From Rhodocyclaceae bacterium (GTDB lineage Bacteria > Pseudomonadota > Gammaproteobacteria > Burkholderiales > Rhodocyclaceae), in NCBI GenBank assembly GCA_025353195.1, contig JANXRC010000002.1:1-50977 (forward strand): a DNA stretch of 50,977 nucleotides, read 5' to 3'. The first letter of the stretch is position 1. Every line of letters starts with the position of its first letter. The notes beneath the pieces were generated by a model that saw only the letters and a list, made by a program, of their open reading frames with translations, did not search any database and was not told the origin of the DNA. This document shows, piece by piece, positions 1 to 50,977 of the stretch. The position numbers and the translations under genes are program-made.

Positions 1-285
1 TCATCGGCGATGACCCGCGACCGCCACGGCATCCCGATTCCGGCCAAGGGCCAAACCGTCATCCCCGACATCGTGCTGCTGCCACTGGTCGCCTTCGACC
101 CGCGAGGCTTTCGCCTTGGTTATGGTGGCGGATACTTCGACCGCACGCTGGCGACACTGGTTCCGCGCCCGCTGGCGATTGGCGTCGGCTTCGAGCTGGC
201 GCGCGTTGCGGACGTGCGGCCGCATCGGCACGACATCCCGCTCGATGCGGCAATTACCGAAGCCGGCATGGTGCGCTTCAGGTAG
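1..285 (+). CDS. 5-formyltetrahydrofolate cyclo-ligase, C-terminal part (5' end outside window)
   Basis: Frame open from base 1; GYGGGYFDRTLA and IGVGFELARV...RHDIPLDAAITE motifs typical of the 5-FCL family. Confidence 0.85.
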   Translation, partial: SSAMTRDRHGIPIPAKGQTVIPDIVLLPLVAFDPRGFRLGYGGGYFDRTLATLVPRPLAIGVGFELARVADVRPHRHDIPLDAAITEAGMVRFR

Positions 286-317
286 GAGCCGGATGCGCTC
301 CGTACAGGATAGACAAA

Positions 318-1514
318 TTATCGGCTCGTCGCCTGACGCAACCTCGCCAGCGCTGCTTCGAGCAGCGCACGCCGCGTGCCGAAGTTGAGGCGGACGAAAC
401 CCGGCGCGCCGAAATCCGCGCCGTCGGAAAGTCCCAGGCCGTGTTGCTCGAAGTAGCGCGATGGATTGTCGATGCCATGCTCCGCGGCAAACTGCCGGGC
501 ATCGATCCACGCCAGATAGGTCGCCTCCACCGGTCGCATGTCGAGGCCCGGCGCGGCGGCGACCGCGCGCTCGACGGCGCGCAGATTGCCGCGCAGATAG
601 TCGAGCAGCGCCGCCTGCCAGTCATCGCATGAGGTGAGCGCCGCTTCGGTCGCCACCATGCCCAGGGCATTGACGTGGGGCACGATGCCGTGCATGGCGT
701 CGCGGAAACGCTGCCGCAGGCGGCTATCGGGAATGATGGCAAAGGCGCAGCCCAGCCCGGGAATGTTGAAGGTCTTCGACGGCGCCAACAGAGTGATGCT
801 GCGCGCCGCAATTTCCGGGCTGAGCGTGGCCAGCAGTCGGTGCCGGCGGGACGGCGACAGGACCAGGCCGTTGTGGATCTCATCCGAACACACCACCATG
901 TCGTGCTTTTCGGCCAGCAGCGCGATCTGCCACAGTTCGTCCTCGTTCCATACGCGCCCGGTCGGATTGTGCGGATGGCAGAGCAGGAGGAGTTTCGCCC
1001 GGCTGGTCCTGAGTACCGCATCCACCGTGGGGAAATCCCACAACCAGCCGGCGGAGTCGCACACCAGCGGAGCACTCGCCACGCGCCGGCCGGAAAACGC
1101 CGGCGCCGAAAGAAACGGCGGATAGATCGGCGTCGCGGTAAAAACAGCATCGCCCGCGTCGCCGACGGCACGGCAGGCGACATTGAGGCCGGACACTAGG
1201 CCCGGCAGCCAGACGATCCACTCGGGGTCGATGCTCCACTCGAACTTGCGAGCGAGGTAGCCGACCACTGCGTCGATCTGGCCCGCAGTGGGCTGGTTGT
1301 AGCCGAACACGCCATGCTCGATGCGCCGGCGCAAGGCCGTCAGCACGGCCGGCGGCGCGGCAAAATCCATGTCGGCGACCCACAGCGGAATTATGTCCCT
1401 GTCCCCCAGGACGGGGACGGTATCCCGGGACATGTCACCGTCGCCGGCATACCTGGCCCACTTCACCGAATCGGTGTGGGCCCGCTCGATGACGGCGTCA
1501 AAGTCAAAGCTCAT
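318..1514 (-). CDS. patB: PatB/MalY-like PLP-dependent C-S lyase (aminotransferase class I/II fold)
   Basis: ORF 318..1529, likely start MSFDF at 1514; IPLWVADMDFAAPPAV, CHPHNPTGRVW and LLAPSKTFNIPGLG motifs. Confidence 0.85.
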   Translation of the reverse strand: MSFDFDAVIERAHTDSVKWARYAGDGDMSRDTVPVLGDRDIIPLWVADMDFAAPPAVLTALRRRIEHGVFGYNQPTAGQIDAVVGYLARKFEWSIDPEWIVWLPGLVSGLNVACRAVGDAGDAVFTATPIYPPFLSAPAFSGRRVASAPLVCDSAGWLWDFPTVDAVLRTSRAKLLLLCHPHNPTGRVWNEDELWQIALLAEKHDMVVCSDEIHNGLVLSPSRRHRLLATLSPEIAARSITLLAPSKTFNIPGLGCAFAIIPDSRLRQRFRDAMHGIVPHVNALGMVATEAALTSCDDWQAALLDYLRGNLRAVERAVAAAPGLDMRPVEATYLAWIDARQFAAEHGIDNPSRYFEQHGLGLSDGADFGAPGFVRLNFGTRRALLEAALARLRQATSR

Positions 1515-1529
1515 GTGCGAGCCCCACAT

Positions 1530-3035
1530 TCACCCGAGAAACAAGCGGTAGGCCGGATTCTTCGATTCATCCCAATAGCGATAGCCGAGGTTTTTGAGGA
1601 AGGCGCGGAAGTCCTTCATTTCCTGCGGCGGCACCTCCATGCCGACCAGCACGCGACCGGTATCGGCGCCGTGGTTGCGATAGTGGAACAGGGTGATGTT
1701 CCAGCCGGCGCTCATCTTGTTGAGGAAATGCATCAGGGCGCCAGGGCGTTCGGGAAACTCGAAGCGGTAGATCAGCTCATGCTTCACCAGCGACGCGTGG
1801 CCGCCGACCAGATGGCGAATGTGCAGCTTGGCCATTTCATCGTCGGTCAGGTCCAGCGCCGGATAGCCGCTCTTTTCCAGTTGCCGGACCAGCCTGGTCG
1901 CTTCGCCGCGATTGGCGACCTGCATGCCGACAAATACATGCGCCTCGCCGGCATCGTGAAAACGGTAATTGAACTCGGTGATGCTGTGCTCACCGATCAG
2001 CGCCATGAACTTCTTGTAACTGCCGGGCTTCTCCGGCAACGTCACGGCCAGCACGGCTTCCCGCTGTTCGCCGACTTCGGCGCGCTCGGCGACAAAGCGC
2101 AGGCGGTCGAAATTCATGTTGGCGCCGGAGGCCACCGCCACCAGCGTCTTGCCATGTACGCCGTGCTTGTGCGCCCAGGCCTTGGCACCGGCGATGGCCA
2201 GTGCGCCGGCCGGTTCGAGAATCGTGCGCGTGTCCTCGAACACATCCTTGATCGCCGCACAGATGGCGTCGGTATCGACCAGGACCATTTCATCGACATA
2301 TTCGCGGCACAGGCGAAAGGTCTCGGCGCCGACATATTTCACCGCCGCGCCATCGGCAAACAGGCCTACCTGTTCCAGCCGCACGCGCTTGCCCGCCGCC
2401 AGCGAGCGGGCCATGGCATCGGCGTCGGCGGCCTCGACGCCGATGATCCTGGTCTGCGGCCGCAAACGCTTGATGTAGGCCGCCACCCCTGAGATCAGCC
2501 CGCCGCCACCAACGCAACAGAACACCGCATCGATCGGCTCGGGATGCTGGCGCAGGATCTCCATGCCGATGGTGCCCTGTCCGGCGATCACGTCCGGATC
2601 ATCGAAGGGATGCACGAAATTGAGCTTCTGCTTCTTTTCCAGTTCGAGAGCGTGAGCGTAGGCCGCGTCATACGACTCGCCTGCCAGCACCACCTCGCCG
2701 CCGAGCTTTCGCACCGCGTCGATCTTGATCTGCGGCGTGGTGGTGGGCATCACGATCACGGCGCGGATGCCGAGCTTTTGCGCCGATAGCGCCACCCCCT
2801 GGGCGTGATTGCCGGCCGAAGCGCAGATCACGCCACGCTTGCGCTGCGCGGCCGTCAGGTGAACGATCTTGTTGTAGGCGCCACGCAACTTGAAGCTGAA
2901 TACCGGCTGCATGTCCTCGCGTTTGAGGAAGATGCGGTTGCCCATGCGCGCCGAGAGAATGGACGCCAGTTCCAGCGGCGTCTCAATGGCAACATCATAA
3001 ACGCGGGCGTTCAGAATTCTTTCGAGATAGTCCAT
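1530..3035 (-). CDS. ilvA: threonine ammonia-lyase, biosynthetic, with C-terminal ACT-like regulatory domains
   Basis: MDYLERILNARVYDVAIETPLE start at 3035; FKLRGAYNKI and CASAGNHAQGVA PLP motifs; C-terminal regulatory region. Confidence 0.93.
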   Translation of the reverse strand: MDYLERILNARVYDVAIETPLELASILSARMGNRIFLKREDMQPVFSFKLRGAYNKIVHLTAAQRKRGVICASAGNHAQGVALSAQKLGIRAVIVMPTTTPQIKIDAVRKLGGEVVLAGESYDAAYAHALELEKKQKLNFVHPFDDPDVIAGQGTIGMEILRQHPEPIDAVFCCVGGGGLISGVAAYIKRLRPQTRIIGVEAADADAMARSLAAGKRVRLEQVGLFADGAAVKYVGAETFRLCREYVDEMVLVDTDAICAAIKDVFEDTRTILEPAGALAIAGAKAWAHKHGVHGKTLVAVASGANMNFDRLRFVAERAEVGEQREAVLAVTLPEKPGSYKKFMALIGEHSITEFNYRFHDAGEAHVFVGMQVANRGEATRLVRQLEKSGYPALDLTDDEMAKLHIRHLVGGHASLVKHELIYRFEFPERPGALMHFLNKMSAGWNITLFHYRNHGADTGRVLVGMEVPPQEMKDFRAFLKNLGYRYWDESKNPAYRLFLG

Positions 3036-3153
3036 GACAGCGGGGCAAAAGCTACGGCGATGGCAAAGGGTAACATGGGGCACGGACTTGGCTTTCACCG
3101 CCGAAGCCGGTCTGGCCGGCCGGCGCCGTGGATCGCGACGGGAAAGCGGCCCG

Positions 3154-4521
3154 CTACGCGCTGGTCGTAACCGGCGCCGGGATATTCTGAGCCGAAATGC
3201 GCAGGAAGTAAGCCAGCACACCTGCCCCTGCAATCACCAGGCTCGCCGCGCCTGCCATCCAGAATCCGGCCGCTCCGCGCGGCGCGCCGAAAGTATCGGT
3301 CAGCCCCAGCAGATAGCCGCCGCCGAGACCCACGCCCCATAACGCGACGGCATAAATCACCATCGGCGCCGTGGCGCGTTTGTAGCCGCGCAGGACCTGG
3401 GCCATGACCGCCTGGACGGCATCGGCGACATGATAGAAGGCGACGATGGACAGCAGCGTCGCAGCGGCCGCGGCGACCTGCGCATCGGCCGTGTAGGCGC
3501 GCGCCAGCGGCCCGGCGCCGAGATAAATCGCGGCGCCGAGAACCGCCGCCGCGACGCAACCGACCGTTAGCCCGAGCAATCCGGCGTGTCGCGAGCGCCG
3601 ACTGTCACCGGCGCCCAGTGCCTGCCCGACCAGCACGCCAGTGGCACTGCCCAGCGCCAGCGGCACCATGAAGACGAACACCGCGACGTTGGCGGCAATC
3701 TGGTGCGCCGCGGAGATTTCCGGCCCGAGCCGGGCAATGAACAGCGCCATGAAGGTAAACGCCGTGACGTCGACCAGAAAGGTGGCGCCCATCGGCAGCC
3801 CGAGCAGCAGAAACTCGCGCAAGGCCGCGACGCGCGGCGGCTCGAAGCGGGCGAAGACACCATACGGCGCGTACTCGGCGTCGCGTCGGCACCACAGCCA
3901 GGCCAGCGTGGCGATGGTCCACATGATGATGGCAGAAGACCAGCCGCAGCCGGCGCCGCCCAGCGCCGGGAAACCGAAATGGCCGTACATGAGCACCCAG
4001 TTGAGCGGCACTTTCAGCGCCAGGCCCAGCAGGTTGAAGGCCATCACCGGGCGCGGCCGGCCGATGCCGGCGGTGAAGCCGAAAAAGACGCGGAAGAACA
4101 GCACCCCCGGCACCGCCCAGGCCACGCCGTCGAGATAGGCGCGGACTTTCAGCTCGACCTCCGGCGTGAGGCGCGAAAAATGCAGCAGGGGATCGGGATG
4201 CTTCAACACGGCAAAGGCAACCACCGACAGCCCCAGTGCCAGCCAGGCGCATTGCCGCACATCGGCGCCGATCTCCTTGAAGCGGCCCGCCCCGTAGTGA
4301 TGCGCCACCACCGGGGTGAGCGCCAGCAGAACACCCATGGCCGTCACAAAAACCGTGGCGTAGATGCTGGCGCCGATGCCGACCGCCGCCAGATCGAGCG
4401 ATGAAAGGCGGCCAGCCATTACGGTGTCGATCACGCCATTGGCCATCACTGCGGCCTGGGCGATCAGCACAGGCCACGCCAGGTGCAACAGTTCGCGCGG
4501 CAGGGAACGTGGGGCAGGCAT
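3154..4521 (-). CDS. MATE family efflux transporter
   Basis: 455 aa polytopic protein; [26 protein letters not shown] and GSATGVLVGQALGAG motifs. Confidence 0.9.
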   Translation of the reverse strand: MPAPRSLPRELLHLAWPVLIAQAAVMANGVIDTVMAGRLSSLDLAAVGIGASIYATVFVTAMGVLLALTPVVAHHYGAGRFKEIGADVRQCAWLALGLSVVAFAVLKHPDPLLHFSRLTPEVELKVRAYLDGVAWAVPGVLFFRVFFGFTAGIGRPRPVMAFNLLGLALKVPLNWVLMYGHFGFPALGGAGCGWSSAIIMWTIATLAWLWCRRDAEYAPYGVFARFEPPRVAALREFLLLGLPMGATFLVDVTAFTFMALFIARLGPEISAAHQIAANVAVFVFMVPLALGSATGVLVGQALGAGDSRRSRHAGLLGLTVGCVAAAVLGAAIYLGAGPLARAYTADAQVAAAAATLLSIVAFYHVADAVQAVMAQVLRGYKRATAPMVIYAVALWGVGLGGGYLLGLTDTFGAPRGAAGFWMAGAASLVIAGAGVLAYFLRISAQNIPAPVTTSA

Positions 4522-4596
4522 GCGCGAAGTCTAGTGCCAGCCGCTGGATCTATGGTACTAGCCGACGGCGCAACAATGGCCGAACACCGGCCGGTG

Positions 4597-5094
4597 TCAG
4601 AGCACCAGCGGCTGATCCGGCAGTTCGTTGGGGTTGTTGGCGCCGGCGGGGAAGTGGCTGGCCAGCAGCGCGCCGGCGCGCGTCACGGCCTGCAGCGCGC
4701 CGCCTCGCCATTCGCCGCGGCGGAAGCTCGCCTCCATGGCGCGGCAAATGGCACCCCATTCGGCCTGCGGTACGCGCACTGCGATGCCGCGGTCGGCAAG
4801 AATTTCGACCTTGCGGTCGACCAGTTGCACGTAGATCAGGATGCCGCTGTTTTCTTCCGTATCCCAAACGCGTAGCTGCGAAAACAGCTCCACCGCCCTC
4901 GCTCGCGGCGTCATCTCGCGCCACAGCGCAGACATTGGCATGGGGCCCTCCACCACGAAACGCAATTCGCCGCGATGCGACTTCTCGCAGGCCGTGATGG
5001 CCTCGCCGATGGCGGCGAGATCGGCACGGGCAAAGACCCGTTGCAGCCACCAATCCGGCAGCAGCAAATGCTTGAGCAAACGCGACAGTTTCAT
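4597..5094 (-). CDS. TPM-domain protein (TLP18.3/Psb32/MOLO-1-like)
   Basis: Start MKLSRLLKHLL at 5094; SHRGELRFVVEG...NSGILIYVQLVDRKVEILADRGI pattern. Confidence 0.75.
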   Translation of the reverse strand: MKLSRLLKHLLLPDWWLQRVFARADLAAIGEAITACEKSHRGELRFVVEGPMPMSALWREMTPRARAVELFSQLRVWDTEENSGILIYVQLVDRKVEILADRGIAVRVPQAEWGAICRAMEASFRRGEWRGGALQAVTRAGALLASHFPAGANNPNELPDQPLVL

Positions 5095-5095
5095 C

Positions 5096-5986
5096 TCACC
5101 AGCCTCCCGAGGCGCCGCCACCACCAAAACCGCCTCCCCCACCGCTGAAGCCGCCGCCTGACGAAGAACCGCCGCCACCCAGGAAGCCGCCCAGCAAGAA
5201 CAGGTTGAAGAAGGAAAGGACGAAGATCGCGACGCCCGCCAACAGCCCGGCCAGCCACGAACCGAAGATGAGAAAACCCAGCCAGCCGGCAACAGCCGCG
5301 GCAGCAAACGAACCGAAGAGGCCGAACATCATGCGCAGCACTCCGCCGGCGACGACCGCTGCGATCAGCCACGGCGACAGATCGGGGCCCTCTGCGTTCT
5401 TTCCCCCGCCGTCTGCTGGAAGCTCCGCCGGCACATCCGACGCCGGCCCTCCCATGGCTTGATCCAGTCCCTCGATGGCGGCCCGCAGACCGCCAAAGAA
5501 GTCACCCTGCTTGAACAACGGCGCCATGCGCTCGGCGATGATGCGCTTGGCCACCGCATCGGGAATCGAGCCCTCCAGCCCGTAACCAACCTCGATGCGC
5601 ATTTTGCGGTCGTTCTTCGCCACGATGACGATGACGCCGTTGTCGGCGCCCTTGTGCCCGATCTTCCAGGCTTCAGCCAAACGAATGCCAAACTGCTCGA
5701 TGGCTTCCGGCTGCGTGCTGGGCAGCATCAGGATGGCGATCTGCGCACCACGCGTCCTCTCAATGGCCGCGAGTTGCGCCTCCAGCCGGCCTTTTTGGGT
5801 GGCGTCGAGGGTTGCCGTCAGATCGGTGACGCGAGCGCTCAGCGCCGGCACCGGCACCAGGTCCGCTGCCGCGCAAATGCCCGGCCACAGCGCGAGCCAG
5901 AGCAGCGACAGCAGGCCGGGCCAGATGCGGCGCACGAGCTTACTTGGCTGCGGCGGAGGCAGCTGCGGCGGGAGCCGGCGCATCAA
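5096..5986 (-). CDS. YgcG-like TPM-domain protein with signal peptide and Gly-rich C-terminus
   Basis: VTDLTATLDATQKGRLEAQLAAIERTRGAQIAILMLPST..., DNGVIVIVAKNDRKMRIEVGYGLEG, C-terminal GGGFSGGGGGFGGGGASGGW. Confidence 0.85.
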   Translation of the reverse strand: MMRRLPPQLPPPQPSKLVRRIWPGLLSLLWLALWPGICAAADLVPVPALSARVTDLTATLDATQKGRLEAQLAAIERTRGAQIAILMLPSTQPEAIEQFGIRLAEAWKIGHKGADNGVIVIVAKNDRKMRIEVGYGLEGSIPDAVAKRIIAERMAPLFKQGDFFGGLRAAIEGLDQAMGGPASDVPAELPADGGGKNAEGPDLSPWLIAAVVAGGVLRMMFGLFGSFAAAAVAGWLGFLIFGSWLAGLLAGVAIFVLSFFNLFLLGGFLGGGGSSSGGGFSGGGGGFGGGGASGGW

Positions 5987-6578
5987 ACTTGATCGCCGGC
6001 GGCGTCGACATGGCCTTTTCGTCCTCGACCGTGAAATTGGCCTTGGTCTTCCAGCCCATGACGCTGGCGGTCACGCTGTTGGGGAAGGTGCGGACCGAGA
6101 CGTTGTACTCCTGGACGGTCTTGATGTAGCGGTTGCGGGCCACGGTTATGCGGTTCTCGGTGCCCTCCACTTGGGCCTGCAGATCGCGGAAATTGGCGTC
6201 GGCCTTGAGCTGCGGATAGTTCTCCGAAACCACCAGCAGGCGCGAGAGTGCGCCACCCAGTTCGCTCTGCGCCTTCTGGAACTTGGCAAAGGCAGCGGGA
6301 TCATTGATCAACTCCGGCGTCGCCTTCAAGCCGGCGACGTTGGCGCGCGCCTCGGTCACCCGCGTCAGCACTTCCTTCTCGTGGCTGGCATAGCCCTGCA
6401 CCACGGATACGAGATTGGGAATCAGGTCGGCGCGGCGCTTGTACTGGTTCAAGACTTCCGACCACGAGGCATTCACCGCCTCATCATTGACCTGGATCTG
6501 GTTGTAGCCGCAGCCGGACAGCAGCGAGGCGGCAAGGGCGAGCACGGCGAGCAGACGCATACGCATGGGGTTCTCCAT
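5940..6578 (-). CDS. LemA family lipoprotein
   Basis: LSGCGYNQIQVNDEAVNASWSEVLNQYKRRADLIPNLVSVVQGYASHEKEVL; start MENPMRMRLL at 6578 (alternative 6566). Confidence 0.92.
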   Translation of the reverse strand: MENPMRMRLLAVLALAASLLSGCGYNQIQVNDEAVNASWSEVLNQYKRRADLIPNLVSVVQGYASHEKEVLTRVTEARANVAGLKATPELINDPAAFAKFQKAQSELGGALSRLLVVSENYPQLKADANFRDLQAQVEGTENRITVARNRYIKTVQEYNVSVRTFPNSVTASVMGWKTKANFTVEDEKAMSTPPAIKFDAPAPAAAASAAAK

Positions 6579-6682
6579 CGGGTAGGGGAAACACTCTGCA
6601 ATATGGCGGCGATGGGGTGGGATTGCAAGGGGTGGAGTTATTCGCCGTATTGCCAACGCCGACTCTTGGCTCAGTAATGAAT

Positions 6683-6707
6683 TTGCAGATTTACTGCTTT
6701 TCTGCAA
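6683..6707. promoter_or_regulatory. inverted repeat TTGCAGA-N11-TCTGCAA, candidate operator of the AbrB/PIN operon
   Basis: Perfect 7-bp arms at 6683-6689 and 6701-6707, 12 nt upstream of the ATG at 6719. Confidence 0.5.
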
Positions 6708-6718
6708 TACTTCAATAC

Positions 6719-6952
6719 ATGAAAACAACTTTAACCATGACCGGTCGTGGCGTCATTACGCTTCCGGCCAAACTGCGCGAAGCGCTCGGGCTTGCCGCGG
6801 ACGATCAACTGATCGCGGAGACAACGCCGGAAGGCCTCTTGTTGCGGCCTGCCGTGACACTGCCTATTGAGTTGTACAGCGACGAGCGCCTGCGTGAATT
6901 CGAAGAGGCAGAGGCGGAATTGGCCACAGTGCTGAACAAGAAGTCGCACTGA
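6719..6952 (+). CDS. AbrB/SpoVT-type DNA-binding antitoxin
   Basis: MKTTLTMTGRGVITLPAKLREALGLAADDQL swapped-hairpin AbrB signature; adjacent PIN gene. Confidence 0.85.
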   Translation: MKTTLTMTGRGVITLPAKLREALGLAADDQLIAETTPEGLLLRPAVTLPIELYSDERLREFEEAEAELATVLNKKSH

Positions 6953-6956
6953 CGCA

Positions 6957-7367
6957 GTGAGGATTTTCCTCGATGCCAACATCCTGTTCTCGGCTGCGCG
7001 CGCCGACGGCGCGGTAAGGCAATTACTGGCCCTTTCCGAGGCCGCCGGACACGAACTGTGGGCCGACGCCTACGTCTTCGAGGAAGCGCGGCGCAATCTC
7101 GCCGCCAAAGCCCCGGACGCCCTTCCGGTGCTGCATGCCATGACCACCCGGATCAAGCTTGGTGGCCTGCTTGCCCACACCAGCCTGCTGCCGGAGACGA
7201 CGACCTTGCCCGAAAAAGACCGGCCAGTGCTCGCCGCCGCCATCCACCACCGCTGCGATATCCTGGTCACCGGCGACCGCACCCATTTTGGCCCGCTCTA
7301 CGGAAAGACGATTCGCGGCGTTACCGTGCTATCGCCGACCATGCTGGCGGAGACTGTTTTGCGCTAG
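6957..7367 (+). CDS. PIN-domain toxin (VapC-like)
   Basis: GTG start; MRIFLDANILFSAA..., conserved acidic residues (DAN, LPEKDRPVLAAA, LVTGDRTHFGPL). Confidence 0.85.
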   Translation: MRIFLDANILFSAARADGAVRQLLALSEAAGHELWADAYVFEEARRNLAAKAPDALPVLHAMTTRIKLGGLLAHTSLLPETTTLPEKDRPVLAAAIHHRCDILVTGDRTHFGPLYGKTIRGVTVLSPTMLAETVLR

Positions 7368-7479
7368 GACGGTGGCACTTCGCAAACCGGGTCGAACACG
7401 ACCCCTTCGCCCGGGGCAGTCCGGTTGCGTTGTCCGACGACGACCGCTTTTGGCCGGCTAGTTTAGCGACCGGCCCGGC

Positions 7480-7620
7480 GGGCCTTCCACAACGAGGGGA
7501 GCCCGAAGGGCCGGGGAGGCGGGGCACGCTTCTTTGGGTACTTTCTTGTCGTGCAACAAGAAAGTACCTCGCCCGCCGGGGCGAGACCCGGCGCGGCCAT
7601 ACAGCCCCGACCACACGCCG
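7480..7620. repeat. intergenic GC-rich interspersed repeat with central perfect hairpin
   Basis: GGTACTTTCTTGT (7537-7549) / ACAAGAAAGTACC (7556-7568), 6-nt loop, flanked by CCCGCCGGGGCGAGACCCGGC; resembles repeats I recall as common in beta/gammaproteobacteria (outer bounds approximate). Confidence 0.5.
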
Positions 7621-7683
7621 CGCAGGGCCTCTGCCACGCCCCATCGCCTACAATAGAGGCCTTTGGCTCCACCGAATACCAGC

Positions 7684-10600
7684 ATGTCCGCCCGCCTGCG
7701 CGAAATCCCCTATAACTACACCTCGTTCTCCGACCGCGAGATCGTCATTCGCCTGCTCGGCCAGGAGGCGTGGGCGACCCTGACGGAATTGCGTGACGAG
7801 CGAGTGACCGGCCGCTCGGCTCGCATGCTCTATGAGGTGCTGGGCGACATCTGGGTGGTGCGGCGTAACCCCTATCTGGAAGACGATCTGCTGGCCAATC
7901 GTGAGCGGCGCGAGGCGCTGATCGAGGCACTGCGCCACCGGCTGCGCGAAATCGACAAGCGACGCGAGGGAAATGAGCGTGTCGCGCTGCTGTTGACGGC
8001 CGCACAAGCTGCCGTGCAATCGTTCGAGCGCTGGTTCGATGAGACTCGCAGCTTGCGCAAGAAGGCCTACAAGGCCTTGGCCCGTCACACGCGCAAGGAC
8101 AACGTCTGCTTCGACGGCCTGGCGCGCGTCTCGCATGTCACCGATGCCACCGACTGGCGCGTCGAGTATCCGTTTGTCGTGCTCGCGCCGGATACCGAAG
8201 AAGAAATGGCGCCGCTGGTGAGTGCTTGCATCGGGTTGGGCCTGACCATCATTCCGCGTGGCGGCGGTACCGGCTACACGGGCGGTGCCGTACCGCTGGA
8301 TGCCCTTTCGGTGGTGATCAATACCGAGAAGCTGATCGACCTGGGAGCAGTGGAAATCAAACGCCTGCCCGGAACCGGGGTTGATTACGCGACGGTGCGC
8401 ACCGGCGCGGGACTGGTCACTCGCCGCGTCATGGAGGCGGCGGAGCAGGCGGGTCTGGTTTTCGCCTGCGACCCGACATCAGCCGACGCGTCATGCATCG
8501 GCGGCAACATCGCCATGAATGCCGGCGGCAAGAAGGCAGTGCTGTGGGGCACGGCGTTGGACAACCTGGCCTCATGGCGCATGGTGACGCCCGACGGCAA
8601 CTGGCTCGAGGTCGAGCGCCTGAATCACAATTTCGGCAAGATCCACGAGCAGGAACTGGTCAGCTTTCGCCTTACGCGCTACGACGCGACCGGCGAAAAG
8701 CAACTCGCCGTGGAACAGCTCGACGTGCCCGGCAAGAAGTTTCGAAAGCAGGGCCTGGGCAAGGATGTCACCGACAAATTCCTCGCCGGCGTACCAGGGG
8801 TGCAGAAGGAAGGCACCGACGGCCTGATCACGTCGGCGGTGTGGGTGCTGCACACGATGCCGCCGGTGACGCGCACGGTCTGCCTCGAATTCTTCGGACG
8901 GGTGACGGATGCCGTGCCGTCAATTGTCGAAATCACCGATTACTTCAAGCCGGGCGGCGCGGGGTTGGCGTCGGGTGTGCGACTGGCCGGCCTCGAGCAT
9001 CTCGACGAACGCTATGTGCGCGCCGTCGGCTACGCGACCAAGGCAAAACGCCACGGCCGGCCGAAGATGGTGCTGATCGGCGACATAGTCGGCGCTGACG
9101 AGACGGCGGTGATGGCCGCTGCATCGCAGGTGGTCAAGCTGGCCAATGCCCGAGGCGGCGAGGGCTTCATCGCCGTATCGCCCGAAACACGCAAGAACTT
9201 CTGGCTCGACCGCGCCCGCACCGCCGCCATCTCGAAGCACACCAACGCCTTCAAGATCAACGAAGACGTGGTGATACCGCTGCCGCGCATGGGCGACTAT
9301 TGCGACGGCATCGAGCGCATCAACATCGAACTGTCGATCGCCAACAAGATCGAGCTGGCCGATGCGCTGACCGGCTTCCTGCAAGGCGAGCTGCCGCTGC
9401 ACGCCGGCGACGCCAACCTCGACCCCGGCGAACTGCTCGGCGATCGCCGCGAGCAGGCGCTGGAGCTGATAGCCGAGGTGCGTGCCGGATGGCAGACGCT
9501 GCTCGACCATCTGGATCGACACTTCCGCGAGGTGCAGGATTACCGCCTGCGCGTGTCATGGAAGGCTGAGCTGAAGGCGCCGCTGGAAGCCATCTTCGAC
9601 GGCAACGCCTTCGGCCCGGTTCTCCTTGGAATCGAGCGCATTCACCAGGAGGTGCTGCGCGGCCGGGTGTTTGTCGCATTGCACATGCACGCCGGCGATG
9701 GCAACGTGCATACCAACATTCCGGTGAACTCCGACCATTACGCGATGCTGCAATCCGCCTACAAGGCGGTGGAACGCATCATGACGCTGGCAAGGAGCCT
9801 TGGCGGGGTGGTTTCCGGCGAACACGGGATCGGCATCACCAAGCTGGAGTTCCTGACCGACGACGAGATTCACCCCTTCCGCGACTACAAGCACCGGATC
9901 GACCCCGAGGGCCGCTTCAATCGCGGCAAGCTGATGAATTTGTCGCACATGCGCAGCGACCTGTCCAATGCCTATACGCCATCCTTCGCACTGCTCGGTG
10001 TCGAATCGCTGATCATGGAGCAATCGGATATCGGCAGGATTTCCGACTCGATCAAGAGCTGCCTGCGTTGCGGCAAGTGCAAGCCGGTCTGCTCAACCCA
10101 TGTGCCGCGCGCCAACCTGCTTTACAGTCCGCGCAACAAGATTCTGGGCACTTCCCTGCTGATCGAGGCCTTTCTTTACGAAGAGCAGACCCGGCGCGGA
10201 ATTTCGCTGCAGCATTTCGACGAGTTTTCCGATGTCGCGGACCACTGCACCGTGTGTCACAAGTGCGTGACGCCCTGCCCGGTGGACATCGATTTCGGCG
10301 ATGTGTCGGTGGCGATGCGCAACTTCCTGCGCCGTCAGGGCAAAAAGAAATTCAATCCGGGAACGGCGGCGGCAATGGCCTTTCTTACCGCCACCGACCC
10401 GACCACCATCAAGCTGCTGCGTGCCGGCATGATCCAGCTCGGTTACAAGGCCCAGCGCTTGGGTAATGCGCTGGGAAGATCGCTGGGTCTGATTCAGGAC
10501 AGCGTGAGACATCCGCCGGCGACGCTGGGTCGTCCAGACATCAAGACACAGGTGATCCACTTCCTCAACAAGCCGATGCCGAAGAATGTGCCCATGCGCA

Positions 10601-11478
10601 CTTCGCGTGCGCTGCTTGGCATTGAGGATGACGCACTGATTCCGGTGATCCGCAATCCGCAACGGCAAGGCGATGAATCCGAAGCGGTTTTCTACTTCCC
10701 GGGTTGCGGCTCGGAGCGGCTGTTCTCGCAGGTCGGCCTCGCCACGCAAGCCATGCTCTGGCACGCCGGCGCTACCACGGTCCTGCCGCCGGGCTATTTG
10801 TGCTGCGGCTATCCGCAGACGTCCGCGGGTGACGAGGACAGCGGCCAGGCGATTACCACGGCCAACCGCGTGCTGTTTCATCGCGTCGCCAATACGCTGA
10901 ACTATCTCGACATCAAGACCGTAGTGGTCTCCTGCGGTACCTGCATGGACCAGTTGCTGAAATATGAATTTGGCAAGATCTTTCCCGGCTGCAGGCTGGT
11001 GGACATCCACGAGTGGCTGATGGAAAAGGGCGTCAAGCTCGATGGGGTGAGCGGGACTCGGTACATGTACCACGAACCCTGTCACACGCCGATGAAGCAC
11101 CACTCGGGGATCAAGGTGGCCAATGCGCTGATGGGCAGCCGCGTCGATCTGAGCGATCGCTGCTGCGGTGAATCCGGCACTCTGGCCGTGTCGCGGCCGG
11201 ACGTGTCGACCCAAATTCGCTTCCGCAAGCAGCAGGAAATCGAGGCCGGCGCAGCGGCGCTTAGAACAGTCGGCGCTTGCGAGACGGCGGCAAGTCAGGT
11301 AAAAATCCTCACTTCCTGCCCATCCTGCCTGCAGGGCCTGTCGCGCTACGACAATGATGCGGATATTTCGGCCGACTACATCGTGGTCGAAATGACCAAG
11401 GCAATTCTGGGTCCTGACTGGATGCAGGACTATATACGTGCCGCGAACAATGGCGGCATCGAACGGGTATTGCTATAA
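7684..11478 (+). CDS. DUF3683-type FAD/FMN-binding oxidoreductase with two 4Fe-4S motifs and cysteine-rich (CCG) domains
   Basis: [27 protein letters not shown]-terminus; FAD motif [26 protein letters not shown] and [17 protein letters not shown] motifs LCCGYPQ and [10 protein letters not shown]. Confidence 0.9.
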
Positions 11479-11498
11479 GCAGCACCGCCAGATCACCC

Positions 11499-11524
11499 GT
11501 CGCACCCGTGAGGGCGGGTGTGAC
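11499..11524. other. hairpin GTCGCACCCG-TGAGGG-CGGGTGTGAC downstream of the oxidoreductase gene
   Basis: 10-bp stem with one G-T pair, 6-nt loop, no T-tract. Confidence 0.4.
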
Positions 11525-11586
11525 GTAATGCACGGCCGGCGCAACCGCACTCGCACAGACCATCCGATTGGCGTTATGCTTGTTTC

Positions 11587-12030
11587 GTGTCGACCAAGCT
11601 GAAATGCGAACTGTGTACCGGTCCCGGCGGCGAATTGCTGTGGGAGGATGGTATTTGCCGCGTGGTGCGGGTGACCGGCCCCGAAGGAACGGCATTTCCG
11701 GGCTATTGTCGGATTGTCTGTCGGGAACATGTCGCTGACATGAGTTCCCTCACGACCAGCGACGCGCATCATGTACTCGATGTGGTGCTTGCCACCGAGC
11801 GCGCCCTGCGTCTGACCGTTCAGCCGGACAAGATCAACCTCGCCAGTCTCGGAAACGTGGTACCACACCTGCATTGGCATGTGATCCCCCGCTGGAAGGA
11901 TGATAGCCACTTCCCTGCGCCTATCTGGGCCACGGCGCAACGAACCGGTGTCGCCCGCGCCGTTCCCGCCAACTCGGATCTGCTGTGCGCCCTGCAAGCC
12001 GAACTCTCGACCTTGAATGAGACTCCATGA
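11587..12030 (+). CDS. HIT family protein
   Basis: GTG start; CELC...GGELLWEDGICRVVRV; NVVPHLHWHVIPR HIT motif. Confidence 0.92.
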   Translation: MSTKLKCELCTGPGGELLWEDGICRVVRVTGPEGTAFPGYCRIVCREHVADMSSLTTSDAHHVLDVVLATERALRLTVQPDKINLASLGNVVPHLHWHVIPRWKDDSHFPAPIWATAQRTGVARAVPANSDLLCALQAELSTLNETP

Positions 12031-13709
12031 ACTTTGACCTGCCTCCCACCGGAAACGAACAGAGCCCCGCCTTTTTCGATGTAATCACCTGCAAGGGCTG
12101 GCTGGCCACCGTGCCTCTGGCAAATGCAGTGCAGGCGCAGTCGACATTCTTGCGCCAGCTTGGTTTGCTGCACCGGTTTACCCTGCCACCGAACGAGCGC
12201 CTGGCCATTCTTGAAGTCCTGCGCGGCCCCATCACGCGAGTGCAGGACGATGCGGTCAAGAAGTTCGCCAGCAAGCCCCTGCCGTTCGCCCCTCACGAAC
12301 AGGCGGCTCTGGACAGCACGCTGAGCGTCTGGCATATGCTGGCACTCGGCTATCTGCGCTGTTTTGATGCCCTGGTTTGCGGCGATACCGGCGTCTTCTC
12401 CATGTCGGCTTTGTTGGCCCAGCACACGCTGGTTGCAGCCGACTCCAAGCTGGCAGCCAGGGCCGCCAAGCTGGCGCAGCGTACGCTATCGGTGTTCGCC
12501 GACTGGCAGGTTGATTTCTGTCGCGGTGCGCAGTTGCCCGACGCCAGCTACTGGAAGAAGTTGCATGAGATTTTCTTTGCCGCAGAAACCCTGGGCATCG
12601 CTGCGCATAAAGTTAATGATCCGGTGCGTCACGGCAAGACGCCTACCAGTACCCTCGCCGCCTACGCCGAATGCCACCTGTTGAGCACCGCCAAACCGCA
12701 TGAGCTCCCGGCGCGTCACCTGGCCTGGGTTGCGCGCTGGGCGCGGCGCTGGGGATCCAAGCTGGCGCTGTTGAAGATGCCGCCGGAGGATATCAGCAAC
12801 CGTGCCGTACCGTTGTGGGTCGACCTTGAGTCGGATCAGCCCGCGAACTATTCGCCGCAGCCGTCGCCCGGCGGGCGCTGGCTGGAAACTACGGCACTCA
12901 GGAACAGCCTGGCCGGCCGCATCACGTTGCTGGAACAGGGCCGCGCTCCGGTCGAGCTTCAGCTCGGCGACGACGTGACCCAGCCGGCGGCGACCCAGGT
13001 GCTGCAACGAGTCCTGCAACGCTGGTGCAAAGGCGGAGCGCCGCGCCGCCATGAACGGCACGCCGCGAATGCCGGATGCAGTTTCATTGCTGGCTTCGAA
13101 GCCGTGCATTACCACCTCTCGGGCCGCCAGCTGTTCCGCGCACCCTCGCGCGACGATGCAACGCTGCGCCGCGAACGTGAGGAATTCGAGACTTTTGGTG
13201 ACCGCAGCCATCGCACGGAAGGCGCCGCCGACCAGGACAGTTCGCATGTCGAAAACTGGCAGGTCATGGACGACTGGCGTCTGCTCGACGAATCGGCTGC
13301 CGGCCTGCGCATCAGGAGGCCGCTCAAGGAAGGCGTGCGCATCGGCGCCGGCATGCTGGTTGCGGAAAAGGCAGTGGGTAGCCAAAGCTTCACATTGGGC
13401 AACGTGCGCTGGGCGCTACGCGAAGGAGACGACTCGCTCGCCGCGGGCATCCAGCTGTTTCCCGGAGAGCCTCGTCCCGTGGCGATTCGCACTGTGGAGC
13501 TGGACGGGACCCGCGGCAATTGGCGTCAGGGTTTCCTCTTGCCGGAATTTGCCGCCCTCAAGGAGCCGGCAACCTTGATCGCTCCGGGCGGCACGTTTCA
13601 TATCGATCGCAGCATTGAAATGATGGTCGATCAGCAGTTGCAGGTCCTGAAGCTGCTCCGCGTCCTCGACCGCGGTATCGAGTTCGAGCGCTGTAATTTT
13701 CAAACCTGA
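12027..13709 (+). CDS. conserved hypothetical protein, possible C-terminal PilZ-like domain
   Basis: 560 aa intact ORF overlapping the HIT stop (ATGA); C-terminal WRLLDESAAGLRIRRP resembles a PilZ D-x-S-x-x-G segment (weak). Confidence 0.7.
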   Translation: MNFDLPPTGNEQSPAFFDVITCKGWLATVPLANAVQAQSTFLRQLGLLHRFTLPPNERLAILEVLRGPITRVQDDAVKKFASKPLPFAPHEQAALDSTLSVWHMLALGYLRCFDALVCGDTGVFSMSALLAQHTLVAADSKLAARAAKLAQRTLSVFADWQVDFCRGAQLPDASYWKKLHEIFFAAETLGIAAHKVNDPVRHGKTPTSTLAAYAECHLLSTAKPHELPARHLAWVARWARRWGSKLALLKMPPEDISNRAVPLWVDLESDQPANYSPQPSPGGRWLETTALRNSLAGRITLLEQGRAPVELQLGDDVTQPAATQVLQRVLQRWCKGGAPRRHERHAANAGCSFIAGFEAVHYHLSGRQLFRAPSRDDATLRREREEFETFGDRSHRTEGAADQDSSHVENWQVMDDWRLLDESAAGLRIRRPLKEGVRIGAGMLVAEKAVGSQSFTLGNVRWALREGDDSLAAGIQLFPGEPRPVAIRTVELDGTRGNWRQGFLLPEFAALKEPATLIAPGGTFHIDRSIEMMVDQQLQVLKLLRVLDRGIEFERCNFQT

Positions 13710-13826
13710 ACCCGTTTCGGGGGAAACCCCGGACGGCACAGTCTGTCGAGACTTGACGGCGATTCAGTGACCTCGCTCCGGCCGGCCGTGTGCGCTATCA
13801 TAGCCGGCCCTGTAGAGGAGTTCACC

Positions 13827-14246
13827 ATGGCCGGTCTCGACCCCAAGACCCCGATCCCCACCGAGATCACGCTGCACAAGAAATCCCGCATGCTCGAACT
13901 CACGTTCGACGACGGCGGCCATTACCAGCTGCCGGCCGAGTTCCTGCGAGTCTGCAGTCCGTCCGCGGAAGTGCGCGGCCACGGACCAGGACAGGAGACG
14001 CTGCAAACCGGCAAACGCAATGTCGAGATCACCGCCCTTGAACCGGTCGGCAACTACGCGGTGCAGCCGACCTTTTCCGACGGCCATAACACAGGCATTT
14101 ACTCGTGGGACTGGCTGCACCATCTTGGCGCCAACCATGAATCGCTGTGGGCCGAATACCTCGAACGACTTGAAAAAGCCGGTGCCAGCCGCGATATAGA
14201 CTCGACGACGTTGCCGCCCAAGGCGGGCGGTTGCGGAAGCCACTAA
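13827..14246 (+). CDS. DUF971 (gamma-butyrobetaine hydroxylase-like N-terminal) domain protein
   Basis: PTEITLHKKSRMLELTFDDGGHYQLPAEFLRVCSPSAEVRGHG; NYAVQPTFSDGHNTGIYSWDWL. Confidence 0.9.
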   Translation: MAGLDPKTPIPTEITLHKKSRMLELTFDDGGHYQLPAEFLRVCSPSAEVRGHGPGQETLQTGKRNVEITALEPVGNYAVQPTFSDGHNTGIYSWDWLHHLGANHESLWAEYLERLEKAGASRDIDSTTLPPKAGGCGSH

Positions 14247-14252
14247 GATTCG

Positions 14253-14996
14253 ATGACACAAACCCATTTCGGCTTTGAAAGCGTAGACGAGAAGGAAAAG
14301 GCGCAGCGCGTAGCGGGCGTCTTCTCGTCGGTAGCGCAGAAATACGACGTGATGAACGATCTCATGTCGATGGGTCTGCATCGGCTGTGGAAGAAGTTCG
14401 CCATCGAAATTGCCGCACCGCGCCCGGGTGAGCGGGTGCTCGACGTAGCCGGCGGCACGGCCGACCTTTCTTCGGCCTTCGCCAGGCGGGTTGGCGCGTT
14501 TGACAAGACCGGGGGCCAGGTCTGGCTCACCGACATCAACAACGCCATGCTCGGCGTCGGTCGTGATCGTCTCCTTGACGAAGGCGTGCTGGCACCGGTG
14601 GCGCAGTGCGATGCGGAAAAGCTGCCTTTCCCCGACGATCACTTCGACATCGTCACGGTGGCCTTCGGACTGCGCAACATGACGCACAAGGACCGGGCGC
14701 TGGCCGAAATGCGCCGTGTCCTGCGGCCCGGCGGCCGGCTGCTGGTACTCGAATTTTCCAAGGTGTGGAAACCGCTGGAAAAGTTCTACGACGCCTATTC
14801 GTTCAGGCTGCTGCCGTGGCTAGGCAAGAAGATCGCCGGGGATGCCGACTCCTACCGCTATCTGGCCGAATCGATCCGCATGCATCCTGATCAGGCCGCG
14901 CTCAAGGCCATGATGGAACAGGCCGGCCTGGAACGCGTCGAAGTATTCAATATGACAGCCGGCGTCGTCGCGCTGCACCGTGGTTACAAGTTTTGA
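14253..14996 (+). CDS. ubiE: bifunctional demethylmenaquinone/2-methoxy-6-polyprenyl-benzoquinol methyltransferase
   Basis: [71 protein letters not shown]-terminus. Confidence 0.96.
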
Positions 14997-15012
14997 CAGG
15001 GAGAAAGAATCA

Positions 15013-15891
15013 ATGAAGCGATTAGTGATTGCCGTTTTTGCGGCGGTGGTTGGACTCGGCCTGATGGTCCCCGATGCCGAAGCGGCGCGCCTTGGCGGCG
15101 CCAGGTCGTCTGGCATGCAGCGTCAGGTGGCGCCTGCGCCGACACAGGCCAGGCCAGCGGTCGCTCCAGCGCCTGCGGCTGCCCCCGCCCCCACCGCAGT
15201 ACCGCCAAAACCGGCGGGCATGAGCCGCTTTCTCGGGCCTTTGGCAGGCCTCGCAGCCGGTCTCGGCATTGCCGCGCTGCTCTCCCACTTCGGCATGGGC
15301 GAAGGCATGGCCAACATACTGATGATTCTGGCGCTGGTCATGGTGGCGATATTCGTCGTGCGCTGGCTGATGAGCAAGCGCACGCCTGAACCCGGCATGC
15401 AGTACGCCGGGGCACGACCGGCAAATCTGGAGCCCACAAACTTCAATCCGGCACCTGCACAATTTGAAGCCGCAACTGTCGGTGCTGGCGGTACGGCGGC
15501 TGGCACCGTTGCCAGCAATATCCCCGCCGATTTCGACGTGGAAGGCTTCCTGCGCCAGGCCAAGCTCAATTTCGTGCGCCTGCAGGCTGCCAACGATCGC
15601 GGTGACATGGACGACATTCGCCAATTCACGACGCCCGAGATGTTCGCTGAAATCAAGATGCAGTACCAGGAACGCGGCAACAAATCCCAGGAGACCGACG
15701 TCATGGCTTTGAACGCCGACCTGCTCGAAGTCGTCACCGAGGACAACCGCCACATCGCCAGCGTGCGCTTCTCGGGTCAACTGCGCGAAGAAGCCAACGC
15801 CGCGCCGGCAGCCTTCAGCGAAATCTGGCATCTGGTCAAGCCGGTCGATGGCAGCCGCGGCTGGAACGTGGCCGGTATTCAGCAGGTTTGA
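15013..15891 (+). CDS. Tim44-like domain protein
   Basis: N-terminal TM and Pro/Ala-rich region, then FDVEGFLRQAKLNFVRLQAANDRGDMDDIRQFTTPEMFAEI Tim44 signature. Confidence 0.88.
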   Translation: MKRLVIAVFAAVVGLGLMVPDAEAARLGGARSSGMQRQVAPAPTQARPAVAPAPAAAPAPTAVPPKPAGMSRFLGPLAGLAAGLGIAALLSHFGMGEGMANILMILALVMVAIFVVRWLMSKRTPEPGMQYAGARPANLEPTNFNPAPAQFEAATVGAGGTAAGTVASNIPADFDVEGFLRQAKLNFVRLQAANDRGDMDDIRQFTTPEMFAEIKMQYQERGNKSQETDVMALNADLLEVVTEDNRHIASVRFSGQLREEANAAPAAFSEIWHLVKPVDGSRGWNVAGIQQV

Positions 15892-15919
15892 CGCCGGCGC
15901 ACCAAGCGACCGGACCATC

Positions 15920-16498
15920 ATGCAAGCCCTGCCCGCGCCGCTGCTAGCTGCGATCAATCACCTGCTCGGGCAAGCAGACTGGGCGCGCGCGAAGCTCGTT
16001 CCGTTTGCCGGGCACGCCGCCCGGATCAAACTGCCGCCTTTCGAGGCGGCTTTTTTGGTGGGCGACGATGGCTGCATTGCCGCACCCACCCTCGCAACCG
16101 AGACTGAACCGGAAGTGAGCATTTCGCTGCCGGCGGCAACACCCTTGCTGGCGCTGCAGGGCAAGGACGCCGTAATGCGTGCGGCGCGCATCGAGGGTTC
16201 CGCCGAATTCGCCGAAGCGCTGGGTTTCGTCATTCGTAACCTGCGCTGGGACGCCGAAGAAGACCTGTCCAAGGTGGTCGGCGATATCGCCGCGCACCGC
16301 ATCGTTGCTGGCACGCGCGACTTTGCTGCCTGGCAACAGCAGGCAGCGCAAAACTTTGCCGAGAATCTCGCTGAATACTTTACCGAAGAGCAGCCCCTGA
16401 TCGCACGTCAAGCAGATATCGCCGGGCTTTCAAACGATATCGACCATCTGCGCGACGACGTGGCGCGACTCGAGAAGCGGGTGCAGCGCCTGGTTTGA
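15920..16498 (+). CDS. ubiJ: ubiquinone biosynthesis accessory factor UbiJ (SCP2-like domain)
   Basis: Position after ubiE/Tim44; EGSAEFAEALGFVIRNLRWDAEEDLSKVVGDIAAHRI; C-terminal coiled coil. Confidence 0.85.
   Translation: MQALPAPLLAAINHLLGQADWARAKLVPFAGHAARIKLPPFEAAFLVGDDGCIAAPTLATETEPEVSISLPAATPLLALQGKDAVMRAARIEGSAEFAEALGFVIRNLRWDAEEDLSKVVGDIAAHRIVAGTRDFAAWQQQAAQNFAENLAEYFTEEQPLIARQADIAGLSNDIDHLRDDVARLEKRVQRLV
16033..16056 (+). terminator. intrinsic-terminator-like hairpin inside the ubiJ CDS
   Basis: GCCGCCT-TTCG-AGGCGGC followed by T6 (16051-16056). Confidence 0.6.
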
Positions 16499-16561
16499 TC
16501 GCTGCCTGAAACGGCCTATCGGTCCGCCACCGGCTAAACGGAAGGCAAATCCGCGGCGTTC

Positions 16562-17956
16562 TTACTGCGCGGCTTCACCGCCGCCGAGCGCCTTGTAGAA
16601 ACTTGCTACGGTCGACAGCAACTGGCGCCGTACCGCCAGCGCCGACTGTTGCGCTGCAAAGTCTTCGCGCTGGGCGTCGAGCAATTCGAGGTGGCTGGAG
16701 ACGCCTGCCTTGTAACGCGCCTCGACCAGCACGAGGCGTCGGCTCTGGGCGGTTGCGTTGTCTTCCTGCGCCTGCAATTGCTCGGCCAACTGGCTGCGCG
16801 CCGCGAGCAGGTCGGCTATTTCGCGGAAGGCCTGCTGGATTGCCTTTTCGTACTCGGCGACGGCAATGTTCTTGCGCGCCTGTGCCAGATCGACGTTATC
16901 ACTCGCCCGGCCGGCATCGAACAGCGGCAGACGCAAGACCGGGAGGAAGCTCCAGGCGCCGCTGCCGCCACCGAACAGACCGGCAAGACCCGCACTGGCA
17001 GTGCCTGCGGCGGCGGTAAGCACTATCTTGGGCAGGAAAGCGGCGCGTGCGGCACCGATGTTCGCGTTCGCCGCGATCAGCTTCTGCTCGGCGGCGAGGA
17101 CGTCCGGACGGGCCAGCAGAACGTCGGCCGGCAGACCCACCGCGATGTCTGCGATCAAACCTTGCTGCGCCAGCTTGCGGCCATCGGCAACGGTTGGCGC
17201 AGCACCGACCAGCAGGTGCAATGCATTCTCCGCAGCGGCGTAACTGCGCGCCAGGCTGGCTGTTTCGGCACGCGCTGTCTGGAAGGCGCCGTCAGCCTGC
17301 AGATAGTCGAGGTCGCCGGCCAGACCCACGTCACGGCGACGGGAAACCAGCGCACGGGTTTCTTCACGGCTCTTGGTGGTGGCGCGGGCCAATTCCAGAC
17401 GCTCGCCGAGTTCCAGCAGGCTGAGATAGGCGTTGGCGACATCGGCTATCAGCGATAGCCGGAAAGCCTGGCGCGCGTAGTCGCTGGCCAGGAAATTGGC
17501 GCGCCCGGCGTCGTCGAGACTCTTCACCCGGCCCCAGAAGTCCAGCTCGAATGAAGCAACCGCAAAATTGATGTCGTAGCGCTGGCTGTTTTGGGGGCGG
17601 CCGGTGAGAGAAAGATCGCCAGGAGTAAGCGTGGCTGCGCGCTGAGCCGCCAGATCCACTGTCGGGAAACGATCGGCGCGAGCAATTCCGGCCAGCGCGC
17701 GCGCCTCATCGACGCGCGCCACGGCAATGCGCAAATCGCGGTTATGTTCCAGCGCGGCGGCGATCAGGTCTTGCAGACGCGGATCGGGGAAAAATGCGCG
17801 CCAGTCGGTGGCGAGCGGCGCGCCTTTCGCCGTAGCCCCGGCGCCGACTGTTGCCGGCCACGCGGCGGATACCGGCGGCTCGGGGCGCTGGTAATCAGGC
17901 GTGAACGAACAGCCAGCCAGGGCCAACGCAAGCACCAGAGGAAGTCTCTTACTCAT
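16562..17956 (-). CDS. RND efflux outer-membrane lipoprotein, NodT/OprM family
   Basis: MSKRLPLVLALALAGCSFTPDYQRPEPP lipobox; outer membrane factor repeats (start 17956 or 17959). Confidence 0.92.
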   Translation of the reverse strand: MSKRLPLVLALALAGCSFTPDYQRPEPPVSAAWPATVGAGATAKGAPLATDWRAFFPDPRLQDLIAAALEHNRDLRIAVARVDEARALAGIARADRFPTVDLAAQRAATLTPGDLSLTGRPQNSQRYDINFAVASFELDFWGRVKSLDDAGRANFLASDYARQAFRLSLIADVANAYLSLLELGERLELARATTKSREETRALVSRRRDVGLAGDLDYLQADGAFQTARAETASLARSYAAAENALHLLVGAAPTVADGRKLAQQGLIADIAVGLPADVLLARPDVLAAEQKLIAANANIGAARAAFLPKIVLTAAAGTASAGLAGLFGGGSGAWSFLPVLRLPLFDAGRASDNVDLAQARKNIAVAEYEKAIQQAFREIADLLAARSQLAEQLQAQEDNATAQSRRLVLVEARYKAGVSSHLELLDAQREDFAAQQSALAVRRQLLSTVASFYKALGGGEAAQ

Positions 17957-20900
17957 CATGCTTCTCCTCGTGGTGGCGGGCATGCCCGGGGAAGAAGCGT
18001 CGCACCACCACGAAAAATACCGGGACCAGGAAGACTGCCAGCGCGGTGGCGGTGAACATGCCGCCGATCACTCCGGTGCCGAGGGCATGGCGGCTGTTGG
18101 CGCCGGCGCCGGTGGACACGGCCAGCGGCAGCACGCCGAACATGAAAGCGATCGAGGTCATCAGGATCGGCCGGAAGCGCAGGCGGCAGGCTTCGAGCGT
18201 GGCTTCGATCAGGTCCTTGCCCTGCTCCTGCAAGTCGCGAGCGAACTCGATGATCAGAATCGCGTTCTTCGCCGATAGACCGATGATGGCGATCAGGCCC
18301 ACCTTGAAATAGACGTCGTTGGGCAGGCCGCGCACGGTGACGGCCAGCACGGCGCCAAAGATGCCCAACGGCACCACCAGCATGACCGCGAAGGGAATCG
18401 ACCAACTTTCGTACAGCGCGGCGAGGCAGAGGAAGACCACGATCAGCGAGACGGCGAAGAGGAAGGGCGCCTGAGTGCCGGAGAGCCGCTCCTCGGAGGA
18501 CGTACCGGACCATTCGAAGCCAACGCCGGGCGGCAACTTGCCGGCAACATCTTCCATCGCCAACAGTGCTTCGCCGGACGATCGACCGGGTGCCGGGTTG
18601 CCGGCGATCTTCATCGAGGGCAGGCCATTGTAGCGGTCGAGCTTGGGACTTCCAACGATCCATCGCGCCGTGGCGATTTCGGCCAGCGGGATCATGTCGC
18701 CGCGGGTGTTCTTGACCGGCAGCCGCAGGAGATCCTCCGGCGTGCGGCGGGTCTCCGCCTCGGCCTGCATCTGCACACGCAGGATGCGCCCCTCACGCAC
18801 GAAGTCGTTGATGTAGGCAGTACCCAAAGTCGATTGCAGCGTGTCATTGAGGTCGCTCAGGTCGATGCCGAGGGCACGCGCCTTGACCCGGTCCACGTTG
18901 AGCAGAACTTGTGGGCCGGCTTCCTGGCCTTCCGGACGGACACCGGCCAGCGCCGGGTTCTGGCTGGCCAGGCCAAGCATCATGTTGCGCGCTTCAAGCA
19001 GCTTTTCGCGCCCCAGACCAGCGCGATCCTGCAGTCGGAAATCGAAACCGCCGACGGCTGCCAGTTCGGGAATCGGCGGCACGTTGATGGCGAAGATCAT
19101 TGCCTGCTTGATGCGAAAGAAGGTCATGTTGGCGCGCTGCACGACCGACTCCGCATCATTTTCCTTGTTCGGCCGCTCGTCCCAACTCTTGAGCCGAACG
19201 AAGGTAATGGCGGCATTCTGACCGCGACCGAAAAAGGAGAAGCCGAGGACGCCGATCACGTGGGCGACTTCCTTCTGTGCCAGGTAGTGCTGCTCGACGG
19301 TCTTGAGTACCTCGAGACTCCGCTCCGTTGTCGCACCCGGCGGCAGCTGGATGATGCTGAGGAAGTAACCCTGGTCTTCGCTGGGCAGGAAGCTTCCCGG
19401 CAGCTTGGTGAACAACCAGCCGGTGGCGGACAGAATGACGGCATAGACAATGAGCCAGCGCCCCGGCTTGCCCAGCAGGCGCCGCGTGGTGTTGATGTAG
19501 CGACGAACGGTGGTGGCGAAGAAGCGGTTGAACCAGCCGAAGAAGCCGGTCGAAGGCAACACGTCGTCGCCGCCTGGCTCATGCTTGAGCAGCGTCGCGC
19601 ACAGCGCTGGTGTCAGCGTCAGCGCCATCGTGGCCGAGAAACCCATGGTCAGGATCAGCGTCACGGCGAATTGGCGGTAGATCGCACCCACCGAGCCGCC
19701 GAAAAACAGCAGGGGCACGAACACCGCCGTCAGCACCACGGTGATGGCGATGATGGCGTTGATGATCTGACCCATGGCCTTGCGCGTTGCATCCCGCGGA
19801 CTGAGACCTTCCTCGCTCATGATGCGCTCGACGTTCTCGATCACGACAATGGCATCGTCTACCACGATTGCGATGGCCAGCACCATGGCGAACAAGGTCA
19901 ACACGTTGATCGAGTAGCCCAGCAGATAGAGGCCGATCAAGGCGCCGAACAGCGACACCGGCACCACGATCGTCGGGATGAAGGTGGCGCGCACATTCTC
20001 CAGGAACAGATACATCACCAGGATGACCAGGATCATCGCCTCGATCAATGTCTTGACCACTTCGCGGATGGAGATGTCGACAAAGGTCGAGGTGTCGTAC
20101 GGCACCATCCAGTCCACACCTTTCGGGAAGTATTTGGCGAGCTCGGTCATCTTGGCGTTGACTGCCTTGGCAGTGTCGAGCGCGTTGGCGCCCGGCGTCG
20201 TGCGCACGGCGATCGCCGCAGTAGGCTGGCCATCGACGCGGGCGACAATGTTGTAGTCCTGCGCACCGAGTTCGACGCGGGCGACATCCTTCACCCGTAC
20301 CGTGGCGCCCAGCCCGTCGCTCCTGATGATGACGTTGCCGAATTCCTCGGGCGTGGACAGGCGGCCTTGCGTGATGATGGTGGCGCTATATTCCTGGCCG
20401 GGCACGGCGGGAACCTGGCCGAGCTCGCCCGTGGCGATCTGCACGTTTTGTGCGCGCACGGCTTTGGCCAGATCGCCCGGCGTCAGACCGAAGGCTTGCA
20501 GGCGCTCCGGCTTGATCCATAACCGCATCGAATACTCGGTGCCGAACAGCAGGGCTTCGCCTACGCCCGGCGTGCGCCGGATGTTTTCCAGCACGTTGGC
20601 AGCGGCGTAGCTGCCGAGAGCAACGTTGTCCAGCGTCTTGTCCGGTGAGAACAGGGAAATGAACATCAGGTAGTTGCGCGCCGACTTGACCACGGTAATA
20701 CCGAGGCGGCGCACATCTTCCGGCAGGCGCGGTTCCGCGCGCTTGATTCGGTTCTGCGTTTCCACCGAGGCGAGGTCAAGGTTGGTACCGGACTGGAATG
20801 TCAGGGTGATGGTGCCGATGTTCTGTTCGGAAGCGGAATCCATGTAGAGCAGATTCTCGATGCCGTTCAATTCCTGTTCGATCAGCGCGACTGCGGTTTC

Positions 20901-21077
20901 CTCCACCACCTTGGCCGAAGCACCGGGGTAGTTGACTGTGATGGCCAGTGCCGGCGGCGCTACGGAAGGGTAGCTCGCTACCGGCAACTGACGCAGTGCG
21001 AGGCCGCCGCCGAGCACGATGATGATGGCGATGACCCAGGCGAAGATGGGCCGGTCAATGAAGAATTTTGGGATCAT
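17949..21077 (-). CDS. RND multidrug efflux permease, HAE1/AcrB-MexB family
   Basis: 1042 aa; MIPKFFIDRPIFAWVIAIIIVLGGGLALRQLPVASYP; VVDDAIVVIENVERIM. Confidence 0.96.
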   Translation of the reverse strand: MIPKFFIDRPIFAWVIAIIIVLGGGLALRQLPVASYPSVAPPALAITVNYPGASAKVVEETAVALIEQELNGIENLLYMDSASEQNIGTITLTFQSGTNLDLASVETQNRIKRAEPRLPEDVRRLGITVVKSARNYLMFISLFSPDKTLDNVALGSYAAANVLENIRRTPGVGEALLFGTEYSMRLWIKPERLQAFGLTPGDLAKAVRAQNVQIATGELGQVPAVPGQEYSATIITQGRLSTPEEFGNVIIRSDGLGATVRVKDVARVELGAQDYNIVARVDGQPTAAIAVRTTPGANALDTAKAVNAKMTELAKYFPKGVDWMVPYDTSTFVDISIREVVKTLIEAMILVILVMYLFLENVRATFIPTIVVPVSLFGALIGLYLLGYSINVLTLFAMVLAIAIVVDDAIVVIENVERIMSEEGLSPRDATRKAMGQIINAIIAITVVLTAVFVPLLFFGGSVGAIYRQFAVTLILTMGFSATMALTLTPALCATLLKHEPGGDDVLPSTGFFGWFNRFFATTVRRYINTTRRLLGKPGRWLIVYAVILSATGWLFTKLPGSFLPSEDQGYFLSIIQLPPGATTERSLEVLKTVEQHYLAQKEVAHVIGVLGFSFFGRGQNAAITFVRLKSWDERPNKENDAESVVQRANMTFFRIKQAMIFAINVPPIPELAAVGGFDFRLQDRAGLGREKLLEARNMMLGLASQNPALAGVRPEGQEAGPQVLLNVDRVKARALGIDLSDLNDTLQSTLGTAYINDFVREGRILRVQMQAEAETRRTPEDLLRLPVKNTRGDMIPLAEIATARWIVGSPKLDRYNGLPSMKIAGNPAPGRSSGEALLAMEDVAGKLPPGVGFEWSGTSSEERLSGTQAPFLFAVSLIVVFLCLAALYESWSIPFAVMLVVPLGIFGAVLAVTVRGLPNDVYFKVGLIAIIGLSAKNAILIIEFARDLQEQGKDLIEATLEACRLRFRPILMTSIAFMFGVLPLAVSTGAGANSRHALGTGVIGGMFTATALAVFLVPVFFVVVRRFFPGHARHHEEKHDE

Positions 21078-21080
21078 GAC

Positions 21081-22232
21081 TTACTTCTTTGCTTCGTCAG
21101 GCTTGGCGCTGGGGGCCACCGCCGGTGCGGCTGGGGGTTCTGCCAGCAACGGTGCGCCCGAAGTCCAGGGCATCGGCTTCACCACCGCTCCCGGTCTGGC
21201 CTTCTGCAAACCATTGACGATCACCTGCTCACCACCTTTCAGCCCATCGTCAACAATGAAGTCGCCGCCGGACATGGTGCTGGTCTTGATCGGCCGCGGC
21301 ACAACCTTGCCCTCGGCGTCGACCGTCATAACGAACTGGCCCTGGGCACCACCCTGAACGGCGCGTTGCGGGACGCGGATCGCGGCATCCAGTTGCGTCT
21401 GCGGAAAACGCACGCGGACAAAGGTGCCGGGGAGCAGGTCGCGGCGCGGATTGGGGAACTCGGCGCGCAAGACAACGGCACCGCTGCTCGGATCGACGGC
21501 CAGATCAGCGAACTGGAGGCGGCCCTTCTCCGGATAAACGGAACCATCTTCCAGCACGAGTTCGACCTTGGCAGCATCAGCTTTCTTCTGCTTGCCACTC
21601 TTGACTGCCTGCTGCAGGCGCAACAGATCGGAATAGGACTGCGAAAACTCGACGCGGATCGGATCGAGTTGCTCGATGGTGACCAGATGCGTGGCCTCGC
21701 CCTTGCCGACCAGAGCACCCTCGGTGACCAGCGCACGGCCGATGCGTCCGGAAATCGGCGCTGGCGGAACGGCGTTCTCGAGGTCCAGCCTGGCTTTCGC
21801 CGCGGCTGCTTCGGCCTGCTTGACGCGCGCCTGGGCCGCGTCGAATTCCTGCTGGCTGACCGCTTTGATTTCGAGCAGCGGGGTATAGCGGGCGAAGACG
21901 GCTTTTGCCGCCGCGAGATCCGCCTCTGCCGCCGCCGCCTGTGCCTGGTAGGTACGGGCGTCGATCCGAAACAGCGGCGTGCCGGCGACGACGTCCGTGC
22001 CTTCGGCGAACAGACGCTTCTCCACAACCCCTTCGACGCGAGCCCTTACTTGGGCGGAACGAACCGCCTGCAGTCGGCCGGGCAGATCCTGACTGATGAT
22101 CGCGCTGGCGGCGGCAACAGTGATTACGTCCACTTCGGGTGGCGGCATCCCGGCTCCGGGTGGGCCACTTTTTCCACCGTCGCCGCAAGCGGTGAGGAAT
22201 GGAAGCAACAGCAGAAGGATGTTTTTTCTCAT
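21081..22232 (-). CDS. RND efflux periplasmic adaptor subunit (MexA/AcrA family)
   Basis: Lipobox LTACGDGG; GRLQAVRSAQVRARVEGVVEKRLFAEGTDVVAGTPLFRID. Confidence 0.94.
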   Translation of the reverse strand: MRKNILLLLLPFLTACGDGGKSGPPGAGMPPPEVDVITVAAASAIISQDLPGRLQAVRSAQVRARVEGVVEKRLFAEGTDVVAGTPLFRIDARTYQAQAAAAEADLAAAKAVFARYTPLLEIKAVSQQEFDAAQARVKQAEAAAAKARLDLENAVPPAPISGRIGRALVTEGALVGKGEATHLVTIEQLDPIRVEFSQSYSDLLRLQQAVKSGKQKKADAAKVELVLEDGSVYPEKGRLQFADLAVDPSSGAVVLRAEFPNPRRDLLPGTFVRVRFPQTQLDAAIRVPQRAVQGGAQGQFVMTVDAEGKVVPRPIKTSTMSGGDFIVDDGLKGGEQVIVNGLQKARPGAVVKPMPWTSGAPLLAEPPAAPAVAPSAKPDEAKK

Positions 22233-22867
22233 GGGACGCTCCGTTGGGGGGCGGGATTGGAATGGGAAATTTCGGACGCAAAGGCGCGCAGGTAACAGTC
22301 AACCAATTGTGCGACGCGGGCAGGATCAGGCTCCGGCGGCGATTCGCCGGACAGCAGGAAGTGGCTGCGTTCGGCCCCAACCAGCATTGACAACAAGGTG
22401 GTGGTGGCGAATTCGGAATCCGCCGGACGCAGCTCGCCGCGGTCCATGGCTTCCTGCAGGACGCCACGCAGGCGGGCGGCGGTCTGGGCGGGGCCGGTGC
22501 GATAGAAGGTGGCGGCAAGTTCGGGAAAGCGCTTCGACTCGGCAACCAGGGCTCTGTAAAAACCCAGCCCTTCGCTACTCAGCGCCTTGGCGCGGAAGGC
22601 AATGCCGAAGCGGAGCAAGCGCTCACGCAAGCCTTCTGCCTTGCCATCCAGCGTGACCAGCAAGGCGGCTGTGGCTTGCTTGATGACTTCGCCAAACAAG
22701 TCGGCCTTTGATGGAAAGTGGTTGTAGAGGGTTTGCCGCGCGACGTTGGCGCGCACCGCAACGCGCTCGATACTGGCGCGGTAGCCTTCTTCAATGAAGA
22801 CCTCGGTCGCAGCCTGAATCAAGCGCGAGTGGCAATCGGACGGGTCGTGATCGGCGAGCAGAACCAC
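22229..22867 (-). CDS. TetR family transcriptional regulator
   Basis: AATEVFIEEGYRASIERVAVRANVARQTLYNHFPSKADLFGEV HTH; overlaps adaptor start by 4 nt. Confidence 0.93.
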   Translation of the reverse strand: MVLLADHDPSDCHSRLIQAATEVFIEEGYRASIERVAVRANVARQTLYNHFPSKADLFGEVIKQATAALLVTLDGKAEGLRERLLRFGIAFRAKALSSEGLGFYRALVAESKRFPELAATFYRTGPAQTAARLRGVLQEAMDRGELRPADSEFATTTLLSMLVGAERSHFLLSGESPPEPDPARVAQLVDCYLRAFASEISHSNPAPQRSVP

Positions 22868-22880
22868 AGAAAGAAAAGGA

Positions 22881-22903
22881 TTAGACTGGACAGTCTAGTC
22901 TAA
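22881..22903. promoter_or_regulatory. nested palindromic operator, probable TetR autoregulatory site
   Basis: TTAGACTGGACAGTCTAGTCTAA: outer TTAGACT/AGTCTAA and inner AGACTG-GA-CAGTCT; 13 nt upstream of the tetR ATG. Confidence 0.65.
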
Positions 22904-22978
22904 CTGCAATTCGAGGTCATGCCAAGCGCGAAGCGGCGGGAAGTTGTGGCATTGAATACCAACGCCCGCTGCACAAAC

Positions 22979-23005
22979 AAAAAGGCAGCCGAAGCTGCCT
23001 TTTTT
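22979..23005 (-). terminator. intrinsic terminator downstream of atpC (possibly bidirectional)
   Basis: AAAAAGGCAGC-CGAA-GCTGCCTTTTT on +; T-tract on either strand. Confidence 0.85.
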
Positions 23006-23019
23006 GATTCTACCGGCGC

Positions 23020-23442
23020 TTAGTGTCTCAGCTTGCGCAAACGATCGATGGCGGCAAGCTGGGCAATGGCTTCGGCCAGTTCGGCCTGGGCGCGGGCATA
23101 GTCCATCGCCGAGCCGCGATTGACCATCGCTTCCTCGGCCATCTTCTTCGCTTCCATCGCTTTGGCCTGATCAAGGTCCGCACCGCGAATCGCGGTATCC
23201 GCCAGCACGGTCACCAGACCCGGTTGCACCTCGAGCAGACCGCCGGCGACAAAAATCAGCTCTTCCTTGTCGCCTGGCATCTTGATGCGAACCGCACCCG
23301 GCTTGATGCGGGTCATCAGCGGCATATGGCCAGGCAGAATGCCCAACTCGCCAGCCTCGCCCGGCAGGACGACGAATTCCGCCAAGCCGGAAAAAATCAA
23401 CTCCTCGGCGCTAACGACGTCCACATGAATAGTCATGGCCAT
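23020..23442 (-). CDS. atpC: F0F1 ATP synthase subunit epsilon
   Basis: [38 protein letters not shown]. Confidence 0.97.
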
Positions 23443-23523
23443 TAATTACCTCTTTTGTAATCGCGGATCGAAAGCCGTGAGTCGCGCGATCTCTCGCCTG
23501 TCGACTCGCGACTGTCCACTCGC

Positions 23524-24984
<1,461 letters not shown>

Positions 24985-25866
24985 TCATCCCGCAATGGCC
25001 GCTGCGCCACCAACGATCTCGGAGATCTCCTTGGTAATCGCTGCCTGACGCGCCTTGTTGTACACCAGCTGCAATTCCTTGATCACGCTGCCTGCATTGT
25101 CTGTTGCCGCTTTCATCGCCACCATGCGCGCCGACTGCTCGGAGGCCATGTTCTCGGCCACGCCCTGATAAATCAGGGCCTCGACATAGCGCACCAGCAA
25201 TTCGTCAATCACGGTTTGCGCGTCGGGCTCGTAGAGGTAATCCCAGCTGCGATCCGGAGTCCCCATGCGCTCGCCTGACAGCGGCAGCAGCGGCTCGATC
25301 ACCGGCTCCTGCTTCATGGTATTGACGAAACGGGTGTAGGCGATATGCACCGCATCCAGCTCGCCGGCCTGGAAGGCATCGATCATCACCTTCATCGGGC
25401 CGATCAGCTTTTCCAGATGTGGGGTGTCACCCAGATGGGTGACCTGCGAAATTACGTTGGCACCCATGCGCTGCATGAAACCCAGGCCCTTGTTGCCGAT
25501 GCACGTCACGCGAATATCGGTGGCGCCGTTGGTCTCCCACTGGCGCATCGTATTCAGCGCCTGCCGCAGGATATTGGTGTTGAGGCCACCGCAGAGGCCC
25601 TTGTCCGTCGTCACCACAATCAGGCCGACGCGCTTGACTACCGCCACCTTGGTCCGGCTCAGGAAGGCATGGCGATACTCGGTCACATTGGCCTGGGAAA
25701 GATTCGCCGCCAGGCGACGGATCTTTTCGCTATAAGGACGGGCGGCACGCATCCGATCCTGCGCCTTGCGCATTTTGGATGCGGCGACCATCTCCATGGC
25801 CTTGGTGATCTTGCGCGTGTTCTGGACGCTCTTGATCTTGCTGCGGATCTCTTGACTGCCTGCCAT
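24985..25866 (-). CDS. atpG: F0F1 ATP synthase subunit gamma
   Basis: [36 protein letters not shown]. Confidence 0.98.
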
Positions 25867-25892
25867 GATCGCTCCCCGTCAGCGGTTCGTGA

Positions 25893-27431
25893 TCAGGACC
25901 AGGACTTCTTGAACTCGGTCACCGCGGCCTTGAGTTGGGCCTCGGCATCCTTGTCCAGATCCTTGGTGGTTTCGATCTTGCTCATCAGATCCGCATACTT
26001 ATGGTGCATGTACTGATGCAACTCGGCTTCGAAAGGGAGGATGCGGGTCACATCGATGTCGTCCATGAAGCCTTCGTTGGAAGCGTACAGCGTGACGGCC
26101 ATTTCGGCGACGGACAAGGGCGCGTACTGCAATTGCTTCATCAACTCGGTCACCCGGCGGCCGCGCTCGAGCTGCTTGCGGGTCGCTTCGTCCAGATCCG
26201 ACGCGAACTGGGCAAAGGCCGCCAGTTCGCGATACTGGGCAAGAGCCAAACGGACACCGCCGCCGAGCTTCTTGATGGCCTTGGTCTGAGCCGCGCCACC
26301 GACGCGCGACACCGAGACGCCGGCATTCATGGCCGGCCGGATACCGGCGTTGAACAGGTCGGTTTCGAGGAAGATCTGCCCGTCAGTGATCGAAATCACG
26401 TTGGTCGGTACGAAAGCGGAGACGTCACCGGCCTGGGTCTCAATGATAGGCAACGCGGTCAGCGAGCCGGTCTTGCCCTTGACTTCGCCGTTGGTCAGCT
26501 TTTCGACCCAGGCTTCGGACACGCGAGCGGCGCGCTCAAGGAGTCGCGAGTGCAGATAGAACACGTCGCCGGGGTAGGCTTCACGACCGGGCGGACGGCG
26601 CAGCAACAGCGAGATCTGGCGATAGGCCCAGGCCTGCTTGGTCAGATCGTCATAAATGATCAGCGCATCCATGCCGCGATCGCGGAAATACTCGCCCATC
26701 GAACAGCCGGTGTAGGGTGCAATGAACTGCGTCGCCGCGGAGTCGGAGGCCGTCGCTGCCACCACGATGGTGTATTCCATCGCGCCGTGTTCGGTGAGTT
26801 TGCGCACTACGTTGGCGACGGTCGAAGCCTTCTGGCCGATCGCGACGTAGATGCAGAACATGTTCTGCCCCTTCTGGTTGATGATCGCGTCGACTGCTAC
26901 CGCCGTCTTGCCGGTCTGGCGGTCGCCAATGATCAACTCGCGCTGGCCGCGGCCGACCGGAACCATCGAGTCAACGGCCTTGAGGCCGGTCTGCACCGGT
27001 TGCGACACCGACTTGCGCCAGATCACGCCGGGCGCAACCTTTTCGATCTTGTCGCTAAGCTTGGCGTTGATCGGGCCCTTGCCGTCGATCGGCTCGCCCA
27101 GCGCATTGACAACGCGACCGAGCAGTTCGGGACCGACCGGCACTTCGAGAATGCGGCCGGTGCACTTGACCGTGTCGCCTTCGGTAATGTGCTCATAGTC
27201 ACCGAGTACCACGGCGCCAACAGAGTCGCGCTCCAGGTTCAAGGCAAGGCCAAAGGTGTTGCCGGGAAACTCCAGCATTTCGCCCTGCATCACGTCGGTC
27301 AGACCATGAATGCGGCAGATGCCGTCAGTGACCGATACCACGGTGCCCTCGTTGCGGGCGGTGGCAGCCAGCTGCATGTTTTGGATCCGGCTCTTGATCA
27401 GGTCGCTGATTTCGGATGGATTGAGATTCAT
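25893..27431 (-). CDS. atpA: F0F1 ATP synthase subunit alpha
   Basis: [39 protein letters not shown]. Confidence 0.99.
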
Positions 27432-27441
27432 GGAATTGCTC

Positions 27442-27990
27442 CTAGTTCTTTAGCGCGGTGGCCATCGCGGCAAGCTTGCCGCGGACCGAGGCGTCAATCA
27501 CTTCATCGCCGACGGCAATGCGCACGCCACCGATAAGTTCGGCATCGACCTTGACGGTCGCCTGGATCTTGCACCCGAACTTGCGTTCGAGATCGCCCAC
27601 GAGAGTTTTCAGCGTGGCTTCATCGAGGACGAAGGCCGAGGTGATCTCGGCATCCTTGACACCCTCATGACCATGCTTGAGCTCATTGAAGAGTTCGCTG
27701 ATCTCGGGAAGGACGATGAGACGGTCGTTTTCCGCCAGCACACGGACGAAGCTCTGCTGATCGGCCGACAAGCCGGACTTGTTGTCAGCGGCAGCCACAT
27801 CGAGACAGAGCTGCGCCAGTTGGGCAGGGCTCAGGCGCGGATTGCCGATGCACTCTTCCATTTCCGGACGAGCCGCCACAGCGGAAAGCCGCGAGAGCAC
27901 ATCGGACCAGGCCGCAAGCGCGTTTCCGCTCCTGGCCAGCTGGAATGCGGCCTCGGCATAGGGACGTGCAAGGGTGACGTTTTCGGCCAT
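27442..27990 (-). CDS. atpH: F0F1 ATP synthase subunit delta
   Basis: [13 protein letters not shown]...[28 protein letters not shown]. Confidence 0.97.
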
Positions 27991-27996
27991 GGCTGC

Positions 27997-28467
27997 CTAC
28001 AGCTCCGACTTGAGTTGCGTCAGTAGCGCGGCGTGGGCCTGGGCGTTGATCTCCTTGCGCAGGATCCGCTCGGCGCCGGCCACGGCGAGGGCGGCCACGT
28101 GCTCGCGCAAGGCCTCCTTGGCGCGCTGCGAAGCAACACCCGCCTCGGCCTCGGCAGCCTCACGGGCGGCATTGACGATGCGCGCACCTTCTGCGCGTGC
28201 GTCTTCGATCAACTGGGCCACCTGCCGCTCGGCCCCACTGCGGAACTCGGCTGCCGACTCGCGCGCCTTGCGCAATTCGTCGGAGGCTTTCTTCTCTGCG
28301 TGAGACAGGTCGGTCCTGGCCTTGTCTGCGGCCGCAAGCCCGTCAGCTATTTTGCTCGCGCGCTCATCAAGTGCCTTCATGATGGGCGGCCACACGAATT
28401 TCATCGTGAACCACGCCAAAATGAGGAACACAACCAGCTGGGCAAACAGCGTTGCGTTCAGATTCAC
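27997..28467 (-). CDS. atpF: F0F1 ATP synthase subunit B
   Basis: [36 protein letters not shown]. Confidence 0.97.
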
Positions 28468-28499
28468 GGTAATCGCTCCTTAAGCGTTAGGGAAGACGA

Positions 28500-29994
<1,495 letters not shown>

Positions 29995-30015
29995 CTATAA
30001 GACCGGGCCGCGTCC

Positions 30016-30050
30016 AAAAACCCGCGAATATAGGCCATTGATCGCGGGTT
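30016..30050 (-). terminator. inverted repeat AACCCGCGA/TCGCGGGTT followed by minus-strand T-tract; possible terminator after parB, overlapping the atp promoter
   Basis: Perfect 9-bp arms 30019-30027 and 30042-30050; A5 on + at 30016-30020 reads T5 on -. Confidence 0.5.
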
Positions 30051-30055
30051 GTCAA
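30027..30055 (-). promoter_or_regulatory. predicted sigma70 promoter of the atp operon
   Basis: Minus strand TTGACA (30055-30050) - 17 bp - TATATT (30032-30027), ~33 nt upstream of the atpI start. Confidence 0.7.
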
Positions 30056-30166
30056 ATATTCTATGCTGCGGCGCGCCATTGCCATTTGAACCCTCAAACA
30101 CGCCGACGATTGGGCTTCAAAAAGATTGCTCGGGTGACACATTTCTGACCAGAACAATTGATGCGG

Positions 30167-31015
30167 CTAGCCGAATCTAGCCAGCAGACCGTCCAATTGA
30201 TCGAGGCTGCCAAAGCGTATTGAAAGACTGCCTCCACCTTTCCGATTGGCGCTGATCTTGACCGTAGCGCCGAGGCGATCAGAGAGCTCTTCTTCCAGGC
30301 GCAGGAGGTCGCGATCCGGTTTCTTGTCGCCGCTCTTTCTTGTCGGTGGATTCAGTTGGCGCGCCACCAGGCGCTCGGTCTCTCGCACTGAAAAGCCCTT
30401 GTCCGCCACCAACGCAGCAATTCGGCCCTGCTCACTCTTGGACAGCGGCAATAGCGCCCTGGCATGGCCCATCTCGATGTCGCCGGCCATCAACATGTCT
30501 TGCGCCGGTTTCGCCAGTTGCAGCAGGCGCAGCAGGTTGGTAGCGGCCGAGCGCGAGCGGCCGACGGCATCCGCCGCTTGTTGGTGGGTCATCTTGAATT
30601 CGTCGATCAAGCGCTGAATGCCTGCCGCCTCTTCCAAAGGATTCAAATCTTCGCGCTGGATATTCTCGATCAGCGACATCGCTAGCGCGGCATCATCAGG
30701 GATGTCGCGAATCAGCACCGGCACTTCAGTCAGTCCGGCAATCTGCGCTGCGCGCCAGCGCCGCTCACCGGCGATGATTTCGTAATGTCCGCTACGCACC
30801 GGTCGCACGGAAATCGGTTGAATCAAGCCCTGGGCCTTGATTGAAGCCGCCAGATCCTCAAGCGAACCGGGATCCATGCGGGTGCGCGGCTGATACTTTC
30901 CCGGTTGCAGTGCGCCGACCGCGAGCATGTCCTGACGCTGGGCCTCGGGACTGTTGTTGGCGGCCAGAAGGGCATCAAGCCCGCGGCCAAGGCCCTTTTG
31001 TTTGGGTGGATTCAC
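30167..31015 (-). CDS. parB: chromosome partitioning protein ParB
   Basis: GLGRGLDALLAAN; YEIIAGERRWRAAQIAGL; Spo0J HTH region. Confidence 0.97.
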   Translation of the reverse strand: MNPPKQKGLGRGLDALLAANNSPEAQRQDMLAVGALQPGKYQPRTRMDPGSLEDLAASIKAQGLIQPISVRPVRSGHYEIIAGERRWRAAQIAGLTEVPVLIRDIPDDAALAMSLIENIQREDLNPLEEAAGIQRLIDEFKMTHQQAADAVGRSRSAATNLLRLLQLAKPAQDMLMAGDIEMGHARALLPLSKSEQGRIAALVADKGFSVRETERLVARQLNPPTRKSGDKKPDRDLLRLEEELSDRLGATVKISANRKGGGSLSIRFGSLDQLDGLLARFG

Positions 31016-31791
31016 GACTTGTCCTTCCAGGAATTGACACGATCAATCATTTCAACGGCGAAGGCCATGTACGCCTGCGCGCCTTTGGCCGCCTTGTCGA
31101 ACAGAACTCCGGGCACCCCGTAACTGGGTGCTTCGGCGAGACGCACGTTGCGCGGCACCAGGGTCTTGAACACCTTGTCGCCAAAATGCTGTTCCAGCTG
31201 CGCCGAAACCTGCGTGGAAAGGGTATTCCGCGGGTCGTACATGACCCGCAGCAAGCCTATGATCTTGAGCTCGCGATTCAGATTGGCATGCACTTTCTTG
31301 ATGGTGTTCACCAGGTCTGAAAGGCCTTCCAGGGCGTAGTACTCGCACTGCATCGGAATGATGACGCCATGCGCGGCGCATAAGCCGTTCAAAGTCAGCA
31401 TCGAGAGCGAGGGAGGGCAATCGATCAAGACGAAATCATAATCCGCCTCGTGCGCAGCCAACGCCGCCTTCAGGCGCATCTCGCGCAGTTCGAGATCCAC
31501 CAACTCGACTTCGGCTCCGGCCAGATCACGGTTTGCCGGCAAGACGTCGAACTTTCCCGAAGGCGACGTCACTCGCGAATCCGCAAGGCTCGCCAATTGA
31601 AGCAGTACCTGATACACCGACGACTTGAGGCTGCGCTTGTCGACCCCGCAGCCCATGGTGGCATTGCCCTGAGGATCGAGGTCTACCAGCAGTGTGCGCT
31701 GGCCGCTGGCGGTAAGTGCGGCGGCCAGATTCACGGCCGTAGTGGTTTTACCGACCCCGCCCTTTTGATTGGCTATTGCAAATATATGCAT
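31012..31791 (-). CDS. parA: chromosome partitioning ATPase ParA (Soj)
   Basis: MHIFAIANQKGGVGKTTTAVNLAAAL; DCPPSLSMLTLNGL. Confidence 0.97.
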   Translation of the reverse strand: MHIFAIANQKGGVGKTTTAVNLAAALTASGQRTLLVDLDPQGNATMGCGVDKRSLKSSVYQVLLQLASLADSRVTSPSGKFDVLPANRDLAGAEVELVDLELREMRLKAALAAHEADYDFVLIDCPPSLSMLTLNGLCAAHGVIIPMQCEYYALEGLSDLVNTIKKVHANLNRELKIIGLLRVMYDPRNTLSTQVSAQLEQHFGDKVFKTLVPRNVRLAEAPSYGVPGVLFDKAAKGAQAYMAFAVEMIDRVNSWKDKS

Positions 31792-31793
31792 CG

Positions 31794-32429
31794 TCAGACT
31801 CTTTCAAGAACAATCAGATGGCGCTGCGCATCCAGTCCCGGAACGCTCAGCCTGGCACAATCAAGCACCGCCCAGCCACGCGGCAGGCGGTTCATTTCGC
31901 CTTCCGGCACGAGACCCTTCATGGCGTAAAGCCGGCCATTCTGCGCCAGCAAATGTCCTGCAAGATCCACGAAATCCGCCAGTTCAGCGAAGGCTCGCGA
32001 AATGACGGCATCGAACAACCCATCCGGCATCTCTTCGACGCGCCGGCTGACAACGTCAATATTGGACAGCGCAAGCTCTATCTTTGCCTGCCGCTGAAAC
32101 GCGGACTTCTTTGCGACCGCCTCGATCAGCGTCATGTCGAGATCCGGTCGCACGATAGCCAACGGGATTCCGGGCAGCCCGGCGCCGCTGCCGACATCCG
32201 CCCAGCGCCGTCCCGCTAGCGCCGACTCTTGCACCACCGACAGCACGGACAGGGAGTCAAGCAGGTGCTGGGTGACCATTTCGCTTTCATCGCGGATCGC
32301 CGTCAGATTATAGGTGCGGTTCCATTTGCTCAAGAGCACCACGTAGCCAAGCAGCTTCGACTGCATTGCCGCAGGCAGATCGAGTCCAAGGGCTGCGAGG
32401 CCCACGTGTAACTGTTGCGCCAGAGTCAT
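31794..32429 (-). CDS. rsmG: 16S rRNA (guanine(527)-N(7))-methyltransferase
   Basis: [44 protein letters not shown]. Confidence 0.97.
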
Positions 32430-34306
32430 GCCGCCTTGCGCCGTTTCAGATGTACCAGCAGCAGCGAAATCGCCGCGGGGGTTACGCCCTGCAGACGCGA
32501 CGCCTGGCCCAAGGTCTGCGGCCGCGCGTGGGTCAGCTTCTGCCGCACCTCGAAGGACAAACCGTGCACCTGCGCATAGTCTACGTCGTCAGGCAACGGC
32601 AGGGATTCATGGGCAAGACTCTTCTCGACTTCTTCCTGTTGCCGTTCGATATAGCCTTGATATTTGGCCTGGATCTCCACCTGTTCGATAACCTCCGGCG
32701 TAGCAACGACCCCCTCACCCGCCCCAGGCAGGGTCAACAGGCTGGCGTAGCTGACTTCAGGCCTCCGCAACAGGTCAAACAGGCGATATTCGCGTTCCAT
32801 GGGTTGGCCCAGCACACGCACCGCATCGGCGTCCGGCAGTTGGCGCGGATTGACCCAGGTGCCTTTCAGGCGCTCCAGTTCGACCGCCACGGCGTCACGC
32901 TTGCGGTTGAACGCGTCCCAGCGCATATCATCCACCAAGCCCAACCCACGGCCAATCTCGGTCAGGCGGGCGTCAGCGTTGTCCTCACGCAAGGACAGGC
33001 GGTATTCGGCGCGACTGGTAAACATCCGGTAGGGCTCGGACACCCCGCGCGTAATCAAGTCATCCACCAGCACGCCGAGGTAGGCCTGATCGCGCCGCGG
33101 CGACCACGCCGACAGCTGCCTGGCTTGGCGCGCCGCATTGATTCCGGCCAGCAGGCCTTGCGCCGCAGCCTCTTCGTAGCCGGTCGTACCGTTGATCTGG
33201 CCGGCGAAGAACAGCCCCCCGATCGATTTGGTTTCCAGACTGTCCTTGAGGTTGCGCGGATCGAAATAGTCGTATTCGATGGCGTAACCGGGGCGGGTGA
33301 TGTGTGCGCCTTCGAGGCCGCGGATGGAGCGCACCAAGGCCAACTGGATGTCGTATGGCAGGCTGGTGGAGATGCCCTGCGGATACACTTCATGGGTATC
33401 GAGGCCCTCCGGCTCGAGGAATATCTGATGGCTGTCCTTGCCGGCAAAACGATGAATCTTGTCTTCGATCGACGGACAGTAGCGCGGTCCGACCCCTTCG
33501 ATGACGCCGGTAAACATCGGCGATCGATCCAGCCCGGAACGGATGATGTCGTGGGTGCCGCTGTTGGTGTGAGTGATCCAGCAGGAAACCTGACGCGGAT
33601 GCTGGTGGCGTCTACCCATGAACGAGAAGACCGGTACCGGATCGTCTCCGGGCTGCTCGTGCAGCACCGAATAATCGATGCTGCGCCCGTCGAGGCGAGG
33701 TGGCGTCCCGGTCTTGAGCCGACCTACCGGAAGATGCATCTCCTTCAGGCGCTCGGCCAGGGAGATCGCCGGAGGATCACCAAACCGTCCGGCGCGATAG
33801 TTCGCCAGACCGACATGAACCAGGCCATTGAGAAAGGTACCGGCAGTGAGCACCACCGCCGGGGCTTCGAAGCGAATCCCCAACTGCGTCACGACGCCGC
33901 GGACACGGTCACCCTGAAGGATCAGATCATCCGCCGCCTGCTGGAACAGTGTCAGATTTGGGTGGTTTTCGAGACGCCCGCGGATGGCCTGCCGATAGAG
34001 TTGGCGATCAGTCTGGGCCCGGGTGGCACGCACTGCGGGTCCCTTGGAGGCATTCAGCATGCGGAACTGGATGCCTGCCTCGTCTGCAGCAGCCGCCATT
34101 GCGCCACCCAGAGCATCGACTTCCTTGACCAGATGCCCCTTGCCGATCCCACCAATCGACGGATTGCAGGACATGGCACCCAGGGTTTCGATGTTGTGCG
34201 TCAACAGCAGCGTCCGCGCACCGGAACGTGCCGCGGCCAGCGCCGCCTCGGTGCCCGCATGGCCACCACCGATCACAATCACATCGAACGAAGCAGGAAA
34301 TTGCAC
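32426..34306 (-). CDS. mnmG: tRNA uridine-5-carboxymethylaminomethyl synthesis enzyme MnmG
   Basis: [41 protein letters not shown] opens at TTG 34351, GTG 34306 gives the conserved N-terminus. Confidence 0.96.
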
Positions 34307-34321
34307 GTCGCCAGACCCAAA

Positions 34322-34343
34322 AGAGGCGCAATCATACGCCTCT
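34322..34343. other. inverted repeat AGAGGCG-N8-CGCCTCT at the mnmG translation start
   Basis: Perfect 7-bp arms 34322-34328 and 34337-34343. Confidence 0.45.
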
Positions 34344-34471
34344 CGTTTCAAAAACGTAGCCTCAGTGCGGGCGGCGTCCGGCTTTATTTCGCCGCAGGAA
34401 GCAGGGACGACACCCCTTATGACTGGCGACGCAAAGCGTAGCCGCCAGAACCGACCTTAAATCAGTCCCTT

Positions 34472-34487
34472 TGTTTCACGTGAAACC
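34472..34487. promoter_or_regulatory. parS-like site
   Basis: TGTTTCACGTGAAACC, 15/16 to consensus TGTTTCACGTGAAACA. Confidence 0.92.
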
Positions 34488-34497
34488 AGATCCATTT

Positions 34498-34513
34498 GGA
34501 TTCACGTGAAACA
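34498..34513. promoter_or_regulatory. second parS-like site
   Basis: GGATTCACGTGAAACA, 14/16 to consensus; 26 bp from the first site. Confidence 0.82.
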
Positions 34514-34518
34514 ACGCC

Positions 34519-35262
34519 CTAACGCTTGCCGCCCAAGCCGAGATAGGACTCGACTACTTTCGGATCATCGATCAGTTGGTCGCTGGCCCCCTCCAGCGCT
34601 ATCTCACCCGTCTCCAGGACATAGGCGTAGTCGGCTACCTGCAAGGCGGCGCGTGCGTTCTGCTCCACCAGCAGAATCGACACGCCGCTCTTTTTCAAAT
34701 CAGCAATGACCCGAAAGATCTCGCGCACGATCAACGGCGCCAGGCCGAGACTGGGTTCATCCAGCAGCAGCACCTTGGGTTTGGCCATCAGCGCGCGCGC
34801 CAGGGCCAGCATTTGGCGCTCGCCGCCCGATAGCGTACCCGCGTGTTGCTCACGTCGCTCCTTGAGGCGCGGAAATATCTGGAACACCTCTTCCATGATC
34901 TGTTCATGATCGCGATGGCCGGCAAGATGGCGCATGAAAGCTCCCAAAAGCAGGTTATCGCCGACACTCATTTCCCCAAACAGCGCGCGTGACTCGGGCA
35001 CAAGATTGATGCCCAGCGAAACCATCTGCTCCACTTCGGCATCCCCGAGCTTCTGCCCCAGGAAGCGAATCGCGCCGCTCGTGTGTGGCAGCAAACCCAT
35101 AATTGAACACAACATGGTTGTCTTACCCGCGCCGTTGGGGCCAATCACCGTCACGATCTGGCCCTCACCCACCTTAATGCTGGCGTGATGCAGCGCTTCA
35201 ACCTTCCCGTAGGAAACGCAAAGATCTTCCACCTCGAGGATGGTCTTGATTTCCGCCATCAA
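34519..35262 (-). CDS. livF: branched-chain amino acid-type ABC transporter ATP-binding protein LivF
   Basis: Walker [10 protein letters not shown]; signature [28 protein letters not shown]. Confidence 0.93.
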
Positions 35263-37049
35263 TCGACACCCCCGAGATAGGCCTCGAGTACAGCGGGATC
35301 GCGCTGCACTTCATCGGGCAGACCTTCGGCAATCTTCTCGCCAAACTCCATGACCACCACTCGATCCGCCAAACCCATCACAAAATCCATGTCGTGCTCC
35401 ACCAACAGGATGCCCATGCCCTCGCCACGCAGTTTGCGCAACAGCTTGGCCAATGACTGCTTTTCCATGTAGCGCAAGCCCGCCGCCGGCTCATCGAGTA
35501 GCAGCAAACAGGGATCGGCACACAAGGCTCGGGCGATCTCCATGGTTCGCTGCTGGCCCAAAGCCAGACTGCCGGCCAGACCGAACATGGAGTCCTTCAA
35601 ACCCACCCGCTCCACTTGGCGCGCCGCCTCGGCCAGCAAGCGTGCCTCCTCGCCGCGCTCCAGGTGCAGCATCGCCGACAGCACACCCTTGCTCCCGCGC
35701 AAGTGCCCGCCGATGGCCACGTTCTCCAGCACAGTCATCGTCGGCAGCAAACGCACATGCTGAAAGGTGCGACTCATCCCCCTCCTGGCGATTTGACGGG
35801 AGTTCAGATTGGTCACCGCTTCGCCGCGAAACAGCACCTCACCCTCACTCGCTGAATCGACACCCGACACACAGTTGAACATGGTCGACTTGCCGGCGCC
35901 GTTGGGGCCGATCAGTGCCATGACCTCACCCGCCTTGACGGTGAGACTCATGTTGTTGTTGGCCACCAGGCCACCGAACCGCTTGAAGACATTTCGCGCT
36001 TCAAGCAGCACCTGACCGGATTCTGGAGTCGGTTTCTTCGGTAGCGCCTCCCCCTGCGGCACTTCGCGCTTCGCCTCACGCTGCGGCACGAAGCGGGTCA
36101 AGATCGGCCAGAGACCATCACGCGCGCGCTGCAAGACGAAGATCATCATGACGCCGAAGACGATCACCTCGAAATTTCCCGAAGCGCCCAGCAGCTTCGG
36201 CAACCAGTCCTGCAACCACTGCTTGAGCACCGTAATCACGCCTGCGCCGATCAGCGCGCCCCAAACATGGGCGGCCCCGCCCACCACCGCCATGAACAGA
36301 TACTCGATACCGATGTGCAAACCAAACGGCGTCGGATTGACGAAGCGCTGCAAATGAGCGTACAACCAGCCTGAAACACAGGCAAACAAGGCGGCAACAA
36401 GAAAAATCATCACCTTGGAGCGCGCCGTATCCACGCCCATCGCTTCGGCCATCACGACTCCGCCCTTCAGCGCGCGGATCGCCCGACCCTCGCGGGAATC
36501 CAGCAAATTCTGGGTGAGCCAGACCGCCCCCAACACCGCTAACCAAACCACGTAATAGAATTTACGGCCATCTTTCAGCTCGATGCCGAATAAAGATAGT
36601 GCCGGAATGCCGGACATGCCGGTGTGACCGCCGAGAAACTCCAGATTGCCAAACAGGAAGTAAAGGCTGATACCCCAGGCAATCGTTCCCAACGGCAAAT
36701 AGTGTCCGGAAAGCCGCAACGTCAGCAGACCCAGCAGATAGGCCACCAACGCGGTAACCAGCAGGCCGACCAGCAGCCCGATCCAGGGCGAGCCTCCGAG
36801 TATCGAGGCCCAGCCCGGTAGACCTTCGGCGGTCGATAGATAGGCCGTCGTATAAGCACCGAGCCCGACGAAGGCCGCCTGCCCGAAGGAGGTGAGCCCG
36901 CCCACCCCAGTGAGCAGCACCAGACCCAGGGCGACGATGGCATACAGGCCTATGTAATTGAGCAGGGTAACCTGGAACTCGGATGCCACCAGCGGCAAGA
37001 TCAACAACAGGCCAAGGAATCCGGACAGTACCAGGCGAGGCGGCATCAC
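35259..37049 (-). CDS. LivM-LivG fusion (ABC permease plus ATP-binding protein)
   Basis: 596 aa: LivM permease ([18 protein letters not shown]) then LivG ATPase ([42 protein letters not shown]). Confidence 0.93.
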
Positions 37050-38083
37050 TCATCCTCCTCGACATGACGGGTGGTCAGCGAGCGCCACACCAATACCGGG
37101 ATGATCAGGGTGAACACGATCACCTCCTTGAAGGCCGAAGCCCAGAAGGACGAGAAAGACTCGAGCAAGCCGACCAGGATCGCTCCCGCCGCCGCAATCG
37201 GGTAGCTCGCGAGGCCACCAACAATCGCACCAACAAAGCCCTTGAGGCCTATGAGAAAACCCGTGTCGTAATAAACCGTTGTGATCGGTGCGATCAGAAT
37301 CCCCGAGAAAGCACCAATCAGGGCCGCCAGCAGAAAGGAAAGCCTTCCCGCCATCACCGTCGAGATGCCCATCAGGCGAGCACCCGTGCGATTCATCGCG
37401 GTAGCGCGCAAGGCCTTGCCGTAGATCGTGCGCTCAAAGAACGCAAACAGCACCACGATCAAGAGCAAACTGGCACCTACCACCCACAGCGTTTGACCAC
37501 TTACGGTCACCAGACCAAGATTGAAGCTGGCATCCGAAAAAGCCGGCGTGCGTGAGCCTTCGGCACCGAAAAACAGCAGCCCCAGCCCCACCAATGCCAG
37601 ATGCACGGCCACCGCAACAATCAGCAACACCAGTACGCTGGCCTCTGCCAACGGCTGGAAGGCCAGCCGATATATCATCGGTCCGAGCGGCACCACCAAT
37701 GCCAGTGCAAGAACAATTTGAGCCAGTAGCGGGAAATCGCCGGGCTTCAGGAGGAATACGACCGCCGCCGCCGCGGCTGGATAGACCAGATTCCAGCCGA
37801 CGATGCGCAGAATTCTCCTCGGCATACCGGAACGCAAGGCCTGCGTAACATCGACCAGAGCGACCACGACTCCGGCGCCTATCAGCAACCAAAGTGTGCC
37901 CGGCGTCTTGCCCGCCTGAAAACTGGCCAGTGTCAAGGCGCCAAATGCGACAAACTCACCCTGTGGTATAAAAATTACGCGGGTGACAGCGAACACGAGT
38001 ACCAGTGCCAATGACAGTAGCGCATAGATTGCGCCGTTGGTCATGCCGTCCTGCCCCAGCAGGAGCGCAATTTGCAGATCCAT
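37046..38083 (-). CDS. livH: LivH-like ABC transporter permease
   Basis: [54 protein letters not shown]. Confidence 0.9.
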
Positions 38084-38141
38084 TGATCCGTTCTCTATCG
38101 AAATGGTGCCGCCGCCCGGACATCTCTCAACTTTTTCCCAA

Positions 38142-38154
38142 GTATACAGTATAC
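38142..38154. promoter_or_regulatory. palindrome GTATAC-A-GTATAC, candidate operator upstream of livH
   Basis: Perfect 6-bp arms, centre ~65 bp upstream of the livH ATG; contains minus-strand TATACT (-10-like) hexamers. Confidence 0.5.
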
Positions 38155-38210
38155 GAGATGGCCATCATGGCTGACCAAACAAAGCAGGAAATTGGATTTC
38201 TCATGCCTTG

Positions 38211-38238
38211 AAAAACCCGACGCAAGATTCCGGGCTTT
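38211..38238 (-). terminator. probable intrinsic terminator downstream of the TSUP gene
   Basis: Minus strand CCCG-N11-CGGG followed by TTTTT. Confidence 0.45.
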
Positions 38239-38289
38239 GCAACTTTTGGCACTGCCATCCAACAGTGAACTCGCCGGCGCCTACTGCGG

Positions 38290-39054
38290 TCAGGCAAACG
38301 TCTCATAGCCCAGGCGGGCAATCAGCACGGATGCCACGGCGATAAAGACCCATCGCACAAAGCCGCTGCCGTGGCGCAACGCCAGACGCGCACCAAGCAG
38401 CGCTCCGGCAATGTTGAATGTCGCCATGGCCAAGCCCGTGATCCAAAGTACATGGCCGCTGGGTATGAAGTAGGCGAGCGCAGCCGCGTTGGTCGCAAAA
38501 TTCACCACCTTGGCGGCACTTGACGCATGCAGGAAATCAAGACGGAACAAGTACACGAAAGCGAAGATCATAAAGCTGCCCGCGCCGGGTCCGAAAAAGC
38601 CATCGTAGAAACCCAAACCAGCACCCACCAAAAGCGCCCATCGCCTCTCCAGACCGGGCTCCAGCCTGGCGCCCGACACCACACCGAAGTCAGGCTTGAC
38701 CGCCGTATATATGATGACCAAGACCAACAGGCCGAGCACCAGGGGGCGCACGACCGCCTTGGGCAACCATGCCATCACCATGGCCCCGGCAAAGGAAAAC
38801 AGGAAAGCCGCCGCCGCCGCTGGCAAGGCGATGCCCCATGGCAGGGAAACACGCCGGGCATATCGAAGCGCCGCATTCCCCGTGCCAAAGATACTGGCCA
38901 CCTTGTTGGTGCCAAACACGGTAGCCGGTGATTCTGCTGGCAGCGCCATCAACAAGGTCGGCACCTGAATCAATCCACCGCCGCCGGCCACCGCATCCAC
39001 GAAACCGGCAAACAAGGCGGCCACCAACAGCAGGATCAGGTCCAATTCGGCCAT
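38290..39054 (-). CDS. TSUP family transporter (TauE/SafE-like)
   Basis: LFAGFVDAVAGGGGLIQVPTLL; GFYDGFFGPGAGSFM. Confidence 0.93.
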   Translation of the reverse strand: MAELDLILLLVAALFAGFVDAVAGGGGLIQVPTLLMALPAESPATVFGTNKVASIFGTGNAALRYARRVSLPWGIALPAAAAAFLFSFAGAMVMAWLPKAVVRPLVLGLLVLVIIYTAVKPDFGVVSGARLEPGLERRWALLVGAGLGFYDGFFGPGAGSFMIFAFVYLFRLDFLHASSAAKVVNFATNAAALAYFIPSGHVLWITGLAMATFNIAGALLGARLALRHGSGFVRWVFIAVASVLIARLGYETFA

Positions 39055-39064
39055 TTGGTCCCGT

Positions 39065-40411
39065 CTATTTGCCTATGCAGAAACGGGAAAATATCTCCCC
39101 CAGCAAATCGTCGGCATTGAATTCGCCGGTAATGCTTGAAAGCGCTTCCTGCGCCAGGCGCAGTTCCTCCGCGCACAATTCGATCTGATCCAGTCGCCGC
39201 GCCGCCAGAGCCGACTTCTCCGCCGCCAGCCCCAGCGCTTCCAAATGCCGCTCGCGAGCGAGCACTACGTCTTCGCCATGCCCTCTCCAGCCTGCTACGC
39301 GGAGCAGTTCGTCGTGCAGCAAGTCGATGCCCGCACCGCTCTTGGCAGACAGCCGCAGATGCACCCGGCCTCCGTCTGTAAAGCGCGCCGCAGCCGCCCC
39401 CGCCAGATCGCACTTGTTCTCCACTACGATACGTTCAATGGCCGCAGGAAGCCGCACCGCAATCGCATGGTCGGCCGGCGTTTCACCACTGCGCGCATCC
39501 ACCAGTTGCAACACTACGTCGGCCCGCTCTATTTCGCGCCACGCCCGCTCGATGCCGATCTTCTCGACCACGTTGTCCGTTTCACGCAGCCCTGCCGTGT
39601 CGATGATATGTAACGGAATGCCCTCGACCTGAATCGTCTCGCGCACGGCGTCCCGAGTTGTCCCGGCGACCTCGGTAACAATCGCGCGCTCCTCGCCGGC
39701 CAGCCGGTTCAGCAGGGAGGACTTGCCGACATTGGGCAGGCCCGCCAATACCACGTGGAGACCCGAGCGCAGCATGCACCCGGCGCGCGCGCGCTCCAGA
39801 AGCGAAGCCAGATCGGCGCGGAAAGCCGACAGGCGCTGCGCGGCATCGGTGTCCCTCAGGACGTCGATCTCCTCTTCCGGAAAATCCAGTGTCGCTTCCA
39901 CCAGCATGCGCAATTCGGTGAGACGCGCTACCAGGGCACGCACCTCGCGCGAAAACTCGCCGGACAGGGAACGCAGTGCGGAACGTGCCGCAGCCGCCGT
40001 GCCGGCCTCAATCAGATCGGCTACGGCCTCCGCCTGGACCAAGTCGAGTTTGTCGTTGAGGAAGGCGCGCTGCGAGAATTCGCCCGGTGCGGCCACGCGA
40101 GCGCCCAGTTCCAGGCAGCGCGCCAACACCATCTGCAGCACCACCGGGCCGCCGTGACCCTGGAGTTCCAGCACATCCTCGCCGGTGAAGGAATGCGGCG
40201 CCGGAAAATACAACAGAATCCCCTGATCGATGGCGACTCCGTCAGCCCCGAGAAAAGCGCTAAGTGCGGCGTGACGCGGCGTCGGCAATTTGCCTGTCAA
40301 AAGCTCGGCCAAGGGGAGCAGGCCCGCACCCGACACTCGCACCACTCCGATCCCTCCGCGACCGGGAGCGGTGGCTATGGCAGCAATGATTTCGGTGCGC
40401 GGCAATCCCAT
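39065..40411 (-). CDS. mnmE: tRNA uridine-5-carboxymethylaminomethyl(34) synthesis GTPase MnmE
   Basis: [52 protein letters not shown]-terminal FCIGK. Confidence 0.97.
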
Positions 40412-40518
40412 CTGCCTTCCCTATCCCCAAGGGCTACCATCCCCGACACCGTCGGGAACGTAAAGTCAGCGCAAGGCGCTCCGACAACTTCTCCAATCCC
40501 GCAGGACCGGAGTGCAGC

Positions 40519-42159
40519 CTATTTCTTTTCCCCTGCCTCGACGAGGCGGGTGATCTGCCACTGCTGGGCGATGGACAACAGGTTATTCACCGTCCAGTAG
40601 AGCACCAGACCGGCCGGGAAGAACAGGAACATGCCGGTAAACATGATCGGCATGAACAGCATGACCTTGGCCTGAATGGGATCGGGCGGAGTCGGATTGA
40701 GCTTGGTCTGGATGAACATGGTCGCACCCATGATCAGCGGCAGCACATAGAACGGATCCTTGACCGACAGGTCGGTGATCCAGCCCAGCCAAGGCGCATT
40801 GCGCATTTCGACGGTGCCCAGCAGGACCCAGTAAAGCGAGATGAATACCGGAATCTGCACCAGGACCGGCAAACAACCACCCAAAGGATTCACTTTCTCC
40901 TTCTTGTACAGCGCCATCATTTCCTGATTCAGGCGCTGCTTGTCGTCACCGTAAGCCTCCTTGAGCTTGGCCAGCTTCGGCGTTAGCAGACGCATCTTTG
41001 CCATCGACTTGTAGCTTGCGGCGGACAGCGGAAAGAACATCAGCTTGAGCAAAACGGTCAGACCGATGATTGCCCAACCCCAGTTGCCGACCAATTTGTG
41101 AATCGCACCGAGGACCCAGAACAGCGGCGCCGCAATCACCGTCAGCCAGCCATAGTCGACCACCAGATCAAGTCCGGGAGCGATCTTTTCCAGCTTGTTC
41201 TGCTCCTGCGGCCCGGCGTAAAGCGAGACCGAACTCTTCCCGTCAGCACTCACCGGCAGAATCACGCCTGCCGAATACAGATCCTCCCCGACCTTGCGCA
41301 TATAGAACTCACGCACCACCCCGGCAGGTGGCAACCAAGCGGTCACAAAGTAATGCTGCACCAATGCCAGCCAGCCGTTGTCTGCTTTTTGCGCAAACTT
41401 GGCCTTGTTCTTGAGAATATCCTCGAATTGAATCTTCTGATATTTCTCCGCCTCGGTAAATACGGCGGGCCCGGTAAAAGTCGACACCCCCATCATCATC
41501 GAACTGCCCGGGTGCCCCTCGGCAGGCTTTCCATCGCGGGTGATCTGATAGTAGGCATGAGCGCCTGCCAGCGCCCCTTCGTGACGAACATCGATCTGAT
41601 AGCTGCCGCGATGGAACACGTAGGTCTTGGACAGCTTGGCGCCATTCGCGGCGCTAGCCTCCAGTCGAACCTCCAGCTGCTGCTCGCCATCCTTCATCAC
41701 CTGCTCACCACCGCCAACCAGCTTCCAGTCACTCTTGTGGTTGGGCAATCCCTCGCCGATCAGTCCGGACTGGGCCAGGTAGATGTGCTTTTCGCCGCTG
41801 TCGAATAGCGTGAAATTCTTTGATTTGTTCTCGGTCTCCGGATAACCAATCAGCTCAAGCCGCGTGATATCCCCGCCCTGTGAAGAAATGTCTGCCACAT
41901 ATAGATCCGTCCTGATCTTCGCACTCACAGCGCCAGGTCCGGAAGGCGCGGCACCGGCAGGAACGGCTGCGGGTACCCCGCCGGCGCTGGCTGCCGGCAA
42001 GGTCGGTGTTGGCACCACGCCAGACGGAGCCGTAGCCGGGGCAGCAGTCGCTACCGTCGGTGCCGCCGACTTGGGCGCGCTCTGCCGCTGCCAGGCGTCC
42101 CAAAGCATGATCAGCGAAAAACTGAACACCAAAAGCAGGATCAATCGTCGGTTATCCAT
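40519..42159 (-). CDS. yidC: membrane protein insertase YidC
   Basis: MDNRRLILLLVFSFSLIMLWDAWQRQ; KMRLLTPKLAKLKEAYGDDKQRLNQEMMALYKKEKVNPLGGCLP. Confidence 0.98.
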   Translation of the reverse strand: MDNRRLILLLVFSFSLIMLWDAWQRQSAPKSAAPTVATAAPATAPSGVVPTPTLPAASAGGVPAAVPAGAAPSGPGAVSAKIRTDLYVADISSQGGDITRLELIGYPETENKSKNFTLFDSGEKHIYLAQSGLIGEGLPNHKSDWKLVGGGEQVMKDGEQQLEVRLEASAANGAKLSKTYVFHRGSYQIDVRHEGALAGAHAYYQITRDGKPAEGHPGSSMMMGVSTFTGPAVFTEAEKYQKIQFEDILKNKAKFAQKADNGWLALVQHYFVTAWLPPAGVVREFYMRKVGEDLYSAGVILPVSADGKSSVSLYAGPQEQNKLEKIAPGLDLVVDYGWLTVIAAPLFWVLGAIHKLVGNWGWAIIGLTVLLKLMFFPLSAASYKSMAKMRLLTPKLAKLKEAYGDDKQRLNQEMMALYKKEKVNPLGGCLPVLVQIPVFISLYWVLLGTVEMRNAPWLGWITDLSVKDPFYVLPLIMGATMFIQTKLNPTPPDPIQAKVMLFMPIMFTGMFLFFPAGLVLYWTVNNLLSIAQQWQITRLVEAGEKK

Positions 42160-42199
42160 TACTGTCTCGGCAGTGATTCAGGTCAGAAATACGAATAAA

Positions 42200-42421
42200 T
42201 CAGGGAACCGGATCATACCCGCCTGGATGCCAGGGATGACAACACCCGATTCGCCGAACGGCCAACCAAAAGCCCCTGAATAGACCATGGCGACTCAGGG
42301 CCTCCAGGGCATAGTCGGAGCAGCTCGGGTGAAAACGGCAGCGACTACCCAGCATGGGACTGATCGCCAACTGGTAGGCGCGTATCAGCAGCAATAGCGG
42401 ATAGACAAGCAAAGATCTCAT
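42200..42421 (-). CDS. yidD: membrane protein insertion efficiency factor YidD
   Basis: [42 protein letters not shown]; start at 42421. Confidence 0.95.
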
Positions 42422-42822
42422 TGCGACGACATCGAAAGGCGCTTCAAGAGCGTTTCCATTTCCCCACGCCAAACTTTTCGCTGCGCACCGTCCGTGGCTG
42501 TCACGCCTTTGACCGGCCGCGTCAGACGAAGGACCAAATCGCACCGCGGAATTTCATCCACGACCAGACGAAAGGCCTCGCGTCCCTGCCGCTTGATCGC
42601 ATTGCGCAACGAAGCAGTCTGCGCCAGCCGTTTCGGTACGATCAACCCGAGACGGGCGTTGCTATCCGTTCCCGCCGGCCGGTAGTGCAAGTCAAAGCAC
42701 TCGCCGCGCAGAACGCGCCGGGCGGCCATGACGGCCGAAAACTCTTGCGGCCGATGCAGGCGCTGCTCAAAACGAAACGAAGCCAGATGTTCAGACCGCG
42801 AGACGATGACGGCCCTTGGCAC
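42418..42822 (-). CDS. rnpA: ribonuclease P protein component
   Basis: [28 protein letters not shown]; start uncertain (first ATG overlaps rpmH by 32 nt). Confidence 0.92.
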
Positions 42823-42925
42823 GGCGCGCGCGGATCACTGAACGGCCGCCCCGGGTGCGCATGCGCACTAGGAAGCCGTGGGTGCGCTTACGGCGCACAA
42901 CCGAAGGCTGGTAGGTGCGTTTCAT
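42791..42925 (-). CDS. rpmH: 50S ribosomal protein L34 (absent from supplied ORF track because short)
   Basis: Reverse translation: [44 protein letters not shown]-stop (44 aa). Confidence 0.98.
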
Positions 42926-42957
42926 GGCAATATCCCTTGAATTAAGAAAAACCGAGG

Positions 42958-42986
42958 ATTACAGCGTTTCACGGGTGATTTGTCAA
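42958..42986 (-). promoter_or_regulatory. predicted sigma70 promoter of rpmH
   Basis: Minus strand TTGACA - 17 bp - TGTAAT. Confidence 0.75.
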
Positions 42987-43006
42987 GGGAAACAACTTGA
43001 CACGGC

Positions 43007-43015
43007 TGTGGATAA
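43007..43015 (-). promoter_or_regulatory. DnaA box upstream of dnaA
   Basis: TGTGGATAA (TTATCCACA on -), perfect consensus, between rpmH and dnaA. Confidence 0.85.
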
Positions 43016-43131
43016 CTAATGACGAAACCGCTAGAATGCGTCTCCACCCTGAGCAAACGGGCGGCAATAAGAACATTACATTTGCGCATATTTATTCCAG
43101 CTGCCTTTCGCCCCAAGTCCATCCAATCGCC

Positions 43132-44499
43132 ATGAGTGAATTCTGGTCCGCCTGTCTGAACCGCTTCGAACAGGAGCTTCCTGCACAGCAGTTCAACACC
43201 TGGATAAAGGGTCTGCGCCTGGAGAGCGATCCGGCCGGCCCTACCCATTTTCGCCTCATTGCACCCAACCGTTTCGTCATGCAATGGGTCCGGGAACGTT
43301 ATCTGGCCCAGATTGAAGCCCTTGGACTTGAATTCTTTTCCGCCCCGATCAACGTCAATCTCGGCGTGGCTGATGCTGTTGCCGATGTTGCTCCGGTCAC
43401 CGACAGTTCCGAGGCGGGACCGGCGGTAGCACCGGTCACTCCCGTCACCGTCAGCAGAATCGGTGACCCGGCGTATGAAAAAACCCGGCTCAATGCCGAT
43501 TTCACCTTCGATACCCTGGTTACCGGTCGCGCCAACGATCTGGCTCGCGCCGCGGCCCAGCAGGTAGCAATGAACCCGGGGGTTTCCTACAACCCCCTGT
43601 TTATTTACGGAGGTGTCGGTTTAGGCAAGACTCACCTGATTCACGCTATTGGCAACTCGATCTATGCCGCAAATCCGACAATGGAGGTGCGTTACGTACA
43701 TGCCGAGGACTATTTCTCGGATGTAGTACGCGCCTTCCAGCAAAACTCGCGCGAAGCATTCAAACGCTACTACCGTTCGCTTGACCTGCTGCTGATTGAT
43801 GACATACAGTTTTTCAACCGCAAGGATCGAACGCAGGAAGAGTTTTTTTACGCCTTCAACGCTCTGATTGAGGCAAAAAAGCAAATCATCATCACCTGCG
43901 ATACCTACCCGAAAGATGTTCTGGGACTTGAGGAGCGCCTGGTTTCGCGTTTCGACTGGGGGCTTACGGTCGCCATTGAACCTCCAGAGCTCGAGATGCG
44001 CATTGCCATCCTCAAGAAAAAGGCCGAGGCCGAACACATCAGCATTTCAGATGAGGTTTCCTTCCTGATCGCCAAAAATCTACGGTCCAACGTTCGCGAA
44101 TTGGAAGGTGCGCTCAATCGTGTAGTGGCCTACGCCCGTTTTCATGGCCGGGAAATCAATCTGGAAGTTGCCAGGGAAGCCTTACGTGACATCATTGGTG
44201 CCACAAACCGCCAGATATCGCTAGAACTGGTACAAAAAACCGTCTCCGACTTCTATAAAATCAAAGTCGCCGACATGTACTCCCAAAAACGCACCCGCGC
44301 TATCGCCAGACCTCGACAGGTAGCCATGTGGCTGACCCGCGAGCTCACTTCACACAGCCTCCCTGAAATTGGCGAAGCCTTTGGCGGGCGCGATCACACC
44401 ACCGTGATGCACGCTTGTCGCACCATTATCGACCTGCGCGGAAAAGACACCCGCCTTAACAACGACCTGCATGTCTTAATGCAAACAATCAAGGGCTAG
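43132..44499 (+). CDS. dnaA: chromosomal replication initiator protein DnaA
   Basis: MSEFWSACLNRFEQELPAQQFNTWI; GGVGLGKTHLIHAIGN; GGRDHTTVMHACRTI. Confidence 0.98.
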   Translation: MSEFWSACLNRFEQELPAQQFNTWIKGLRLESDPAGPTHFRLIAPNRFVMQWVRERYLAQIEALGLEFFSAPINVNLGVADAVADVAPVTDSSEAGPAVAPVTPVTVSRIGDPAYEKTRLNADFTFDTLVTGRANDLARAAAQQVAMNPGVSYNPLFIYGGVGLGKTHLIHAIGNSIYAANPTMEVRYVHAEDYFSDVVRAFQQNSREAFKRYYRSLDLLLIDDIQFFNRKDRTQEEFFYAFNALIEAKKQIIITCDTYPKDVLGLEERLVSRFDWGLTVAIEPPELEMRIAILKKKAEAEHISISDEVSFLIAKNLRSNVRELEGALNRVVAYARFHGREINLEVAREALRDIIGATNRQISLELVQKTVSDFYKIKVADMYSQKRTRAIARPRQVAMWLTRELTSHSLPEIGEAFGGRDHTTVMHACRTIIDLRGKDTRLNNDLHVLMQTIKG

Positions 44500-44708
44500 C
44501 GTGTGAACAAGTTTCGAGAGCAAGTCGATGAAGGATTGTGGATAACCGCTTCTGGATCCCACCACCTTGGAATTCATCCACAATCTTCCACAACAGGATT
44601 ACAGGGTTTTCAACCAGCTTATCCACGTTACAATTTATTGTATTTAAAAGACAATATAACCTTATCCACAAAGAACAGTCTCCCTTATTAATCATAAGAG
44701 ATCTATAT
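44500..44708. other. oriC: putative oriC (dnaA-dnaN intergenic region) with DnaA-box cluster and AT-rich stretch
   Basis: TGTGGATAA 44537-44545, TCATCCACA 44574-44582, TCTTCCACA 44584-44592, TTATCCACG 44619-44627, TTATCCACA 44662-44670; AT-rich 44628-44661 and 44690-44708. Confidence 0.85.
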
Positions 44709-48297
<3,589 letters not shown>

Positions 48298-48399
48298 GCC
48301 GCCCGGGGGGCGGTCTGAAATTCGCCGCCGTCCATCCTGAAAATCCGCGCCGCCGCAAAACATGGCGCGGCGAGTGTTGCTGCAGCGCAACATATCTTC

Positions 48400-48427
48400 T
48401 TGACAAATCTTTTTTAGTCCCTAGAAT
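48400..48427 (+). promoter_or_regulatory. predicted sigma70 promoter downstream of gyrB
   Basis: TTGACA 48400-48405, 16-bp spacer, TAGAAT 48422-48427. Confidence 0.6.
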
Positions 48428-48482
48428 GGCGGACTATTGCGGTGCACCATACCATGGGTTGAGCACCCTGGCAGAAGCTGGT

Positions 48483-48503
48483 GGTGCCCTCCGGCACCCT
48501 TTT
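48483..48503 (+). terminator. terminator-like hairpin in the transglycosylase leader
   Basis: GGTGCC-CTCC-GGCACC then CTTTT. Confidence 0.45.
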
Positions 48504-48634
48504 GACACCGCATAGTGATCGCGCCGAACAAAGGCCGCCTTCGCTCCCCTCACTAATTCCGGTTGTAGCCCCTGATCGTTTGCCGCGTTCATCGCAGTAC
48601 TGATTGTTGTACTGCCAACAGCAAAGGAGAAATC

Positions 48635-49330
48635 TTGTCGGTAACACTCTCTCAACGATATTTGATGGCACGTGGCATCAGTGCCTTCCTCAACTACCTG
48701 CACCTCGATGCTGCGATGGCCGGCCTGGTACTGGTCTTCTTCGTCGCTGCCGGCGTGGCCAACAACATTGGCGCCCTCCGTTCGGTGGGATCGTCCGTTC
48801 CGAATCTCGCGGTGTCGGCCGTGACCCGAACGCTTACGCGGGACGCAGAACCAGCCGCCCAAACTCCCCTTACGCCGGCCATGCGGGCTGCGCTCGATTA
48901 CGTGGTCCAGCGCTACCGCGTGTCGGCCGAGGCACTGCTGCCGATATTTGAAACAGCTCAGTCGATTGGCCCCAAGCGGCATCTGGATCCCCTCCTGCTC
49001 ATCGCCGTGATCAGCGTCGAATCCAGATTCAATCCTTTCTCCCAGAGCCCCATGGGGGCGCAGGGGCTGATGCAGATCATTCCGCGCTACCATCAGGACA
49101 AGCTACCTGACGCGGCCGCCGAAAAGCCGTTTCTGGACCCTGTAACCAACGTCACAATTGGCGCCCAGATCCTCCAGGAATCCATTCGACGCCAGGGCGG
49201 ACTGGTGGCAGGCCTCCAGTATTACGCCGGCGCGCTTGACGATGATGAGCAGGCCTACGCCAACAAGGTGCTCGCGGAGAAACTCCGTCTCGAACAGGCG
49301 CCGCGCCGCAAGGACGGCGCAATCGGCTGA
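48635..49330 (+). CDS. lytic transglycosylase (SLT domain), single N-terminal TM segment
   Basis: TTG start preceded by AAGGAG; LDPLLLIAVISVESRFNPFSQSPMGAQGLMQIIPRYH. Confidence 0.9.
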   Translation: MSVTLSQRYLMARGISAFLNYLHLDAAMAGLVLVFFVAAGVANNIGALRSVGSSVPNLAVSAVTRTLTRDAEPAAQTPLTPAMRAALDYVVQRYRVSAEALLPIFETAQSIGPKRHLDPLLLIAVISVESRFNPFSQSPMGAQGLMQIIPRYHQDKLPDAAAEKPFLDPVTNVTIGAQILQESIRRQGGLVAGLQYYAGALDDDEQAYANKVLAEKLRLEQAPRRKDGAIG

Positions 49331-49441
49331 GCTCAGGACCTTGACTGCGGGCAGGCGACTCGATTTGCCCATTTTGCGGCTGTGCCCGGAGCAACCCGCC
49401 GCATGGCAAGGCCCTACTAACGCACGCACCTATAATTGCCC

Positions 49442-50902
49442 ATGAATTCCGTCCTGCCAGCCGCCACCGACGATGCGCCTGCAACAGCAGGTGCGGACTC
49501 GGGTGTCGCGTCGAACCTGTCGTTCGCCCAGTTGCCGCTGGCACCCGCCACGTTGGTGAACCTGCAACAACTGGGTTACCTGCAGATGACGCCGATCCAG
49601 GCCGCCAGCCTGCCGCTGGCACTGGCCGGCCGTGACCTGATCGCGCAAGCCAAGACCGGCAGCGGCAAGACCGCGGCCTTTGCGCTGAGCCTGCTGGCCA
49701 AGCTGAACCCGCGCCGCTTTGCGGTACAGGCCCTGGTGCTTTGCCCGACGCGTGAATTGGCCGACCAGGTGGCCCAGGAAATCCGCCGCCTGGCGCGCGG
49801 TGAAGACAACATCAAGGTGCTGACGCTGTGCGGCGGCAGCACCATGCGGCCGCAGATGTCCAGCCTCGAGCATGGCGCCCATGTCGTGGTCGGCACGCCG
49901 GGGCGCATCATGGACCATCTGCAACGCGGTAGCCTTGATCTGGCGGCACTCAACACCCTGGTGCTGGACGAGGCCGATCGCATGCTCGACATGGGTTTCT
50001 TCGACGACATCGTCGTGGTGGCGAAGGCCTGTCCGAAGGAGCGGCAGACACTGCTGTTCTCCGCCACCTATCCGGAAGGCATCGCCAAGCTGAGCCGGCA
50101 GTTTCTGCGCCAGCCCCAGCAAATCAGCCTGCTCGAGCAGCACGAGGCGAGCAAGATCCGCCAGCGCTTTTACGAGGTCGAGCGCGACCAGCGGCTGGCC
50201 GCCGTCGCGCTGCTGCTGAAACACTACCGGCCGGTCAGCACGCTGGCATTCTGCAACACGCGGCAGCAATGCCGTGACCTGCTGCAGCTGTTGCGCGCCG
50301 AAGGCTTCGTCGCCCTGGCCTTGCATGGCGAACTGGAGCAGCGCGAACGCGACCAGGTGCTGGTGCAATTCGCCAACCGCAGTTGTTCGGTGCTGGTTGC
50401 CACCGATGTAGCCGCGCGCGGCCTCGACATCGACCAACTGGAAGCGGTTATCAATGTCGACGTCACGCCCGACACCGAAGTGCATGTCCATCGCATCGGC
50501 CGCACCGGCCGCGTTGACCAGGCAGGATGGGCGTTCAGCCTGGTCAGCGGCAGCCAGATGGCCCGCGTGGACAACATCGAAAAGGAGCTGGGCCACGAGA
50601 TCGAGTGGCATTCCCTGAGCGAATTGCAGGCTGCGCCGGGTAAGCCGCTGCCGCCGCCGATGGTCACCCTGCTGATTCTCGGCGGCCGCAAGGAAAAGAT
50701 CCGCGCCGGGGACGTGCTCGGCGCGCTGACCGGGGAAGCCGGATTCAGCAAGGAGCAGATCGGCAAGATCAACGTCACCGACACCAGCACCTATGTCGCT
50801 GTCGCGCGCAGCATTGCGCGCGATGCGCTGCGCAAGCTGTCGGCCGGTACCATCAAGGGCAAGAAGGTAAGAGTTCATTTGCTACAGGACAAGGCGGGCT
50901 AA
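49442..50902 (+). CDS. dbpA: ATP-dependent RNA helicase DbpA (DEAD-box)
   Basis: AKTGSGKTAAFAL, VLDEADRMLDMGF, FSATYP, HRIGRTGR; C-terminal ILGGRKEKIRAGDVLGALTGEAGFSKEQIGKI. Confidence 0.94.
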   Translation: MNSVLPAATDDAPATAGADSGVASNLSFAQLPLAPATLVNLQQLGYLQMTPIQAASLPLALAGRDLIAQAKTGSGKTAAFALSLLAKLNPRRFAVQALVLCPTRELADQVAQEIRRLARGEDNIKVLTLCGGSTMRPQMSSLEHGAHVVVGTPGRIMDHLQRGSLDLAALNTLVLDEADRMLDMGFFDDIVVVAKACPKERQTLLFSATYPEGIAKLSRQFLRQPQQISLLEQHEASKIRQRFYEVERDQRLAAVALLLKHYRPVSTLAFCNTRQQCRDLLQLLRAEGFVALALHGELEQRERDQVLVQFANRSCSVLVATDVAARGLDIDQLEAVINVDVTPDTEVHVHRIGRTGRVDQAGWAFSLVSGSQMARVDNIEKELGHEIEWHSLSELQAAPGKPLPPPMVTLLILGGRKEKIRAGDVLGALTGEAGFSKEQIGKINVTDTSTYVAVARSIARDALRKLSAGTIKGKKVRVHLLQDKAG

Positions 50903-50911
50903 GGCCTGGTC

Positions 50912-50977
50912 ATGAAAACGCCGAAAAGACTGCAGCCACTGGTGACCGAGGGCCTAGTCGACGAGGTCGTTCGCCAG
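50912..50977 (+). CDS. RIO1-like serine protein kinase, N-terminal fragment (truncated by window end)
   Basis: MKTPKRLQPLVTEGLVDEVVRQ resembles the N-terminus of PA4780-family RIO1-like kinases. Confidence 0.6.
   Translation, partial: MKTPKRLQPLVTEGLVDEVVRQ

Follow-up and report, generated by a model that had tools for sequence, protein, structure and literature searches.

Intragenic REPs and Rickettsia palindromic elements (RPEs) are already known (PMC3733652, PMC10969869), and RPEs are palindromes found in protein genes (Ogata et al. 2000, 2002, cited in PMC10969869; PMC3733652). The palindromic element described here, from a lyase gene of a Rhodocyclaceae bacterium, resembles RPEs in that short palindromic repeats sit within unrelated protein genes, keeping the reading frame, and also occur between genes, and in that no mobilising enzyme has been assigned in either system. 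It differs in its length (39-44 bp, against the roughly 150 bp quoted for RPEs in PMC10969869) and in its host, a betaproteobacterial genus with another lifestyle. Unlike RPEs, it also has conserved feet with a covarying variable stem and apparently repeated insertion at one site. The likeness concerns the way of working.

GTAG REPs and REPINs with their RAYT (PMC2817692, PMC3116915, PMC3733652) are likewise small dispersed hairpins near gene ends and are sometimes intragenic, but our element has the foot GGATACC and the tail ATAA with no unpaired GTAG or variant, and no RAYT with flanking element copies was found in the genus. CGTC REPs, including RPE-4/6 and the dRS3 of Neisseria, also have no dedicated transposase, and intragenic copies are known in Rickettsia (PMC3733652). 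They carry an unpaired CGTC tag, an 8-9 bp stem starting with AT pairs and the tail CCA (PMC3733652), whereas the GTC of the element's CCGTCC pairs with GAC in the stem, so that no unpaired tag is present, and its stems vary widely in sequence and length without starting AT pairs. MITEs, with TIRs and target duplication, are also non-autonomous, short and palindromic, but filled and empty cysN sites of our element show at most 1 bp duplicated. Given that the element has neither the GTAG nor the CGTC tag and no RAYT partner, we classed it as similar to RPEs and REPs in its way of working. Two Xanthomonas species have been reported to carry REPs at nearly the same site of recB (PMC3733652).

Insert in a C-S lyase gene

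The window, meaning the whole 50,977-nt stretch of DNA that was analysed, contains a lyase gene whose frame is open for 403 aa, palindromic segment included. The features of this locus are:

318..1529, minus strand: ORF of a PLP-dependent C-S lyase (PatB/MalY/OvoB-like), 403 aa, likely start ATG at 1514 (MSFDFD)
1392..1430, minus strand: palindromic element TCCCGGGATACC-GTCCCCGTCCTGGGGGACAGGGAC-ATA, 39 nt, in frame, encoding SRDTVPVLGDRDI
1401..1442, minus strand: 42 nt or 14 residues (DGDMSRDTVPVLGD) extra relative to homologs reading YAG-RDIIPLW, overlapping the element
1395..1418, minus strand: hairpin GTCCCCGTCC-TGGG-GGACAGGGAC, 10-bp stem with one mismatch and a 4-nt loop, the stem covarying across the family
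1419..1425, minus strand: 5' foot GGATACC, conserved in the palindrome family
1394..1432, no strand assigned: outer inverted repeat TGTCCC/GGGACA

A sequence-only reading of this DNA had proposed that a mobile palindrome adds about 14 residues just before IPLWVADMDF. The nested inverted repeats on which it relied are exact (TGTCCC 1394-1399 with GGGACA 1427-1432, and GTCCCC 1401-1406 with GGGGAC 1413-1418), and comparison with 80 relatives, solved structures and genus orthologs confirmed 13-14 residues added between KW.KYAG and (RD)IIPLWVADMDF. Nearly all of the 80 relatives have a short segment, K-W-x-K-Y-A-G-R-D-[IV]-[IL]-P-[LM]-W-V-A-D-M-D-F, the genus orthologs read are also short, and the window lyase reads YAG-DGDMSRDTVPVLGD-RDIIPLW at the same place. 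In a phmmer alignment with PDB 5z0q, a gap of exactly 14 residues opens at the insert. Only one of the 80 relatives and genus orthologs read (L033, the same gene as L144, from genome G004) has an insert related to that of the window; the segment is thus missing from most orthologs, and close homologs do not all carry it. The limits 1392..1430 were set by the tandem unit TCCC...GACATA of other copies and by the filled L144 against its empty neighbour L145, the element-free comparison for the lyase. Since the native GRDII codons resemble the 3' end of the element (its ATAA end is like the RDII codons, GGGACATAAT in some orthologs), the exact right boundary is ambiguous.

The closest solved structure is OvoB (PDB 5z0q, 45% identity, TM 0.91-0.96), with PatB and MalY next. 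The lyase is at least as near to OvoB-type C-S lyases as to PatB. The AlphaFold2 model (27-sequence alignment) has a mean pLDDT of 92, and its fold agrees with OvoB/PatB. The sole segment with pLDDT below 50, model residues 26-36, is the insert, which is predicted to form a disordered loop on an otherwise intact lyase fold. The low pLDDT of the insert and the matching fold suggest that it is most likely a tolerated loop, and from the conserved frame and predicted fold we infer that the insert is translated and the enzyme functions normally.

Palindrome family of the genus

In the 3.4-Mb genome, the core GGATACCGTCC occurs exactly 36 times, where its length alone would predict about 2 occurrences. 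BLAST with a 66-bp query against the same genome gave 33 matches including the query itself, the best non-self match being 80% over 50 nt (E 1e-7). Reading the copies side by side gave the family consensus [TCCC-RCMRG]GGGATACC-GTCC-variable hairpin-GGAC-ATAA, about 39-44 bp, and tandem arrays of the element define the unit TCCC...GACATA. The foot GGATACC is invariant in two aligned length classes, although a fixed GGATACCGTC core was required when the copies were gathered, which partly accounts for the invariance of that core. In the two ungapped length classes, the paired fraction of stem cells is 92.7% and 85.2%, and double-change cells number 34 and 17, where shuffles give 10 and 6; sliding the register makes the pairing collapse. 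By its sequence, the lyase insert is one copy of this dispersed palindrome with many copies and a covarying hairpin. The single window copy folds modestly better than shuffles (z -1.8); the evidence lies in covariation and in belonging to the family, not in this one hairpin. The two outcomes named beforehand as speaking against a mobile palindrome, a segment universal among homologs and a lack of other genomic copies, did not occur.

Further searches showed that the element pattern matches 31/31 sampled congener genomes, with 1-34 copies each and 0 for a reversed-pattern control; outside the genus, it was present in only 6 of the other sampled family genomes, with 2-4 copies each. The sampled genus was judged Sulfuritalea-like from named relatives, and most genomes used are draft MAGs. 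On the basis of reading frames and flanks, most copies seem to be intergenic, and many sit just ahead of a terminator-like hairpin. No Rfam covariance-model match was obtained up to E 0.1 in ten copy-bearing loci. The genus-wide family appears undescribed, no account having been found in a literature mostly outside subscription journals. At two loci (L030 around 1504 and L027 around 1519), the element hairpin is seemingly interrupted by another G+C-rich repeat (GGGAATTCCGC...), which suggests nested repeat insertion.

In-frame copies in other genes and a possible landing site

A total of 139 copies were screened by codon position, and comparison with orthologs or structures followed. Codon-position G+C alone was rejected for counting genic copies, as it gave many spurious frames, and unit length modulo 3 over all copies was dropped, the left end being variable. 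A case was retained only after a check against orthologs, solved structures or recognisable protein families. In cysN, exactly 42 nt are extra in G004, G019 and G023, the empty site is directly abutting in G000, G001, G003, G018 and G022, and G010 resembles the empty site with two extra codons; an alignment with 1zun shows a gap at the same place. Ortholog comparison also revealed in-frame copies in dsbD and priA of G004. The ROK kinase of L194 has a copy in frame, with about 29 extra residues relative to 7p7i, and a membrane-fusion-type protein (L280) ends in element sequence. In hisZ (L182), whose protein was read by eye only, the frame is open through the copy and the PDB match ends before it, so this is probably a further in-frame case.

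Genic copies are in frame on either strand of unrelated genes. Each element length counted by hand (39, 42 and 30 nt) is divisible by three, as the removal of frame-breaking copies would predict. An in-frame palindrome with an empty site in orthologs, the Rickettsia-type situation, is found in the lyase, cysN, dsbD and priA, and together with the many other copies this bears out the likeness to Rickettsia palindromic elements drawn in the sequence-only reading.

Five copies (cysN, dsbD, priA, L280, L194) are flanked by CAGCGCCG^ACTT(C/T)T or close variants, and this flank belongs to a second repeat; the lyase insertion site is not a copy of it. Tentatively, and with somewhat less than even confidence, we propose that separate lineages have repeatedly received a RAYT-less palindrome in the same genes, precisely at identical nucleotide positions. 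The second motif, CGCCGTNNCRCCAGCGCCGACTT, inside which such insertions often lie, would serve as its landing site, both genic and intergenic.

The second motif is itself very abundant, genus-wide and 24-26 bp long. Its exact 12-mer core CAGCGCCGACTT has 115 copies in the genome of the window, against 3 for a reversed control, and 12 to 397 per genome in 31/31 congeners; 400 kb of G001 contain 68 matches at up to 3 mismatches. The motif at times occurs in inverted pairs (L352, L248), and it could be an uptake or binding motif. Its cores with one mismatch in the window are:

16637, plus strand
28000, plus strand
39206, plus strand
21752, minus strand
9086, minus strand

In G004, a longer repeat CCTGCCCGCG-AGCGGAATCCCAGGTACGCAGAGCG...CAGCGCCGACTT (L259, L263, L282, L266 near 1000) offers two fixed positions, of which one or both hold the palindromic element.

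Alternative explanations and proposed mechanism

The lyase loop varies in length in the genus and in Moraxellaceae relatives, as an ordinary hypervariable loop resembling a palindrome by chance would, but such a coincidence is scarcely credible given the near full-length match to a multi-copy family of the same genome, all conserved positions included; copy number and match refute it. A single origin of the insert in L144 and the window, natural at first sight, was rejected by the gene tree, in which insert-free sisters stand between the lyase carriers G000 and G004 (one clade, p-AU 2.9e-5). In the cysN gene tree, filled G023 groups with empty G018, and one carrier clade is rejected as well (p-AU 3.1e-7). 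Each lyase insert agrees with other genomic copies at 32/36 positions, and the two agree with each other at only 27/36. With carriers that are not sisters and inserts nearer to other copies than to each other, repeated insertion is likely, and the trees and sequences indicate that the lyase and cysN sites were probably both hit more than once. One old insertion in the ancestor of a 12-genome clade, which in-frame deletions then trimmed or removed in most descendants, would suit the naturally variable loop of this clade, many members of which exceed the basic YAGRDIIPLW (YAGRAAPDEV, YADAGNPGRV, YVDARGHNTDI), and in dsbD, L336 (G019) has the look of a partial deletion of this kind. We nevertheless regard an older insertion with several losses as unlikely: the sisters of both carriers have no insert, the tree rejects one carrier clade, neither stem nor loop is the same in the two inserts, and cysN repeats the pattern of the lyase.

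The covarying stems, the many copies directly preceding a terminator-like hairpin and the recurrence of copies with similar flanks between species would also fit a transcribed structured RNA or terminator-side element under selection, such as an RNA/DNA-protein binding site, that drifted into genes and is not a selfish repeat. This is possible, though on balance we doubt it, as mobility better accounts for tandem arrays, for presence/absence polymorphism and for in-frame copies on either strand of unrelated genes, and the ten loci gave no Rfam match; the two ideas are not exclusive. Improbable, in our view, is a classical REP or REPIN whose mover is a resident RAYT (Y1 HUH transposase), although the hairpin and its conserved single-stranded feet, the tandem arrays, the lack of a clear target duplication and Y1_Tnp matches in 26/31 genomes might suggest one. 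With a near-strict pattern and flanks of about 1.5 kb, no element copy was found at the Y1_Tnp loci inspected in the genus, namely the genome's own two RAYTs and 29 further loci. G026 (99% complete) has 28 copies and zero Y1_Tnp matches, G003 and G005 have 27 and 20 copies and likewise zero, and the GTAG tag is absent. Other inverted repeats (GGGGTCAGAGTCATT; GGGGACAGACCACGGTTTTC), which do not resemble the element, border the two Y1_Tnp genes of the window's own genome:

L031, 1060-1910: Y1_Tnp gene
L032, 1110-1930: Y1_Tnp gene

Since no copy lies near the Y1_Tnp loci inspected and G026 has its copies without any Y1_Tnp match, the element is probably not being moved today by a resident RAYT. 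The REP-RAYT link made from the sequence thus failed, the CGTC tag being absent as well, and the genome search proposed with it returned the other copies (36 exact cores) but no element beside the own Y1_Tnp genes.

The explanation we favour, with a probability of roughly 0.86, is that a genus-specific dispersed palindromic element has inserted in frame in the lyase loop and is translated as a tolerated disordered loop. The element would land in the flexible C-S lyase loop that links the SVKW..YAG segment to IPLWVADMDF, and as the copy is 39 nt long, the reading frame would continue; with one frame stop-free (RDTVP..GDI), 13 foreign residues would be translated as a disordered surface loop and tolerated. 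The process of movement would be TSD-less and site-preferring, with a mover other than a flanking RAYT, which is disfavoured. What stands of the earlier idea of an exapted mobile palindrome is a dispersed element that is tolerated and kept in frame, which by itself falls short of exaptation.

The element adds a betaproteobacterial case to the few known of small repeats turned into protein sequence. Sites that are filled in some close species and empty in others, together with apparent independent hits at one codon position, make both the movement of a RAYT-less palindrome and the tolerance of proteins to inserts testable.
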